Made by a program: the position numbers and the translations under genes. From an uncultured Clostridiaceae bacterium (lineage in GTDB: Bacteria > Bacillota > Clostridia > Clostridiales > Clostridiaceae), in contig CAMJGD010000009.1 of the NCBI GenBank assembly GCA_946405135.1, positions 1 through 64,000 of the forward strand: a stretch of 64,000 bases of DNA, in the 5' to 3' direction. Below, one piece after another: positions 1-64,000 of this stretch. The notes below the pieces were generated by a model, which searched no databases, was not told where the DNA came from, and saw only the letters and a program-made list of their open reading frames with translations. The first letter of the stretch is position 1. Every line of letters begins with the position of its first letter.

Positions 1-2
1 CT

Positions 3-160
3 ATGATGATGGGCAGCATGCCAATGAATCCTCCCATGATGGAGCCCATGGGAATGAATCCTATGATAATGGGCAGCATGCCAATGAATCCTCCCATGAT
101 GGAGCCCATGGAGATGAATCCTATGATGATGGGCAGCATGCCAATAAATCCATTTATGGG
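3..160 (+). repeat. 60-bp in-frame tandem repeat
   Basis: Two full 60-bp units (3-62 and 63-122) and a partial third (123 to about 160) are nearly identical at DNA level. Each encodes 20 residues with core motifs GSMPMNP and MMEPM. More units may lie upstream of the window. Confidence 0.9.
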
Positions 161-434
161 TTTGGTGCCAACTTTATATATGTTTCCAAGAACAGAAAAG
201 CAATCAAGCTCTTCTGAAGCAGCTCCAGAAACTCCACCCATGATGGAATTTGAGAGAGATATGGACATTTCAGAGAGTCGTGGAATAAATGAAGATGTAG
301 AAATGATATTTAGAAAAATAGAAAGAAATAACCCTGGAATAATTAGAACTTTAATGTCTTACAGAATACCTTATCCTGTAGCTAGAAATATAATAAAAAG
401 AATAATAAGATTAAGCTTAATCTATAAAAAATGA
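3..434 (+). CDS. Methionine-rich repeat protein, 5' end outside window
   Basis: The reading frame is open at the window edge, so the true start is probably upstream and only the last 143 residues are visible. Residues 1 to about 52 are a Met/Pro/Asn/Gly-rich tandem repeat encoded by a 60-bp DNA unit. A Ser/Glu/Pro-rich linker follows, and the last 45 or so residues form a basic, helix-prone tail ending in two lysines. There is no membrane segment in the visible part. The DUF4397 gene starts 33 bases downstream on the same strand, so the two are probably co-transcribed. I do not recognise the family. A surface, spore-coat or metal-binding role is possible from composition but is inference only. 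Confidence 0.6.
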   Translation: MMMGSMPMNPPMMEPMGMNPMIMGSMPMNPPMMEPMEMNPMMMGSMPINPFMGLVPTLYMFPRTEKQSSSSEAAPETPPMMEFERDMDISESRGINEDVEMIFRKIERNNPGIIRTLMSYRIPYPVARNIIKRIIRLSLIYKK

Positions 435-467
435 AAACTTTCTAATACTAAATGAAAGGTGAAAACT

Positions 468-1142
468 ATGTATAGATATCCACCAAATATATATCCCTGG
501 TATGACATGTTTCAATCTAGAAATGAGACTACACCAAGCATGAAATCTTATATAAGGCTATTACATGCATCACCTGATGCTCCCGCTGTCGATGTTTATG
601 CTAATAACAAGCCCATAGCAAAAAATCTATCCTTTAAGCAATTTACAGAGTATTTACCTGTACCTCCTGGACAGTATAATATAAAGGTTTTTCCTGCGGG
701 TGAAACTAATAAATATATATTAGAAAAGAAGTTAGACATACCTCCTAGATCTATATTTACTATAGCTGCTATAAATATGTTAAAAAATCTAAACCTATTA
801 CCTATATCAGAAACTTATGGTTCATTAAAACCTAATTTATCTTTAATAAGGTTTGCTCACTTATCTCCAGACACCATGAATTTAGATCTTACTCTTCCAG
901 ATGGAAGAAAGCTGTTTAAAGATGTGGAATATGGAGAAGTTACTGGTTACTTACCAGTTTCGCCCAGAAATTATACTATTCAGCTTCGTGATACTTCTAC
1001 AAATAAACTTGTACTAAATGTTCCAGGAGCTATATTAAAGCCAAATAATTTTTATACATTTTATGCGGTAGGATTATCCAATGGCACTCCGCCGCTTCAG
1101 GTGTTAATACCTTTAGATGGTCCTTCTTATTTAAAAGTATAA
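468..1142 (+). CDS. DUF4397 domain protein
   Basis: The 224-residue product has two tandem beta-sandwich repeats of the DUF4397 type. The first begins near residue 28 with the signature HASPDAPAVDVY, the second near residue 126 with the related HLSPDTMNLDLT; each is followed by a YLPV-type segment. The frame opens at a GTG at 459, but that codon lies inside the Shine-Dalgarno AAAGGTG, so the ATG at 468 is the likely start. No signal peptide is present. The N-terminus is Tyr/Pro-rich. Function is unknown; DUF4397 proteins are often envelope- or spore-associated, which would suit the Met-rich neighbour. A hairpin terminator follows. Confidence 0.8.
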   Translation: MYRYPPNIYPWYDMFQSRNETTPSMKSYIRLLHASPDAPAVDVYANNKPIAKNLSFKQFTEYLPVPPGQYNIKVFPAGETNKYILEKKLDIPPRSIFTIAAINMLKNLNLLPISETYGSLKPNLSLIRFAHLSPDTMNLDLTLPDGRKLFKDVEYGEVTGYLPVSPRNYTIQLRDTSTNKLVLNVPGAILKPNNFYTFYAVGLSNGTPPLQVLIPLDGPSYLKV

Positions 1143-1191
1143 AAATGAAAATATTACTATTATAATATAGTCTTTGAAAACTTCTTATTAT

Positions 1192-1228
1192 AAATTATGG
1201 GAAATCTTTTAATGGTTTCCCATAATTT
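1192..1228 (+). terminator. Intrinsic terminator after DUF4397 gene
   Basis: Perfect 13-bp arms (1192-1204 and 1216-1228) enclose an 11-nt loop. A T-containing run follows. It closes the Met-rich/DUF4397 unit. Confidence 0.75.
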
Positions 1229-1339
1229 TATTATATATATTTTGATTTTTACAGACCTTAGGTTGTGCAACAATATATAAATCTAAATTCATTATTTATA
1301 AAGCCTCCATTCAAACATTGTTTTTAATTTACCCAATAT

Positions 1340-1630
1340 CTATTGCTTATTATTAAAAAACTGCTCTATATTTTGTTCTAAATAGCTAAGAGCTCTTTTA
1401 GAGTATATTATTTTAGCATTACTTGTTTTACTTCTTTCTTTTATAGTTTTTGTCATTTGGTGGCCTATAAAATCTGTTAGCACTAAAACTAAATCTGTAT
1501 TAGAAGGTATTTCCACCTTTAAATCTCCTTTTTTTCTACCTGTAACATGATTTATATTTTTAAATCCTTTATTTTTTAGATAATCTTTTATATTTCCAAG
1601 ATTATCTCCGCCTACTACTAAAACACTCAT
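1340..1630 (-). CDS. DUF2325 domain protein
   Basis: This small Rossmann-like protein (96 residues) starts MSVLVVGGDNLGN and contains HVTGRKKG and LVLVLTDFIGHQ, which are features of the DUF2325 family found widely in Firmicutes. The frame opens at 1636, but AGGAG is then only 2 nt away. The ATG at 1630 gives an 8-nt spacing and is preferred. It is monocistronic, with no functional partner nearby. DUF2325 proteins have no firmly established biochemical role. Confidence 0.8.
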   Translation of the reverse strand: MSVLVVGGDNLGNIKDYLKNKGFKNINHVTGRKKGDLKVEIPSNTDLVLVLTDFIGHQMTKTIKERSKTSNAKIIYSKRALSYLEQNIEQFFNNKQ

Positions 1631-1752
1631 ATCCATCTCTCCTATATACTATATTTACCAATTTTTATATGATATCAATTATCATTTTCAATTAAATTAT
1701 ATACAACTTTATGGATTTTGTAAATAGCACTGCTAAAATATCCTTTAAACAT

Positions 1753-1782
1753 AATAAGCGAATCCATTAGGATCCGCTTATT
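1753..1782 (-). terminator. Hairpin after MacB-like permease
   Basis: Arms 1753-1765 and 1770-1782 enclose a 4-nt loop. On the minus strand the one non-Watson-Crick position becomes a G-U pair. The T tract is weak, so the call is moderate. Confidence 0.55.
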
Positions 1783-1798
1783 ACGTTTATTATTTAAC

Positions 1799-3007
1799 CT
1801 ATTCATATCTTAAGGCTTCTATAGGATCTAACTTAGCAGCTTTTCTTGCTGGATATATTCCAAAAAATATTCCAACGGCTGAAGAAAATAATATTACTCC
1901 AATAATTGATCTAATTGATAATATAGGAGTTATTTTAGCAAATTTTCCTATTATAATAGCTCCTGATATACCAATCATCATACCCACTATTCCACCAATT
2001 AAAGATATTATAATGGATTCTGTGAGAAATTGAAGCAATATAGTATTGGTAGTAGCTCCTATAGCCTTTCTAATTCCTATTTCTCTGGTACGCTCAGTTA
2101 CAGATACCAGCATTATATTCATTACTCCTATGCCACCAACTAATAGTGATATAGCCGCTACTGCACCTATGAATGCTGTAAATGTGTTTAATACTTTGTT
2201 TATCTGGTCAAGCTGCTTTAACACATTTTCAGCTTTATACGCATCTCTCATTTTATTATTATGTCTTGTTTCTAATATATTCAATGTTCTTCCAGCCGCT
2301 TCTTCACTATTTTCCTTTGAATCTGCAACTATTACCAGTGAATCTACATAAAAATCATTTGAATATAATGTCTTTAAGAAATTAGAAGGTATTGTACACA
2401 TTATAGGCATATTTTCATCTTCTCCGCCATACATAAATCCAGAACTTTTAGTAACACCTATTACTATTGCATTTTTAGGAGAAGTTTTGCTTCCTATATT
2501 TACCGTTTTACCTACCACATCTTCATATCCAAATAAAGTTTTAGCTCCCATTTCATCTAATACTACTACAGGTTTTCCTTCTAAAAACTCTCTTTCAGTA
2601 AAAAATCTTCCATAAATCATTTCATAATTCTGAATAAAATACAATTGAGTATTTCCTCCAGTAATATAGCTTTTCCTTAATTTTTCTTTTGAACTTATTA
2701 TTCCTTGCTTTTGTATTATAGGTGTTACATATTTAACCATATCTACTTTCTGTGATATCTGCTTTACATCCTCATCTGTAAAATAGTCTGAAACTTGTGC
2801 TTTTTGAGCATTTACTTTTATATTTACAGTAGCAGCACCTATTTTCTCAAACTCACCGGTTATGGAGCTTTTTCCTCCCTCACCTAAGGCCAATATGGTT
2901 ATAACTGAACTAATACCTATTATGATGCCAAGCATAGTTAAAAAAGATCTCATCCTGTTAGATCTAATACTTTCTATGGCTATTTTAAAATTTTCAATAA
3001 AGCTCAA
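1799..3007 (-). CDS. MacB/FtsX-like ABC transporter permease
   Basis: The 402-residue permease has the MacB topology. An N-terminal membrane helix sits at about residues 17-42 after the conserved amphipathic start, a large extracytoplasmic domain spans about 45-270, and three helices lie near 275-300, 325-350 and 365-390, with a typical ending DPIEALRYE. The start is a TTG with a good GGGGAG site 6 nt upstream. It is the last gene of an adaptor-ATPase-permease operon, 16 nt after the ATPase. Such tripartite exporters of Gram-positives typically move peptides or lipophilic compounds, or sense envelope stress. The substrate is unknown. Confidence 0.88.
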   Translation of the reverse strand: MSFIENFKIAIESIRSNRMRSFLTMLGIIIGISSVITILALGEGGKSSITGEFEKIGAATVNIKVNAQKAQVSDYFTDEDVKQISQKVDMVKYVTPIIQKQGIISSKEKLRKSYITGGNTQLYFIQNYEMIYGRFFTEREFLEGKPVVVLDEMGAKTLFGYEDVVGKTVNIGSKTSPKNAIVIGVTKSSGFMYGGEDENMPIMCTIPSNFLKTLYSNDFYVDSLVIVADSKENSEEAAGRTLNILETRHNNKMRDAYKAENVLKQLDQINKVLNTFTAFIGAVAAISLLVGGIGVMNIMLVSVTERTREIGIRKAIGATTNTILLQFLTESIIISLIGGIVGMMIGISGAIIIGKFAKITPILSIRSIIGVILFSSAVGIFFGIYPARKAAKLDPIEALRYE

Positions 3008-3023
3008 TCTACTCTCCCCTTTA

Positions 3024-3749
3024 TCAGCCTATATTTGGTTGTGATAAATTTTCTTTAGTTATAATTATTCTATCTTTAACCAATTCTTCAGATACAATAT
3101 TTCCATCTCTAAATCGCACAATTCTTTTGGTGTACTCTGCCACATCTTGTTCATGGGTTACCATTATTATGGTAGCTCCTTCTTCATTTAAATCTTGAAA
3201 TATTTTCATTATATCAATGGATGATTTAGAATCTAAATTACCTGTAGGCTCATCTGCCATTATAACCGATGGATTATTTACTATAGCTCTAGCTATAGCA
3301 ACTCTCTGCTTTTGTCCTCCAGATATTTCATTGGGTTTATGCTTAATTCTATCTAAGAGGCCTACTTTCTCCAATGCGCTTAAAGCTCTTTCTCTTCTTT
3401 CTTTTTTAGAAACTCCAGCATACACCATAGGTAATTCCACATTTTCTAATATACTTATTCTTGGTAGCAGATTAAAAGCTTGAAATACGAATCCTATTTC
3501 CTTATTTCTTATGAAAGCAAGCTCATTGTCCTTAAGATTTGAAACATCCTGTCCATTTAGTATGTATGTTCCACTATCCATTCTATCCAAACATCCAAGA
3601 ATATTCATAAAAGTTGATTTCCCTGATCCCGATGGTCCCATTATAGAAGTAAATTCTCCTTTTTCCACCTTAAGGTTTATTCCTTCAAGGGCTCTAAAAT
3701 TGATTTCTCCATTTCTATAGGTTTTAATAACATTTCTAACTTCTATCAT
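3024..3749 (-). CDS. MacB/LolD-type ABC transporter ATPase
   Basis: The 241-residue ATPase has Walker A GPSGSGKST at residues 38-46, Q-loop FQAFNLLPR, signature ISGGQKQR, Walker B VIMADEP and a switch histidine in MVTHEQD. It matches the MacB/LolD/SalX class that pairs with FtsX-fold permeases. Its ATG overlaps the stop codon of the upstream adaptor (TAATG), indicating translational coupling. It should energise the permease encoded immediately downstream. Confidence 0.93.
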   Translation of the reverse strand: MIEVRNVIKTYRNGEINFRALEGINLKVEKGEFTSIMGPSGSGKSTFMNILGCLDRMDSGTYILNGQDVSNLKDNELAFIRNKEIGFVFQAFNLLPRISILENVELPMVYAGVSKKERRERALSALEKVGLLDRIKHKPNEISGGQKQRVAIARAIVNNPSVIMADEPTGNLDSKSSIDIMKIFQDLNEEGATIIMVTHEQDVAEYTKRIVRFRDGNIVSEELVKDRIIITKENLSQPNIG

Positions 3750-4915
3750 TACTTGGCCTCCTCAGAAGCTTCTTTTACCATAACTCCATTTTTAATTGAA
3801 GCATTAGGATTTAATATCACTTTATCTCCTTCATTTAGTCCATCTTTTATTTCTACTTCCAGCTCTGATTGAATGCCTGTTTTAACTTCTTTTTCTTGTA
3901 CTTTACCATCTGATACTATATATACAATATTCTTTCCAGCCTTATCAGTTATTAAAGTTTCAGCAGGAACTTTAAGTACATTTTCTTTCTTAGCTAATAG
4001 GATATTTGCATCTACATCAAAATCTATGGTAGCATTTTTAGCTGGAGCTGATAAATCAATTTCAGCATTTAAGGATACATTAGACCCAGTAACTCCCATG
4101 TCTTTTTTAGCCACAGGATCTATAAAAGATACCTTCCCTTTTACAACATTTTCTCCTATTTTAACTTCTGCTTCTTGACCTATTTCTATCTTCGCAGCAT
4201 CAAATTTTCCTAGGGATATTACAGCTTTTAAGTTGTTTAATGCTTGTACTACTACAGCAGGTTGAGCTGGATTACCCATACTTCCTTCTACTACATTTAA
4301 ATCTGTAACTACACCATCAAAATCAGCTACTATATTTTCATTCATGGAAGAAAGCTTACTTTTAGCACTTTCATAATTTAACTTAGCTAGTTCTACAGAA
4401 TTTTCTGCTTGTTTTATCTTTTCTTCTGATATATCTTGTATAGAATTTTTAGCATTTTTAATTTCTGGCAGTTTAGCTAAATCCTGTTTATTTGCTGAGT
4501 TTTCTATCTGGTTTATTTGTGAATCTAATTCATTCTTTTTATCCTGTATAGATTTTTTCTGATTCTTTAAATCCTTTTGCTGTAAAATAGCATTATTGTA
4601 TTGAATTTCTGCCTGCTTTACAGTATTTTTTAAATCCATTAAATCGTAGCTTACAAGAATATCTCCTTTTTTTACTGCATCCCCTACTTTAACATTTACT
4701 TTTATAACTTTGGACTGAGTTCCAAAATATTGTTTAACATTTTTTGATTTTATTACAGCGGTAGTATTAAGGTAAGATTTTATCTCTCCTCTTTGTACTT
4801 TTGCAGTTTTTACCTGTATACCTTGCTTTTTATTTCCATTAGTGCCTTTGTAAATGAAAACTGATAATAAAATTAAAACTATTATAGATACTGTTATAGT
4901 GATTTTCTTCTTCAT
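3749..4915 (-). CDS. HlyD/MacA-like efflux adaptor protein
   Basis: This 388-residue protein is a membrane-fusion adaptor. It has one N-terminal membrane anchor at about residues 4-23, a first half of the lipoyl/barrel-sandwich domain, a long Lys/Gln/Asn-rich coiled coil at about 88-190, then the second lipoyl half, a beta-barrel and a membrane-proximal domain. It is first of three genes and its stop overlaps the ATPase start. Together the set resembles MacA-MacB and the YknXYZ-type exporters of Bacillus. The cargo cannot be inferred. Confidence 0.88.
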   Translation of the reverse strand: MKKKITITVSIIVLILLSVFIYKGTNGNKKQGIQVKTAKVQRGEIKSYLNTTAVIKSKNVKQYFGTQSKVIKVNVKVGDAVKKGDILVSYDLMDLKNTVKQAEIQYNNAILQQKDLKNQKKSIQDKKNELDSQINQIENSANKQDLAKLPEIKNAKNSIQDISEEKIKQAENSVELAKLNYESAKSKLSSMNENIVADFDGVVTDLNVVEGSMGNPAQPAVVVQALNNLKAVISLGKFDAAKIEIGQEAEVKIGENVVKGKVSFIDPVAKKDMGVTGSNVSLNAEIDLSAPAKNATIDFDVDANILLAKKENVLKVPAETLITDKAGKNIVYIVSDGKVQEKEVKTGIQSELEVEIKDGLNEGDKVILNPNASIKNGVMVKEASEEAK

Positions 4916-5037
4916 CCTTTTCCTCCCATATTATAACTTATAGATCAAATTTAAATTATGATATAGGAGTATTCTATTACTATTATAAATAATATTCAAT
5001 AATTTTAATATTATTTTTACAATAGGCACACAATAAA

Positions 5038-5076
5038 AATATGGATTGAAGAATAAATCACTCTTCAATCCATATT
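5038..5076 (-). terminator. Terminator of the MMPL/heptad operon
   Basis: Perfect 15-bp arms (5038-5052 and 5062-5076) enclose a 9-nt loop. On the minus strand the stem is followed by TTTTTATTG. It lies just after the heptad-repeat gene. Confidence 0.85.
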
Positions 5077-5122
5077 AAGTGGAGGTTGATATTAAAACTC
5101 TTTATTTAAAGAGATGGTGAGC

Positions 5123-7894
5123 TTATTTTGAAAATAAGTTTTTAATCCATTGAATAAAACCCTTTTTCTCCTGTTTTACAGTTTTAGTTTCTTCCTTTTT
5201 AACTTCAGGCAATTTAATTTCATCTGTCTTCATTACAAACTTAACTTTGCCTTCCATACCTTCTCCCATACCTGTAAAAGTACCATAGTTTTCTGAAAGT
5301 TTTACTATTTCATCCTTAGTGTCTAATATATCTTTTACATCATCTACTTTTCCGCTTACTTCGTCATGAAGTTTAGTTATACCTTCTTGGTCAAACTTAT
5401 TCATACCTTCACTTAATTCAGAAGCACCCTTGGAAAGTTCATCTGCACCATGTTTTAACTGTCTTGAACCATCAGATAATGTATTTGTTCCTCCATTTAG
5501 CTCTACTAATCCATTGTAAAGTTGATTAGAGCCACTTTGAAGCTGCTTGAAACCTTTAGTTAACTCAGGTAGTTTTGCTATTGCAGCTCTTGCATCTTTT
5601 ACATTGTTTTCCTCTAAAGATTCTCTCATTACTTTTAGTATATCTTCGCTTTTCTTAAGATCATTTTGCATATCTAATAACTTTGTTAAATCCTTCCCTG
5701 CTTTAGATAAGCTATCATTAGTTAAATTGTTTTCTATAGCTTTCATAACAGGTGCTAATTCATTAATATCTTTTTCAATTTCATTTAAACTACTTAAAAG
5801 CTTCTTATTTAATTCAGGGTCTTCAACCTTAGCTATAATAGCTTTTAGTGCTTGTATATTTTGTTTATTCTTATCTAAAGAATTTAACATACTTTCTATT
5901 TGAGGAGCAACCTTTTCTATTTTTCCTATTTCATTCATTAATTCTTTATCTTTAAGTGTATCAGTTAAATCTTTAATTAATTTTTGATTTTCTGGCTTGC
6001 TTAACTCAGCTTCAACTTGCTTTAACTGAGCTACCATCTTATTAATCTCTTTTACATTTTCATCAGATAATGCTTTAGCTGCAGCATCTATAGTTCCAGC
6101 ATTATCCTTAAGCCCTTTCTGTAATGCAGCTAACATTGCTAGATTTTTAGAAGCCTGATCTAAAGCTGGTGCAGAATTAACTGCATTATCTTTAGTTTCT
6201 TTAACTGCACTTACATATCCATTAACTAAGCCTTTTAACTGTGCATTAATAGCCTTTGTAGCATCATTATCAGCAGGATATGCTTTATCTATAGCTGCAT
6301 TAAGAGCATTTATATTGTCTTCCTTTAATAAAGGTTCAGTCTTCTTTACAAATTCTGCACCATTAGTTTTCTGAGCCTCTATAAATTTCTGCATAGAAGC
6401 AATATCAACTTTGCTTAATTCACCAACTGAACCAAGTAAGCCTCTTATCTGTGCTGCATTATCTAATAAAGGAAGCATGGATTTAATTGGTGCAGTATTT
6501 ATTGTGCTAAGACCCATGAAGTAATTCATAAGAGCCATATACTGATCTTTATTATTCATCAATTTAACTATAGGCTCTAATTTTTTTATATCCACATCTG
6601 ATAGACCTACTCCTAGTTTTTCAGCATTGACAAGTAGTTCTTTAATATTGCTTACATTTTCAGGTGTATTTAAATCCTTAAGCTGTTCTACTAAAGGAGC
6701 AGTTATCAGTTGTAAAAACTGTACATCAGTAACAGTTTTTCCTGCTGTAGGGATAGATGTCATAAGTGGTTTTACCATTGATGTATCCATATCTTTTGCA
6801 TAGTAAGCATGCGCTATTAAAGTTCTTTCTCTTTTTACTTTGTCATTATCAGTTATCAATGCTAGCTTTTCCTTGTTGGATTTTGAATTCATTTCCTGGC
6901 TTAATTTGTTCACGCCATTACCTGCAAGTGTTATACCAGCATTTAATTGTGATGCACCATCTTTTAGTGCTTTTGAACCACTATTTAATTTATCTACTCC
7001 AGATACAAGGTCTCCCATTTTTTCTGCTAATAATTTTTCACCATCAGATAATTTTTGAGCACCATCCTTTAACTTTGTGCTTGCATCCTTTAATTCATTT
7101 ATTCCATCTTTTAATTCATCTATATTTTTAGCTTCTTTAAATGCTTTTGCATCTGGTAAATTTGGTGTAGCAGTTATCATTATAGGTCCTAACTTAAAGT
7201 TCTCTGCATCAGCTGTTACTTCAAGAGTATCCTCTAAATCCAAATCTACTAAGTCCTTGTCTATATCTAAACTTTCTTTCAAACCTGGCAAAGATATAAA
7301 TGTTATTATAGAGTTATTTCCATCGGAAACCACTTCTCCTGAATTAACTTTAACGTTTTTAAAGTTTTCAAGAGGTAGATTTAAAAGAGTCACTGCAGTA
7401 AAAGGTGTATATATAGTTTTTTCTTTACCATTTACTGTAATCTTGTGTGATTCTTTATTTTTTATATCTACTTTTATTTTTAAGCTTCCAGATTTACCTG
7501 CTATATCTTTAGCATTTACTTCTTGTCCGTCTAATGTATAAGTCACTTTAACATCTAGAGGCAAATCCTTATCAGTTTTTCCTTGATAAAATAAGTTATT
7601 ATCTTTTAATTTCCAAGTTAGATTTTCTCCATTTACTTCTGGTTTTTCATCCCCTTTAACATTTTTTATATCCTTTAGAGATGATTTATCACTTATATCT
7701 GAACCAGTAGGATTATATATCCAATCACTTACTATTCTTTCTTTTACTTCTCCTTGATGAGTTAAAGTAACATAAACTGATTCATCTTTTTTTATAGATT
7801 CAGCTGCTTGAACTGTAGTTGTCCCTAATACAGAAGCTACTAAAACAAGGCTTACTATAGTTTTTGACATATAATTAAATCTTTTATTTCTCAT
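5123..7894 (-). CDS. Secreted heptad-repeat protein (YhgE/Pip-like repeats), MMPL partner
   Basis: The 923-residue product has a signal peptide in the first 30 residues (hydrophobic stretch ending TTTVQAAES). Two blocks of X-X-X-Leu-X-X-Gly heptads, the repeat type of YhgE/Pip-like proteins, lie at about 260-330 and 800-850. Between them is a long helical region rich in Lys, Asp and Asn. The C-terminal tail is lysine-rich and ends in a short amphipathic stretch, with no clear membrane helix. The MMPL transporter gene is 21 nt upstream in the same operon. Pairing of heptad proteins with MMPL transporters recurs in Firmicutes, so an extracytoplasmic partner or periplasmic-adaptor-like role is likely. 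The substrate is unknown. Confidence 0.78.
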   Translation of the reverse strand: MRNKRFNYMSKTIVSLVLVASVLGTTTVQAAESIKKDESVYVTLTHQGEVKERIVSDWIYNPTGSDISDKSSLKDIKNVKGDEKPEVNGENLTWKLKDNNLFYQGKTDKDLPLDVKVTYTLDGQEVNAKDIAGKSGSLKIKVDIKNKESHKITVNGKEKTIYTPFTAVTLLNLPLENFKNVKVNSGEVVSDGNNSIITFISLPGLKESLDIDKDLVDLDLEDTLEVTADAENFKLGPIMITATPNLPDAKAFKEAKNIDELKDGINELKDASTKLKDGAQKLSDGEKLLAEKMGDLVSGVDKLNSGSKALKDGASQLNAGITLAGNGVNKLSQEMNSKSNKEKLALITDNDKVKRERTLIAHAYYAKDMDTSMVKPLMTSIPTAGKTVTDVQFLQLITAPLVEQLKDLNTPENVSNIKELLVNAEKLGVGLSDVDIKKLEPIVKLMNNKDQYMALMNYFMGLSTINTAPIKSMLPLLDNAAQIRGLLGSVGELSKVDIASMQKFIEAQKTNGAEFVKKTEPLLKEDNINALNAAIDKAYPADNDATKAINAQLKGLVNGYVSAVKETKDNAVNSAPALDQASKNLAMLAALQKGLKDNAGTIDAAAKALSDENVKEINKMVAQLKQVEAELSKPENQKLIKDLTDTLKDKELMNEIGKIEKVAPQIESMLNSLDKNKQNIQALKAIIAKVEDPELNKKLLSSLNEIEKDINELAPVMKAIENNLTNDSLSKAGKDLTKLLDMQNDLKKSEDILKVMRESLEENNVKDARAAIAKLPELTKGFKQLQSGSNQLYNGLVELNGGTNTLSDGSRQLKHGADELSKGASELSEGMNKFDQEGITKLHDEVSGKVDDVKDILDTKDEIVKLSENYGTFTGMGEGMEGKVKFVMKTDEIKLPEVKKEETKTVKQEKKGFIQWIKNLFSK

Positions 7895-7915
7895 ATATTA
7901 TTCCCCCCTGTTAAT

Positions 7916-10012
7916 CTATGCAGACATTTGGCTTTCACTTTTTGCAACTGCACTTTTTCTCCAACCTTTAGTGGTAACTGCTATTAGTTTTTCGCAAACA
8001 ATTAATATAGATGGTAATACAAATATTATTACAGCCATACTTATTAAAGCTCCTCTTGCCATAAGCACACATAGACTCTTAATAAGCTCCATATCTGAAA
8101 CTATTGCAACACCTGCTGTAGCTGCAAAGAATGTAAGTGCACTAGTTACAATTGATTTAGCAGATCCTTGTACTGCTATTCTCATAGCCTCTATCTTTGG
8201 ATGTCCATTCTGTATTTCTTCCTCAAACCTTGAGGTAAGCAATATTGCATAGTCTACTGTGGCTCCTAGTTGAATAGTACCTATAACTATGCTTGATATA
8301 AATGGAATAACGCTTCCTGTATAATAAGGTATTCCTAGATTAATAAATATAGCTAATTCTATAGATAAAACCAATAATACTGGTAATGATACTGATTTAA
8401 ATACAAAGAATATTATTGCAAATATAGCAAATATAGATGCATAGTTAACATTTCTAAAATCTATATCAGTAATCTCAATAAGGTCCTTAGTCAAAGGTCC
8501 TTCTCCTGCTACCATGCCGTCTTTATCATATTCTTTTACTATTTTAACTACTTCTTCTACCTGTTTATTTTCTTCATCTTGAGCTGCTTTGTACTTTGAG
8601 TTAGCAACGATCAAATTATAACCGTCTTTTACCACATTGCTTTTTATATCTTCTGGAATAAAACTTTCAGGTATTCCTCCTCCTACAAATTTATCATAGG
8701 AAACCACCTTTTCTATACCATCTACTTTACCTATTCTATCTACCATTTCTTTCTTTTTGTAAGAAGGTATATCATCTTTTACTATGATCATATGAGTGGT
8801 CATCATGTTATACTGATCTTTTAATTTATTTGTAGCAATTATTGATTCCATATCTTTAGGCAAAGACTCATCTAAATTGTAATAAACTTTAGCATGATTT
8901 GAACCATATACTGCTGGTATAAATGCCACAATAAAAATAGCCACAAATAATTTATATTTATTAGTTACTACGTTAGCAACTTTATTGAATTCTGGTAAAA
9001 CAGTCTTATGCTGAAATTTGTGTATAGCTTTATCAAAGAATAGTACAAAAGCAGGTAATATAGTTACAGTACTTATTACTCCTAGTAAAACTCCCTTTGC
9101 CATTACAAGTCCTATATCCTTACCTAATCCAAGTTTCATAACACATAGTGCCAAGAAACCAGCTATAGTAGTTAAAGAACTTCCTGATATAGCAGTTATG
9201 GTATTGGCAATAGCTTCTGCCATAGCTTCATTTCTGTCAGATATCTTGCCCTTTTCCTCTTCATATCTATGAAGCAGGAATATGGAATAGTCCATGGTAA
9301 CTCCAAGTTGAAGCACCGCTGCCAAAGCTTTTGTAACATAAGATATCTGACCAAAGAAAATATTGGTACCAAAATTATAAAGTATTGCAAATCCTATAGA
9401 AACTAGGAATATAAAAGGTATCACTACTGATTCCATAGTTAGCGCCAATACAATAGTAGATAATACTACTGCTAGTAAAACATACAATGGAGTCTGCTTA
9501 TCAGCTAAATCCTTTGTGTCTTTAACTATGGCTGAAACTCCACTTAAGAAACATTGCTTGTTCATTTCTTTTCTTATATTTGCTATAGCATTTTGTGTTC
9601 TTTCAGAAGCTCCTCCTTCTGAAAACTTAATTATTACCATAGTAGATTTATCACTATAAAAAAAGTTTTTAACTTCATCTGGGTATATTTCTTTTGGTAC
9701 AGTTATATCTACAAAATCATCTACCCATATTGCCTTTTCAACTCCATCTATTGTAGATATTTTATCTTTTATTTTTACTATATCTTTGGGTTCCATATCC
9801 TCAATTATAAGAAATGAAGTGGCAGCATTATTAAATGTCTCATCTAGTAAAGTCTGTCCTTTCATTGAATCCAAATTTTTAGGCAAATAAGTTAATACAT
9901 CATAATTAATTTTTGTCATTACCATTCCATAGGCTGATGGTATTAACAAGAAAATAGCAATTATTAAAACTAATACTTTATTTTTTGCTATAAATCTTCC
10001 GAAATTCTTCAA
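7916..10012 (-). CDS. MMPL/RND-superfamily transporter
   Basis: The 698-residue membrane protein has two MMPL repeats, each with one helix, an extracytoplasmic loop domain, then five or six helices. The first N-terminal helix is at about 10-33 and the second near 355-375. The paired motifs LGVTMDYSIFLLHRYEEE and LGATVDYAILLTSRFEEE carry the Asp-Tyr pair typical of proton-driven RND/MMPL transport. The start is TTG with AGGGGATGA upstream; an ATG nearby is out of frame. It sits between the TetR gene and the heptad protein. In this family substrates are lipids, siderophores or drugs; TetR control favours a detoxification or lipid-export role. Confidence 0.88.
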   Translation of the reverse strand: MKNFGRFIAKNKVLVLIIAIFLLIPSAYGMVMTKINYDVLTYLPKNLDSMKGQTLLDETFNNAATSFLIIEDMEPKDIVKIKDKISTIDGVEKAIWVDDFVDITVPKEIYPDEVKNFFYSDKSTMVIIKFSEGGASERTQNAIANIRKEMNKQCFLSGVSAIVKDTKDLADKQTPLYVLLAVVLSTIVLALTMESVVIPFIFLVSIGFAILYNFGTNIFFGQISYVTKALAAVLQLGVTMDYSIFLLHRYEEEKGKISDRNEAMAEAIANTITAISGSSLTTIAGFLALCVMKLGLGKDIGLVMAKGVLLGVISTVTILPAFVLFFDKAIHKFQHKTVLPEFNKVANVVTNKYKLFVAIFIVAFIPAVYGSNHAKVYYNLDESLPKDMESIIATNKLKDQYNMMTTHMIIVKDDIPSYKKKEMVDRIGKVDGIEKVVSYDKFVGGGIPESFIPEDIKSNVVKDGYNLIVANSKYKAAQDEENKQVEEVVKIVKEYDKDGMVAGEGPLTKDLIEITDIDFRNVNYASIFAIFAIIFFVFKSVSLPVLLVLSIELAIFINLGIPYYTGSVIPFISSIVIGTIQLGATVDYAILLTSRFEEEIQNGHPKIEAMRIAVQGSAKSIVTSALTFFAATAGVAIVSDMELIKSLCVLMARGALISMAVIIFVLPSILIVCEKLIAVTTKGWRKSAVAKSESQMSA

Positions 10013-10036
10013 AGTTATTCATCCCCTTTTTTAACA

Positions 10037-10663
10037 TTAAGGTTTAAGCATTTTTTCAATGGATTTAAATAAAGCTGGCTTCATTTCATCTATACCATAT
10101 GGTTCCTCTAATATGATACTGCTATAACATACACTTCCCGTAAGTTCTATTATCATAAAAAGTGTCTTTTCAGCCTCTTCATTATCCATATTTAGTTCTT
10201 TCATACTAGAGATAAACGTCTCTACTAATCTACTCATTTCTTCATACTGTTCAGGCTGCATTATAGCTCTCCTATACACCCCCCATGAAAAGTTTTTATT
10301 TATAAGCTTAAGAGTTAGCTTATTCTCTTTAAAATATTCTATTATGTAGTCTACATAAAATAAAAGCATAGTTGTAAAATTATTGAAGTGCTCTTCTTTT
10401 GTTTTTTCCAATGCTTCCTTAAGAACCATAGAACTTTTCTGAAGGATTATTCTGTTAATAATGTCATATTTATCTTTAAAATAAAGATAAAAAGTTCCCT
10501 TTGCTACCCCTGCCTTTTTTACAATATCATCGATAGCTGTATTTTGAATTCCTTTGGTAGTAAAAAGTTCATAAGCAGCACTATAAAGATCATTTTCTTT
10601 CATCATTTTCTTATTTGATACCTTTTTACTTTTCATAATTTCCTTAGTTTTTCCATTCACCAT
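10037..10663 (-). CDS. TetR family transcriptional regulator
   Basis: The 208-residue protein carries an N-terminal TetR helix-turn-helix at about residues 25-70 (core DIVKKAGVAKGTFYLYFKDK) and an all-helical ligand domain. It lies 24 nt before the MMPL gene and is its probable repressor. Two perfect palindromes flank the promoter upstream of this gene, one on the -35 and one just after the start of transcription, so it probably represses itself and the whole operon. The ligand is unknown. Confidence 0.9.
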   Translation of the reverse strand: MVNGKTKEIMKSKKVSNKKMMKENDLYSAAYELFTTKGIQNTAIDDIVKKAGVAKGTFYLYFKDKYDIINRIILQKSSMVLKEALEKTKEEHFNNFTTMLLFYVDYIIEYFKENKLTLKLINKNFSWGVYRRAIMQPEQYEEMSRLVETFISSMKELNMDNEEAEKTLFMIIELTGSVCYSSIILEEPYGIDEMKPALFKSIEKMLKP

Positions 10664-10728
10664 TATAAATCCTCACTTCTTATTTTTTTACAACAATTTC
10701 ATAGATTTATCTTAGTAAAACTGCATTT

Positions 10729-10743
10729 ATGACTATTAGTCAT
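10729..10743. promoter_or_regulatory. Palindromic operator O1, probable TetR site
   Basis: ATGACTA-T-TAGTCAT is a perfect 7+1+7 palindrome. It lies about 7-21 nt downstream of the predicted transcription start of the TetR operon and shares its core with O2. Confidence 0.75.
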
Positions 10744-10756
10744 TTACATATTTATT

Positions 10757-10784
10757 ATTATAATCAAAATTGACTAATAGTCAA
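10757..10784 (-). promoter_or_regulatory. Promoter of TetR-MMPL-heptad operon
   Basis: On the minus strand a -35 TTGACT (10784-10779) and a perfect -10 TATAAT (10762-10757) are separated by 16 bp. The -35 is embedded in palindrome O2. Confidence 0.75.
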
Positions 10785-10785
10785 T
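10769..10785. promoter_or_regulatory. Palindromic operator O2, probable TetR site
   Basis: ATTGACTA-A-TAGTCAAT is a perfect 8+1+8 palindrome sharing the TGACTA/TAGTCA half-sites of O1. Binding would cover the -35 box. Confidence 0.78.
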
Positions 10786-10840
10786 ATTTTTTTTTGAACT
10801 TTTTAAAAAGTTTTTATGAACTTTTTTAACTGTTGTTTAT

Positions 10841-10869
10841 TTGATTAACCTAATATTAGATAGTATAAT
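10841..10869 (+). promoter_or_regulatory. Promoter of ABC-F gene
   Basis: TTGATT (10841-10846) and TATAAT (10864-10869) are spaced by 17 bp. Transcription would start near 10876, after the first ATG of the open frame at 10873, which supports the downstream start at 10957. Confidence 0.7.
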
Positions 10870-10956
10870 ATAATGTGTAAAATTGTATGTAAAAATAATG
10901 GTTTAAATCTTATACATATTAAATTAATTTTAAGATTTCTAAAGGCGGTTATAAAA

Positions 10957-12870
10957 ATGGTAGTTTTAAGTTGTAAAGATGTTCATAAATGTTATGGCAT
11001 AAATGTAATATTAGATAATGTAACTTTTAATATTAGTGATGGAGACAAGGTAGGACTTATAGGTGCTAATGGAGCAGGTAAATCTACTCTATTTAAAATT
11101 TTAACAGGTGAAATCTCTCAAGATAGCGGGGATATTTTTATTGATAAAAATAAAACTGTAGGTTACCTCTCTCAGCATTTATCCTTGGAATCTTCAAATA
11201 CTGTATATGAGGAAATGCTTACAGTTTTTGAGGACTTACTACATATGGAAAACAAACTAAAAGATTTGGAAAATAAACTCAATGAACCTTATGATAGTTC
11301 AAAGGAAAATTATCATAACAAAATTATAAGAGATTACACCACTTATTCTGAACTTTATAATAATAGAGGCGGATATACCTACAAAGCCGAAATAAACAAA
11401 GTTTTAAAGGGACTTGGTTTTTCAGAAGAATATTATTCAAAAAACATAAGCATATTAAGTGGAGGACAAAAAACTAGAATAGCTCTTTGTAAATTACTTC
11501 TCAGTAATCCAAGCATACTGCTTCTAGATGAACCTACCAATCATCTTGATTTAGAGGCTATAGAATGGCTTGAAGAGTATTTGAAAAATTATAAAGGTAC
11601 TATTATCGTAATCTCTCATGACAGATTCTTTTTAGATGCAGTAACTGAAAAAACCTTTGAACTAATTAACGGTCACGTAGACTCTTATAATGCTAGTTAC
11701 ACAAAGTTTATAGAACTGCGAAAAAAAGAACAGGAAACAAAATTAAAAGCTTATAATCTTCAGCAGGCAGAGATAAAAAGACAGGAAGAAATAATAGAAA
11801 GATACAGATCCTTTAATCGGGAAAAAAGTATAAGAGCTGCTGAAAGTAGAGAAAAAGCCCTTGCAAAGATGGAAAGAATAGAAGCTCCTGAAAAAGAAGC
11901 TAAGGCATATAAAATTAGTTTTGAAACAAAAATTAAAAGCGGTAATGATGTTTTATATATTGAAAATTTATCTAAAAGCTTTGGTGATAAAAAATTATTT
12001 GAAAATGTAAATCTTAATATCAAGCGAAATGATAATGTAGCTCTAATAGGGGAAAATGGAAGAGGAAAGACTACTCTTTTCAGAATTATAATGGATGAAA
12101 TAAAAAGCGATAGCGGTACAAAAGTTTTGGGGAAAAATGTTTTTATAGGATATTATGATCAAGAACAGTCAAATTTAAATCCAGATAAGACTATAATAGA
12201 TGAAATATGGGATGAGTACCCAGATATGACTACTACAAAAGTAAGAAATGCTTTAGCTGCTTTTCTATTTACAGGGGATGACGTATTTAAACAGATATCT
12301 CTGCTAAGCGGTGGTGAAAAGTGTAGAATAAACTTATTAAAGCTTATGCTCTCCCAAGCTAACCTATTGCTTTTAGACGAACCTACCAATCACCTAGATA
12401 TCATGTCAAGGGAAGCCCTTGAAGATGCTATATTATCCTACGATGGCACTGTTATAGTAATATCACATGATAGATATTTTTTAAATAAAGTAGTAAATAA
12501 AATATATGAATTAAATATAGATGGAGTAAAAGAGTACCTTGGAAATTATACTTATTATATTGAAAAGAAAAAGAACCCTCAAAGATATCAAAGTATAGAA
12601 GAAGCTCAAGGTAAAAGCAAAACTCAAATAGCAGAAGAGAGAAGAAAAAAGAGAGAAGCCGAAAAGAAAGTCAAAGAAGCTGAAAAAGCAGTAAAAGACT
12701 TAGAAAATCAAATATCTACCCTTGAAACCAAATTAATTGAAATGCAAGAACTATTGTGTACAGAAGAAGTTTATTCTAATCCTGACAAAAGTGAAAAGGT
12801 AAATAAAACCATAGCAGAATTAGAAGAAGAGCTGGAAAAACTTTATTCGAAGTGGGAAACTTTAATATAG
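10957..12870 (+). CDS. ABC-F family ATPase
   Basis: The 637-residue cytoplasmic protein has two ABC domains and no membrane segments. Walker A motifs are GANGAGKST at 36-44 and GENGRGKTT near 370; signatures are LSGGQKTR and LSGGEKCR; both Walker B segments read LLLDEPTNHLD, as usual for ABC-F. A charged linker joins the domains, and a coiled coil occupies about 560-637, as in Uup/YdiF-like members. The frame is open from 10873, but AAAGGCGG sits 8 nt before the ATG at 10957 and the predicted promoter would exclude the longer start. ABC-F proteins act on the ribosome; housekeeping translation factor is more likely than an antibiotic-protection factor, but the sequence does not settle this. 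Confidence 0.9.
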   Translation: MVVLSCKDVHKCYGINVILDNVTFNISDGDKVGLIGANGAGKSTLFKILTGEISQDSGDIFIDKNKTVGYLSQHLSLESSNTVYEEMLTVFEDLLHMENKLKDLENKLNEPYDSSKENYHNKIIRDYTTYSELYNNRGGYTYKAEINKVLKGLGFSEEYYSKNISILSGGQKTRIALCKLLLSNPSILLLDEPTNHLDLEAIEWLEEYLKNYKGTIIVISHDRFFLDAVTEKTFELINGHVDSYNASYTKFIELRKKEQETKLKAYNLQQAEIKRQEEIIERYRSFNREKSIRAAESREKALAKMERIEAPEKEAKAYKISFETKIKSGNDVLYIENLSKSFGDKKLFENVNLNIKRNDNVALIGENGRGKTTLFRIIMDEIKSDSGTKVLGKNVFIGYYDQEQSNLNPDKTIIDEIWDEYPDMTTTKVRNALAAFLFTGDDVFKQISLLSGGEKCRINLLKLMLSQANLLLLDEPTNHLDIMSREALEDAILSYDGTVIVISHDRYFLNKVVNKIYELNIDGVKEYLGNYTYYIEKKKNPQRYQSIEEAQGKSKTQIAEERRKKREAEKKVKEAEKAVKDLENQISTLETKLIEMQELLCTEEVYSNPDKSEKVNKTIAELEEELEKLYSKWETLI

Positions 12871-12889
12871 TGGCTAATAGCCACTATAT
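12865..12889. terminator. Bidirectional terminator spanning both stop codons
   Basis: Perfect 11-bp arms around an AAT loop are followed by a T run on the plus strand. The hairpin contains the stop of the ABC-F gene (12868-12870) and that of the convergent gene (12884-12886). Confidence 0.85.
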
Positions 12890-13360
12890 TTTTTGTCCAC
12901 ATTGAGGACAAAATTTAAATTTTTCATTTAATTTTTCTCCACAATAAGGACAGAACATAAACTTTCTAAAACCTGTATTTTCCTTTTTTTCTTTAACCAT
13001 ATTTGCACTGTTATCACTATAAAAAGAATTAATTAAATCTTCTAAAACTATTTTGCTTATAGGGGTTTTTATTATGGCATCAACCTTATTTTCTTTATAG
13101 TCTTCAAGCTCTAAATCATTACTAGAGGATAGTATTCCTTTTATATTAAAATTTATTTTTTTTGATTCACTGATTATATGATCTCCAGTAATATGTTTCA
13201 TTATTAAATTACATATTATTATTTCTGGATTATAGCTTTTAACATCCTCTAGAGCTGCATATTCATTTGAAATTTTAACTTCATAACCCATATCCTTCAA
13301 AATATCTTTCATTATTATACTTTCAAATTTGCAGTCATTAACAAGGAGCACTTTCTTCAC
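12884..13360 (-). CDS. Degenerate response-regulator receiver with C-terminal zinc ribbon
   Basis: The 158-residue protein combines a CheY-like fold (about 1-115) with a zinc ribbon CPYCG-x10-CPQCG using Cys137, Cys140, Cys151 and Cys154. The usual phosphoacceptor Asp is Asn51 and one acidic-pocket residue is Asn8 (VNDC), so it is probably not phosphorylated; a Lys in IIKTP matches the conserved Lys. The frame opens at a GTG at 13369 inside the Shine-Dalgarno; the GTG at 13360 follows AGGGG by 8 nt and gives the typical MKKVLLV start. No kinase is adjacent. A protein- or nucleic-acid-binding adaptor role is inference. Confidence 0.75.
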   Translation of the reverse strand: MKKVLLVNDCKFESIIMKDILKDMGYEVKISNEYAALEDVKSYNPEIIICNLIMKHITGDHIISESKKINFNIKGILSSSNDLELEDYKENKVDAIIKTPISKIVLEDLINSFYSDNSANMVKEKKENTGFRKFMFCPYCGEKLNEKFKFCPQCGQKI

Positions 13361-13440
13361 ATTAATCACCCCTACAATATCATCATATATAGAATTTTAC
13401 ATTATAATATATATATTTGCAACGCTATAAAGCTATAAAT

Positions 13441-13476
13441 AAAAATGCAGCAGAATTTAAATTCGGCTGCATTTTT
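13441..13476. terminator. Terminator between htrA-like gene and pseudo-receiver gene
   Basis: The hairpin has 11-bp outer arms and a 6-bp inner stem separated by one A-G mismatch, with A/T runs on both sides. It closes the htrA-like transcript on the minus strand. Confidence 0.85.
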
Positions 13477-13509
13477 GCCATCCTTTTTTATTATATAATA
13501 ATTTTTTAT

Positions 13510-14778
13510 CTATTCGGATAGTTTAAGGTCTAGCACTTTTGTTTTTCCATCCCTGTATATTTCTACTTTTACCACATCTCCTGATTTGTGTTTTGATTTT
13601 ATTTGATTTATTTCACCTACAGTTTTAACATTCTTACCATCAAACTTTGTTATTATATCTCCAGTCCTTATGCCTGCCTTTTCCGCAGCACTGAACTCCT
13701 GTACTTCTACTATATACACTCCTACAGGAACTCCATTTTCCTTAGCTATAGCTTCAGTTACCTCCCTAGCTGCTATACCAACCTTTAATATAGGTTTAGA
13801 TAAGGCTTCTAATTTTCCCTTTACGCCATTTATAGGAATTGCAAATCCTATACCTTCAACTCCTTCTGCTCCTATTTTAGCAGTGTTTATACCTATTACC
13901 TGCCCTCTTGAATTAACTAAAGGTCCACCGCTATTACCAGGATTTATGGCTGCATCAGTCTGAATAAGATTTAATTTTTTTCCTTGTATATCTATATCCC
14001 TATTTATAGCGCTTACTATTCCTTCAGTAACTGATCCTAAAAATTCTTTACCTAAAGGATTACCTATAGCAACCACTGATTCTCCTGCCTGTAAAGAGTC
14101 AGAGTCTCCAAGTTCCGCTACTGCTGGTACTTTTATATTATCTGTAATTTTAACCACTGCTACATCCGCTTGAACATCATAATTAACTACTTTTGCTGAT
14201 ACTTCTTTTCCATCATTTAATATAACTTTAACTTGGGTTGCTCCATTTACCACATGGTAATTAGTAAGTACATATCCTTCTTGATTTATAATAAATCCTG
14301 AGCCTATGCCTTCTTGAACTTTTTGACCAAACAATCCATAGTCAGCCTTGCTCTTTGTGCTAACTCCTACCACTGCTGGAGCTACCTTCTTAACTATTTC
14401 TGATGCAGTTAGAGCTTCCTTTTCCATGGCTAGTGATGTAGGTCCGTAGCTAATATTTTTATTGTCTTTAGCTAGGCTTTTATATAATGCTGTTTGTTCA
14501 AAGGATTGGCTCTTAGGTAAAACATATAGAACTCCTGCTGTTCCTATAGCTCCTCCAAGCATAGAACATATAAGTCCTACTGCTACATAAGATGCCATAC
14601 TTCCTCCTTTTTTCTTTTTAGCTTTTTTCTCTTTAAATCTATTTTCATTATTTTCATCATTAGCACAAGAATAATGCTGATTTTCTGAATCTTTATTATC
14701 AGGAATCATTATAAAATTAGGATTATATGAATTCATGCTTTCATTATTATTTTCATTATTAAAATAGTTTCCATCCAT
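13510..14778 (-). CDS. HtrA/DegP-like membrane-anchored serine protease
   Basis: The 422-residue protein has an Asn-rich cytoplasmic N-terminus, one membrane helix at about 62-87, an S1C trypsin-like domain and one C-terminal PDZ domain (about 335-420). The triad is His175 (TNYHVV), Asp205 (ADVAVVKI) and Ser283 (GNSGG). The frame opens at 14814, but GGGAGG lies 8 nt before the ATG at 14778, which is preferred. The active site faces outside, fitting a role in degrading misfolded exported proteins like HtrA/YyxA of Bacillus. It is monocistronic. Confidence 0.92.
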   Translation of the reverse strand: MDGNYFNNENNNESMNSYNPNFIMIPDNKDSENQHYSCANDENNENRFKEKKAKKKKGGSMASYVAVGLICSMLGGAIGTAGVLYVLPKSQSFEQTALYKSLAKDNKNISYGPTSLAMEKEALTASEIVKKVAPAVVGVSTKSKADYGLFGQKVQEGIGSGFIINQEGYVLTNYHVVNGATQVKVILNDGKEVSAKVVNYDVQADVAVVKITDNIKVPAVAELGDSDSLQAGESVVAIGNPLGKEFLGSVTEGIVSAINRDIDIQGKKLNLIQTDAAINPGNSGGPLVNSRGQVIGINTAKIGAEGVEGIGFAIPINGVKGKLEALSKPILKVGIAAREVTEAIAKENGVPVGVYIVEVQEFSAAEKAGIRTGDIITKFDGKNVKTVGEINQIKSKHKSGDVVKVEIYRDGKTKVLDLKLSE

Positions 14779-14885
14779 AAATATTACCTCCCACATAGAT
14801 TTGTTTTTTATCAACCTTATGTGTATATAATAATATCCTTTTGTGTCAATATAGTGTCAATGTTGTAACAAAATTTTAACTAATA

Positions 14886-16646
14886 CTATTTTAAATTCAT
14901 AGATTCCTTTAACTGTCTGGAAACCCTGCAGTCAGCTCTTTCAGTTATTTCTTCAGGATAGTTTAAATACTTTAACAACTTTATAGCATTTCTTGTTGGT
15001 GATACACCTTTTTTTATCTTATAATCAAATTTTAATCCCTCTTTTTCATCTACCTCTTCAGAAAAATAATAGCAGCCATAACCTTCATTTACTATACTAG
15101 TGAGCTCTAAGTCATGAGTAGCCACTACCGCTAAAGCATTATTATCAGCCAAATAGGAAAGTATTTCTGCTGAAGCACTTACCCTCTCTAAAGGATTTGT
15201 ACCTCTAAATATTTCATCTATTATACAAAGCGTAGATAGCTTTCCATTTAAAGAACTCAATATTCTTAAAACCGCTTCCGCTTCTCCTAGATAATAGCTT
15301 TTCCCCTTTAATATATCATCAGAAGGACTTATGGATGTCATTATATTAAAATAACTAGTTTTAAACTCTTTGGCAAGACAAGTTATAATAGTATGTGCCA
15401 TGATGCTATTAATACCTAAAGTTCTTAAAAATGTAGACTTACCTGACATATTTGATCCTGTAAGCAATATTCCTTCATTATGGATATACACATCATTAGG
15501 TACTGGAGATTCTATTAGAGGATTAATCATTTCAACTGCTTCTAATATGTTACTTTCTTGCATAAAAACAGGCTCTGTATATTCGTTAACTATATCTCTA
15601 TATATGGAAACAGATATAAGAGCATCTATTTCTCCTAAAACCTCATATATTTCTTTGATCTCATCCTTATGTTTCTGTATTTCATCTATTATCTTATAAT
15701 ATCCTCTTATTTTGGTAAGAAATAATATATTAAAATAATCTCCCAAAATATCTATACCTTCTAACCTTCCAATGGCTCCTGAATTTCTGATTACCTTATT
15801 ACAACATTTAATATTTTTAGATATAATTTGCTCATATTCCTTAAGAGTAGTATCTTTTATCTTTATTATTTCCTGAGATGCATTTAATATGTCTGAAAGA
15901 TATGTTATAGAGTTTACTTTTCCCATTATAGACTTATTTATCTTATAATAAATATACATGTTTAAATTAAATATGCCTATTATAAACAATATTCCTGCTT
16001 TGCCTAAAAATATAGGAGAAGCAAGAGCTACTAAGCTTAAAACAAATAGTATGTCATATAGTATTTTAAATTTTGAATTTTCTACTTCATCACTATATAT
16101 TAAATCTAAAATATCTCCTTTGTATTGTCTTCCTACTTTATGTAAAATAAGCTGTATTTCTTCTCTTAGTTTTTCATGACTTTGAAATTTATTTATCAAT
16201 TCTTTTCTCTTTGCTATTTTACTTTCATCATATAGAGGCTTTCTAAGAATATCATATAGTTTTTGTTCTCCTGCACTTGTCAATGTATAATCTAACTTTT
16301 CATAAACCTGATTCATCTCCAGGTCGCTCCAAGTTTGATCATCTATGTAAAAAATTTCTCCTGTATTTAAATCTTTTGCTTTTGTATAAAAAAGTTTACT
16401 TATAAAATTATAGTTTCTCTTTTTATGATTTATATAGTCCCAATTTTCATTTATAAATTTTAAAGACTTTTTATCTTTTAGATTTTTATATACATTATAC
16501 AAAAATGCTAATATTATAATTATGGTAAAAGCTGCTCCAAAATACCACTTTTCTACTCTTTCACCTAAAAGTAATAATATTGAAATAGTAGTTATAGTTA
16601 TTAAAACTATAACTATTATTTCAGCAGCAGTATATTTATTTTTCAT
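14886..16646 (-). CDS. Membrane-associated MutS-family ATPase
   Basis: The 586-residue protein has a MutS core and ATPase domain but no mismatch-recognition domain. Walker A GSNMSGKS is at 396-403 and Walker B reads LCIIDEIFRGTN; a downstream ATHD histidine is conserved. Two N-terminal membrane helices (about 9-27 and 34-52) and a hydrophobic hairpin (about 196-232) indicate membrane attachment, unusual for DNA repair. No MutS2 Smr domain is present. Its start overlaps the end of the upstream hydrolase gene by 11 nt, so they are coupled. The family is a widespread, poorly studied MutS branch; a function in mismatch repair should not be assumed. Confidence 0.82.
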   Translation of the reverse strand: MKNKYTAAEIIVIVLITITTISILLLLGERVEKWYFGAAFTIIIILAFLYNVYKNLKDKKSLKFINENWDYINHKKRNYNFISKLFYTKAKDLNTGEIFYIDDQTWSDLEMNQVYEKLDYTLTSAGEQKLYDILRKPLYDESKIAKRKELINKFQSHEKLREEIQLILHKVGRQYKGDILDLIYSDEVENSKFKILYDILFVLSLVALASPIFLGKAGILFIIGIFNLNMYIYYKINKSIMGKVNSITYLSDILNASQEIIKIKDTTLKEYEQIISKNIKCCNKVIRNSGAIGRLEGIDILGDYFNILFLTKIRGYYKIIDEIQKHKDEIKEIYEVLGEIDALISVSIYRDIVNEYTEPVFMQESNILEAVEMINPLIESPVPNDVYIHNEGILLTGSNMSGKSTFLRTLGINSIMAHTIITCLAKEFKTSYFNIMTSISPSDDILKGKSYYLGEAEAVLRILSSLNGKLSTLCIIDEIFRGTNPLERVSASAEILSYLADNNALAVVATHDLELTSIVNEGYGCYYFSEEVDEKEGLKFDYKIKKGVSPTRNAIKLLKYLNYPEEITERADCRVSRQLKESMNLK

Positions 16647-17673
16647 TATTTTTCACCACTTTCTTCTTTAGTGAGTTTATGCAATTCAACACTGCATTAG
16701 ATTGTTCTATAGGAATGTTTTTTACATTAGAATCTATTATAGATATTTCAGCACCGGAGGATATCTTGGCTAATTCCTTCTGATAAGTTAACCTTTTTTC
16801 TTCATCTTCATTGTTTAACCCCTTAGTTTTAGAAGTTAAAATCATTAGAGGCTTATCGCCTAATATATTATCACTTTGAACACGTTCCCCATAAGATAGA
16901 AGACCTTTTAGTTCCTCATAATAAGTTTTACAGTAGTCATGACTCACTCTATTAGTTTTTAATATTTCACTATTTATTTCAGGTAATTTATTTAATATAT
17001 CATCCTGCCTATGAATAAAATTTATGCTGTCTAGCATCCTTACTATACCTAAATTTGAAACAATTTTCTCTGCATTTTTTATATTTTTTTCTGTTTTGAT
17101 TTCTTTTATAAACTTTTCTGTTTGGATTTCTTTTTCATTTATACAATCTATAAGCAGTAAAGCTGCTACATCTTCAGGATATTTTTTAGCATAGTTACAC
17201 ATTATGAGTCCACCGTAAGAGTGTCCCACAAGAATATACGGTCCTCTAACCCCAGACTTCTTAAGCAATTTATATAGTTCCTCTGTTTCTTCTTTAACAG
17301 TCCTATCTTTTCCTATAATTTCACTTTTTCCATAACCCGCTCTATCATAATAAAGTATATTCATATCTTTAGGCATATTTTTTATCACATTAGCCCATTC
17401 CTGACTTGTCCATCCTATATCAGATTCAAGTATAACAGTATACTTACCCTCTCCCGCAACATTATAGTAGATTTTAGATTCATCTATAGTTACCACTTTA
17501 CTTTTTTGTTTAAACTTTTCTCCTAACTTTTGTTCAGATATCTTCTCAAACAATAATCCAGAAAAAGATGCAATAAATATTACCGCAAATAAAATTTCAA
17601 AGAATTTAAATTTATTCTTTTTTTTCTTATACTTGGATTTATGCAAACTGTTTGAATAAGGTAAAAATCTCAT
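16636..17673 (-). CDS. Membrane-anchored alpha/beta hydrolase-fold protein, divergent active site
   Basis: The 345-residue protein has one N-terminal membrane helix at about 24-44 after a basic tail, then an alpha/beta hydrolase domain. The oxyanion/YYDRAGYGKS region and nucleophile elbow GHSYGG with Ser152 are present. Near the C-terminus, where relatives usually have Gly-His before NIPIEQP, this protein has Val-Lys before NIPIEQS, placing Lys318 at the catalytic-His position. It may be inactive or may use another base. It is translationally coupled to the MutS-like membrane ATPase. The substrate is unknown. Confidence 0.82.
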   Translation of the reverse strand: MRFLPYSNSLHKSKYKKKKNKFKFFEILFAVIFIASFSGLLFEKISEQKLGEKFKQKSKVVTIDESKIYYNVAGEGKYTVILESDIGWTSQEWANVIKNMPKDMNILYYDRAGYGKSEIIGKDRTVKEETEELYKLLKKSGVRGPYILVGHSYGGLIMCNYAKKYPEDVAALLLIDCINEKEIQTEKFIKEIKTEKNIKNAEKIVSNLGIVRMLDSINFIHRQDDILNKLPEINSEILKTNRVSHDYCKTYYEELKGLLSYGERVQSDNILGDKPLMILTSKTKGLNNEDEEKRLTYQKELAKISSGAEISIIDSNVKNIPIEQSNAVLNCINSLKKKVVKNNEK

Positions 17674-17732
17674 AACCCTTCTCCTTATTTAAAAAATGTT
17701 ATCAAAAATTAAAATAGAAAAAATACATATAT

Positions 17733-18755
17733 CTATCTTTCTCCTAACTTCAAATTAGGTTTTGCATTTAAGTCCAAAGATGACACATTACCTCTCATGT
17801 ACTCAAAATAAGCTGCACTTCCTATCATAGCAGCATTATCTGTACATAGAATTGGTGCTGGAAACAAAACCTTAATACCCATTTCTGCTCCTTTTTCTAT
17901 AAGATTATTTCTAAGAGCAGAATTAGAAGCCACACCACCAGCTATAGCAATCTTATCCACTGACTTCATCTTACAGGTCTTTATAACATTATCTGTAAGT
18001 ACATCTACTACAGCCTTTTGAAAAGAAGCAGCCACATCTGCATTATTTACTTCCTTTGAAGTCATATTCATTTTATTTAGATAATTAAGTACTGCCGACT
18101 TTAGACCACTAAAAGAAAAATCTAAGCATTCTTCATGAAAATTAGCTCTAGGAAACTTTATAGCATTTTCATTTCCTTCTTTTGATAACTTGTCAATTTT
18201 AGGTCCTCCTGGATATCCAAGTCCTATAGCTCTGGCTACTTTATCATAAGCCTCTCCCGCTGCATCATCTCTTGTTTGACCTATAACTTCATAGTTTCCA
18301 TAGTCTTTCATATATACTATAAAAGTATGACCTCCTGACACCACAAGGCATACAAAAGGCGGCTCTAAATCCTTATGCTCTATAAAATTAGCACTAATAT
18401 GACCTTCTATGTGATTTACTCCTATAAGAGGTTTTTTTAACGCATAGGCCAATCCTTTAGCATACTGAAGTCCTACTAACAAAGCACCTACTAGACCTGG
18501 CCCATAGGTTACCCCTATAGCATCAATATCCTTTAGCTCTAAATCTGCCTCCTTAAGAGCAGATTCCACCACCCAGTTTATAGCTTCAATATGCTTTCTT
18601 GAAGCTACTTCTGGAACTACTCCTCCAAACTTTTTATGTATATCTATCTGTGAAGAGATAATATTAGACAATACCTCTCTACCATTAACTACCACTGCTG
18701 CAGCAGTTTCATCGCAACTGCTTTCTATAGCAAGTATCTTTATATCCTTGTTCAT
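17733..18755 (-). CDS. tsaD: tRNA N6-threonylcarbamoyladenosine transferase TsaD
   Basis: The 340-residue protein is a full-length TsaD/Kae1/Gcp. It begins with the ASKHA ATPase motif [14 protein letters not shown], has the metal-binding HIEGH near residue 112, the [15 protein letters not shown] segment and the C-terminal CTDNAAMIG. With TsaB, TsaC and TsaE, not encoded here, it transfers threonylcarbamoyl to A37 of tRNAs reading ANN codons. It is essential in most bacteria. The start ATG and length are as expected. Confidence 0.96.
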
Positions 18756-18913
18756 AACTTATCATCCTCGTTTTCATAACATTTTATCCATATTGTATTA
18801 TACTTTATACATAGTCTATAATCAAATATAATAATTACTTAAGTCCATTGTAAAATACGTAAAATAACTTTAGAATGTTATATGTAAAATAAAATATAAA
18901 GGAGTTCTTTTCC

Positions 18914-19549
18914 ATGGCTAATAATTATGCAAAAGTTGTAGTAAAAGGCTCTCCCATATCAAAATCTAACTTTAAACTGTTTAATTTAAATGGAAGAGCT
19001 ATATTACCATATAATTCTGGAAAATATCATGACAGATACGCATTATACGAAGAAGAAATCGCTTATGCTGCAAGAAGTCAAAATCCTAATCTGACTTTTA
19101 CTGAATCTTTAATAGCCGTTTTAAAAGTGTTTTATAAAAGCAGTAAAAGGCACCCGGATACAAATAATATAACAAAAAGTATATTCGATGGTATAGAAAA
19201 AAGCGGTCTTATTATAAATGATGCACAAGTAAGAAGACTGATTATAGAAGAATTCTATGATGAAATAAATCCTAGATTTGAACTAGAACTCTTTGCTGAA
19301 AGTGAATTCTATATGGATTATGATATATTAAAACGAGATAAATCAGAAACTCCTATAGAATATTCTAGCCCGCCAAATAGAAAAAACAAAAATTCATATT
19401 CAAATAACGCCAAAAAATCTTCAAACCTTTCTATAGAAGGAACTAATGTTTGCGAAATATGCGGCAAAAGTTTAAATAAGACAAACTCTGTATCTGCTAA
19501 CAAAGGGAAGATATTAATATGCAGAGACTGCTTAAAAAAACTTTTTTAG
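18914..19549 (+). CDS. RusA-like nuclease-fold protein with C-terminal zinc ribbon
   Basis: The 211-residue protein has an N-terminal RusA-type domain (about 1-135). The motif HPDTNNITKSIFDGI (80-94) and INDAQV (101-106) match the RusA catalytic region. Asp82, Lys88 and Asp103 are kept, but the second acidic residue of the usual Asp-x-Asp-Asn motif is Asn84. A polar linker leads to a zinc ribbon with Cys180, Cys183, Cys203 and Cys206. RusA cuts Holliday junctions and is usually phage-borne; no phage genes are near here. Ribosome binding is good (AAAGGAG). The gene converges with, and overlaps by 4 nt, the methyltransferase gene. Catalytic activity is uncertain. Confidence 0.72.
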   Translation: MANNYAKVVVKGSPISKSNFKLFNLNGRAILPYNSGKYHDRYALYEEEIAYAARSQNPNLTFTESLIAVLKVFYKSSKRHPDTNNITKSIFDGIEKSGLIINDAQVRRLIIEEFYDEINPRFELELFAESEFYMDYDILKRDKSETPIEYSSPPNRKNKNSYSNNAKKSSNLSIEGTNVCEICGKSLNKTNSVSANKGKILICRDCLKKLF

Positions 19550-20397
19550 GATTTTATAAGCTCAATCATAGCTTTTATATGGGATGGTGTAGTACCACAA
19601 CAGCCTCCTATATAAAATGCTCCTGCTTTCTTTAAATCATACATTGCTTTAGCAAATCTATTTCCATCTATACCATAATGTAATTCCTTATTATATACTT
19701 TAGGGCTGCCTAAATTAGGTTTTGCTATAATAGGCAGTTCCGTATTATTTGAAAAACTTTTTACTATATTACAGCATTTTTCAGGTTCCATAGAACAATT
19801 TAAGCCTATTGCTTGTATATCCATAGACTCCATTGACTTTAAAATAGTATTTACATCTTCCCCTGAATATATCTTTCCCAATTCATTAAAGGTAAAACTG
19901 CAAAATATAGGTATATGTAAATCTTTAAAAGCTTCTACAGCAATAACAGCCTCCTTTAAATCATACATGGTTTCTATAAATATTATATCAATAGGAAGGT
20001 ACTTTATCACTTTTGAAATATTCATAAAAGATCTAAAAGCCTCTTTACTGCTAATATCTCCTTTTTCTCCTATGTTTAAACCTAAAGGTCCTATATCATA
20101 GGCTATACTTCTCCCTTTTGATGCTCTTTTAGCTATGGTCACTGAAGAAATTATCATATCTTCCATAGAGTATTTATCTTGTTTAATACTCTTATCATTT
20201 ATTCTAAAGCTATTAGTAAGTATAATATCACATCCAGCTTCCACATAAGCTTCATGAACTTTGCTTACTATTTCAGGTCTTTCTATATTGCAGTAAGGTA
20301 TATAATCATAATCACTTATACCATAGTATCTCAGTAAAGTTCCCATGGCCCCATCTAAAAAAACACATTCTCTAGAACTAAATTTTGATATATTCAT
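19546..20397 (-). CDS. Homocysteine S-methyltransferase family protein
   Basis: The 283-residue TIM-barrel protein matches the N-terminal domain of MetH and the MmuM/BHMT family. It has FLDGAMGTLL near the start and the three zinc-binding cysteines: Cys201 (GLNCS) and Cys266-Cys267 (GGCCGT). It would transfer a methyl group to homocysteine from an unidentified donor such as S-methylmethionine, betaine or a methylated corrinoid. No cobalamin or folate domain is fused. It is monocistronic and convergent with the RusA-like gene. Confidence 0.85.
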   Translation of the reverse strand: MNISKFSSRECVFLDGAMGTLLRYYGISDYDYIPYCNIERPEIVSKVHEAYVEAGCDIILTNSFRINDKSIKQDKYSMEDMIISSVTIAKRASKGRSIAYDIGPLGLNIGEKGDISSKEAFRSFMNISKVIKYLPIDIIFIETMYDLKEAVIAVEAFKDLHIPIFCSFTFNELGKIYSGEDVNTILKSMESMDIQAIGLNCSMEPEKCCNIVKSFSNNTELPIIAKPNLGSPKVYNKELHYGIDGNRFAKAMYDLKKAGAFYIGGCCGTTPSHIKAMIELIKS

Positions 20398-20572
20398 TTC
20401 ATCAACTCCCAGGATTTAATAGCTTTTAAGTATTATAACAAAAATTAGAGTGATGCATCCTTTTTATTATATGCTAATTTTGTACCTTTTCACATATTAT
20501 AACAAAAGTTATACGTAAAATATAAGTGGTTGTGTTATAATTTTTTTTGACAATGTGATTTAGGAGGAAAAC

Positions 20573-21151
20573 ATGAAAATAGTATGTATAGGTGACAGTT
20601 TGACTTTTGGATATGGAGTAAATAAAAAAGATAGATGGGTAGAACTATCTAAATCCATATTAAAACACAAAAATATAGAAATAGTAAATAAAGGAGTGAA
20701 TGGAGATACCACTTCTGGAATTCTATCAAGATTTTATGATGATGTGATAGATGAGAACCCAAGTCATGTATTCATAATGTGCGGAAGTAATGATTTTCTT
20801 ATGGGCCTTTCTGTAGACTATGTATTTAAAAACCTTCTACTTATGATTAAAGATGCTGAAGAAAATAGCATTATACCTATAATAGGAATTCAGCCCTCTA
20901 TAATAAGTGAATTGGCAAATATACATTGGGAACCTTATTTAAATTACTCTTTTATGAATTCTTGTATCCTTGCCTATAAAAAAATGGTTGTAGAATACTG
21001 TACTTGTAACCATATAGCTTTTGTAGATTTTCATTCGCAGTTTTTAAATATTATAGACCATAACGAAAATACTTTTTACATAGATGGACTGCATTTAAAT
21101 GCTAAGGAAAATAAATTAATGGCAGAAAATTTTACTCATACTATTCTATAA
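20573..21151 (+). CDS. SGNH/GDSL-family hydrolase
   Basis: The 192-residue cytoplasmic protein has all SGNH blocks: Ser9 in IGDSLTFGYGV, the Gly of block II, Asn in CGSNDF, and Asp171/His174 in DGLHLN. There is no signal peptide, so it acts in the cytoplasm, as TesA-like lysophospholipase/esterases without leader do. TTTAGGAGG precedes the ATG. It stands alone and ends in a strong terminator. The physiological ester is unknown. Confidence 0.9.
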   Translation: MKIVCIGDSLTFGYGVNKKDRWVELSKSILKHKNIEIVNKGVNGDTTSGILSRFYDDVIDENPSHVFIMCGSNDFLMGLSVDYVFKNLLLMIKDAEENSIIPIIGIQPSIISELANIHWEPYLNYSFMNSCILAYKKMVVEYCTCNHIAFVDFHSQFLNIIDHNENTFYIDGLHLNAKENKLMAENFTHTIL

Positions 21152-21197
21152 ATTAAAATAGCTTACAACCCTGTGTGATTGCAAGCTATTTTAATTT
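21150..21197. terminator. Terminator between SGNH hydrolase and DUF1667 gene
   Basis: Perfect 15-bp arms (21150-21164 and 21183-21197) carry A/T tracts on both sides. It can serve both convergent transcripts. Confidence 0.8.
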
Positions 21198-21222
21198 ATA
21201 TATTAATTTTGAAAAAGAACTA

Positions 21223-21594
21223 TTATTGATTTTTTGAATCAATTTTTCTTGTAGCTATAATATTTATTCCAGTATTTGCAATGTTTTTAAGTACTATATC
21301 TCCAATATTTACAGGTGCCTTTACCTTAACACCTTTTAACTGTTTTACACAATCAAATATTTTATCTTTTGGAATATCCTGTTCTGTTTTTACAGGAAGC
21401 ATATCTACTTCTCCATTTTCAACTTTTACAGAAGAGGTTACTATTCTAGTAGGATTAGTACATTCTTTCTTACCATACTCTTCTCCTCTTTTACAAGTAT
21501 TGCCTTTAACACTTATAACTTCTTTTCCTTCCATTTCTACTTCAAGCATACATCCCATGGGGCATCCTATACAAACTAATTCTCTTTTAGTCAT
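21223..21594 (-). CDS. DUF1667 cysteine-rich protein of the glycerol-3-phosphate oxidation operon
   Basis: The 123-residue protein has five N-terminal cysteines (8, 11, 15, 34 and 45) in the pattern CxGCPxGC...CxxG...C typical of DUF1667, and probably binds an iron-sulfur cluster. It lies 6 nt after the FAD-oxidoreductase gene, which itself follows the GlpA-like gene. DUF1667 with these two flavoproteins is a recurring three-gene set in anaerobes; it may be the electron-transfer subunit, by analogy with GlpC, though it is unrelated in sequence to GlpC. Confidence 0.85.
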   Translation of the reverse strand: MTKRELVCIGCPMGCMLEVEMEGKEVISVKGNTCKRGEEYGKKECTNPTRIVTSSVKVENGEVDMLPVKTEQDIPKDKIFDCVKQLKGVKVKAPVNIGDIVLKNIANTGINIIATRKIDSKNQ

Positions 21595-21600
21595 CTTATC

Positions 21601-22860
21601 CTACTCCCTTTCCACCTTTACTGTTATTTTTTTACACCCCTTATATTTTTCAAAAAGCTCCTTTGATAATCTTACAGTTTCCATCTCTCCTGGAGTAAGA
21701 ATTCTCTTCTTTATATGCATTTCTCTTTTTTCATCAAAGTAAACTGAAATATATGCATCTTTATATACATCACCAACTCTAAATCTTATATCTAATTGTT
21801 TCTCCACATTATTTGGATTCACAGATTTAGGTACTGTATATCTAACTCCCTCTGTAGCTACTATTTCGATTTTTTCTCCATTGAAACGCATGCCTTTAAT
21901 ATATTTAGCTGCATTTTTACCTGCGTTGTAACTCTCTAATGTAACATTATCCACTAAATCATGAACATGAAGTACATTTCCACAGGCAAATATACCTTCC
22001 TTTTCAGTCTGCATGCTTTCATCAACTTCTGGTCCCCCTGTTACATTAGACAACTTTATTTTAGCTTTTCTTGATATTTCATTTTCAGGCAAAAGTCCTA
22101 CGGATAAAAGTAGTGTATCACAAGATATATATTCTTCGGTACCTGGAATTTGTCTCCTGTTTTCATCCACTTTAGCTATAGTTACCCCTTCTACTCTGTC
22201 TTTACCTTTTATATCTATTACGGTATGACTTAATTTAAGTGGAATACCAAAATCATCAAGACATTGAACTATGTTTCTTTTAAGTCCACTAGAATAAGGC
22301 ATCAGCTCTACTACAGCCTTAACTTTTGCTCCTTCTAAAGTCATCCTTCTTGCCATTATAAGTCCTATATCTCCTGAGCCTAATATGACTATTTCCTTTC
22401 CGGGCATATATCCTTCTATGTTAACAAATTTTTGTGCTGTACCTGCAGTATATATACCAGCACATCTGCTTCCTGGTATATTTATAGCTCCTCTTGGCCT
22501 TTCTCTACATCCCATGGATAATATTACACTTTTTGCTTTTATTTCTACTATTCCATCTTCAGGATTTACAGCTGTTATAACTTTATCTCCATTTAAATCT
22601 AAAACCATAGTATTTAACTTATAAGGGATTTTTAATTCTTCTATTTTATTTATGAACCTTTGTGAGTACTCTGGTCCAGTAAGCTCTTCTTTAAAAGTAT
22701 GAAGTCCAAATCCATTATGGATGCATTGATTTAAAATTCCTCCTAAATGATCCTCTCTTTCAAGTATCATTATACTATCAATGCCATCTTCTTTAGCTGC
22801 CACAGCAGCAGCCATTCCAGCAGGACCCCCTCCTATAACAACTATATCAAACTCTTGCAT
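21601..22860 (-). CDS. NAD(P)/FAD-dependent oxidoreductase, GlpA-associated
   Basis: The 419-residue flavoprotein has an N-terminal FAD-binding GGGPAGMAAAVAA and an internal NAD(P) motif GSGDIGLIMARR, the layout of the pyridine-nucleotide-disulfide oxidoreductase class without redox-active CxxC. A FACGN motif follows that binds the FAD ribitol. It sits between the GlpA-like and DUF1667 genes and likely passes electrons from glycerol-3-phosphate oxidation to an acceptor such as NAD or a quinone-independent carrier. The precise acceptor is unknown. It is cytoplasmic. Confidence 0.85.
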   Translation of the reverse strand: MQEFDIVVIGGGPAGMAAAVAAKEDGIDSIMILEREDHLGGILNQCIHNGFGLHTFKEELTGPEYSQRFINKIEELKIPYKLNTMVLDLNGDKVITAVNPEDGIVEIKAKSVILSMGCRERPRGAINIPGSRCAGIYTAGTAQKFVNIEGYMPGKEIVILGSGDIGLIMARRMTLEGAKVKAVVELMPYSSGLKRNIVQCLDDFGIPLKLSHTVIDIKGKDRVEGVTIAKVDENRRQIPGTEEYISCDTLLLSVGLLPENEISRKAKIKLSNVTGGPEVDESMQTEKEGIFACGNVLHVHDLVDNVTLESYNAGKNAAKYIKGMRFNGEKIEIVATEGVRYTVPKSVNPNNVEKQLDIRFRVGDVYKDAYISVYFDEKREMHIKKRILTPGEMETVRLSKELFEKYKGCKKITVKVERE

Positions 22861-22899
22861 GTTTAACCCTCCACTCTGTTAATAAAATAATGATGGTTA

Positions 22900-24336
22900 C
22901 TAAATGTCCTCTTTATTTTCGCCTATCAATATATTTGAATTACCTCTATTTTTCTTTACTTCAGTAACTGGAACATTCAATTCCTTAGCTAATATATCTA
23001 CTATTCTACTTGAACAAAATCCGCCTTGGCATCTTCCCATACCGGATCTAGTTCTTCTCTTAACTCCATCTAAAGTCTTTGCTCCTAGTGGTCTTCTTAT
23101 AGCATCTAATATTTCTGCTTCAGTTACTACCTCACATCTGCAAATTACCTTACCAAATTTAGAATCCTTCTCTATAAGTTCTCTTCTCTCCTGATTACTC
23201 ATCTCTCTAAATCTTGGTATTCCTTTTCTTATAGGATTAAAGTTATCCTTCTTTTTAGGATTTAATTTTTCTAAAACTATATCTTTTATCATTTCTCCTA
23301 TAGCGGGAGCACTAGTTAATCCTGGGGATTCTATTCCTGCAGCATTTATGAAGTTTGGTGCATCTTCTGCCTCACCTATAATAAAATCATCTCCGGTAGA
23401 GTGAGCTCTTAATCCTGAAAAGGAAGTTATTATCTGATTCATTGGAATGTTTTTAACACTAAGCTTAGCCTTTAATATAATATCATCCAATCCCGCTTTT
23501 GTTGTAATTAAATCTTCCTTGTCTTCTATATTCACAGCATTTGGTCCAACTAAAAGGTTTCCATCCACTGTAGGAGTTACTAATACACCTTTACCCATTT
23601 TAGTAGGCAGCTGGAATATAGTTCTAGTTACCATATTTCCTACAGCTTTATCGAATAAGCAATATTCTCCTCTTCTTGGTACTATCTTAATTTTATCATT
23701 ACTTACCATATTATTTATTTCATCTGAAAAAAGGCCTGCAGCATTTATCACCAATTTCGTTTCTATATCACCTTTATCAGTGTTTATGATATATCCATTC
23801 TCTGATTTTTTTACATGTTTAACCTCTGTATTTAATTTAAATTCTACTCCATTTACAAAAGCATTTTCAGCTAAGGCTATAGTCATTTCGTAAGGACAAA
23901 CTATTCCTCCTGTAGGTGCATATAAAGCTGCCACTACCTCTTCTGAAACATTAGGTTCCATGGATTTTAGCTCTTCTTTTGTCAGTATTTTCACATTAGG
24001 AACTCCATTGATATCTCCCTGCTTTTTTAAAGCTTCCAGTTTATCCATATGCTCTTCATCAAAGCATAAAACTAGAGAACCTACTCTTTTTAAAGGAAAA
24101 TCCAACTCTTCTGCTAACTTATCAAACATAGCATTACCTTTTACATTTAGTTTTGCTTTTAAAGTGCCAGGTTTAGCATCAAATCCTGCATGAACTATAG
24201 CACTATTTGCCTTTGTGGTACCAGAAGCCACATCTTCACCTTTGTCTAGAACACAAACTTTTAAATCGTACCTGCTCAGTTCTCTGGCAACAGAAGCTCC
24301 TACAACACCTGCTCCAATAATAGTAACATCATACAT
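22900..24336 (-). CDS. glpA: GlpA-like anaerobic glycerol-3-phosphate dehydrogenase
   Basis: The 478-residue protein has a GlpA/GlpD-type FAD domain (GAGVVGASVARELS near residue 8) and a C-terminal BFD-like [2Fe-2S] domain (about 405-460) with cysteines in CRCEVV and CQGGFCS. It would oxidise glycerol-3-phosphate to dihydroxyacetone phosphate, although some relatives act on other hydroxyacids. A TTG at 24339 is possible, but the ATG at 24336 sits 6 nt after GGAGGG. It heads the operon with the FAD oxidoreductase and DUF1667 gene. A strong terminator lies inside its leader, suggesting antitermination control. Confidence 0.85.
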   Translation of the reverse strand: MYDVTIIGAGVVGASVARELSRYDLKVCVLDKGEDVASGTTKANSAIVHAGFDAKPGTLKAKLNVKGNAMFDKLAEELDFPLKRVGSLVLCFDEEHMDKLEALKKQGDINGVPNVKILTKEELKSMEPNVSEEVVAALYAPTGGIVCPYEMTIALAENAFVNGVEFKLNTEVKHVKKSENGYIINTDKGDIETKLVINAAGLFSDEINNMVSNDKIKIVPRRGEYCLFDKAVGNMVTRTIFQLPTKMGKGVLVTPTVDGNLLVGPNAVNIEDKEDLITTKAGLDDIILKAKLSVKNIPMNQIITSFSGLRAHSTGDDFIIGEAEDAPNFINAAGIESPGLTSAPAIGEMIKDIVLEKLNPKKKDNFNPIRKGIPRFREMSNQERRELIEKDSKFGKVICRCEVVTEAEILDAIRRPLGAKTLDGVKRRTRSGMGRCQGGFCSSRIVDILAKELNVPVTEVKKNRGNSNILIGENKEDI

Positions 24337-24370
24337 CAAAAACCCTCCCTACTTTATTACATAAACAAAA

Positions 24371-24412
24371 AAGAGAACACAAATTTAAGTAAATCTTAAA
24401 TTTGGTTCTCTT
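24371..24412 (-). terminator. Leader terminator/attenuator upstream of glpA
   Basis: The minus-strand RNA forms an 18-bp stem with one bulged base (outer arms 24405-24412 and 24371-24378, inner arms 24395-24403 and 24381-24389), followed by TTTTGTTTAT. It lies between the predicted promoter and the coding start. Confidence 0.85.
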
Positions 24413-24448
24413 CAACTCTACCAAATAATCATTTTTAACTTTGTCTTA

Positions 24449-24477
24449 ATTTTATCATAGTATATGAACAAATTCAA
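24449..24477 (-). promoter_or_regulatory. Promoter of glpA operon
   Basis: On the minus strand TTGAAT (24477-24472) and TAAAAT (24454-24449) are 17 bp apart. The start of transcription near 24442 would give a leader of about 105 nt containing the terminator hairpin. Confidence 0.6.
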
Positions 24478-24519
24478 TATACTTAACAAAATATTTTGAA
24501 AAAATGATATATGCTTATT

Positions 24520-25329
24520 TTAATCATAGATATATTCACTTACATAGTTTACCTTTCCATCCTGTGTATATATAATTTTGCTTATATCTCCATTTTCATT
24601 ATAATAACATTGATCTTTAAGCTTTTCTATTTTAGTAAAAAGACTATTATCATCTCTGACAAAATCCCTTGGTAAAGCCAATCCTTTAGGTACTATAAAA
24701 GACTCGTATTTTTCTTGTTTACTAAGGTCTTTTATTATAAATTCTCTAAATGCATATCCCATAATACCTATAATTAAACCCTTTTCTCCTTTGTAGGTTA
24801 CTTCCACTATGTTTTTACTTAAATTATAATGATAGTCTTTATAAACCCCAGAATCAGTACTAATAATTTCTATATTATCATAATCATTATAAACGTATTC
24901 ATAACTAAGTAAAATTTCATCTTTGTTCCTACTATATTTTTTAACTAATTGCTCTTTTATAATCTTTTCGTCTTTATATTCAAAAATAGAATAAAGAGTG
25001 TAATCCTCATACTGATTAATACCGCATATACACTTAATGTTATAGTCTTCATCATATACTATTTCATTTATATATTCTATTGAAGCATTGCTATCTTTCA
25101 TAACTATTTTGAATAGATAACCAACTTCATCATACCTGTACTCTTTAATATAGATAACATTATTTTTACTATCTTTAAATATTTCTTTTACTTCATTATC
25201 TCTAAATTTTCTTTCACAGATTCTAAATATGCTGCTATTTGCATCTCCAATTATCTTTTTTTTCCAGGATTTTTCCCAAAGGTTTATAGTTTTTATTTCA
25301 TAAAAAAATTCAACTAAATCATTTATCAA
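24520..25329 (-). CDS. Hypothetical protein with YD/RHS-like motifs
   Basis: The 269-residue protein is not recognised with confidence. It is rich in Tyr, Asp, Glu and Lys and has repeated beta-hairpin-like segments of the form EYRYDEVGYL, EYVYNDYDNI and YNENGDISKI, spaced irregularly, which resemble degenerate YD (RHS-type) repeats. No signal peptide or membrane helix is present. The start is TTG after GAGGTG. It is monocistronic, downstream of the iron-sulfur protein but separated by a terminator. A cytoplasmic remnant or orphan of an RHS-type protein is possible. Confidence 0.6.
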   Translation of the reverse strand: MINDLVEFFYEIKTINLWEKSWKKKIIGDANSSIFRICERKFRDNEVKEIFKDSKNNVIYIKEYRYDEVGYLFKIVMKDSNASIEYINEIVYDEDYNIKCICGINQYEDYTLYSIFEYKDEKIIKEQLVKKYSRNKDEILLSYEYVYNDYDNIEIISTDSGVYKDYHYNLSKNIVEVTYKGEKGLIIGIMGYAFREFIIKDLSKQEKYESFIVPKGLALPRDFVRDDNSLFTKIEKLKDQCYYNENGDISKIIYTQDGKVNYVSEYIYD

Positions 25330-25452
25330 GCTTCTTCACCTCATCTAACACTTTAGATCAGAATAAAAATTGATAATGTAAAATTTTTCCTCGTTTCATT
25401 AATTATAGTATACTTATATTATATACGCAATATTGTTATTAAAGATTACATA

Positions 25453-25493
25453 AAAAAGAGTTTCATAATTTTTTAATAAATGAAACTCTTTTT
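25453..25493. terminator. Terminator after iron-sulfur protein gene
   Basis: Perfect 14-bp arms (25453-25466 and 25480-25493) have A and T runs on either side, so it can act on both strands; its natural use is for the minus-strand gene ending at 25500. Confidence 0.85.
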
Positions 25494-25499
25494 ACTTCT

Positions 25500-26249
25500 T
25501 TATATTGTCTCTACTATATTTCCATCTATGCCTATAGTCACTTCTTTATAGGGAACTATAGTACTGGATTGAAGCATAGCTTGTTTTATAGCTTTTACGA
25601 TTCCTGAGCAGCAAGGCACTTCCATTCTAACCACAGTTATGCTCCTTATTTCATTGTGAATTAATATGTCTTTTAATTTTTCTACATAATACTCATTGTC
25701 ATCTAATTTAGGACACCCAATCACAGTGACATGTCCTTTTATAAATTCATTATGAAAATTTCCATAGGCATAAGCTGTACAATCTGCCGCTATTAGTAAA
25801 TCTGCTCCTTTAAAATATGGAGCTGAACTATTTATAAGCTTTAGCTGAACAGGCCATTGATTTAACTGTGACATAATATTAACGCTATCTACCTCCTTTT
25901 CATGTAATTTTTTTTCACTGTTATCTTCTATAGCATTACTCCTTTTTATCTCTCTCATCTTTGTTCCAGGACAACCAAAAGAAATAGTATTTAATTGATT
26001 TTTAGCTTGTTTTTCTTTTTTCTTGGACTGTACTGCATCGTCATCATATGGCAAAGCTTCTCTCTCAATTATAGTAATAGCTCCTGTAGGACATTCAGGT
26101 AAACAATCCCCAAGTCCATCACAATATTCATCACTTATAAGTTGAGCTTTTCCTTCTACTAATTCTATAGCACCTTCATGACAGGCATTAACGCATAGCC
26201 CGCATCCATTGCATTTTTCTTTGTCTATACTAACAATTTTTCTATTCAT
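25500..26249 (-). CDS. Bis-[4Fe-4S] ferredoxin-domain protein
   Basis: The 249-residue protein starts with a two-cluster ferredoxin domain (about 1-60): NGCGLCVNACHEGAI and CDGLGDCLPECPTGAI. The middle is charged, and the C-terminal half carries further conserved-looking cysteines in SFGCPGTK, DCTAYAYGN, GCPKLDDNE and VPCCSGI. Family members are annotated only as 4Fe-4S binding proteins. It has a good GGAGG site and is transcribed alone. It probably carries electrons in the cytoplasm, with the C-terminal part possibly binding another cofactor; partners cannot be named. Confidence 0.82.
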   Translation of the reverse strand: MNRKIVSIDKEKCNGCGLCVNACHEGAIELVEGKAQLISDEYCDGLGDCLPECPTGAITIIEREALPYDDDAVQSKKKEKQAKNQLNTISFGCPGTKMREIKRSNAIEDNSEKKLHEKEVDSVNIMSQLNQWPVQLKLINSSAPYFKGADLLIAADCTAYAYGNFHNEFIKGHVTVIGCPKLDDNEYYVEKLKDILIHNEIRSITVVRMEVPCCSGIVKAIKQAMLQSSTIVPYKEVTIGIDGNIVETI

Positions 26250-26429
26250 AATATTCCTCCATTTTTAATTTATAGCAATTTTAATTTAGTTTTCTTAGTA
26301 AAATTTTTATCTCGTTATATTACTATTATAATTAATCATTCATAATTTTTCTGTAACTGATGTTACCCAGAATAAATAATTTATTCGCTATAAGCCTTAT
26401 GTCATCCTAAAATAGTATTAATTATGTAA

Positions 26430-26540
26430 AATGAGGATAATACCTTATTTCCAGATATAGAAGTATATACTACAGCTAACGACATTAAAGAAGGAAGAGA
26501 TGCACAGATAGAAAAGCTAAAGTCCATAATAAAAAATTAA
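26430..26540 (+). pseudogene. C-terminal remnant, probably of an S41-family peptidase
   Basis: A 36-codon open segment without a start codon ends in TAA at 26538-26540. It encodes PDIEVYTT followed by DIKEGRDAQIEKLK, which resembles the C-terminal tail of S41 carboxyl-terminal processing peptidases (pattern PDIEV, then G-x-D-x-Q-L-E-K). A stop codon lies directly upstream, and 26250-26429 holds nothing else recognisable apart from AT-rich promoter-like DNA. A terminator follows at once, as if the 3' end of a deleted gene were left behind. The parent family is a judgement from motif memory and needs a search. Confidence 0.4.
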
Positions 26541-26551
26541 GTGTATGTGAA

Positions 26552-26587
26552 AAAGCCGACAGGACTCTATTTTGTTCCATCGGCTTT
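26552..26587. terminator. Bidirectional terminator near hutI end
   Basis: The arms AAAGCCGA and TCGGCTTT enclose a 20-nt loop, followed by ATTTTTTT on the plus strand and a T run on the minus strand. It ends the remnant and the hut operon. Confidence 0.75.
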
Positions 26588-26623
26588 ATTTTTTTATTCA
26601 ATTGTATAAACTAAATAAAATAT

Positions 26624-27877
26624 TTATCTATTACTTTTATTCCATACCAATTCACCATTTTTTATTACCTTTTCTACAATATTAACCCCTGCATTGTAAG
26701 GCAAAAACTTGTAGGAAAGATACTTAAGTATTACAATATCAGCTTTTTTACCTATATCAATACTTCCTATAGTATCCTCTTTTTTTAATGCAGCTGCTCC
26801 ATTTATGGTAAGTGCAGTAATAACCTCTTCTATGGTAAGATTCATATGGATACATGCTAAAGCAATTAAAAGTGGTATAGAGTTAGTAAAACAGCTACCT
26901 GGATTAAAGTCTGTAGCCAAAGCCACTGCGCATCCATTATCTATCATTTTTCTCCCTCTAGCATAGTTTTCTTTTAAACTAAATGCAGTACAAGGCAATA
27001 ATGTAGCTACTACTCCAGATTCAGCCATATCTTTTATTCCTTTATCTGAGCATTGAAGAAGATGATCTGCAGATACAGCACCTAGCTCTGCAGCTAGTTC
27101 AGCTCCTCCAAGAGCTACTATTTCATCTGCATGAAGTTTTATATTCATGCCTAGAGCTTTAGCACTATTTAATATTTTTCTAGACTGCTCTATAGAAAAA
27201 ACATTTTTTTCGCAAAATACATCACAAAATTCAGCTGAATCTTTAACTTTTGGAAGTACATCTTTTATTATAAAATCTACATATTCTTCAGTTCTTCCTT
27301 TATATTCCGCCGGCACAGCATGAGCCCCTAAAAATGTCTTAACTATATCTACAGGATGATTTTTATCTAATTCATCCATAGCTTTTAGTTGTTTCATTTC
27401 AGTATTATAGTCAAGACCATAGCCGCTTTTTCCTTCTACAGTAGTAACTCCAAACTGAAACATGGAATCAAGCCTTTCTTTACCAAAGGCTATAAGTTCA
27501 TCTAAAGAGGCTTCTCTTGTACTCTTTACAGTATTTACTATACCACCGCCTCTTTCCATGATGGACATATAGCTGTCCCCTCTAAGTCTCCAAGAAAACT
27601 CTTCAGCTCTATATCCCCCAAATATAAAGTGAGTATGAGAGTCAACAAAGCCTGGTAACACAGCCTTATTACTTGCATCTATTACTTCATAGTCCTTTTC
27701 ATTAACTCTTTCTAATATAGCTTTAGAGTCTCCTACATCTTTTATTATTCCATTTTCTATAACTATTGCTCCCTTTTCTATAACTCCTATATTCTGCATA
27801 TCTTTACCTTGTTTAGCTTTAAATCCGCTACAAGTTACAACTTCTGAAGCATTTTTTATTATCATGTTTTTATTCAT
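26624..27877 (-). CDS. hutI: Imidazolonepropionase
   Basis: The 417-residue amidohydrolase has the metal-binding SHTHFIFGG motif, KSGYGLD, histidines in LHADE and DHLLQ, and ALATDFNPGS carrying the late Asp. It hydrolyses 4-imidazolone-5-propionate to N-formimino-L-glutamate in the cytoplasm. It is the last of three genes (hutU, ftcD, hutI), 6 nt after ftcD. Length and start are normal for the family. Confidence 0.95.
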   Translation of the reverse strand: MNKNMIIKNASEVVTCSGFKAKQGKDMQNIGVIEKGAIVIENGIIKDVGDSKAILERVNEKDYEVIDASNKAVLPGFVDSHTHFIFGGYRAEEFSWRLRGDSYMSIMERGGGIVNTVKSTREASLDELIAFGKERLDSMFQFGVTTVEGKSGYGLDYNTEMKQLKAMDELDKNHPVDIVKTFLGAHAVPAEYKGRTEEYVDFIIKDVLPKVKDSAEFCDVFCEKNVFSIEQSRKILNSAKALGMNIKLHADEIVALGGAELAAELGAVSADHLLQCSDKGIKDMAESGVVATLLPCTAFSLKENYARGRKMIDNGCAVALATDFNPGSCFTNSIPLLIALACIHMNLTIEEVITALTINGAAALKKEDTIGSIDIGKKADIVILKYLSYKFLPYNAGVNIVEKVIKNGELVWNKSNR

Positions 27878-27883
27878 AAGGCA

Positions 27884-28789
27884 CTACTCCATTAATCTGT
27901 TTTCTAAAATCTGATCTACGCTGAAATCTTCTATTCCCATATAGTAAACTGCTGTATCTACCAAAGCATTCATAGGAACTAATCCTACAATTTCACTGCC
28001 CACTACATTTACACCATATCTTCTTGCTTCCATTTTTACCATCTCAAAAGATCTATATAGAGCTGTCTTAGTATAATCTGTCATATTCATTGATACCTGA
28101 GTTATTCCTCTATCTTTAAGCTCCACACCCATAGCTTTGCAGAATCTTAATCCACCACCTATAAATCTAACCTTTTTAGCTATTTTATCTGCTATTTCTA
28201 TATTGTCTGTATCAAGATTTACATTGAAAGCAACTAGAGGCATTCTTGCTCCTACCGCAGTAACTCCTGCACTTTCATGTACTTTAGCAGGTCCAAAATC
28301 TGGTTTCCATGCTGGGTCCTTTAGTTTTTCAGCCATGCCTTCAAATTCACCTTTTCTAATTTTAGCTAAGTTTTCTCTTTCTGGAGAAGAAGCTGCTTTT
28401 TCATAAAGGAATATAGGAAGATTATACTTTTCTGAAACTTCTTTTGCCAGGCTCTTTGCAAGGTCAATAGCCTCTTCCATAGTTACATTTTTTATAGGTA
28501 TGAAAGGAACTACATCTGTAGCTCCCATTCTAGGATGCTGTCCCTTATGGTTTCTTAAATCTATAACCTCTACTGCAACTCCCATAGCCTCAATCACAGC
28601 GTCTCTTACCTTTTCAGGTTCACCAACTACAGTAACCACTAGTCTATTATGATCCTCATCTCTGCTATAATCTAAAAGTTTTACTCCTTCTTTCCCCCTA
28701 AAAGGATTAACTATCTTTTCTATTTTTTCTAAATCTCTTCCTTCACTAAAATTAGGTACACATTCTATTATTCTTTTGTCCTTATTCAT
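27884..28789 (-). CDS. ftcD: Glutamate formimidoyltransferase
   Basis: The 301-residue protein matches the formiminotransferase N- and C-terminal subdomains (CVPNFSEGRD at the start, GQHPRMGATDVVPF near residue 82). It moves the formimino group of N-formiminoglutamate to tetrahydrofolate, yielding glutamate. The cyclodeaminase domain of the fused animal enzyme is absent and no separate fchA is seen in the window. It lies between hutU and hutI. Confidence 0.95.
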   Translation of the reverse strand: MNKDKRIIECVPNFSEGRDLEKIEKIVNPFRGKEGVKLLDYSRDEDHNRLVVTVVGEPEKVRDAVIEAMGVAVEVIDLRNHKGQHPRMGATDVVPFIPIKNVTMEEAIDLAKSLAKEVSEKYNLPIFLYEKAASSPERENLAKIRKGEFEGMAEKLKDPAWKPDFGPAKVHESAGVTAVGARMPLVAFNVNLDTDNIEIADKIAKKVRFIGGGLRFCKAMGVELKDRGITQVSMNMTDYTKTALYRSFEMVKMEARRYGVNVVGSEIVGLVPMNALVDTAVYYMGIEDFSVDQILENRLME

Positions 28790-28819
28790 TCTTTATTCCC
28801 CCTAAGTAAATTTGATTTA

Positions 28820-30856
28820 TTATTTATTATATTTTTTAAATGCTTGCTCTACTGAATTTTTTATAACTTCTTCTTTCGGAATAAATGGTAATGTTATATG
28901 ATCAGTTCCTTTATTCATATCATTATATTCAATGCTTGTACTTATAGAATTTTCATTACGTGCCCAAGCTCTTCTTGCAACTCCTCCCATAACATCCCAA
29001 GGCATGGCAGATTTAATTATATTATCTACCTTTTCGCTGCCATCAAGCACAAGTCCAAAACCTCCATTTATGCACTTTCCTATACCAACACCACCGCCAT
29101 TATGAAGAGCTATAAGACTCATTCCTCTTGCCGCATTACCTGCAAAGCATTGAACTGCCATGTCTGCCATTATATTGCTTCCATCTTTTATATTTGATGT
29201 TTCTCTAAAAGGTGAATCAGTTCCACTAACATCATGATGATCTCTCCCAAGCATTATAGGTCCAACCTCTCCATTTCTTACCATATCATTAAATTTTAAA
29301 GCAATTTTAGTTCTTCCCATAGCATCTTGGTAAAGTATTCTTGCTTGAGTGCCAACTACTAGTTTATTCTTTTCTGCATCTCTTATCCACACATAATTAT
29401 CTCTATCTTGAGCTCTTCTATTTGGATCTATACAATCCATAGCAGCCTTATCTGTCTTTATTAAATCCTCATGTTTACCACTTAAACATACCCATCTAAA
29501 AGGTCCATAACCATAGTCAAATAGTTCTGGTCCCATTATGTCTTCTACATAAGATGGGAAGATAAATCCATCCTTTTCATCCACCCCATTTTTAGCTATT
29601 TCTTTTACTCCTGCATCAAAAATAGCCTTCATGAAAGAGTTACCATAATCAAAGAAATAAGTACCTCTTTCTACAAGTATTTTAATAAGTTCAAAATGAC
29701 GAGCTAAACTTTTATCTACTAGCTCTTCAAATTTTTTTCTATCATTTTTTAATAGTTTTGTTCTCTCTTCAAAACTAATACCTTGTGGGCAGTATCCTCC
29801 TTCATAAGCAGCATGGCAGGAAGTCTGATCTGATAGTAATTCTATCTTTATATTGTTATTTACAGCATATTCTAGTAGATCTACAATATTCCCATGATAA
29901 GCTATGGACACTGGTTCCTTATTCTCCATATATTTATGAGCTATAGCAAATATTTCTTTTAGATCTGAAGATATCTTACTTACCCAACCTTGTTTGTATC
30001 TTGTTTCTATCCTTGAATAATCAACTTCTGCTATTATTCCAACGCCACCAGAAATCTCTATAGCTTTTGGTTGAGCTCCACTCATACCACCTAAGCCTGA
30101 AGAAACAAATATATGTCCTCTTAAATCTTCATCATTTTTTATGCCTAACTTCTGTCTTCCAGCATTTAAAATTGTATTAAATGTACCATGAACTATTCCT
30201 TGAGGACCTATATACATCCAGCCACCTGCAGTCATCTGTCCATAATTAGCTACTCCCATCTGCATAGCATAGTGCCAATCCTCCTGATTATCAAACATCC
30301 CTACCATTAGAGCATTAGTTATTATTACCCTTGGAGCTTCTTTTTTTGATTTAAACATTCCTAAAGGATGTCCTGATTCAATAACTAAAGTCTGCTCATC
30401 TGTTAAAACTTCCAAATACTTTTTTATGAGTCTATACTGCATCCAATTTTGGCATACCTGACCTGTTTCACCATAAGTAACAAGCTCATAGGGGTATAAA
30501 GCTGTTTCAAAGTCTAAGTTATTATCTATCATAACTTGAAAAGCTTTACCTTCTATGCAGTTACCCTTATACTCATCTATAGGTTTCCCATATATTCTTC
30601 CCTCTGGTCTAAACCTATAACCATATATTCTTCCTCTTGTCATAAGCTCATCCATAAATTCTGGAGCTAATATATCATGGTACTTTTCTGGAATATATCT
30701 AAGTGCATTCTTTAAGGCCGTTTCCGTTTGAGCTTTATTTAAAGTAAATCCTCTATCAGGAGCTCTTCTTATACCTTCTTTAAATTCAGGCATTTCTGGA
30801 AGTACATCATCCAGTTTTATAGTCATTGCTTCTGAAATATCAATGTTATTAATCAT
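28820..30856 (-). CDS. hutU: Urocanate hydratase, long form
   Basis: The 678-residue urocanase has the NAD-binding segment SSGLGGMSGAQPKA and the conserved SCHAAYEGGY and RGMSLIALHNGGGVGIG motifs. At about 680 residues it is longer than the common bacterial form (about 550) and close to the size of the long form known from some anaerobes and animals. The frame opens at 30904, but GGGGTGGG lies just before the ATG at 30856, which is preferred. It converts urocanate to 4-imidazolone-5-propionate and heads the hut operon. No histidine ammonia-lyase gene is present within the window. Confidence 0.94.
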   Translation of the reverse strand: MINNIDISEAMTIKLDDVLPEMPEFKEGIRRAPDRGFTLNKAQTETALKNALRYIPEKYHDILAPEFMDELMTRGRIYGYRFRPEGRIYGKPIDEYKGNCIEGKAFQVMIDNNLDFETALYPYELVTYGETGQVCQNWMQYRLIKKYLEVLTDEQTLVIESGHPLGMFKSKKEAPRVIITNALMVGMFDNQEDWHYAMQMGVANYGQMTAGGWMYIGPQGIVHGTFNTILNAGRQKLGIKNDEDLRGHIFVSSGLGGMSGAQPKAIEISGGVGIIAEVDYSRIETRYKQGWVSKISSDLKEIFAIAHKYMENKEPVSIAYHGNIVDLLEYAVNNNIKIELLSDQTSCHAAYEGGYCPQGISFEERTKLLKNDRKKFEELVDKSLARHFELIKILVERGTYFFDYGNSFMKAIFDAGVKEIAKNGVDEKDGFIFPSYVEDIMGPELFDYGYGPFRWVCLSGKHEDLIKTDKAAMDCIDPNRRAQDRDNYVWIRDAEKNKLVVGTQARILYQDAMGRTKIALKFNDMVRNGEVGPIMLGRDHHDVSGTDSPFRETSNIKDGSNIMADMAVQCFAGNAARGMSLIALHNGGGVGIGKCINGGFGLVLDGSEKVDNIIKSAMPWDVMGGVARRAWARNENSISTSIEYNDMNKGTDHITLPFIPKEEVIKNSVEQAFKKYNK

Positions 30857-30974
30857 AAACCCACCCCTTCTAATTTTATTATAGTTATGTTTGAAATACT
30901 CCATACCTCTATTTTATAATGTAAATTCAGAATAATCCATATTTTTATAAACTTTAATTAATTTTATAAAAATA

Positions 30975-31071
30975 GAGCTGTCACATTAAGAATAAATACT
31001 ATAATATATAGTGCTAATTTTAAATTTGCAAATCAATATGTTGTATGTAAATTTCTTAGTGCGACAGCCCC
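30975..31071. repeat. 97-bp element bounded by 18-bp imperfect inverted repeats
   Basis: The ends GAGCTGTCACATTAAGAA (30975-30992) and TTCTTAGTGCGACAGCCC (31053-31070) match as inverted repeats at 15 of 18 positions. The minus-strand RNA gains two G-U pairs and is followed by CTATTTTTAT, so it probably ends the LytTR transcript. The ends also resemble insertion-sequence termini, so a MITE-like origin is possible. Confidence 0.5.
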
Positions 31072-31091
31072 ACTTTACCGTTTTATTTAAT

Positions 31092-31835
31092 TTAAAATTT
31101 AAATATGCTTTTTAATATCTTATTATAACTTCTGCTTACAGGTATTTCATCTTTTATTCCATTTAATTTTAATATATAAGTTCCATTTACCCAAGGAACA
31201 ATCTCTTGAATTTCATTTAGATTTACTATATAGTTCCTATGGCATTTCATAAAATTAAAATCTTTTAATTTATCTTCCATCTGGCTTAAAGTATCTTGGC
31301 CTTTATAAAGTGCCTGTTTAGTAACAATCACTAATTCTCCATCTTTTACCTTACAATATAGTACATCATCTACATCAATTAAAATAAGTGAATCATTTTC
31401 CCATACAGGAATCTTTCTTACCTTTTTCTCTCCCTTGTTTATTTCTGCTGCTACTTCTTCATTTTTGGTAATTTTTCCTTGCTTTAATATTCTTAAAATG
31501 GCTTTATTTATTCGTTCTTCTGAAAACGGTTTTAAAATATAATCAGATGCATCTATTTCAAAAGCTTTTATTGCATAATCATTAAATGCAGTAACAAATA
31601 TTATTTTCATATTTTCATTTTTCTTTAATAATTCCTGTGCCATAGTAAATCCACTGATTTCCGGCATGTCTATATCTAAAAATACCACTTCAGGCTTTAT
31701 CTTATTAATGTTTTCCATAGCTTCCATAGGGTCTGTGAATCCTCCAGCCAATTCTAATTCTTCATATTTGTTTAGTATATATTCTAATTCCCTTATGGCA
31801 AATCTTTCATCATCTACAATTACAACTTTAATCAA
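31092..31835 (-). CDS. LytTR-family response regulator
   Basis: The 247-residue protein has an N-terminal receiver domain (acidic pair Asp8-Asp9, phosphoacceptor Asp54 in FLDIDMP) and a C-terminal LytTR DNA-binding domain (about 145-247) with HRNYIVNLNEI. The start is TTG, overlapping the stop of the preceding receiver gene (TTGA), with AGGGGATGAT upstream. It is the third gene of a kinase-receiver-regulator operon. Targets are unknown; LytTR regulators control autolysis, virulence or peptide systems. Confidence 0.92.
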   Translation of the reverse strand: MIKVVIVDDERFAIRELEYILNKYEELELAGGFTDPMEAMENINKIKPEVVFLDIDMPEISGFTMAQELLKKNENMKIIFVTAFNDYAIKAFEIDASDYILKPFSEERINKAILRILKQGKITKNEEVAAEINKGEKKVRKIPVWENDSLILIDVDDVLYCKVKDGELVIVTKQALYKGQDTLSQMEDKLKDFNFMKCHRNYIVNLNEIQEIVPWVNGTYILKLNGIKDEIPVSRSYNKILKSIFKF

Positions 31836-32242
31836 TTAAGATCATCCCCTATAAAGTTATGTTTATTACTTAAATTATAAACTTTTTCAATAATATCAAC
31901 TATTTCTTCATCATTATAAGGTTTAAGTATATATTTATCTACCATATCATAGATATCTTTATTTTCATCTAAATCTTTATCAAATCCAGTTAAAAGCACA
32001 ATAAAAATATGCTTTAATTTTTCATCTTTTTTTATTTTTCTGCATAAATCATAACCTGAAATTCCAGGCATCAATGCATCTAATAATATTAAATCTGGCA
32101 TATTTTCTTCTATTTTTTTTAAAGCTTCCAATCCATCTTTTGCTTCTAATATTTCAATATTTTGATTCCCCATATCCCCTATTATTTCTCTTAGAAGCAT
32201 TCTATTAACCTTCTCATCATCTGCTATAAGTACCCTTCTCAT
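31832..32242 (-). CDS. Stand-alone response-regulator receiver
   Basis: The 136-residue CheY-like protein has the acidic pair in IADDEKVN, phosphoacceptor Asp55 (LLLDALMPG) and the conserved Lys in KYILKPYN. It has no output domain. The frame opens at 32260, but GAGGAGG lies 5 nt before the ATG at 32242. It overlaps the LytTR gene by 4 nt and lies 10 nt after the kinase stop, so all three are coupled. It may compete for phosphate or relay it between kinase and LytTR regulator. Confidence 0.88.
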   Translation of the reverse strand: MRRVLIADDEKVNRMLLREIIGDMGNQNIEILEAKDGLEALKKIEENMPDLILLDALMPGISGYDLCRKIKKDEKLKHIFIVLLTGFDKDLDENKDIYDMVDKYILKPYNDEEIVDIIEKVYNLSNKHNFIGDDLN

Positions 32243-32252
32243 ATTTTCCTCC

Positions 32253-32927
32253 TCATTCATCTTCTACAGGAATATAAAATTCCATAGTTGTACCTTTATT
32301 TTCTTCACTCTTAATGTATAGCCCCTTACCATAAAGTTTTTTTAACCTTTTATCTATATTTGCAAGTATAGAATTATCTTTCATAGATCCTTCCAATAAA
32401 TCATAGATTAATTTTTCATCCATTGGTTTTCCATCTACCCCTACTGATATTGCTATAAATTTTCCAAAATTTTTTACTGATATATTAATAGTCCCCCCTT
32501 GCCTTTTTTTTAGTATTCCATACTTTACTGCATTTTCTACCATAGGCTGTAAAATAAAATTTGGAATATCTATATCTGTATTTGCATAATCAATTTGGTA
32601 AATTACATTAATTCTACTGTCAAAACGTACTTTTTCTATATATAAATAAGATTTGATATAACTAATTTCTTTTTTTAAGCTAATAAATTCCTCTGGATAT
32701 TCAAAACTACTCCTCAAATAGTTACTTAATTCTAGTACAAGTTCTCTTGCTGTAGCTGCATCATTTCTACAATAATAAGCTATAGTATTCAATGTATTAA
32801 ATATAAAATGAGGCTTAACCCTAGAGTTCATAGCTTGACTTAATGCTTTATTCTCTAATTCTTTATCTAAATTGTGTTTTATTTCACTTTTATTAATAAA
32901 TTCATATTCTTTCATTATTCTATTCAT
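32253..32927 (-). CDS. Soluble LytS-type sensor histidine kinase
   Basis: The 224-residue kinase has the LytS/YehU-type phosphoacceptor motif with His40 (KPHFIFNTLN) and an HATPase domain with N-box PMVENAVKYG and a C-terminal glycine-rich NKGTTMEF. There is no membrane helix or sensor domain; only about 30 helical residues precede the His motif. It is the first gene of the three-gene operon. The input must come from another protein or from the N-terminal helix. Family assignment is firm, signal unknown. Confidence 0.88.
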   Translation of the reverse strand: MNRIMKEYEFINKSEIKHNLDKELENKALSQAMNSRVKPHFIFNTLNTIAYYCRNDAATARELVLELSNYLRSSFEYPEEFISLKKEISYIKSYLYIEKVRFDSRINVIYQIDYANTDIDIPNFILQPMVENAVKYGILKKRQGGTINISVKNFGKFIAISVGVDGKPMDEKLIYDLLEGSMKDNSILANIDKRLKKLYGKGLYIKSEENKGTTMEFYIPVEDE

Positions 32928-33087
32928 TAATCAATTCTCCTTCATTTGAGGCTATAATATAAATGAGGTTTTTAAAAACACACTCTATTTATTTTTTCGC
33001 ATAGTTTGCAAATTAGTTTATATTAGTTTGTCTAAAATATTGTGACTTTAGTCATAATAAAAATTTGGATTTTATTACTATAATCAT

Positions 33088-33116
33088 TTTACAATGGGAT
33101 TTGAATATAATAAAAT
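33088..33116 (+). promoter_or_regulatory. Promoter of small membrane protein gene
   Basis: TTTACA (33088-33093) and TAAAAT (33111-33116) are 17 bp apart. Transcription would start near 33123, about 26 nt before the ATG. Confidence 0.6.
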
Positions 33117-33148
33117 AGGTATATACAGGATACAAGGGAGGATTTAAA

Positions 33149-33643
33149 ATGAATAAGAAAAATTCTCTTACAGGAATCATACTGATTCTTATTGGAGTAC
33201 TTTTAATATTAAAAAGAGTTTTTTATATAGATCTTTTATCTTTAAGAGATCTTTGGCCCCTATTTATATTAATACCTGGTTTAATGTTTGAATGGAGATT
33301 TTTTAAGACAAGAACTGATCCAGGTATGTTGGTACCTGGTGGAATATTGACTACCATAGGAATACTATTTCTTTTCGAGAATTTTACAAATTGGAACTTT
33401 TCTAATTATACCTGGCCTATATATACTCTTTCTGTGGCCATAGGCTTATTCCAACTCTATCTTTTTGGAAATAGAGAAAAAGGACTGCTTATTCCAGTTT
33501 TTGTACTAACACTAATATCTATAATATCCATACTAAATATGTTGTTTAATCAAATTTTTTATTGGCTTAACTATAGACTAATATTCCCAATAATATTAAT
33601 AACTTTAGGATTATCTATATTATTTAAAGAATATAAAAAATAA
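33149..33643 (+). CDS. LiaF/DUF5668-like membrane protein
   Basis: The 164-residue protein has about five short hydrophobic segments in helical hairpins. It begins with SLTGIILILIGVLLILKR and a DLWPLFILIPG motif, the pattern of LiaI/LiaF transmembrane regions and DUF5668. No soluble C-terminal domain is present, unlike LiaF. GGGAGG precedes the ATG. It is divergent from the LytS-type operon, so it could be a target or modulator of that system, but this is position-based inference only. Confidence 0.72.
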   Translation: MNKKNSLTGIILILIGVLLILKRVFYIDLLSLRDLWPLFILIPGLMFEWRFFKTRTDPGMLVPGGILTTIGILFLFENFTNWNFSNYTWPIYTLSVAIGLFQLYLFGNREKGLLIPVFVLTLISIISILNMLFNQIFYWLNYRLIFPIILITLGLSILFKEYKK

Positions 33644-33668
33644 GGGGAAAATCTCATATCCCCTTATT
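33639..33668. terminator. Bidirectional terminator before fbp end
   Basis: Arms AATAAGGGGA and TCCCCTTATT are perfect and flanked by A and T runs. It ends both the membrane protein gene and the convergent fbp gene. Confidence 0.85.
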
Positions 33669-33671
33669 TTT

Positions 33672-35663
33672 TTATCTTTTTTCCTTTATAAGTCCCTTTC
33701 TATAAGCAGAAAGAAGCTTTTTTAAATCTCTTATCTGACTTTCAAGTTCTTCCCCTATATCTGTATCTCCTACTCGTTTTCTTTCCACAGTCTGCTCAAG
33801 TATTACCATGGATGATAGTATATCTGTTTCTTCAGTTATAGCTGCTTCTGCAGATTTAAATGGCTGATGAGATACTAGCTGCAATCCAAAAGAATTATAA
33901 ATGAGAGTATATCCTGCAATGCCTGTTTTCCCTTGATAGGCTCTTGAAAATCCTCCATCTATCACAAGGAGCTTTCCTTTTGCTTTAATGGGACTTTCAC
34001 CTTTCTTTTTTTCCACAGGTATATGACCATTTATAATATGAGAATCTTTACTGTTTAGATTAAATTCTTCAAATATCATATTACACATATTTTCATCATC
34101 TCTTAATTTGTAATAAGCATTTTTGTTTTCTTTATGAGTTTCTTCATCATCAATAAAATATCTTTCAAAAGTAGTCATCTTATCTTTACCAAATAGCGGA
34201 GAATATGGACCTGTCCATAAGTACCACATTATATCAACACCATAGCTTTTAGCTTCAGTGTTATTGCTATAAAAATATCCTTCTCTAGCCAATCTATCAA
34301 ACTCATCTAAAAGACCTTTCCCACTAAACTCCTTGTCTCTTAATTTTACACTTTGAAAGGTACCATCTTCTTTTAATGGTACACATCCATGAAATAATAA
34401 ATTAGAATTGCATTTTAAATACATACTTCCCTTTGAAAAAAGAAAAGTTATATGTCTTTGAAGTTTTTCACTGTTAATAAATGAAGATTTTAATTTATCT
34501 ACAAGTTCTCTCTCTTCTTCTGTCAATTTGTAAGGATCTTTAGGATCTATAGTAGGAAACTCCTTATCATTCAAGTTATAGACGTTACCATAAAGTTCAA
34601 TAGTCCCTTCATTATAGTCTATTTTATGCAGAAGAAGTCTTTGTTCCATATTAAATTCAGGTCTTCTTTCAACTACTTCTTTTTCCAATTTAAACTGTAT
34701 TATAGCTATAGCCTTATGCATCTTAGATATAAGCTCTATTTCCGTAATACTGTAACTCTTTTCGCAATCAAATTTAGGTTTAAAACTTAGACAAGGATCA
34801 TTTTTATAGAACTCAAGAGCAAAAGTAGCAAGAGGTAACATATTTATACCATAACCATCTTCGATGGTATCAAGATTAGCGTATCTTGCAGATATTCTTA
34901 AAACATTAGCTATACATACTTCAGAACCAGCAGCTGCTCCCATCCATAGTATATCATGATTACCCCACTGTATATCCACAGCATGATAATCTATAAGAGT
35001 ATCTAATATGATATCAGCACCAGGTCCTCTATCGAATATATCTCCCACTATATGAAGCCTATCTATAACCAATCTTTGAATCAATTTTGAAAGAGCTATT
35101 ATAAACTCTTTTGATCTATCTATGGCTATTATGGTATTTATAATCTCATCATAATACTCTTGTTTATTAACTTTACCTGGCTGCTCATGTAACAGTTCTT
35201 CTATAATATAAGAAAAATCTTTAGGCAGAGCTTTTCTTACTTTTGATCTAGTATATTTTGAAGATGCATGCCTGCAAATCTCTATAAGTCTATACAAAGT
35301 TATTCTATACCAATCTTCTATGTTTTCTTCTTGTTTTAATATTAGTTCAATTTTTTGTTCAGGATAGTATATTAAAGTAGCTAAACTTTTTTTCTCACTA
35401 TCTCTAAGAGTATTTCCAAATATATCATCTATTTTTCTTTTTATAACTCCCGAGGCATTTTTAAGTACATGAACAAAGGGCTCGTATTCCCCGTGTATAT
35501 CTGTAAGAAAATGTTCTGTTCCTTTAGGTAGATTAAGTATAGCCTGTAAATTTATTATTTCTGTACTTGCTGCAGCAATAGTTGAATATCTTTCTGCAAG
35601 CAAATTTAGATATTTTAAATCCTTATAAATATCTTCTGTAAAAGGCTCATACATAAATGCCAT
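33672..35663 (-). CDS. fbp: Fructose-1,6-bisphosphatase class III
   Basis: The 663-residue protein is a class III FBPase of the YydE/Fbp type. It has the metallophosphatase motifs [24 protein letters not shown] and [16 protein letters not shown]. It dephosphorylates fructose-1,6-bisphosphate in gluconeogenesis in the cytoplasm. The open frame starts at a TTG at 35678, but GGGGTG is 5 nt before the ATG at 35663. It is monocistronic. Length is normal for the class. Confidence 0.95.
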
Positions 35664-35787
35664 TATTTCACCCCGCAATACTATTTTAAGTAGTATATTA
35701 CATATAGCTATTATACTATACTATTTGTATATTTTCTACAAATATATTTGTAAAAAATTACTTTTATTTAAATTTAATTTTTATTAA

Positions 35788-37182
35788 TTATTTCAAATTA
35801 TTTACTCTATATATAAAAAATAGAAACATAAGTATTGCATCTATTCCCCATTGAAAAGTAGTTATCCACCATACATAAGTTACATCGTATCCAAGTGTTT
35901 TAATAAAATAATATATCAGAGGAAGCCTTATGAGCCATCCTGTAATACAGGATATGATAAAAGGTCCTTTAGTGTCACCCATACCTTTTAAAGCTCCCGC
36001 AAAAACTGTAGATATGGCTATAAATGGCTGTTCAAAAGCTCCTATGGCTAAACATTTACTTGCCCAATAAGCTACTTCTCTTTCTTGAGAAGATAAAAAC
36101 AGCTTAACTAATATTGGAGACATATTTAAAAAAATTATGCCAAAAGAGCACATTATGATAGTAGCTAAAAACATGGAATCATAAGATACTTTCTTAAGCT
36201 TTTTATAATCTTTCTTTCCAAGATTTACTCCTACTAAAGTTGTAGCTGTAATACCAAAAGCCATACCTGGTGTAATTGAAATAGTTTCTACAGTATTGGC
36301 TATCTGATCAGCTGCAAATGCTATACTTCCTGTATGTATTATGATACTTGTACACAAAAATCTGCTTAAGCTATATCCTGCTTCTTCAAAGGAGGAGGGT
36401 ATAGAAAGCATCATCATATTTTTTGCATCCTTAATAAAACCTTTTTTTAGCTTAAATAAGTTTAATTCCATATGAAAAGTTATATAATAAAACAAAAATA
36501 TAAATCCAGTAAAATAGCTTATAAAGGAAGCTAAAGCAGAGCCTTCCATCACCTTATAAGGATTATTCAATATAAATATAAAATCAAAAAAAATTTTTAA
36601 TGCAAATTCTATTAAAGCTCTTATAAAAGGTATCATAGTGTTCTCATAGGCTATAAGTATAGAATTCATTACACTGGACAACATAAAAAAAAATAGAGAT
36701 ACAATGTTTATATTTAAAAAATTGCTGGAATATTTTAATACCTCTTCTCTTGCTCCCATCATATAAAGTAATTTTTCTTTTAATATAAATAAAATAAAAA
36801 TAAGCAGAAAAGAAATAGCAACTCCTAAAATAAAACCTATGCTGCAATACCTTTTGGCTAGTTCATACTGTCTAGCACCAAGAAATCTTGAAATAAAAGA
36901 AATCATTCCTATACATATTCCAGAAGATATAAAGATAGTTATAAAAACATTGGTTAAATTATTACTTATTCCTATTACGGTTACAGCCATATTTCCACCA
37001 AATTTCCCCATAATCATAAGGTCAAATATAGACATGAAGGTATAAACGGTCATCTGGGCTATGATAGGAAGAGTAATATTTAATATATTTGAACCATCAG
37101 ATGAATTCTTCATTTTAAAAATTCTTCTCCTACTTACTACTCTATATAAGTATAAAAAACTTTTGATAAAATATTCCTTCAT
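35788..37182 (-). CDS. MATE family efflux transporter
   Basis: The 464-residue membrane protein has twelve predicted helices in two MatE domains, with MTVYTFMSIFDLMIMGKFGG near the start as in NorM/DinF-like members. It exports cationic or organic compounds using a sodium or proton gradient. The N-terminus before residue 24 (basic, Tyr-rich) is unusual, and the site before the first ATG is poor; a start at 37113 after GTAGGAG is an alternative. Substrate unknown. A related MATE gene lies at 58453-59817. Confidence 0.87.
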   Translation of the reverse strand: MKEYFIKSFLYLYRVVSRRRIFKMKNSSDGSNILNITLPIIAQMTVYTFMSIFDLMIMGKFGGNMAVTVIGISNNLTNVFITIFISSGICIGMISFISRFLGARQYELAKRYCSIGFILGVAISFLLIFILFILKEKLLYMMGAREEVLKYSSNFLNINIVSLFFFMLSSVMNSILIAYENTMIPFIRALIEFALKIFFDFIFILNNPYKVMEGSALASFISYFTGFIFLFYYITFHMELNLFKLKKGFIKDAKNMMMLSIPSSFEEAGYSLSRFLCTSIIIHTGSIAFAADQIANTVETISITPGMAFGITATTLVGVNLGKKDYKKLKKVSYDSMFLATIIMCSFGIIFLNMSPILVKLFLSSQEREVAYWASKCLAIGAFEQPFIAISTVFAGALKGMGDTKGPFIISCITGWLIRLPLIYYFIKTLGYDVTYVWWITTFQWGIDAILMFLFFIYRVNNLK

Positions 37183-37316
37183 TAAACCATATTATTTTTT
37201 TATATTTCACTAGAGAAAGTGAAATACTATTTATATTGCTAAGTTAAATTTTAAAAATTGAATATATATTTAAAATATACATACTAGAGCATACTAAAAT
37301 AGGAAAGGAAGGTGAA

Positions 37317-37368
37317 TACCGTTATAAATTTGCTAAATATAAAGTTTTAGCAGCTTTATTTAACGGTA
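37317..37368 (+). other. Nested inverted repeat before amidase gene
   Basis: TACCGTTA (37317-37324) and TAACGGTA (37361-37368) form perfect outer arms, with an inner GCTAAA/TTTAGC stem. It ends 7 nt before the start codon and lies between a strong AGGAAGG motif and that start. Confidence 0.5.
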
Positions 37369-37375
37369 CTATAAA

Positions 37376-38554
37376 ATGATTAAGATAAAAAGCGCCATGA
37401 TGAAATATTTTATATTAATCCCATTATTAATAAACTTTACGCCTAAGTCTGTTTACGCTGTAGAAGTTAATGATGCTACCAAAGAAAATATTCAAAATGA
37501 AATAAACCTCATATTCAATGATAGGTGTTCTATGTTCTTAACTGGAGATTTATCCTCCTTGCCTTATTATTTTGATACTTCCAATAAATTTGGAACATGG
37601 GCTTTAGAACATGAGATAAAAAGAATACGATACCTGCGAGATTGGTCTAATCAAAGAGATATAAAATTTACAAATATAGAATCTGAAACTCAGATAAAAA
37701 AAGTAACCCCTACCTCCAGAGGAATGAGAGTAAGAGCAGATGAATATTATAAATTTCAATATATATATCCTAATGATGCTGAACCCATAATAAACAACTT
37801 TGGCGTAAGTTTAATACATTCCATGGAATTAATAAAAAAAGGAGATAGATGGATCATATATAATGATTGGTATACTGACTGCTTTGAAGATGCATTAAAA
37901 TCCTATTCTGGAGAATTAAATGATAAAGAAACACCTTCTGATAAACCAAAGTATACTTTACCCTGCTGCCCAAAAGAAGAATTTATTCAAAAAGATGTAC
38001 CAAAAGGGCATTATAATAGAGTAAAAGCTGTGGAATATGCGGATAAATATTGTGGAATACCTTGGGCTAGCGGTAATCCTCAAAAGTATAACAAAAAGTA
38101 TAAAAACTTTACAGGTATAGGTGGAAATTGTACTAATTATGTATCTCAATGTTTAGGAGATACAGAAGGCGGTGGATTAAAATTCGATGGTACCTGGTAC
38201 TGTATATACAATAAATATGACGGAGCTTCTGGAAGTTCTGCCTGGGTCAATGCAGATGCTCTTAAAAATTATCTTATATATAGCGGAAGAGGCATGATAA
38301 TAAAAAAAGGTGACTTTAAAGCTGTCACATCACCTACAAATGAGCTTTCCTGCGGCGCTGTTTCCAAACTCCAATTAGGGGATTTAATCTGTTATGCTAA
38401 AGGTTCAGACATTGATCATTTTGCCATAGTAACTGGATTTGACTCTCATGGATATCCACTTATAAATTCCCATACTACAGATAGATATCATGTGCCTTGG
38501 GACCTAGGCTGGGGAGATAAAAATATATCCTTTTATCTAATTCACATGAGATAA
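37376..38554 (+). CDS. Secreted putative amidase (amidase_6 domain)
   Basis: The 392-residue protein has a signal peptide (KYFILIPLLINF, cleavage after SVYA), a variable N-terminal region and a C-terminal amidase_6 domain from about residue 210. The domain has the motif GGNCTNYVSQCL with its likely nucleophile Cys, a later His in DIDHFAIVTGFD, and SHTTDRYHVPW. The family resembles NlpC/P60 folds and may act on cell-wall peptides. The ribosome binding site before the ATG is weak and a stem-loop is adjacent; an alternative ATG lies 21 nt downstream. It is monocistronic and probably extracellular. Confidence 0.85.
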   Translation: MIKIKSAMMKYFILIPLLINFTPKSVYAVEVNDATKENIQNEINLIFNDRCSMFLTGDLSSLPYYFDTSNKFGTWALEHEIKRIRYLRDWSNQRDIKFTNIESETQIKKVTPTSRGMRVRADEYYKFQYIYPNDAEPIINNFGVSLIHSMELIKKGDRWIIYNDWYTDCFEDALKSYSGELNDKETPSDKPKYTLPCCPKEEFIQKDVPKGHYNRVKAVEYADKYCGIPWASGNPQKYNKKYKNFTGIGGNCTNYVSQCLGDTEGGGLKFDGTWYCIYNKYDGASGSSAWVNADALKNYLIYSGRGMIIKKGDFKAVTSPTNELSCGAVSKLQLGDLICYAKGSDIDHFAIVTGFDSHGYPLINSHTTDRYHVPWDLGWGDKNISFYLIHMR

Positions 38555-38584
38555 AAAATTTTGTATCTATGCATACAAAATTTT
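38555..38584 (+). terminator. Terminator of amidase gene
   Basis: Perfect 12-bp arms AAAATTTTGTAT and ATACAAAATTTT enclose a 6-nt loop immediately after the stop codon. Confidence 0.75.
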
Positions 38585-38588
38585 ATAA

Positions 38589-38623
38589 AAATAAAGGATT
38601 GCGAAAATCACAATCCTTTATTT
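38589..38623 (-). terminator. Terminator of osmolyte transporter operon
   Basis: Perfect 13-bp arms (38589-38601 and 38611-38623) enclose a 9-nt loop. On the minus strand a TTTATAAAATTTT stretch follows. It overlaps the stop of the permease gene. Confidence 0.8.
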
Positions 38624-40197
38624 CAATTTTTAATTAAATTCTGCTCTCTTAAAAAATCCTCTGCTACTTTTCTTGGTTCCTGATTTAACTTATCAACTTT
38701 ATAATTTAACTCTCTCATAGTATCTTCATCCAATTTTCCTGCTAATTTGTTTACTATACCCTCTATTTCTGGATACTTTTTTAATGTATCTTTTCTTATT
38801 ACAGGAAATGCATAATAGGGTGGAAAAAAGTTTTTGTCATCCTTAAGAACTTTAAGATCAAAAGCTTTTAATAATCCATCTGTATAAAAGGCATCTGTTA
38901 CTTGAGCTTTATCACTATTTATAGAGCTATATCTCAATCCTCCATCTAAGGCTTTTGTATCTTTAAAATTCATATTATAAGCTTTTTTTAGACCTAAGTA
39001 CCCATCTTCTCTATTTAGAAACTCTATGGTAGAACCAAGTATTAAATCATTACTTACCTTAGCAAGATCTGAAAAATTTTCTAAATTGTATTTTTCAGCT
39101 GTATCCTTCCTTACTGCCAAAGTATATGTATTATTAAATCCTAAAGGTTTTAATAATTCTCCATTATATTCTTGGCTAAAATACCTTTTCACCTTATTAT
39201 AAGCTTCATCTGCATCATTTATAGCAGGTTCTTTCATTATATTTACTAAAGCTGTACCTGTATATTCCACATACATATCTAACTCTTTAGCTCTAAAGGC
39301 AGAAAATGTAACACTAGATCCTCCTAAATTCATTTTTCTTTCTACTTTAATGTCACTATTCTCTTCTATAAGCGTTGCAAGCATATTACCTAGTATTAGC
39401 TGCTCATTATAATTTTTTGATCCTACTACTATTTTCTTCTTATTGCCTGAGAAAACTTTAAACCCGCCTAGAATTAAAGCAATAACTAAAATAACTGCTG
39501 CAAATTTATACACTTTTTTATTTTTTAATGTTTTTCTTGAACTTTTTTTGTTTTTAGATATTCCTCTAGGAGTCACTGCATATTCAATTTTGCTTATAAT
39601 AAAATCCATAAGAAGGGCTAATATACAAGCTGGTATGGCTCCTGCCAAAATCATATAATTATTAACGGTTTGGACTCCTGAAAACACCATATATCCAAGT
39701 CCTCCAGCCCCAACAAAAGCTGCTATAGTCATAAGTCCTACCGCTGTTACCGCAGATATTCTTACTCCAGCCATAATTACTGGCAAAGCTAAAGGTAATT
39801 CTACCATAACAAGCATCTCTCTTCTTGTCATACCCATAGCTTTAGCTGCTTCTTTCATATCACTATTTATATTTTTTATTCCAGTATAAGTATTTTTTAA
39901 TATAGGAAGTAAAGAATACAAAAATACCATAATTACAGCTGGTTTACTGCCTATCCCCAAAACCGGAATTAAAAATCCTAGCAGTGCTAAACTTGGTATA
40001 GCTTGTACTACATTGGCAATTCCTAATATAGGAGTGGCTAATTTTTCTTTTCTAGTTATTAATATTCCTAATGGCACACCTACTAAAATTGCTAACACCA
40101 CTGAAATCAAAGTAAGTCCAATATGTTCACCTATTAAGGTTAATATTTCCATTCTTCTAGATATAATAAAGTTTATAAACTCTTTTATGCCATTCAT
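38623..40197 (-). CDS. Osmolyte ABC transporter permease fused to substrate-binding protein (OpuB/OpuC-type)
   Basis: The 524-residue protein joins a BPD-type permease (about 1-210, six helices, with the EAA-like motif EAAKAMGMTRREML) to a membrane-tethered binding domain (about 255-524, starting KIVVGSKNYNEQ as in OpuAC/OpuBC-type quaternary-amine binders). A basic linker and a helix at about 230-250 separate them. Separate genes are the usual form in Bacillus OpuB/OpuC; the fusion resembles BusAB-like arrangements. It probably imports glycine betaine, carnitine or choline. It lies 12 nt after the ATPase gene, with GGAGGTG before its ATG. Confidence 0.9.
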   Translation of the reverse strand: MNGIKEFINFIISRRMEILTLIGEHIGLTLISVVLAILVGVPLGILITRKEKLATPILGIANVVQAIPSLALLGFLIPVLGIGSKPAVIMVFLYSLLPILKNTYTGIKNINSDMKEAAKAMGMTRREMLVMVELPLALPVIMAGVRISAVTAVGLMTIAAFVGAGGLGYMVFSGVQTVNNYMILAGAIPACILALLMDFIISKIEYAVTPRGISKNKKSSRKTLKNKKVYKFAAVILVIALILGGFKVFSGNKKKIVVGSKNYNEQLILGNMLATLIEENSDIKVERKMNLGGSSVTFSAFRAKELDMYVEYTGTALVNIMKEPAINDADEAYNKVKRYFSQEYNGELLKPLGFNNTYTLAVRKDTAEKYNLENFSDLAKVSNDLILGSTIEFLNREDGYLGLKKAYNMNFKDTKALDGGLRYSSINSDKAQVTDAFYTDGLLKAFDLKVLKDDKNFFPPYYAFPVIRKDTLKKYPEIEGIVNKLAGKLDEDTMRELNYKVDKLNQEPRKVAEDFLREQNLIKN

Positions 40198-40209
40198 AGA
40201 TTACACCTC

Positions 40210-41322
40210 CTAGTCTATATATTGAGAACTTAATACTGAAATTAATCTACTTTTTGTAACAAGTCCCTTCAATTTATTAGATTCATTTAATACTGGTAAG
40301 TACCCCACAGATGTATCATTCATTTTTGTTAATATATCTACTATAGACTCATTTTCTTTTATATATATAATATCTTTTTCCATTATATCTTTAATTTTCA
40401 GGTTATCATTTGCACCCTTTTTAAGTGCTTTTAAAGTTACAATGCCCTTTAATAAATTTTCTTTATCTACTATGAGCAAACTATCAACTTTTCTTTGTTT
40501 CATTATATTTATAGCTTGAAGTACAGTCCTTCCTTCATTAGTTGTCACAGGGTCTTCAATCATAATATCTGATACTTTTATCAATTCTGGCTTGTTCCAT
40601 ATTCTATTCTTTCCTATAAATTCTTCTACAAATCCTTCTGCAGGATCTTTAAGTATTTTTTCAGGAGTATCAAACTGAAGTATTTCCCCATCTTTCATTA
40701 TGCAAATTCTATCTCCCAATTTAAGCGCTTCATCCATATCATGAGTTACAAATACTATAGTCTTTTTAAGTTCTTGTTGAATAGCAAAAACTTCATCCTG
40801 TAGCTGATTTCTAGTTATTGGATCCAATGCACTAAAAGGTTCATCCATAAGTATTATATCCGGATTAGTAGCAAAAGCCCTTGCAACACCTATTCTTTGC
40901 TGCTGACCTCCACTAAGCTCTTCAGGATATCTATCCATATAATCTTCACCATTCATACCTACCATTTCCATAAGTTCATAGGTTCTCTTTATTATGTCCT
41001 CTTTAGTCCATTTTTTTAATTTAGGAACTAAACCTATATTTTCAGCTACTGTCATGTGAGGAAAAAGTCCTGTTTGCTGTATAACATATCCTATATTTCT
41101 TCTTAACTCTATAGTGTTTTCTTTAGATATGTCTTTACCATCAATTAATATACTTCCTGAACTGGGTAATATTAACTTATTTATCATTTTCAAAGTTGTA
41201 GTTTTTCCACAGCCACTCGGTCCAATAAGTACTACTAATTCTCCCTCATCTATTTTAAAGTTAATACCCTTTATAACAATTTTATTTTTGTAGGATTTAC
41301 TTACATTTACAAATTCAATCAT
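40210..41322 (-). CDS. Osmolyte ABC transporter ATPase with two CBS domains (OpuCA-like)
   Basis: The 370-residue ATPase has Walker A GPSGCGKTT near residue 35, signature ELSGGQQQR, Walker B IILMDEPFSALDP and His in VTHDMDEA. A C-terminal pair of CBS domains lies at about 245-305 and 310-365. CBS domains of this ATPase class bind c-di-AMP in Listeria OpuC. It is first of two genes and pairs with the fused permease-binding protein. A terminator hairpin lies in its leader within 27 nt of the start. Function: import of quaternary amines for osmoprotection. Confidence 0.92.
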   Translation of the reverse strand: MIEFVNVSKSYKNKIVIKGINFKIDEGELVVLIGPSGCGKTTTLKMINKLILPSSGSILIDGKDISKENTIELRRNIGYVIQQTGLFPHMTVAENIGLVPKLKKWTKEDIIKRTYELMEMVGMNGEDYMDRYPEELSGGQQQRIGVARAFATNPDIILMDEPFSALDPITRNQLQDEVFAIQQELKKTIVFVTHDMDEALKLGDRICIMKDGEILQFDTPEKILKDPAEGFVEEFIGKNRIWNKPELIKVSDIMIEDPVTTNEGRTVLQAINIMKQRKVDSLLIVDKENLLKGIVTLKALKKGANDNLKIKDIMEKDIIYIKENESIVDILTKMNDTSVGYLPVLNESNKLKGLVTKSRLISVLSSQYID

Positions 41323-41348
41323 CTCACCACTCCTTTATAAAAAATAAA

Positions 41349-41392
41349 ATCAAACCGACAACTTTATAATATCACAGAGTTGTCGGTTTGAT
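41349..41392 (-). terminator. Terminator in leader of osmolyte transporter operon
   Basis: Perfect 15-bp arms (41349-41363 and 41378-41392) enclose a 14-nt loop and are followed on the minus strand by TTTTATTTTTTAT. The T run ends right before the Shine-Dalgarno of the ATPase gene. Confidence 0.85.
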
Positions 41393-41467
41393 AAATTTAG
41401 TAAACGATTAAATTTGTAAATACTATGTTAATAATACTATTTTTTAATATTCAATATTTATAAAAAT

Positions 41468-41505
41468 AGAGCCTACAAATATTGATTACAATATCTATAG
41501 ACTCT
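41468..41505 (-). terminator. Terminator of BusR-like regulator gene
   Basis: The minus-strand RNA forms a 17-bp stem with three G-U pairs and a 4-nt loop, followed by ATTTTTAT. It lies 24 nt after the regulator stop codon. Confidence 0.8.
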
Positions 41506-41528
41506 ATACACCAATTATGAACATTATA

Positions 41529-42155
41529 TTAACTATATAAAAAATTACATACTTTATCATACACATCTTTATTTCCTATGACTACTATAGTGTCATCTAT
41601 TTGAAATTCATAATCTGGACCTGGTGATACCACTATATCTTTATTTCTTCTATAAGCAATTATGGTAGCACCAGTATTTTTCCAAAATCTTACTTCATTT
41701 ACCTTTTTCCCAATGTATTTGCTTTCTTCTTTAATTTTCACTTCTATAAGCACAAAAGGTGAAATGCTGTTAAATCTCTCCAAAAAATCTGAAATTTTAT
41801 TAAAATTTTCTTCTAACTCTATATCCAACTTCTTTTTTTTCTCTATGATGTCAGCTATATTTTCTCTCACTGTATTTATATACTCATTATTTTTATACCT
41901 TTCAATAAACTTTTCTGCGGCTGAAACAGAAAGCACATTTATTCCACTTCCTAAATTTGCAGAAACCACATCCATACCTTCTAATAAAGCAATAGCTCTT
42001 CTTATGGTCTCTGGTGAAACATTATATATTCCAGCCAAAGTAGATCTACCGCTTATTTTTTCACCTACTTTAAATTCTCCCCTTACTATTTTATTAGCAA
42101 TATCTAATGCTATGTTTCTATATAAAGGTGCAGATACATTTTTCATTATAATCAT
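41529..42155 (-). CDS. BusR-like GntR regulator with RCK_C (TrkA-C) domain
   Basis: The 208-residue protein has an N-terminal GntR winged helix (about 8-75, core STLAGIYNVSPETIRRAIAL), a helical linker at about 90-125 and a C-terminal RCK_C domain (about 130-208, with EVRFWKNTGATIIAYRR and VIGNKDVYDKV). This is the architecture of BusR, the c-di-AMP-responsive repressor of betaine uptake in lactic bacteria and streptococci. It lies just upstream of the CBS-containing osmolyte transporter. The start is ambiguous: GGAGG is 3 nt before the ATG at 42155 and 12 nt before that at 42146. Confidence 0.85.
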   Translation of the reverse strand: MIIMKNVSAPLYRNIALDIANKIVRGEFKVGEKISGRSTLAGIYNVSPETIRRAIALLEGMDVVSANLGSGINVLSVSAAEKFIERYKNNEYINTVRENIADIIEKKKKLDIELEENFNKISDFLERFNSISPFVLIEVKIKEESKYIGKKVNEVRFWKNTGATIIAYRRNKDIVVSPGPDYEFQIDDTIVVIGNKDVYDKVCNFLYS

Positions 42156-42365
42156 AATCCTCCATAATAATTAATACAATTAGTTAAATCGTTCTTATAA
42201 TTAAAAAAGTGAAGAATGCTTCTATAAGTTATTTTTCTATTACTTATACATTTTAGTAAATTACCAAAGTAAAATCAAATTTTTTAAAAATACTATAATT
42301 CTACACAATAAGTATTGAAAAGTAGAATACCTCTAATCATAATATACTGTAAAGGAGATGATTTT

Positions 42366-43031
42366 ATGAAATTACATGAAAAAAGTTTTAAAAAAGTTAT
42401 AACTAAAACATTTAATTTAAACTATTTAGTAGCTTTCCCAGAAGGATATGAAGAATCTTCTAACAAAAAATGGCCTTTAGTTCTATTCTTACATGGTGCC
42501 GGAGAAAGGGGAGAAGATTTAGAACTCTTAAAGGCACATGGTATCCCTAAACTTATATCTCAAGGTAAGAGTTTTCCCTTTATATCTGTATCACCTCAGT
42601 GTCCTGAAGATTCCTGGTGGACAGTACTTACGGATGAATTAAATGATTTTATTGATGATCTAATATGCACTCTTAACATAGATGTTGATAGAGTATATTT
42701 AACTGGTATAAGCATGGGTGGATTTGGCACCTGGAAGCTTGCTACAGAACATCCAGAAAAGTTTGCTGCCTTAGCTCCCATATGTGGTGGACCTTGGAGT
42801 ATTAACTTCTTTCAGAATTTAGATAAAATAAAGGATATACCTATTTGGACTTTTCATGGTGCTAAAGATGATGTGGTACCTATAAGTGGTACTGAACAGA
42901 TAGTATCTACCTTAAAAGAACTAGGCAGTAATGTAAAGTTTACCGTTTATCCTGAAGCCAACCATGATTCTTGGACTGTAACCTATGAAAATCCTGAATT
43001 ATTTAAATGGCTTTTAAACCAACATAAATAG
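42366..43031 (+). CDS. Alpha/beta hydrolase, phospholipase/carboxylesterase-like
   Basis: The 221-residue cytoplasmic protein has the nucleophile elbow GISMGGFG (Ser near 116), preceding LFLHGAGERG oxyanion loop, and late Asp (AKDDVVP) and His (ANHDSW). This matches the dienelactone-hydrolase/prolyl-oligopeptidase-like and esterase group. The frame opens at 42315, but AAAGGAG lies 9 nt before the ATG at 42366. It is monocistronic and ends in a terminator. The natural ester is unknown. Confidence 0.87.
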   Translation: MKLHEKSFKKVITKTFNLNYLVAFPEGYEESSNKKWPLVLFLHGAGERGEDLELLKAHGIPKLISQGKSFPFISVSPQCPEDSWWTVLTDELNDFIDDLICTLNIDVDRVYLTGISMGGFGTWKLATEHPEKFAALAPICGGPWSINFFQNLDKIKDIPIWTFHGAKDDVVPISGTEQIVSTLKELGSNVKFTVYPEANHDSWTVTYENPELFKWLLNQHK

Positions 43032-43032
43032 T

Positions 43033-43069
43033 AAAAAGAGCTTGCACTTAAATTGTGCTAGCTCTTTTT
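43033..43069. terminator. Terminator of hydrolase gene
   Basis: Arms AAAAAGAGCT-T-GCAC and GTGC-T-AGCTCTTTTT form a 14-bp stem with one T-T mismatch; a T run follows on the plus strand. Confidence 0.85.
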
Positions 43070-43137
43070 ATAATAATCTTACTAATTATTCTATATAAAA
43101 GCAAATTACATTATTTTGCCATAGTATTATACTTTTC

Positions 43138-44058
43138 TTATAAGCTATTTAATGCAAAGTAAGCTGCCCCATATATACCTGCATCATTCTTAAGTACAGC
43201 TTGAATTATTTCAGTATGATCTGAGTAAGACTTCATAGCTCTCTCTTTAAATCTTTTATTTATTGCTTGGAAGAAAGATTCTCCTTGAGCAGAAATCCCT
43301 CCACCTATCACTATAGTCCCTGGATCTAAAATATGAGTTATGCTAACCAATCCTGTAACTACATGATATAAAAATTCTTCATAAACTTTGTTAGCAAGAA
43401 CATCTCCTTTATGTACAAGCTCCATTATTTTTTCTCCATTGATATCTGAGTATTCTATACCCTCTTCTTTGCAAGCTGCTTCATACTGCCTTATAAGTGC
43501 TGAAGTGGAAGCATATCTTTCATAACAGCCTTCCATACCGCAGTTACATTTTTCTCCTCTTTCATTGACTATCATATGACCAACTTCTCCTGCACTTCCG
43601 CTTATTCCTTTAAATAACTTTCCATCCGCTACAATAGCTCCTCCAATTCCTGTGCCTAAGGTTATACATACAAAGCTTTTTTTCCCTTGTGCTGCTCCCT
43701 TCCACATTTCTCCCAAAGCTGCTGCATTTACATCATTTTCTACAAAAGCTTTTAATCCAAGTTCTTTATTTATATATTCAGCTAGCTTAGCTCCTGTATA
43801 TCCTGGAAGATTCTCTGTAGCAAACACTATTTCACCTTTTTCAGAATCTACTTGTCCTGCTGTACTTATACCAACTCCATGAATTTCATAACTTTCTTGC
43901 ATTTCTTTAACCTTTTCTACCATAGTTTTAGGTATATTTACTTTACAGTTTTCTCTAGGTGATGGATATTTATCTTTTAATATGATTTCACCTTCTGAAT
44001 TAATTAGTGCATACTTAATAAAAGTTCCTCCTACATCAAAACATGCTATATTCTTCAT
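43138..44058 (-). CDS. ROK family sugar kinase, glucokinase-like
   Basis: The 306-residue kinase has the ATP motif FDVGGTFIKYALI, the substrate/Asp region ENDVNAAALGE, LGTGIGGAI and the ROK zinc motif CNCGMEGCYE. It probably phosphorylates glucose or a related hexose, N-acetylmannosamine being another family substrate. There is no N-terminal helix-turn-helix, so it is not a NagC-type repressor. It lies 39 nt after the GNAT gene on the same strand and may be co-transcribed with it. Confidence 0.9.
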   Translation of the reverse strand: MKNIACFDVGGTFIKYALINSEGEIILKDKYPSPRENCKVNIPKTMVEKVKEMQESYEIHGVGISTAGQVDSEKGEIVFATENLPGYTGAKLAEYINKELGLKAFVENDVNAAALGEMWKGAAQGKKSFVCITLGTGIGGAIVADGKLFKGISGSAGEVGHMIVNERGEKCNCGMEGCYERYASTSALIRQYEAACKEEGIEYSDINGEKIMELVHKGDVLANKVYEEFLYHVVTGLVSITHILDPGTIVIGGGISAQGESFFQAINKRFKERAMKSYSDHTEIIQAVLKNDAGIYGAAYFALNSL

Positions 44059-44097
44059 ACCAATCCCTCCTGAATATATACTAAAAATAATACTAAT

Positions 44098-45237
44098 TTA
44101 TTGAAAATTTATATTATCTGGCCATATAAATGGTATAGGAAATATTTTCTCTAGTATATCTTTTATACATTTACAATGGTCATATTTTAAATTTAATTCT
44201 TTATTACTGCCAAATATAATATCTGTTAAGGTTTGCATATCATCTATTTCTAATACTTCATTTCCATATTTGAATAAGTATTTTCCATGATGCTGCTCAA
44301 AAACAAACTTGTCTAGTACCTTCTCATCTAGGTATTGACTATAATAAGGTTTTAATTGCTCCATAAAGCTTATGAAATCCACTATCTTTATAGTACCAGG
44401 CAATGAAATTTTTTCTTTAATTATAGAAAATTCATTAGCTGCATCCATTATGTGATCCTTATCTGTTGAGTAAAATATAATATGACTTAACTTCTCATCT
44501 TTAATTAAATTGTAACAAGCTTTTATAACTAAAGATCTATCTCCTGCAAATTCAACTATTTCTCCATATCTTTCTTTTTTATCATCAATTATTCTTAATA
44601 TGACATAGGCCTCTTTTCCGCACTCTGAACCTACTAAAAAAATTTTATAATTAAAGTTTCCCCAAGGTGTAGTAGCACCTTTAAGTAATCCTTTAAATTC
44701 TTGGGCCTTTCTATAGAATCTTGTATTTTCCCTATTATATATCTTTAACATAGGATATATATTATCAAAATTAATTATCTTCAATAAAATATCATCATAA
44801 TAGGTGTGCATATCTTCTATTCTATATTTATAACCTATTCCTGTTATGCAGCAGCCTCTCCTTAAATATAATCCTCTTGTACCTGAGACAAGCATTAAAG
44901 GTATAGACTTGCTTTTAAAAATTTCTTCAATGTCATCTAATATTCTAGAAGAATATCCTTTGTTTCTTGCTGTTTCATCAGTACAAACTGCGCCTATGGA
45001 AGCAGCTTTTATAGGAAAACCTTCTATCATAATTTCACTTGGATAAAAGTTTACATCTGCTACCACTTTATTATCTTCTAATATAATTCTTATATTATTT
45101 AGATTATCTTCTCCAAGTAATAAAGGAAACTCTTCACCCATAGTGGGTTTTAGTCCTACAGAGGTCCTAAAACAATTATTTATTAATTCTAAAACGCCAT
45201 TCAATTCATCTTTTCTACATGCCCTTGGTCCTTCCAT
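44098..45237 (-). CDS. GNAT family N-acetyltransferase
   Basis: The 379-residue protein has an N-terminal GNAT domain (about 1-150) with the acetyl-CoA loop DETARNKGYSSRIL. The remaining 230 residues form a second region without a family I recognise, including a possible sterol-carrier-like end as in Eis/YokD-type GNATs (about 285-379, EVLEIDDMQTLTDIIFG). It is cytoplasmic. The start ATG follows GAGGTG. It precedes the ROK kinase gene. The acceptor is unknown; an aminosugar is possible given the neighbour. Confidence 0.8.
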   Translation of the reverse strand: MEGPRACRKDELNGVLELINNCFRTSVGLKPTMGEEFPLLLGEDNLNNIRIILEDNKVVADVNFYPSEIMIEGFPIKAASIGAVCTDETARNKGYSSRILDDIEEIFKSKSIPLMLVSGTRGLYLRRGCCITGIGYKYRIEDMHTYYDDILLKIINFDNIYPMLKIYNRENTRFYRKAQEFKGLLKGATTPWGNFNYKIFLVGSECGKEAYVILRIIDDKKERYGEIVEFAGDRSLVIKACYNLIKDEKLSHIIFYSTDKDHIMDAANEFSIIKEKISLPGTIKIVDFISFMEQLKPYYSQYLDEKVLDKFVFEQHHGKYLFKYGNEVLEIDDMQTLTDIIFGSNKELNLKYDHCKCIKDILEKIFPIPFIWPDNINFQ

Positions 45238-45422
45238 ACTAAAACACCTCTAATAACAAAATAAGCATATAATTAATGATACATCATAAAATAGAAATTT
45301 TCTTTGTTTTTTATAAATTTATAACTAAAAAATATAGATTTGTATGAAATTATGAATTTTCAATCTCTACATAACCTTATTACTATAAAATATTACTAAT
45401 CTGTTATAAATAAAACTCTGTA

Positions 45423-46202
45423 TTATCTATCAAATAAATAAGATTTTAATACTGCAAAAAATTCTCTAATATAGTATGCAGGTTTTATAGCAGCTAATAT
45501 ATCTGTTGAATACATTTTTGTATTTATATCACATCTTTTTGCTAAAAAGTTTGCTCTAAACATATGAAAATTACTTGTTACTATAGTTACAGTTTTAGAT
45601 TTATCTCCTTCAGAATCTTTATCTATTACCTTTTTTGAATATTTCATGTTTTCTAAGGTATTTGTTGATTTATTCTCTTTAATGATAACCCTTTCATCTA
45701 TTCCTTTAGATATTAGATATTTAGCCATAGCTTCTGCTTCTGAAACAGTTTCTCCCGGCCCTTTTCCTCCAGACACCACAATTTTGGCTTCCTTATTATC
45801 TTTACTTATTTTCATTGCCCCTTCTAATCTTTTAGTTAATGTATTTGAAGGCGTATCTCCCCAAAGTCCTGCTCCAAGTACCAATACATAATCTGTTTTG
45901 GAAGTATCCTGATTATTGCTGTAGGCAATGATAAAAGATTCTATAATGATAAACAATATTAGAAAAATACATATTATTATGTTTATAATGTTTTCAAAAG
46001 TTTTAATAAATGGAATATTATTATTTTTTATTATGGACAATTTTATACAGCCCAAAACTGTAACAATTAAGCCAAGCATTATAAGCATCTTAGAAATGCC
46101 GCTAACTATGGGAGAAATACCTATAGAATAAGCAATAATTACAATTCCAACTATTATAAAAATATAGCTCAATATCTTACTAAATTTAGCATTTAAATTC
46201 AT
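45423..46202 (-). CDS. DUF218/SanA-ElyC-like membrane protein
   Basis: The 259-residue protein has three N-terminal helices (about 12-30, 34-55 and 75-98) and a DUF218 domain (about 105-255) with LVLGAGLWGDTPSNTL, VVSGGKGPGE and SNFHMFRA motifs. The family includes SanA and ElyC, linked to envelope integrity and lipid-carrier metabolism. The frame opens at 46217, but GAGGTGG lies 6 nt before the ATG at 46202. It is transcribed alone after the terminator of the nucleoside operon. Confidence 0.88.
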   Translation of the reverse strand: MNLNAKFSKILSYIFIIVGIVIIAYSIGISPIVSGISKMLIMLGLIVTVLGCIKLSIIKNNNIPFIKTFENIINIIICIFLILFIIIESFIIAYSNNQDTSKTDYVLVLGAGLWGDTPSNTLTKRLEGAMKISKDNKEAKIVVSGGKGPGETVSEAEAMAKYLISKGIDERVIIKENKSTNTLENMKYSKKVIDKDSEGDKSKTVTIVTSNFHMFRANFLAKRCDINTKMYSTDILAAIKPAYYIREFFAVLKSYLFDR

Positions 46203-46328
46203 ACTCTTCCACCTCATAACTCATTTACTTTATTTACCTATTTTAATTACTATGATAACATAATTATAATACGTAAATAAATATCTTTTGTACAAAATAT
46301 CTATGAATTAGGTAAAATTTATCATATA

Positions 46329-46365
46329 AAAAATCTCTGAAACTATTATAATTTCAGAGATTTTT
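46329..46365. terminator. Terminator of deoB-pnp-pdp operon
   Basis: Perfect 14-bp arms AAAAATCTCTGAAA and TTTCAGAGATTTTT enclose a 9-nt loop, with T runs on both strands. Confidence 0.88.
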
Positions 46366-46409
46366 ATAATATTAGGGGAAATATTTATCCATATTAAAAA
46401 ATAGATAGT

Positions 46410-47735
46410 TTAAAATTTTTGTATTCCATCTTTAGTTACTATTCCTTTTATCAAAGGCTTTTTATCAACCTTATCTTTAACTATTTCATAAGCATTCAAT
46501 ATTATTTCTTCAGATTGATTTTTCTTATTTCTGTCGTTAGCATAAATTGTAGCAATAGCTTCACCTTTTTTAACGAAATCTCCAATCTTTTTATGGATGA
46601 TTACTCCTACAGAAAGATCTATTTCGCTCTCTTTAGTTTCTCTTCCAGCTCCAAGTACAAGAGCGGATATTCCTATATCATCTGCCTTAATAGCTTTTAC
46701 ATAGCCATCTTCTTCAGCTAATACAGGTTCAACTATAGATGGCACTTTGAACAATTTAGGATCTTCTACATAGGAAGGATCCCCTCCTTGCGCTTCTACA
46801 AGTTCTTTTAATTTTGCTAAACCTTTACCAGACTTTATTATATCTTCAAGTATATTTCTTGCTTCTTTTGAGTCTTTAGCTTTTCCTCCTAGAACCAACA
46901 TATAAGAACCTAAGGTTAAGCATAACTCTGTCAAATCTTCTGGGCCTTCCCCTTTTAAAGTTTCTATAGCTTCTTTAACTTCTAAAGCATTTCCTACAGC
47001 AAATCCTAAAGGCTGATCCATATCTGTTATTACACCTATAGTATTTCTTCCTACATTATTTCCTATGTCTACCATTTCTTTTGCAAGCTCAAAAGCACTG
47101 TCTTCGTCTTTCATAAAAGCTCCGCTTCCTGTTTTTACATCGAGAACTATAGCATCTGCTCCTGCTGCTATCTTTTTACTCATTATGCTTCCTGCTATTA
47201 GAGACATATTATCAACAGTAGCAGTTACATCACGAAGAGCATATAATTTCTTATCTGCTGGAGCTAAATTGGCTGTTTGGCCTCCTATAGCTATTTTTCT
47301 TTCATTTACATTACTTATAAACTGCTCTACAGACATATCTATAGAGAATCCTGGGAAAGATTCAAGTTTATCTAAAGTACCACCAGTGTGACCTAACCCT
47401 CTACCTGACATTTTTGCTACCGGAACACCTGCTGCAGCAACTATAGGTCCAAGTATTAATGTAGTTGTATCTCCAACTCCACCAGTGCTGTGTTTATCCA
47501 CTTTTATACCTTCTATAGCAGAAAGGTCTACTATTTCTCCGCTGTTTACCATAGCCATAGTAAGATCCGCAGTTTCTCTCTTATTCATCTTTTGAAAATA
47601 TATAGCCATCATAAGAGAGGATACTTGGTAATCAGGTATTTCTCCTTTTGTATAACCTTCAATAAAAAAATTAATCTCTTCTGTAGTTAATTCGCCGCCA
47701 TTTCTCTTTTTTGCTATAATATCATACATTCTCAT
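46410..47735 (-). CDS. pdp: Pyrimidine-nucleoside phosphorylase
   Basis: The 441-residue enzyme has [11 protein letters not shown] (phosphate binding), [11 protein letters not shown] and the C-terminal PYNP domain with [14 protein letters not shown]. It cleaves uridine, thymidine and deoxyuridine with phosphate to base and (deoxy)ribose-1-phosphate. The open frame begins with a GTG at 47744, but this codon is part of the AGGTG site; the ATG at 47735 is the likely start. It is the last gene of deoB-pnp-pdp, and its ribosome site overlaps the pnp stop. Confidence 0.95.
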
Positions 47736-47744
47736 AGCTATCAC

Positions 47745-48563
47745 CTATACTTCCTTTACTATGTTTTCCATAAGCTTTATAAATTTTTCTCTAGCTCTTG
47801 CTGAAGTCTCCATAACTTCATCATGATTTAAAGGTTGCTCTAGTATTCCTGCAGCCATATTTGTCATGCAAGAAACTCCAATAACTTTCATTCCGCTATG
47901 ATTTGCTATTATAACTTCTGGCACTGTTGACATTCCAACAGCATCTCCTCCTAAAGCACGAACCATTTTAACTTCTGCTGGAGTTTCATAAGTTGGACCG
48001 CTCATACAAGCATATACACCTTCTTGTAATTCTACTCCTATTTTCTTAGCTATAGCCTTAACCTTATCTCTTAACTCTGAATCATATGCATTGGACATAT
48101 CAGGAAAACGTGGACCAAAATCTTCAAGATTTCTTCCTATTAGAGGGTTATCTCCTGAAAGATTGATATGATCTTTTATAAGCATAAGATCTCCAGGATT
48201 ATAGTTTTCATTAACTGCTCCTGCTGCATTGGTTACTATAAGAGTTTTAACTCCTAAAAGCTTCATTACTCTTACAGGAAATGTTACTTCTTTCATAGCA
48301 TAGCCTTCATAATAATGAAATCTACCCTGCATTGCTATAACTGTCTTTCCCTGTAATTTTCCAATTACAAGCCTTCCTGCATGACCTACTACAGTAGATA
48401 TTGGGAAATTGGGTATTTCGCTATAAGGATAATATTCTGGATTTTCTATTTTATCTGCTATAGCTCCAAGTCCTGATCCTAATATAAGTCCTATTTCTGG
48501 TTTATATTTAGTCTTTTCTAGTATATATTTTGATGCCTGGTTTAAATTTGTTATTAAATCCAT
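47745..48563 (-). CDS. punA: Purine-nucleoside phosphorylase (PunA type)
   Basis: The 272-residue protein is a trimeric-type PNP with LGSGLGAIAD, VVGHAGRLVIG, MQGRFHYYEGY, TNAAGAVN and VGMSTVPE motifs. It phosphorolyses inosine, guanosine and their deoxy forms. It lies between deoB and pdp in one operon; TAGGAGG precedes its ATG. It is cytoplasmic. Confidence 0.95.
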   Translation of the reverse strand: MDLITNLNQASKYILEKTKYKPEIGLILGSGLGAIADKIENPEYYPYSEIPNFPISTVVGHAGRLVIGKLQGKTVIAMQGRFHYYEGYAMKEVTFPVRVMKLLGVKTLIVTNAAGAVNENYNPGDLMLIKDHINLSGDNPLIGRNLEDFGPRFPDMSNAYDSELRDKVKAIAKKIGVELQEGVYACMSGPTYETPAEVKMVRALGGDAVGMSTVPEVIIANHSGMKVIGVSCMTNMAAGILEQPLNHDEVMETSARAREKFIKLMENIVKEV

Positions 48564-48590
48564 TTGATCTTCCTCCTAAAATGTAATTTA

Positions 48591-49763
48591 TTATTTAGCT
48601 ATTAACTTAAGCATACTTTCTCCATTTTTTATCTTTTGCACATTAAATATTTCTGCTATGGTTTGACCCATATCGAAAAATCCTTTTCTTGTTCCTAAAT
48701 TTGCATTTTCCTTTAAAGCCTTACCATAAGCCAAAAATGGTACATATTCTCTTGTATGATCAGTACCTGGCACTGTAGGATCGCATCCATGGTCAGCTGT
48801 AATGAAAAGTATATCTGAATCCTTCATAGCCTTTATTATTTCTAGAAGCCTTTTATCAAAAGCTTCTAATCCTTTTCCATAAGATTCTGCATCATTACGA
48901 TGTCCCCACTTCATATCAAAATCCACAAGATTTGTAAATATCAATCCTTTTTTATTTTCTTTCATATATTCTAAAGTTTTATCCACACCGTCCATATTAT
49001 CTTTTGTATGAACAGCTTCTGTTATACCTTTGCCTGTGAATATATCCTCTATTTTTCCCACAGCCATTACATTTAATCCATTATCTTTTAAAATATCTAG
49101 TATAGTATCATGAGGAGGAGTTAATGAAAAGTCTCTTCTATTTGGAGTTCTTGTGAAATTGCCAGGAGTTCCTACAAATGGTCTTGCTATTACACGAGCT
49201 ACAGCATGTTCCCCTTTTAACATTTTTCTTGCTATTTCACACATCTTATACAATTCTTCTAGAGGAACAATTTCTTCATGTGCTGCTATCTGAAACACGC
49301 TATCTGCAGAAGTATAAACTATAACCTTTCCTGTTTTCATATGTTCTTCGCCAAGTTCATCCAAAATAGCAGTACCTGAAGCAGGCTTATTACCTAATAC
49401 ACCTCTTCCCGTACTCTTAATAAACTCATCTATTACTTCCTTTGGAAAACCTTGAGGATATGTTGGAAATGCCACTTCTGAATATACTCCAGCCATTTCC
49501 CAGTGTCCTGTTGTGGTATCCTTACCATTTGACATTTCTGCAAATCTTGCATAGCATCCTATAGGATTTTCTACTTTATTTACTCCCTTTATTCCTTCTA
49601 TATTTCCTAATCCAAGCTGTTCCATGTTAGGTATACAGAGTCCGCCTAGAGCTTTTGAAACATTACCTATAGTATTACATCCAACATCACCAAACTTTTC
49701 AGAATCTGGCATTTCTCCCATACCAACGCTATCTAGAACTATCCAAATTACTCTATCAATCAT
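48591..49763 (-). CDS. deoB: Phosphopentomutase
   Basis: The 390-residue enzyme has the alkaline-phosphatase-superfamily metal motifs [13 protein letters not shown] and [17 protein letters not shown] and the Thr region [10 protein letters not shown]. It converts (deoxy)ribose-1-phosphate to the 5-phosphate, linking the two phosphorylases encoded downstream to central metabolism. The frame is open to 49838, but TGGAGG lies 7 nt before the ATG at 49763. A LacI-type operator-like site is 50 nt upstream. The aldolase deoC is not in the window. Confidence 0.96.
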
Positions 49764-49812
49764 AAATCTACCTCCATAAAATAGTTTAGTTATTATTTTT
49801 AATACAAATTTT

Positions 49813-49826
49813 CGAAACCGCTTACA
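49813..49826 (-). promoter_or_regulatory. LacI/CcpA-type operator-like site before deoB
   Basis: On the minus strand TGTAAGCGGTTTCG matches the cre-like consensus TGWAANCGNTNWCA at 13 of 14 positions. It could bind the adjacent LacI regulator or CcpA. Confidence 0.6.
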
Positions 49827-49862
49827 GCATTGTTCCAAAAAGTGTAATAGTATCCAATATTA

Positions 49863-50885
49863 TTACCTTTTTATTAATTTTTCAGAACCTCTTAAAACTA
49901 ACTCTGGTATCAATGTTATGTTTTTTACCTCTTTTAGTTCATTTTCATCTAAGCTTTCTATCAGCATTTTCATCCCTATTTTCCCTAGCTCCACACTTGG
50001 ACCATTTACATAACTTACATTAAGTCCTAATGTATCTAGAATATCTATTCGGTCAAAGGATATTATTGAAATATCTTCAGGTATTTTAAAATTTCCCTCA
50101 AAAATAGCTTTTAAACAACCTAAAGTCATCATATTATTACTTACAAATATAGCAGAGGGTCTATCTTCCATTTCTAATATCTCTTTTGTGTATTTATATC
50201 CGCTTTCTTGTCTGTAATCTCCGTAAAATACGTACTTATCTTCCATTTCAATGTTATTCATCATAAGTGCCTTTTTATAACCAATAAACCTATCTTTAGC
50301 TGGCTTTGAATTCATACGACCTGTTATTATAGCTATTTTTTCGTGTCCTTCTTTAATCAAAGTTTCTACAGCATCATAAGAACCTTTGATATTATCTACA
50401 AATACACCACTAAAACTAGAGTATTTTACATGACCGTCTACCAATACAATAGGTATTCCCATATTCTCTAAAGTTTTTAAATATTCACTGTTAAAATCAT
50501 CTTCCACAGAAGTAGGCATTATGATTATTCCTTGTATTCTCTGTTCTGTAAGCATTTTTAAAGATTTTAATTCTTTATCCTTATTGTCATCAGTATCGCA
50601 CAAGATAATATTAAGATTACTCTCATCAGCTATTTGACTTATACCTTTTATTACTTCTCCAAAAAACGGGTTAGTAATATCAGGTACTAGCACTCCTAAA
50701 GTATTTGTTTTACTTTTAGATAAACTCCTTGCTATAGCGCTAGGGGTGTAATTGAGTTCTTTAATTACTTCTAAAATTCTTTCTCTAGTCTCTTCTTTTA
50801 CATATCCTGAATCATTTAAAACTCTTGATACCGTAGCTAAAGATACTCCTGCTTTTTTAGCTATATCACTAATAGTTACAGCCAT
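49863..50885 (-). CDS. LacI family transcriptional regulator
   Basis: The 340-residue protein has the N-terminal LacI helix-turn-helix (VTISDIAKKAGVSLATVSRVLN), the hinge GYVKEETRERI..YTPSAIARSL, and a periplasmic-binding-like effector domain. The frame extends to 50924, but AAGGAGGG sits before the ATG at 50885 and the predicted promoter is at 50933-50961, so the longer start is impossible if that promoter is used. It lies directly before deoB-pnp-pdp. Nucleoside or pentose control is likely by position. Operator-like sites occur at its own promoter. Confidence 0.92.
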   Translation of the reverse strand: MAVTISDIAKKAGVSLATVSRVLNDSGYVKEETRERILEVIKELNYTPSAIARSLSKSKTNTLGVLVPDITNPFFGEVIKGISQIADESNLNIILCDTDDNKDKELKSLKMLTEQRIQGIIIMPTSVEDDFNSEYLKTLENMGIPIVLVDGHVKYSSFSGVFVDNIKGSYDAVETLIKEGHEKIAIITGRMNSKPAKDRFIGYKKALMMNNIEMEDKYVFYGDYRQESGYKYTKEILEMEDRPSAIFVSNNMMTLGCLKAIFEGNFKIPEDISIISFDRIDILDTLGLNVSYVNGPSVELGKIGMKMLIESLDENELKEVKNITLIPELVLRGSEKLIKR

Positions 50886-50919
50886 TTTAATCCCTCCTTG
50901 TTCCTTTAGAGAGCTCGTC

Positions 50920-50933
50920 TGCATACGTTAACA
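50920..50933 (-). promoter_or_regulatory. LacI-type operator-like site at lacI transcription start
   Basis: TGTTAACGTATGCA on the minus strand is a CG-centred imperfect palindrome, directly after the -10 TATAAT. Binding here would block initiation, consistent with autorepression. Confidence 0.55.
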
Positions 50934-50961
50934 TTATAGAACAATATGTAACTAATTTAAA
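50933..50961 (-). promoter_or_regulatory. Promoter of LacI gene
   Basis: A perfect -10 TATAAT (50938-50933) lies 17 bp from a weak -35 TTTAAA (50961-50956). Transcription would start near 50927. Confidence 0.5.
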
Positions 50962-51030
50962 TCCATATTAATTTAATAATATGTTAATATTTTTTTATGT
51001 ACCACAGGAATATATAATAAATATTAATTA

Positions 51031-51044
51031 TGTTACCGCTTACA
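51031..51044 (-). promoter_or_regulatory. cre-like/LacI-type operator upstream of LacI gene
   Basis: On the minus strand TGTAAGCGGTAACA matches TGWAANCGNTNWCA at all 14 positions. It lies about 100 bp upstream of the LacI promoter. Confidence 0.65.
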
Positions 51045-51131
51045 TGTAATTATATATTATAATATCTTAATAAAAATTTCAATAGATTTTTTATAGAATA
51101 ATTATTTAAATTTATGTTAATAAATTCACTT

Positions 51132-51203
51132 TTAGGAACTTAGTTCTCCTACTATTAAAGCTTCTTTTAACTTTCCTACACAAGCTTCTAAAGCATACTT
51201 CAA
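51132..51203 (-). CDS. Candidate small protein, 23 residues
   Basis: A TTG-initiated reading frame (51203-51201) follows AGGAG at 9-nt spacing and encodes a 23-residue peptide beginning MKYALEACVGKLKEAL and ending LSS. The sequence can form an amphipathic helix. It is preceded by a TTGAAA-17-TATAAT promoter that overlaps a 22-bp perfect palindrome. I do not recognise it. It could be a functional small protein, a leader peptide, or the 5' part of a non-coding RNA. No strong terminator follows; the transcript points toward the LacI gene, 250 nt away. Confidence 0.4.
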   Translation of the reverse strand: MKYALEACVGKLKEALIVGELSS

Positions 51204-51227
51204 ATATTATTCACTCCTAAAAATATA

Positions 51228-51249
51228 ATTATAATAGTACTATTATAAT
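51228..51249. promoter_or_regulatory. 22-bp perfect palindrome over the small-gene promoter
   Basis: ATTATAATAGT/ACTATTATAAT is perfectly self-complementary and covers the -10 and start region. The overlapping 51243-51257 matches the PerR-box consensus TTATAATNATTATAA at 14 of 15 positions, though AT-rich DNA makes chance matches likely. Confidence 0.5.
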
Positions 51250-51270
51250 AATTATTAGGATAATTTTCAA
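51242..51270 (-). promoter_or_regulatory. Near-consensus promoter of small gene
   Basis: On the minus strand TTGAAA (51270-51265) and TATAAT (51247-51242) are 17 bp apart. Confidence 0.65.
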
Positions 51271-51327
51271 AATATTTTTAATAACATTTTCTGTTCTATG
51301 TTAATTTATAAAAGATTAAATTTATTT

Positions 51328-51356
51328 TTGTTATTATGAAAAAAAGCTGATAAAAT
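51328..51356 (+). promoter_or_regulatory. Promoter of acylphosphatase gene
   Basis: TTGTTA (51328-51333) and TAAAAT (51351-51356) are 17 bp apart. Transcription would start near 51363. Confidence 0.55.
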
Positions 51357-51448
51357 AGCAATATAATTAAGAGATAATATCCCTTGAAACACATTCTTAA
51401 ATATTAATAAAATAAAGTATATTGATGAAAACTGTAAGCTAAAAAGGA

Positions 51449-51730
51449 GTGATATTTCTGAATAGATATTCTATTAAAGTAAGTGGAAGAGTTCAAGGAG
51501 TAGGTTTTAGATTTTCTGCTCAATACGCTGCAACTACCAATAACCTAACTGGCTGGGTTAAAAATTGCATGGATGATACTGTAGAAATGGAAGTTCAAGG
51601 AGAAGAAGAGGATATATTACGATTTTTAAAGGAACTAAAAAGAGGCAATAGTTATGCAAGAATAGATGATTTAGACATTAATATAATCCATACTGTAGAA
51701 AATGAAAAAGGATTTAAAATTAAATATTGA
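51449..51730 (+). CDS. acyP: Acylphosphatase
   Basis: The product (90-93 residues) has the full acylphosphatase signature: GRVQGVGFRFSAQ with the phosphate-binding Arg and GWVKNCMDDTVE with the catalytic Asn. It hydrolyses acyl phosphates such as acetyl phosphate or 1,3-bisphosphoglycerate. The start is unusual. The only canonical in-frame codon is a GTG at 51449 that overlaps the AAAGGAG site itself; 8 nt after AGGAG lies an in-frame CTG at 51458, directly before NRYSIKV. A CTG start is therefore possible. It is monocistronic. Confidence 0.88.
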   Translation: MIFLNRYSIKVSGRVQGVGFRFSAQYAATTNNLTGWVKNCMDDTVEMEVQGEEEDILRFLKELKRGNSYARIDDLDINIIHTVENEKGFKIKY

Positions 51731-51784
51731 TTATATTTAATTTTCCCTACAGCGTTTATAATTTTACTTTTTTATAACCAAAAT

Positions 51785-51819
51785 ATAATCTTCATAAGAT
51801 TTTATCTTATGAAGATTAT
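51785..51819. terminator. Hairpin between acylphosphatase and oxidoreductase genes
   Basis: Perfect 15-bp arms ATAATCTTCATAAGA and TCTTATGAAGATTAT enclose a 5-nt loop. T runs are short, but the position between convergent genes supports a terminator. Confidence 0.65.
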
Positions 51820-51878
51820 GCTTTAGAAATTTATTCACTTTTTATTAAATATTATATAAACAAAATCTTAACTTTTAA

Positions 51879-53819
51879 TTATTCAAGAACAAATGCTTTT
51901 TCATACCCTTGTCTTACAGCTTCTGCTATTCGTCCTGGCTTTTCCACATCTCCAATTAAACTTACATTCTCAAAATGCTCTTCTAATAATGAAAGAAGTT
52001 CTCTATTTGGAGTTACTCCAAGAGAAAGAACTATTTTATCTGCTTCTAAGCATATATTTTGATTAGTATTTAGATTAACCAACTCTACACTATTTTCATT
52101 TATCTTAGATAGTTTATGAGATGGAAGCATCTGAACTCCATGCTCCCTAAAGTTTTTCATTATAGTGTATAAGTTTGAAGGATATACACCTGATGCCATC
52201 TGAGGTAACATATCTATAAGAGTTACTTTATTTCCATTTACAGCAAGAAGTTCTGCAGTTTCACATCCTGTCATACCTGAACCTATCACCATAACTTTTT
52301 CATTTTGTATATGCACTTTTCCAGCCAATACCTCAGATACACCATATACATTGCTTCCATTTATTCCTTCTACCGGTGGAACTATAGGATTTGATCCTGC
52401 AGCTAGGAATACAGCGTATGGATTAAGGGCTTTTAGTATTTCTATCTCAGCTGTTGTATTTAGTCTAACCTCTACTCCTAATTTCTTTAACTGACACTGG
52501 TAGTATGCTATAAAATCAGTTAATTTATCCTTTTTGGGTGGCTTGCTTCCTAGATATACCATTCCGCCAAGTTGTGGTTCTTTTTCAAATAATACCACTT
52601 TAAACTCTCTCATAGAAAGGACTCTAGCAGCCTCCATTCCAGCAGGACCACCACCTATTACAACTACTAATCTTCCATTTCCATTCTTTTCTAAATTGGA
52701 GAATTCCAGCTCTCTTCCTAGTCTTGCATTAACTGCACATTTTACAGTTCTCGATTTTTCAAGTTCTTCAATGCAATGTAAACAAGATATGCATGGTGTT
52801 ATATCTTCATCTTTGTGCTGCTTTGCTTTAATTGCCCATTGTGGATCTGCAAGTTGTGCTCTTGCTACTCCCACAAAATCCATAACTCCTTCTTCAAGCA
52901 GAGCTTCAGCAACTTCTGGTTTCTTTATGTTATTCACTGCTATTACTGGTATATTAATAGCTTTTTTTATGGTTTTAGCTAAATCCTTCTTCCATGCTTG
53001 TTCAAAAGCTATAGGTTCTATTATAGTAAAACCTGATTCATATATACCACAACTTACATTTATAGCATCTACGCCTATACTTTCTAAATACTGAGCTATC
53101 TTAACTGAATCTTCTAAATGAATTCCTCCTTCTACAAATTCATCCCCATCTATTCTTACACTTATCGGAAAATTAGGTCCGCAAATCTGTCTTATTCCAA
53201 GTATTATTTCTGTTATAAATCTCATTCTGTTTGTAAAGTCTCCACCATACTTGTCTGTTCTCTTATTTGTATATGGGCTCATAAACTGATCTATAAGATA
53301 TCCATGAGCTCCATGGAGCTCTACTCCATCTATTCCAGCCATTTGTGCAATTTTAGCACCCTTTACAAATTTCTTAACAAGTCCTTCTACTTCTTCAGTA
53401 GTTAATTCTCTTGGCTCTTCCTTACAGACTTTGCACATTACAGGACTTGGAGCTACTATCTGTTTCCCTCCTAAAAGCTGTGAATGGTTCTGTCTTCCTG
53501 GATGATGCAATTGTACAAATATTTTCGTATCATATTTATGAACTGTTTTCGCTAATCTTTCAAGTTGTGGGATATGTTTTCCTTCTGTAACGCTTAGTTG
53601 ATTAGGAGTCCCTACACCATACTCATCATCTATTCTAGTTATTTCTGTTATTATTAATCCGCAACCGCCTTTTGCTCTCTCTTCATAATATCTTATCATC
53701 TCTGAAGAAGCTTCCCCAGTAGAGCTAGCAAGAGATGTTCCCATAGCTGGCATTACTATTCTATTTTTCAACTCTAATTTGCCTATTTTCCCTTTTGAAA
53801 ACATTTTCTCATATTTCAT
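51879..53819 (-). CDS. Old-yellow-enzyme-type flavoprotein with FAD domain (2-enoate reductase-like)
   Basis: The 646-residue protein has an FMN TIM barrel (about 1-330), a 4Fe-4S cluster motif CISCLHC...C (about 340-360), and C-terminal FAD/NAD(P) domains with GGGPAGMEAARVLS and GSGMTGCETAELL. This is the architecture of 2-enoate reductase, 2,4-dienoyl-CoA reductase (FadH) and trimethylamine dehydrogenase. HGAHGYLIDQFMSPYTNKR is typical of the barrel. It likely reduces an alpha,beta-unsaturated acid or aldehyde with NADH. The ATG at 53819 after GGAGG is preferred over 53834. It is divergent from the PucR-type regulator gene. Confidence 0.9.
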   Translation of the reverse strand: MKYEKMFSKGKIGKLELKNRIVMPAMGTSLASSTGEASSEMIRYYEERAKGGCGLIITEITRIDDEYGVGTPNQLSVTEGKHIPQLERLAKTVHKYDTKIFVQLHHPGRQNHSQLLGGKQIVAPSPVMCKVCKEEPRELTTEEVEGLVKKFVKGAKIAQMAGIDGVELHGAHGYLIDQFMSPYTNKRTDKYGGDFTNRMRFITEIILGIRQICGPNFPISVRIDGDEFVEGGIHLEDSVKIAQYLESIGVDAINVSCGIYESGFTIIEPIAFEQAWKKDLAKTIKKAINIPVIAVNNIKKPEVAEALLEEGVMDFVGVARAQLADPQWAIKAKQHKDEDITPCISCLHCIEELEKSRTVKCAVNARLGRELEFSNLEKNGNGRLVVVIGGGPAGMEAARVLSMREFKVVLFEKEPQLGGMVYLGSKPPKKDKLTDFIAYYQCQLKKLGVEVRLNTTAEIEILKALNPYAVFLAAGSNPIVPPVEGINGSNVYGVSEVLAGKVHIQNEKVMVIGSGMTGCETAELLAVNGNKVTLIDMLPQMASGVYPSNLYTIMKNFREHGVQMLPSHKLSKINENSVELVNLNTNQNICLEADKIVLSLGVTPNRELLSLLEEHFENVSLIGDVEKPGRIAEAVRQGYEKAFVLE

Positions 53820-53953
53820 AAATATTACCTCCATTACTTTTATCTATGTCTATAAATTAACATAGTGATTATTTTATTACTATGTAACCTATCAACAAAA
53901 ATCATTGCTCCTATTGTGCAACATGCCCTATAATAATAATGAGGTGATAAAGT

Positions 53954-55504
53954 ATGTCCTTGTATTTTAATGAAATATATGACAAATTAAAAAGTGATTT
54001 TCCTCATATAGAATATACACAAAATATACCTTCATTTATAAAAGACGTTAAATTTATAACCAATAATTCAGATTTAAAAAATATAAATACTTTATATATA
54101 GGGAAGGCTTCTCAATTAGTTGCTAGAATTTCATCTGAACTAAATTCAAATTTTATATTATATAATGATAACAATGAAGTAGTAACTAAATTGGTTGAAG
54201 CTAATATCATAACAGTTTCCATAGAAGAAGATATATATTCTATATTTAATGAAGTTAAAGATATGTTTTTAAAGGATATGGAAATTGCTAATCCAGCAGC
54301 AAAACTTCTTAACTCTTTGGCTCAGGGTAAAGGTCTTAAATATCTTCTTGAAATAGGTGCAGAAAGTCTTAATAATCCTTTGATACTTATAGATGCAAGT
54401 TTTTCAGTACTAGCTTACTCTAAAAATGAAAATATTACAGATGAATTATGGAATAAGAACATTGAAATGGGATATTGCACTTATGAATTTATAGCCGCAG
54501 TTAAACAGCTTAAATCCATAAAAGATTCTCCTTTCAGTAATGAACCTTTTATAGTTACTTGTGAAGCCAGTAATATAAGGAGACTTGTAAGTAAAGTTAT
54601 TATAGATTCAAAAATAGTAGGATACCTTTTACTTCTAGAATGCCATGATACCATAAAAGATGAGCACAGAAAGATAGTTAAAATTTTAAATAATGCCATA
54701 TCTGAAGAAATGAAAAATAATATGTTCTATAGAAATATAAAAGGATTCAAATACGAAAATCTTCTTCTAGATCTGCTTGATGGTAAAATATACAATGAAG
54801 AAGTGGCTATAGAAAGAATGAAAGGTGCAGAATGCAATTTTGGTAAAAATCTTTATATAATAACTCTTGATATTTCAACCTATAACTTCAGTACTAAACA
54901 TAAAGATGGCTTAAAAGAGTCCATAGAAAACATTCTTATAAATTCTAAATCTATATATTACGAAGATAACATAGTTATACTTTTAGATATGAAAAATGAG
55001 CTTTTAAAAAATAATAATTTATTTAAAGAATTTGAAAAGTTTTTATCAAAAAATAAATTATTTGTTGGTATAAGTAATAACTTTTCACTGCTTACAAAAC
55101 TAAAATATGCTTATAATGAGTCAAAAAAAACACTGCAGCTATCTAGATTGCTTAAAAGAAGAGGATCAGTATTTTTCTACGATGACTTTAAATTCTATGA
55201 TCTTATAAGCTCTTTAGATGAAGACCTTATAAAATTTTGTCATCCTGCTCTAATTAAACTCATTGAATTTGATAAAGATAATAATACAAATTACTACAAT
55301 ACCCTTCTTTGCTACTTGAGTAATAATCAAAATATGAATTTAACTTCTGAAAAATTGTATATTCATAGAAATACATTAAATTATAGAATAAGTAAAATAA
55401 AAGAAATAATATATTCTGACTTAAAGGATAGCGAAATCATATTTCAGATAAGCTATAGCTATAAAATAATGGAATACTTAAAAGCCACATCTAAAGAACC
55501 ATAA
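53954..55504 (+). CDS. PucR/CdaR-family transcriptional regulator
   Basis: The 516-residue protein has an N-terminal PucR-like region (about 1-135), a middle GAF- or GGDEF-like part (about 140-420) and a C-terminal PucR helix-turn-helix with NLTSEKLYIHRNTLNYRISK. The C-terminal motif is the family hallmark. It is divergent from the flavoprotein reductase and convergent with adhE, so it may control one or both. The inducer is unknown. GAGGTG precedes the ATG. Confidence 0.88.
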   Translation: MSLYFNEIYDKLKSDFPHIEYTQNIPSFIKDVKFITNNSDLKNINTLYIGKASQLVARISSELNSNFILYNDNNEVVTKLVEANIITVSIEEDIYSIFNEVKDMFLKDMEIANPAAKLLNSLAQGKGLKYLLEIGAESLNNPLILIDASFSVLAYSKNENITDELWNKNIEMGYCTYEFIAAVKQLKSIKDSPFSNEPFIVTCEASNIRRLVSKVIIDSKIVGYLLLLECHDTIKDEHRKIVKILNNAISEEMKNNMFYRNIKGFKYENLLLDLLDGKIYNEEVAIERMKGAECNFGKNLYIITLDISTYNFSTKHKDGLKESIENILINSKSIYYEDNIVILLDMKNELLKNNNLFKEFEKFLSKNKLFVGISNNFSLLTKLKYAYNESKKTLQLSRLLKRRGSVFFYDDFKFYDLISSLDEDLIKFCHPALIKLIEFDKDNNTNYYNTLLCYLSNNQNMNLTSEKLYIHRNTLNYRISKIKEIIYSDLKDSEIIFQISYSYKIMEYLKATSKEP

Positions 55505-55513
55505 ATTAAATTT

Positions 55514-55546
55514 AAGAGCTTGCAGATAAATAAACTGCAAGCTCTT
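55514..55546. terminator. Bidirectional terminator between PucR-type gene and adhE
   Basis: Perfect 12-bp arms AAGAGCTTGCAG and CTGCAAGCTCTT enclose a 9-nt loop, with T residues on both outer sides. Confidence 0.85.
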
Positions 55547-55553
55547 TTAGTCA

Positions 55554-58151
55554 TTAAACCCTTTCATTACTTCCTTCAAAAGCATTAATATACATATTTT
55601 TTATTTCACTTATAAGAGGATATCTTGGATTTGCTCCAGTGCATTGGTCATCAAAAGCCTGTTCGCACATTTCATCAAGTGTGGAATAAAATTTGTCACT
55701 AGTAACTCCAGCTTCATGTATGGTTTTAGGTATATTTACTTTTTCTTTAAGCTCATCTATGGCGCTTATAAGTAACTCTACTTTTTCATCTTCTGTATTC
55801 CCACCTAATCTTAAGTAATCTGCAATAGTAGCATATCTCCATTTTACGTTAGGGTACTTGTATTGGGGAAATGCAGTCTGTTTTTTGGGATTATCTACTG
55901 CATTAAATCGTATAACATGATCTATTAAAAGCCCATTAGCAATACCATGAGGTATATGATGCATAGATCCAAGCTTATGAGCCATGGAATGACATACTCC
56001 TAAAAATGCATTGGCAAAAGCCATACCTGCCATGGTAGCTGCATGAGCCATTTTTTCTCTAGCCTTTACATTATCAGGTCCATCTTCATAGGCCTGTGGC
56101 AAATACTTAAATATGAGCCTAATGGATTCTAAAGCTAATCCATTAGTGTATTCTGAAGCTAATACGGATGCATAAGCCTCTATAGAATGAGTTAATGCAT
56201 CTATACCTGAAGCTGCAGTTAATCCTTTTGGCATATGAAGCATTAATTCTGCATCTACTATAGCCATATCTGGTGTTAATTCATAATCTGCTAGAGGGTA
56301 CTTTACACCAGTTTTTTCATCAGTTATTACTGCAAAAGGTGTAACTTCTGAGCCTGTTCCAGAGGATGTAGGTATAGATACCATCATAGCTTTTTGCCCC
56401 ATGGTTGGGAATTTGTAAACTCTTTTTCTAATATCCATAAATCTCATAGCTAAATCTTCAAATCTAACTTCAGGATGCTCATATAATACCCACATTATTT
56501 TAGCTGCATCCATAGGAGATCCTCCTCCTAAAGCTACAATCACATCTGGTTTAAAGCTATTCATTTCTGCTGCACCTTTCCTTGCAGTTAAAAGTGTAGG
56601 ATCTGGTTCTACATCAAAGAATACTTTAAAGTCAATACCTAAGCTCTCAAATACTGCTGTTACTCTATTAACAAAACCTAATTCATAAAGTACCTTATCT
56701 GTAACAATAAAAGCTTTGGTTTTACCCATATCTTTTAATTCTTTCAATGCCACAGGAATACAGCCAAACTTAAAATATATTTTTTCTGGCACCCTAAACC
56801 AAAGCATATTTTCTCTCCTTTCAGCTATACTCTTAATATTCATAAGATGCTTAGGACCTACATTCTCAGATACAGAATTACCTCCCCAAGAGCCACAGCC
56901 AAGAGTAAGTGAAGGTGCAAGCTTAAAATTATATATATCTCCTATGGCTCCTTGAGAAGAAGGCATATTTATGATAGTTCTAGCCGTTTTCATAGCTTCT
57001 CCGAATCTTTCTATCCTATCTTTAGATTTTATCTGATCAGTATATAAAACTGAAGTATGACCAAACCCGCCTAATTCTATAAGTCTTGAACCTTTCTTAA
57101 GAGCTTCATCAAAATCCTTTACTCTATACATGGCTAAAATAGGAGATAGCTTTTCATGGGAAAAAGGTTCTTCCAATTCCACAGATTCTACTTCTCCTAT
57201 AAGCACTTTAATATTTTCTGAAACTTCTACTCCTGCCATCTTAGCTATTTTATGTGCAGGTTGACCTACTATTTCAGAATTTAAAGCTCCACCTTTAAGT
57301 ATAATACTTCTTACCTTATCTTTTTCTTCATCCTTAAGGAAATATGCTCCTCTCTCTTTAAATTCTCTCTTAACCTCTTCATATATAGAATCCATTACAA
57401 TAACAGATTGCTCTGAAGCACATATTACACCATTATCAAAGGTTTTTGATAAAAGGATTGAGCTTACAGCCATTTTTATATGTGCAGTTTCATCTATTAT
57501 AGCAGGTGTGTTTCCTGCTCCTACTCCTATAGCGGGTCTCCCTGAAGAATATGCAGCCTTAACCATTCCAGGTCCTCCTGTAGCCAATATAATATCCGAA
57601 TTAGCCATAACTAACTGAGAAAGTTCTACAGAAGGTTCATCTATCCATCCTATTATTCCCTCTGGTGCTCCAGCTTTAACTGCAGCTTCAAGTACTATTT
57701 TAGCAGCTGCTATGGTAGATGACTTTGCTCTAGGATGAGGTGAAAATATTATTCCATTTCGTGTTTTTAAAGCTATAAGAGCTTTAAATATAGCTGTAGA
57801 TGTAGGATTAGTAGTAGGAACTATAGCTGCTACCACCCCTATAGGCTCTGCAATTCTTTCTATACCAAAGGCTTCATCACTATCTATAACACCACAGGTT
57901 TTCTCATCCTTATATTTGTTATATATGTATTCTGAAGCAAAATGATTTTTTATCACCTTATCCTCCACAATACCCATTCCTGTCTCTTCTACTGCCATTT
58001 TAGCTAAGGTGATCCTGGAATCATTAGCAGCCATAGCTGCCTGCCTAAATATATGATCTACTTGTTCCTGAGTATAGGTAGAAAAATTTTTTTGTGCTTC
58101 CCGTATCTGCTTTATTCTTTCCATTAACTCTTCTGCATTAGTAACTTTCAT
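55554..58151 (-). CDS. adhE: Bifunctional acetaldehyde-CoA/alcohol dehydrogenase
   Basis: The 865-residue enzyme fuses an acylating aldehyde dehydrogenase (about 1-440, catalytic Cys in NGVICASEQS) to an iron-dependent alcohol dehydrogenase (about 450-865, GSGTGSEVTPFAVI and the iron-binding HSMAHKLG and HHIPHG histidines). It reduces acetyl-CoA or butyryl-CoA to the alcohol in two NADH-consuming steps and can form spirosomes. The frame begins at a GTG inside the Shine-Dalgarno at 58160; the ATG at 58151 is preferred. Upstream 58.2-58.45 kb is structured. NADH-dependent repression by Rex would be expected from other clostridia, but no clear site was seen. Confidence 0.96.
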   Translation of the reverse strand: MKVTNAEELMERIKQIREAQKNFSTYTQEQVDHIFRQAAMAANDSRITLAKMAVEETGMGIVEDKVIKNHFASEYIYNKYKDEKTCGVIDSDEAFGIERIAEPIGVVAAIVPTTNPTSTAIFKALIALKTRNGIIFSPHPRAKSSTIAAAKIVLEAAVKAGAPEGIIGWIDEPSVELSQLVMANSDIILATGGPGMVKAAYSSGRPAIGVGAGNTPAIIDETAHIKMAVSSILLSKTFDNGVICASEQSVIVMDSIYEEVKREFKERGAYFLKDEEKDKVRSIILKGGALNSEIVGQPAHKIAKMAGVEVSENIKVLIGEVESVELEEPFSHEKLSPILAMYRVKDFDEALKKGSRLIELGGFGHTSVLYTDQIKSKDRIERFGEAMKTARTIINMPSSQGAIGDIYNFKLAPSLTLGCGSWGGNSVSENVGPKHLMNIKSIAERRENMLWFRVPEKIYFKFGCIPVALKELKDMGKTKAFIVTDKVLYELGFVNRVTAVFESLGIDFKVFFDVEPDPTLLTARKGAAEMNSFKPDVIVALGGGSPMDAAKIMWVLYEHPEVRFEDLAMRFMDIRKRVYKFPTMGQKAMMVSIPTSSGTGSEVTPFAVITDEKTGVKYPLADYELTPDMAIVDAELMLHMPKGLTAASGIDALTHSIEAYASVLASEYTNGLALESIRLIFKYLPQAYEDGPDNVKAREKMAHAATMAGMAFANAFLGVCHSMAHKLGSMHHIPHGIANGLLIDHVIRFNAVDNPKKQTAFPQYKYPNVKWRYATIADYLRLGGNTEDEKVELLISAIDELKEKVNIPKTIHEAGVTSDKFYSTLDEMCEQAFDDQCTGANPRYPLISEIKNMYINAFEGSNERV

Positions 58152-58279
58152 AGTAAACACCCTTTCAATACAATTTTTGCCTCCTTGTGAACCATCACCG
58201 AAACAAGCAATTAAAAATACTTAAAACAACAAGCCACAGTAAGTATAATGTTAATTATCATATTGTATTTTATCCTAAA

Positions 58280-58294
58280 TATAGACACTCTATA
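58280..58294. promoter_or_regulatory. Inverted repeat in adhE upstream region
   Basis: TATAGA-CAC-TCTATA is a perfect 6+3+6 inverted repeat about 130 nt upstream of adhE; a possible regulator site. Confidence 0.35.
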
Positions 58295-58316
58295 CTTAAA
58301 GGTGAACTGGAAAATG

Positions 58317-58351
58317 TTAATTTAAAGTGGTACCAAACCACCTTAAATTAA
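58317..58351 (-). other. Stem-loop 1 in adhE upstream region
   Basis: In minus-strand RNA a 14-bp stem (one G-U pair) with a 7-nt loop forms around GGTGG/CCACT. No T run follows, so it is not a terminator. Confidence 0.5.
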
Positions 58352-58399
58352 TGCAAGAAAATTTCCGAGACAAACTTGTAACGGAGGTTTTCTGGCATT
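58350..58399. other. Stem-loop 2 in adhE upstream region
   Basis: A 50-nt near-complete inverted repeat: outer AATGC/GCATT, AGAAAA/TTTTCT, TCCG/CGGA and inner ACAA/TTGT. Pairing is better in plus-strand RNA because two positions become G-U pairs. Confidence 0.5.
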
Positions 58400-58407
58400 T
58401 TCTATAA

Positions 58408-58444
58408 AAAAAGCGCCTGATTTTATAAAATCAAAGCGCTTTTT
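58408..58444. terminator. Terminator after second MATE gene
   Basis: Arms AAAAAGCGC and GCGCTTTTT enclose an inner TGATT/AATCA stem; T runs follow on both strands. It closes the minus-strand MATE gene before adhE. Confidence 0.85.
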
Positions 58445-58452
58445 CTAATATT

Positions 58453-59817
58453 TTATATATTTTCTTTTGGAATAAGCTTATTCTTTTTTATCAATATAAC
58501 AAACACTAAAGTCAATATTATTCCTTTAAACACGCTGCTCATGCTTATACTCCACCATATTCCATTTAAGCCTAACAGCTTTTCTGAAGATAGTATTTTA
58601 GAGGCTGGTACTCTAAGTCCTGTAAACAGTATACTCACTACTGAAGGAAATATAGTTTTCCCTAATCCATTGAAAGCTCCAGCTGTGGTTATTTCGATGC
58701 ACATAAACAATTGGGAATATCCAAGTATTCTAAGATAGACAATACCATAATCTATAGCTTCTTTTTCTGGTATAAAGAATCCAAAAATATACTTACCTCC
58801 AAATACTAATAATATTGTTGCAATTATGCCTACAACTCCAGCCATAATTAAAGTATAAAAATAACCTTTTTTTATTCTATCATACTTTTTAGCACCATAG
58901 TTTTGTCCAACAAAAGCACTTAGAGCAGTAGAAAAACCTCCTGCAGTCATCCAAGATATAGCTTCTATTTGAGATCCCACCTTCTGAACCGCTATAGGTA
59001 CTGGTCCCCATACAGCTATTATCCTAGCTATGAGCATAGAAAATATTGTAAAAAGCCCATTTTGTACTGAAACAGGCATGCCCAATTTTATTATATCCTT
59101 AATGTAATAAAAATCAGGCTTTGTAAATATATTAACTTTTAAAAACCCATATCTATCTTTTATCATGGTATATAAAAAGCAGGAAGAAACTAATACCTGT
59201 GCCATAACTGTAGCTATAGCAGCTCCTTGGGCTCCCATAGGCTTAATAGGCCCTACTCCAAAGATTAATATAGGATCAAATATAATGTTAAATATAAGCC
59301 CTAAAGTGTTAATTCTAAAGGGTGTCTTACTGTTACCTGCACCATTAAATATAGCTGTAAATACAGGGTTAATAAAATTAAAAATTATTCCAGCTCCCAC
59401 TATAAAAAGATACTTTTCAGCCATGCTAACCACTTCTACATCTCCAAGTTTAAAAAAACCTATAAGCTGACTATTCATTAAGAGAAGTACTAAAGTATAT
59501 ATAATAGCTAAGCATATATTGATCTGCAGGCTTGAAACTATATATCTTTTCATAGCCTTTTCATCCTTTTTGCCAATGGATTGTGAAACTCTAACTTCTG
59601 CTCCTACTTTTGATATCAGTATAAAAGCCATGGCAAACCAAGTAAAAAATCCCGCAGTTCCTACTGCGGCTACAGCTTTACTTCCTACCCTGCCTAACCA
59701 TATCATATCTGTCATATTGTAAGCCATCTGTATAAAAGAAGTCCCCATAATAGGAAGTGCTAATTCAATTAAGCTTTTCGTTATATTTCCCTCTACAAGA
59801 TTTACCTTTTTCAACAT
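58453..59817 (-). CDS. MATE family efflux transporter
   Basis: The 454-residue membrane protein has two MatE domains with about twelve helices, beginning ELALPIMGTSFIQMAYNMTD and with NGAGNSKTPF in the middle, as in NorM/VmrA-like clostridial members. It should export organic cations or metabolites with an ion gradient. It is preceded by an AGGGG site, with ATG at 59817 or TTG at 59814. It is monocistronic, with 190 bp of AT-rich DNA upstream in which I see no further feature. Confidence 0.9.
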   Translation of the reverse strand: MLKKVNLVEGNITKSLIELALPIMGTSFIQMAYNMTDMIWLGRVGSKAVAAVGTAGFFTWFAMAFILISKVGAEVRVSQSIGKKDEKAMKRYIVSSLQINICLAIIYTLVLLLMNSQLIGFFKLGDVEVVSMAEKYLFIVGAGIIFNFINPVFTAIFNGAGNSKTPFRINTLGLIFNIIFDPILIFGVGPIKPMGAQGAAIATVMAQVLVSSCFLYTMIKDRYGFLKVNIFTKPDFYYIKDIIKLGMPVSVQNGLFTIFSMLIARIIAVWGPVPIAVQKVGSQIEAISWMTAGGFSTALSAFVGQNYGAKKYDRIKKGYFYTLIMAGVVGIIATILLVFGGKYIFGFFIPEKEAIDYGIVYLRILGYSQLFMCIEITTAGAFNGLGKTIFPSVVSILFTGLRVPASKILSSEKLLGLNGIWWSISMSSVFKGIILTLVFVILIKKNKLIPKENI

Positions 59818-60010
59818 AACCCCTCACTTTAACTAAATAATTGCATTTTATATTAATATGACAATACATAGAACTTTTAATATTAAATTTACCAAAATAT
59901 AACTTATCATATTACCTTAACAGATTTAAGTATATATACTATGGGCTGCTAAATCAATATACAGTTGACTAATATAGGTAATACAAATGCAAATCTGTAT
60001 TTAAATATAT

Positions 60011-60065
60011 AAAGCTTGTATTCATAAATAAATCTTTTTTAAGATTTATCCTGAATACAAGCTTT
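60011..60065. terminator. Long hairpin terminator at 60.0 kb
   Basis: Perfect outer 14-bp arms (60011-60024 and 60052-60065) and an inner AATAAATCTT/AAGATTTAT stem form a long hairpin. It lies 14 nt after the stop of the isomerase gene (minus strand); the better T run is on the plus side. Confidence 0.7.
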
Positions 60066-60078
60066 TTTACTAATAAAC

Positions 60079-60936
60079 TTATCTTATATGAGATTTCAGA
60101 AAAGTTACTGCTTCTATTATATCTTTTTCTGGATTTTCTCCTACTTCTCTTTCTATAGTTAAAAATCCATCAAAGCCTATATCATTAAGAGCTTTTAAGT
60201 AAGCTTTAAAATCCACATTACCTTTTCCAAGAGGCTTTTCTAAAAAATAATCTTCTAGTCTAAAATCCTCTATGCCCCCTTCTGCAAAAACATTATATAT
60301 TATCTCTGCATCAGTCTTCTTTATCATAATACCATCTTTTGCATGGGTATGAACTATATAATCTTTTAATGTGTATACTCCCTGAACAGGATCGTCTCCT
60401 GTAACCATTACCAAGTTAGCTGGATCATAATTTACCTTAACACCTTTAGTATCAAGATTATCTAGAAATTTTTTAAGTGTAGCTGCTTTTTCTGGACCTG
60501 TTTCTATGGCAAAATATGCTCCCACACTTTCTGCATACTTACCTAATTCTTCGCAAGCCTCTTTAAGAACTTTGTATCTCGGATGATTTTCATCCTCTGG
60601 AACTACTCCTATGTGTGTAGTTATAACTTTAGCTCCCAAATCTTTTGCAAGATCAACTATTTTCTTAGACTTTTCTATTTTATATGGATTATCTTCTTTT
60701 ACAGCAAATCCATGACCGCCAAGATCTCCACATAGAGCTGATACTACAAGTCCATTAGATAATATATATTTTTTTAATTCTTCTCTCTTCTCTTTTGTTA
60801 AATTATCTGGATCCATAGGTCCGCTCACTGCATATATCTGTATTCCATCTGCACCAACTTCTTTAGCCTTCTTAATACCTTCTTCAATACCTAATTTAAA
60901 AGAATCTACCATTACACCTATTTTATTTGGATACAT
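60079..60936 (-). CDS. Sugar phosphate isomerase/epimerase (AP-endonuclease-2-like TIM barrel)
   Basis: The 285-residue TIM-barrel protein matches the IolE/IolI/UlaE-like superfamily, with metal-binding residues in the segments TTHIGVVPED, AIETGPEK, NYDPANLVM and VHTHAKDG and EREVG near the end. It likely isomerises or epimerises a sugar or inositol derivative. The frame opens at a GTG at 60945, but GGGGAG is 8 nt before the ATG at 60936. It follows the Gfo/Idh dehydrogenase by 37 nt, a common partnership in sugar or inositol catabolism. Confidence 0.87.
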   Translation of the reverse strand: MYPNKIGVMVDSFKLGIEEGIKKAKEVGADGIQIYAVSGPMDPDNLTKEKREELKKYILSNGLVVSALCGDLGGHGFAVKEDNPYKIEKSKKIVDLAKDLGAKVITTHIGVVPEDENHPRYKVLKEACEELGKYAESVGAYFAIETGPEKAATLKKFLDNLDTKGVKVNYDPANLVMVTGDDPVQGVYTLKDYIVHTHAKDGIMIKKTDAEIIYNVFAEGGIEDFRLEDYFLEKPLGKGNVDFKAYLKALNDIGFDGFLTIEREVGENPEKDIIEAVTFLKSHIR

Positions 60937-60973
60937 TGCTACCACTCCCCTTTAAATTAACTATATAATCATT

Positions 60974-61999
60974 TTAGTCTAAATATATTCTTTTTCCTGC
61001 TTTTGAAGATTCATATATACCCTTAACTAATTGTAATGCTTTTTTTCCCTCTTTTCCATCTATGAACACTGGCTTATCTTCAATTATACTTTCATAATAA
61101 TCTTTTATTTGAGTTATATGGCTGCATCCCCAGTAATTTGGTCCCACAGAAAGCCCATCATAACCTTCTCTTATCTCATAAGGTTTTTCTCCTTCAATTT
61201 CAACCCAAGCTAAATCCTGTTTAAGTCCTACTTTTCCTTTTTCTCCCACTATTTCTATTTCTATTGGTGCATCATAGCTATAGCAATTACATGCATATAA
61301 ATGATATAAACATCCATTTTTAAATTTTACAAAAGCTTCAGCTACATCTTCCACATCTACAATCTTATGAAATCTATTGGCCACAGTTCCTTCTATCCAC
61401 TCCATGTCTGATCCTATAAGCCATTGAACTCTGTCTATGCTGTGAATAGCTTGGTCTATAAGTACTCCACCCCCTTCTTTATCCCAAGTACCCTTCCAAT
61501 CGGAATCAGCATAATAGTCATCAGACCTGCTCCAAGATAAATAGGATCTGGCAGATAATATTTTACCTAACTTTCCTTCTTCTATAAGCTTCTTTAATTC
61601 CATACAACCCTTTACATATCTAGTCTGAAAAATAACTCCAAGCTTAACGCCTTCTTCTTTTGAAACTTTTATCATTTTGTCTGCATCTTCTAAGGAAACT
61701 GCTATAGGCTTCTCAGTTAAAACATTTATTTTATGCTTCATAGCATCTATAGCTATTATAGGATGTAAATAGTGAGGAGTAGCTATATGAATAACATCTA
61801 TATTCTTATCAAAACACTCCCTATAATCTTCTGCAGCCTTACAGCCTTCAAAGTGAGAGGCAAACTCCTCTGCCCTAGTTATCTTTGTATCTATCGCATA
61901 TACTACTTCCACTTGATCTTTTATTTCTTTAAAAACTTCTCTATACATCTCCGCTATTCTTCCACAGCCAACCATAGCAACTCTTAATTTTTTCAACAT
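60974..61999 (-). CDS. Gfo/Idh/MocA family oxidoreductase
   Basis: The 341-residue protein has an N-terminal NAD(P) Rossmann domain (VAMVGCGRIAEMYRE), the family EKPIAVSLEDAD motif with the catalytic Lys, and a GGGVLIDQAIHSID segment with the His. It probably oxidises a sugar or inositol hydroxyl in the same pathway as the isomerase downstream. AGAGGTGAT lies before the ATG at 61999; the frame is open to 62017 but that start lacks a site. A perfect 17-bp palindrome is found about 130 bp upstream. Confidence 0.9.
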   Translation of the reverse strand: MLKKLRVAMVGCGRIAEMYREVFKEIKDQVEVVYAIDTKITRAEEFASHFEGCKAAEDYRECFDKNIDVIHIATPHYLHPIIAIDAMKHKINVLTEKPIAVSLEDADKMIKVSKEEGVKLGVIFQTRYVKGCMELKKLIEEGKLGKILSARSYLSWSRSDDYYADSDWKGTWDKEGGGVLIDQAIHSIDRVQWLIGSDMEWIEGTVANRFHKIVDVEDVAEAFVKFKNGCLYHLYACNCYSYDAPIEIEIVGEKGKVGLKQDLAWVEIEGEKPYEIREGYDGLSVGPNYWGCSHITQIKDYYESIIEDKPVFIDGKEGKKALQLVKGIYESSKAGKRIYLD

Positions 62000-62128
62000 A
62001 ATCACCTCTTCAGTCATATAAAACTATTTTTTCTTGTGGTAGATTCTCAGCAATCCTCACATCAGAAGTTCTGCATAAAATACTATCCACTATAACTTAA
62101 TTATATAATAGCTTATAGATTTTGAATT

Positions 62129-62145
62129 TATCTAAAGTTTAGATA
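62129..62145. promoter_or_regulatory. Palindromic operator candidate upstream of sugar operon
   Basis: TATCTAAA-G-TTTAGATA is a perfect 8+1+8 palindrome between the upstream terminator and the Gfo/Idh gene. No T tract follows, which favours an operator over a terminator. Confidence 0.5.
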
Positions 62146-62188
62146 ATATTTAATAATTCTTTAGAAAATAACAATCCAATGTAAAATA

Positions 62189-62224
62189 AAAATGATACCA
62201 TTTTTATAATAATGATATCATTTT
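62189..62224 (-). terminator. Terminator of RmlD-like/HAD operon
   Basis: The minus-strand RNA pairs AAAATGATATCATT with AATGGTATCATTTT (14 bp, one G-U) around an 8-nt loop, followed by TATTTTAC. Confidence 0.75.
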
Positions 62225-62246
62225 CTATAAATTAAATAATAATTTT

Positions 62247-63116
62247 CTAAAAGATATAATTAAAGTCTTCTATGCACTTTTTAATAGCTACTGCTGTTTC
62301 AGGATATGTTATCCCATAAGAAGCAATTTTATCATTAGCCATTCTCAAATCTCTAGGTGAAGTCTTATACTTTTCTTCATCTTTTATGATTATATCATTT
62401 ATTCTATGAGAGATTCCCATAGATTTTAATACTATCTTAGCTGCTTCATAGTTACTTAAATCATTTCTGCTTCCTACATTATAAGTTCCGCAGGGAATTT
62501 CAAATATTTTATCCATAGAACTTATCATGTCATAAACATAAGTCATTCCCCTATACTCATTAGCAGGAACTTTTATCTTCTCACCTTTAATTGCAGCAGA
62601 TATTATATTCCATAGAAGATTCGAACCAGTTTTACCGCAGGTTTCAGGAAGTCCAAACATCCAAGTAAATCTTAATATCCAAACATTATCTTTAAGCATT
62701 TCCTTCACTATTTTTTCTCCCTCTAACTTATGCCTTCCATAATTAGTACTTGGTATTGGAAGAGTATCTTCAGTATAGGGGCCTGGTTCTGGATTGCCGT
62801 TAAATACTTGTTCTGAACTTAAATATATCATTTTAGCTCCTGTAATTTCAGAAGCCTTTGCTGCATTTACATTGCCATTAATATTTATATTTCTAGTAAA
62901 TTCCGGATTGTTTTCACAGATTTCTGTAGATGTTATTGCCGCAGTATTTATTATATAATCTGGTTTATACTCTTTAGCTTTACTGATAAACAAAGCTTCA
63001 TTTCTAACATCTAATTCCTTGCTGGTAAAAGGTAATATGTCATATTTATTTTTATAAAATTTATAAAATCTAGAAGCAAAAAATCCATTAGCTCCTGTAA
63101 TTAGTATCTTTTTCAT
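62247..63116 (-). CDS. RmlD-like NAD(P)-dependent sugar reductase
   Basis: The 289-residue SDR-type protein has an N-terminal GANGFFASRFYKFY dinucleotide motif and the catalytic Tyr-x3-Lys in NYGRHKLEGE. It matches the dTDP-4-dehydrorhamnose reductase (RmlD)/sugar-nucleotide-binding family, which also includes MAT2B-like proteins. No other rhamnose genes are adjacent, so the substrate is uncertain. It lies 14 nt after the HAD phosphatase gene and is co-transcribed with it. Confidence 0.87.
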   Translation of the reverse strand: MKKILITGANGFFASRFYKFYKNKYDILPFTSKELDVRNEALFISKAKEYKPDYIINTAAITSTEICENNPEFTRNININGNVNAAKASEITGAKMIYLSSEQVFNGNPEPGPYTEDTLPIPSTNYGRHKLEGEKIVKEMLKDNVWILRFTWMFGLPETCGKTGSNLLWNIISAAIKGEKIKVPANEYRGMTYVYDMISSMDKIFEIPCGTYNVGSRNDLSNYEAAKIVLKSMGISHRINDIIIKDEEKYKTSPRDLRMANDKIASYGITYPETAVAIKKCIEDFNYIF

Positions 63117-63130
63117 GATACCCTCCTAAA

Positions 63131-63925
63131 TTAATTTGCACATACATATTTTTTTATTACATTAAGTACCCCATCTTCATTATTACTGTCAGCCACATAA
63201 TTTGCATGACTTTTTACATCTTCTGGGGCATTTTTCATAGCATAACTAAAATGTGCTGTTTTAAACATGGAAACATCATTATAATAATCTCCAAATACTA
63301 AAGTTTCATCTTTAGATATTCCAAATCTATTTTGAACCATTTTTATTGCATTTCCTTTACTTACATCTAAATTCATCATATCAATCCATATATCACCAGA
63401 TAATGCAATTTGAAACTTGTCACCATAATTCTTATTTATTTTATCCAAGGTGCTCGCTTTAACTCCACCGTGTTCTACAAAGGTTACCTTATATATTTCT
63501 GATTTTATATCCTCAAAAGAATTTACTAATATAATTGGAGCATCTCCAAAATTTAATCTTCTTACAAGTTCTTCAGAAGGATTTTTGAGATATACATGAT
63601 CTTTTCCACAAAAACATATTTCTAAATCCTCCTTCTCCATATCCTGAGAAATTTTTATTATATCTTTAAAGTTCATAGTAGACTTATGAATTAATTCACC
63701 CTTTTGACTATATTGTATAAAGGCACCATTATTACCTATAAACATCATAGGATTTTTTACTTTTTGAAAGTTTTTATTTAAAGTGGAATATAGTCTTCCG
63801 CTAGCTGCTGCAAATATAATGTCTTTATCATAAAGATTATCTATAATCTGAAATATCTCCCCACTTATATCTCCATTATCCTTTATCAGCGTTCCATCTA
63901 AATCCGTAACTATAAGTTTTATCAT
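63131..63925 (-). CDS. Cof-type HAD-family phosphatase
   Basis: The 264-residue protein is a HAD-IIB (Cof/YbiV) phosphatase: Asp8 and Asp10 in VTDLDGTLI, the Thr/Ser region ASGRLYS, a C2-type cap, and VFGDYYNDVSMF with the late metal-binding Asp. It dephosphorylates small sugar phosphates or cofactors such as FMN in the cytoplasm. TGGAGG lies before the ATG. The 75 bp to the window end are AT-rich and should carry its promoter, but no clear boxes were identified. Confidence 0.9.
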   Translation of the reverse strand: MIKLIVTDLDGTLIKDNGDISGEIFQIIDNLYDKDIIFAAASGRLYSTLNKNFQKVKNPMMFIGNNGAFIQYSQKGELIHKSTMNFKDIIKISQDMEKEDLEICFCGKDHVYLKNPSEELVRRLNFGDAPIILVNSFEDIKSEIYKVTFVEHGGVKASTLDKINKNYGDKFQIALSGDIWIDMMNLDVSKGNAIKMVQNRFGISKDETLVFGDYYNDVSMFKTAHFSYAMKNAPEDVKSHANYVADSNNEDGVLNVIKKYVCAN

Positions 63926-64000
63926 AAATAAACCTCCATATTTTGTTATAGTTGAAATCCTTATAATTTGTGTAAATATTAAAATAGTATTTACAAATTT

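Follow-up and report, generated by a model that had tools for sequence, protein, structure and literature searches.

Genes at the opu locus

The locus described here lies within a window of 64,000 nucleotides (the whole stretch of DNA that was analysed) of a Clostridium and comprises three genes on the minus strand, namely a busR-like regulator gene (41529–42155), a gene for an opuCA-like ATPase (40210–41322), and a gene for an opu permease (38623–40197). An earlier first-pass annotation had called these three open reading frames at exactly the positions at which we find them. Further along, at 37376–38554, an Amidase_6 protein with an N-terminus that looks secreted by eye is encoded convergently with the opu operon.

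The regulator (208 amino acids) consists of an N-terminal GntR winged helix-turn-helix domain (residues 11–74), a linker, and a C-terminal TrkA_C/RCK_C domain (residues 136–206), both domains being assigned with Pfam. Its top match in the PDB is BusR of Streptococcus agalactiae (7b5t, E = 1.9e-33, residues 9–203), and a second solved BusR-type chain (7wjg, E = 1.1e-29) aligns with it nearly end to end. This domain order and the full-length alignment with a solved BusR place the protein among the BusR-type regulators, as the first-pass annotation had read from its GntR–RCK_C architecture. In its own 3.69-Mb genome, the window gene is the only full-length match to the regulator; four additional matches are partial, with E values of 8.4e-6 or weaker. 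Most of the DNA-contacting residues whose roles are described for S. agalactiae BusR (PMC8517857) can be recognized in the alignment: R38, R53, G70, and G72 are retained as R37, R52, G69, and G71, K54 is replaced by R53, and K36 by S35, at a position that is variable among relatives.

The ATPase (370 amino acids) carries an ABC_tran domain followed by two CBS stretches (Pfam) and passes the NCBIfam proV model TIGR01186 with 425 bits (cut-off 327). Its CBS pair matches the structure of the Listeria OpuCA CBS domains (5ks7) over 117 residues (E = 8.1e-17). In the permease (524 amino acids), a BPD_transp_1 domain (residues 40–205) is fused with an OpuAC substrate-binding domain (residues 254–518; Pfam). 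A proV-type ATPase with tandem CBS domains, an OpuAC-type binding domain, and a permease together make up an OpuC-type importer, and the earlier description of the regulator as adjoining a CBS-containing OpuC-type importer with a fused binding protein is thus borne out by the Pfam, TIGR01186, and 5ks7 matches. A genome search with the ATPase matched the window gene alone across the CBS part, the six other matches ending at residue 252 or earlier.

Between busR and the opu genes, an intrinsic terminator of busR is found on the minus strand at 41466–41507 (a 19-pair stem, then TTTTATAAAT). It is the sole call of the terminator scan, compared with 0.1 in shuffles. A terminator dedicated to busR makes it probable that opu forms a transcription unit of its own.

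A predicted operator upstream of opuCA

A perfect 15-bp inverted repeat is present at 41349–41392, with arms at 41349–41363 and 41378–41392 (15/15 arm positions paired) and a loop of 14 nt. The BusR motif GAC-N22-GTC is found in four experimentally determined sites, and BusR no longer binds when the half-sites are shifted by +5 or −10 bp (PMC8517857). The palindrome contains this published motif exactly, at 41357–41384; judged by sequence match only, the importer promoter thus carries the bipartite operator of BusR. The second GAC-N22-GTC in the window, at 18278, has 5/15 arm positions paired. Genome-wide, the core ACAAC-N16/17-GTTGT occurs in one place, the predicted operator, versus five for a reversed control pattern. 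The exact core was used here instead of an earlier version allowing up to three mismatches, which gave hundreds of chance places across the genome. No sign of autoregulation emerged: neither ACAAC nor GTTGT is present within 300 nt upstream of busR. Our literature search found no publication on a clostridial BusR operator, a weak negative given that subscription papers were mostly outside its coverage.

Conservation among relatives

The comparison comprised an alignment of 14 homologues and the 80 top-ranking loci out of 423 named ones that encode BusR relatives. An OpuCA homologue (>250 bits) lies near busR in at least 25 of these 80 loci, several of whose contigs end early. The resulting opuCA set holds 29 copies (28 and the window), the relatives' copies all being fetched via the BusR gene. 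Arms spaced by N22–24 occur within 250 nt upstream of opuCA in 24 of the 29 copies, window included, whereas dinucleotide shuffles of these upstream regions average 0.01 such copies and never exceed 1/29. The five copies that miss exact arms (L100, L106, L127, L139, and L149) carry imperfect N23 versions with 11–13 of 14 arm bases. Among the opu operators, the spacing is N22 at 14 sites, N23 at 10, and N24 at one, and the spacing spectrum of all 80 loci has sharp peaks at N22 (16) and N23 (22), all other spacings between N8 and N68 reaching three at most. The arms lie upstream of opuCA whether busR precedes opuCA or opu is reversed (e.g., L122, L135, and L143).

Of 146 genomes from the family, 108 encode BusR and 51 carry the pattern RACAACT-N14-AGTTGTY, which has 73 places in all. 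A BusR gene lies at most 1 kb away from 38 of these places, 35 of which are 3' of the gene; the 35 remaining places are away from busR. The pattern is present in 45/108 genomes with BusR versus 6/38 without a BusR match; as it describes N22 sites and is blind to N23 ones, the 45/108 is an underestimate by design. Two tandem BusR-type sites adjoining busR, as at S. agalactiae busA, were observed in Clostridium intestinale (L085:6723–6785) and in three further genomes (G057, G078, and G084).

The predicted opu promoter and competing readings of the palindrome

A promoter scan and a conserved extended −10 element point to a minus-strand opu promoter within the predicted operator, TTATCA-N17-TATTAT at 41366–41394, with TGa ahead of the second hexamer. 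The −35-like hexamer lies at the upstream edge of the operator and the extended −10 in its center. The hexamers by themselves are at background (10 found versus 8.8 expected), and the extended −10, TGnTAnnnT, is central in 20 of the 25 opu operators at a single offset (18–19 nt from the 3' end), compared with 1/25 on the opposite strand. Because this element has a fixed offset in the loop, the transcript should start in the second arm and would then lack the hairpin.

This bears directly on the question of whether the palindrome is a DNA operator or, instead, a hairpin in the opu leader RNA that serves as an intrinsic terminator or attenuator. Its perfect 15-bp stem, the T-rich stretch that follows on the minus strand, and the arms' staying complementary in relatives would all suit such a hairpin. 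The terminator scan did not call it, its 14-nt loop exceeding the limits of that scan. However, the arms keep their sequence (ACAACTT/AAGTTGT) beyond mere pairing, their spacing is fixed at N22–24, the window yields no Rfam match, and the loop carries the promoter element in most copies, which together make an RNA attenuator unlikely, with roughly the standing of a long shot. The first-pass annotation had looked for the operator elsewhere, in the interval 41393–41467, which starts one base past the palindrome, and had singled out the octamer AATACTAT as a direct repeat there (41419–41440, copies at 41419 and 41433). Both copies are present and sit upstream of opuCA, but they have no special status: the window holds 24 copies (shuffle mean 11.5, sd 3.5), the opuCA upstream regions of 28/28 relatives lack the octamer, and it does not match the published GAC-N22-GTC. 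By its copy number in the window and its absence from relatives, the repeat is rejected as operator, with hardly any probability left to it, and we place it outside the operator. The palindrome, on the other hand, fits much better than the AATACTAT repeats and is likely the BusR operator.

Ligand pocket and proposed mechanism

Of the c-di-AMP pocket residues described for S. agalactiae BusR (PMC8517857), W159, A164, T165, I166, G180, and P181 are retained in the window protein, and I153 is replaced by V. The polar residues N157 and H160 are swapped for R156 and K159, and further swaps affect G154 (N153) and F182 (D181). Across 81 rows (the window protein and 80 relatives), T165, G180, and P181 are invariant, and the A164 position holds A in 67 rows and G in the other 14. 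The N157 position is N in nine rows and the H160 position is H in none. Loss of the polar rim is thus general in these BusR relatives and alone does not exclude c-di-AMP, which is the presumed ligand. The same genome encodes two DAC-domain proteins and a single c-di-AMP riboswitch. This riboswitch (G000:C4:35803–35930, in L157) lies ahead of a minus-strand gene whose product resembles a LysM cell-wall protein by eye.

A regulator that binds the opu promoter might nonetheless sense a different signal, such as ionic strength, K+, or another ligand. The R and K in place of N157 and H160 would be in keeping with this, as would the dependence of lactococcal BusR binding on ionic strength as well (PMC10243994). 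Set against it are the retained adenine-contacting residues A164, T165, and I166 together with G180 and P181, and the presence of DAC-domain proteins and a c-di-AMP riboswitch in the genome. We regard such a different signal as rather improbable, though deserving of more weight than the RNA hairpin.

With good confidence, we favor the reading in which the 208-residue protein is a c-di-AMP-responsive BusR-type repressor that is dedicated to the adjacent opu importer and competes with RNA polymerase at its promoter. Support at the level of sequence comes from the domain architecture, the operator match, the promoter overlap, the conservation, and the single genomic site; the tetramer, the repression, c-di-AMP binding by either protein, and the substrate are what we infer. 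The regulator would act as a tetramer, as suggested by the conserved arm spacing, with a coiled-coil ruler setting two winged-helix units on the arms of GAC-N22-GTC. Since the upstream edge of the palindrome carries the −35 and its center the −10, the repressor would shut out RNA polymerase when bound at 41349–41392, and vice versa. High c-di-AMP (at high turgor or K+) would favor operator binding and keep opu off, and a fall in c-di-AMP under hyperosmotic stress would relieve the repression of opu. The CBS pair of the ATPase, which by homology to 5ks7 may bind c-di-AMP too, could then serve as a second, fast, and post-translational brake.

Relation to known systems

Binding of c-di-AMP by BusR and repression of betaine import are established in Lactococcus lactis and S. 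agalactiae, and BusR homologues in Clostridium have already been noted (PMC6108528, PMC5919688). Lactic bacteria combine BusR repression with direct control of the transporter (reviewed in PMC10243994), and the principle of a two-level c-di-AMP limit on osmolyte import is thus already established there. For other Firmicutes, it is likewise established that OpuCA binds c-di-AMP through its CBS domains (PMC10243994, PMC6108528).

The window locus resembles the BusR–busA systems of S. agalactiae and L. lactis in the domain order and full-length similarity of the regulator and in the predicted GAC-N22-GTC operator. The likeness extends to the promoter, as one of the two S. agalactiae BusR sites overlaps −35, −10, and +1 (PMC5919688, PMC8517857). 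The importer, however, is of the OpuC type here, with CBS domains on its ATPase, and the window locus has one operator, whereas S. agalactiae has two. Moreover, the arms are extended to 15 bp, relatives use N22, N23, or N24, and N157 and H160 of the pocket are replaced. Compared with the c-di-AMP-inhibited OpuC importers of Listeria, Staphylococcus, and Enterococcus, the window ATPase is similar in its CBS pair, matching that of Listeria OpuCA, but permease and binding protein form one chain here.

What is added here is the predicted operator with its promoter-embedded layout and the N22–24 spacing in clostridia. A guess about a regulator beside a transporter is thereby narrowed to one testable 44-bp predicted operator, the spacing offers a putative operator rule that can be used to find the targets of clostridial BusR proteins, and the locus would provide an example of repressor and polymerase sites built into one another. 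Among clostridia, the BusR of Clostridioides difficile reportedly takes part in c-di-AMP-controlled osmotolerance (Oberkampf et al., 2022).

BusR-type sites beyond opu

The window protein belongs to a fully supported branch (100/100) of 21 rows, 12 of which adjoin a gene with an alanine-dehydrogenase fold and four of which, window included, adjoin opu. The former gene we take to be CEO-like, after its resemblance to carboxyethyl-ornithine synthase. BLAST places it in 13 named loci, seven of which also have a lysine 2,3-aminomutase homologue; the one homologue examined passes TIGR03820 (lys_2_3_AblA) with 635 bits (cut-off 525). Arms at N23 lie upstream of the CEO-like gene in 8/13 loci. The kamA/CEO promoters had been scanned automatically for palindromes, but that scan missed these N23 sites, which the half-site spectrum revealed. 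In the window's own genome, a search for the CEO-like gene (run without a positive control) gave no match.

In Clostridium tetanomorphum (L084:2504–6636), and likewise in L079–L083 and L098, a close BusR homologue follows the CEO-like gene, accompanied by lysine 2,3-aminomutase and an uncharacterised gene in divergent orientation. In L079–L084, N23 BusR-type arms occur in the divergent promoter.

The CEO-like and lysine 2,3-aminomutase loci are possibly a c-di-AMP-controlled solute pathway. In its broadest form, the idea would be that the ruler operator of clostridial BusR proteins is relaxed (N22–N24) and fused to an extended −10 promoter, and that in the sister branch of the window protein the same arms govern a cluster in which lysine 2,3-aminomutase is joined by an alanine-dehydrogenase/opine-synthase-like enzyme making an unrecognised compatible solute. 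We put this forward tentatively, as a speculation with perhaps a modest chance of being right; if true, c-di-AMP would switch solute synthesis in addition to import.

As a comparative prediction, the BusR regulon may reach other genes beyond opu as well. In L101, L109, L114, L142, and L145, busR and a DapB-like dehydrogenase gene diverge from an intergenic region that holds an N23 site (Pfam assignment in L101 and L142). In Romboutsia (L131:6706–8316 and L144:6745–8375), a BusR-type site lies upstream of a BCCT-type betaine transporter gene (Pfam assignment in L131), and in Clostridium acetireducens (L107:3962–5478), a gene for an amino acid permease is preceded by an N23 BusR-type site.
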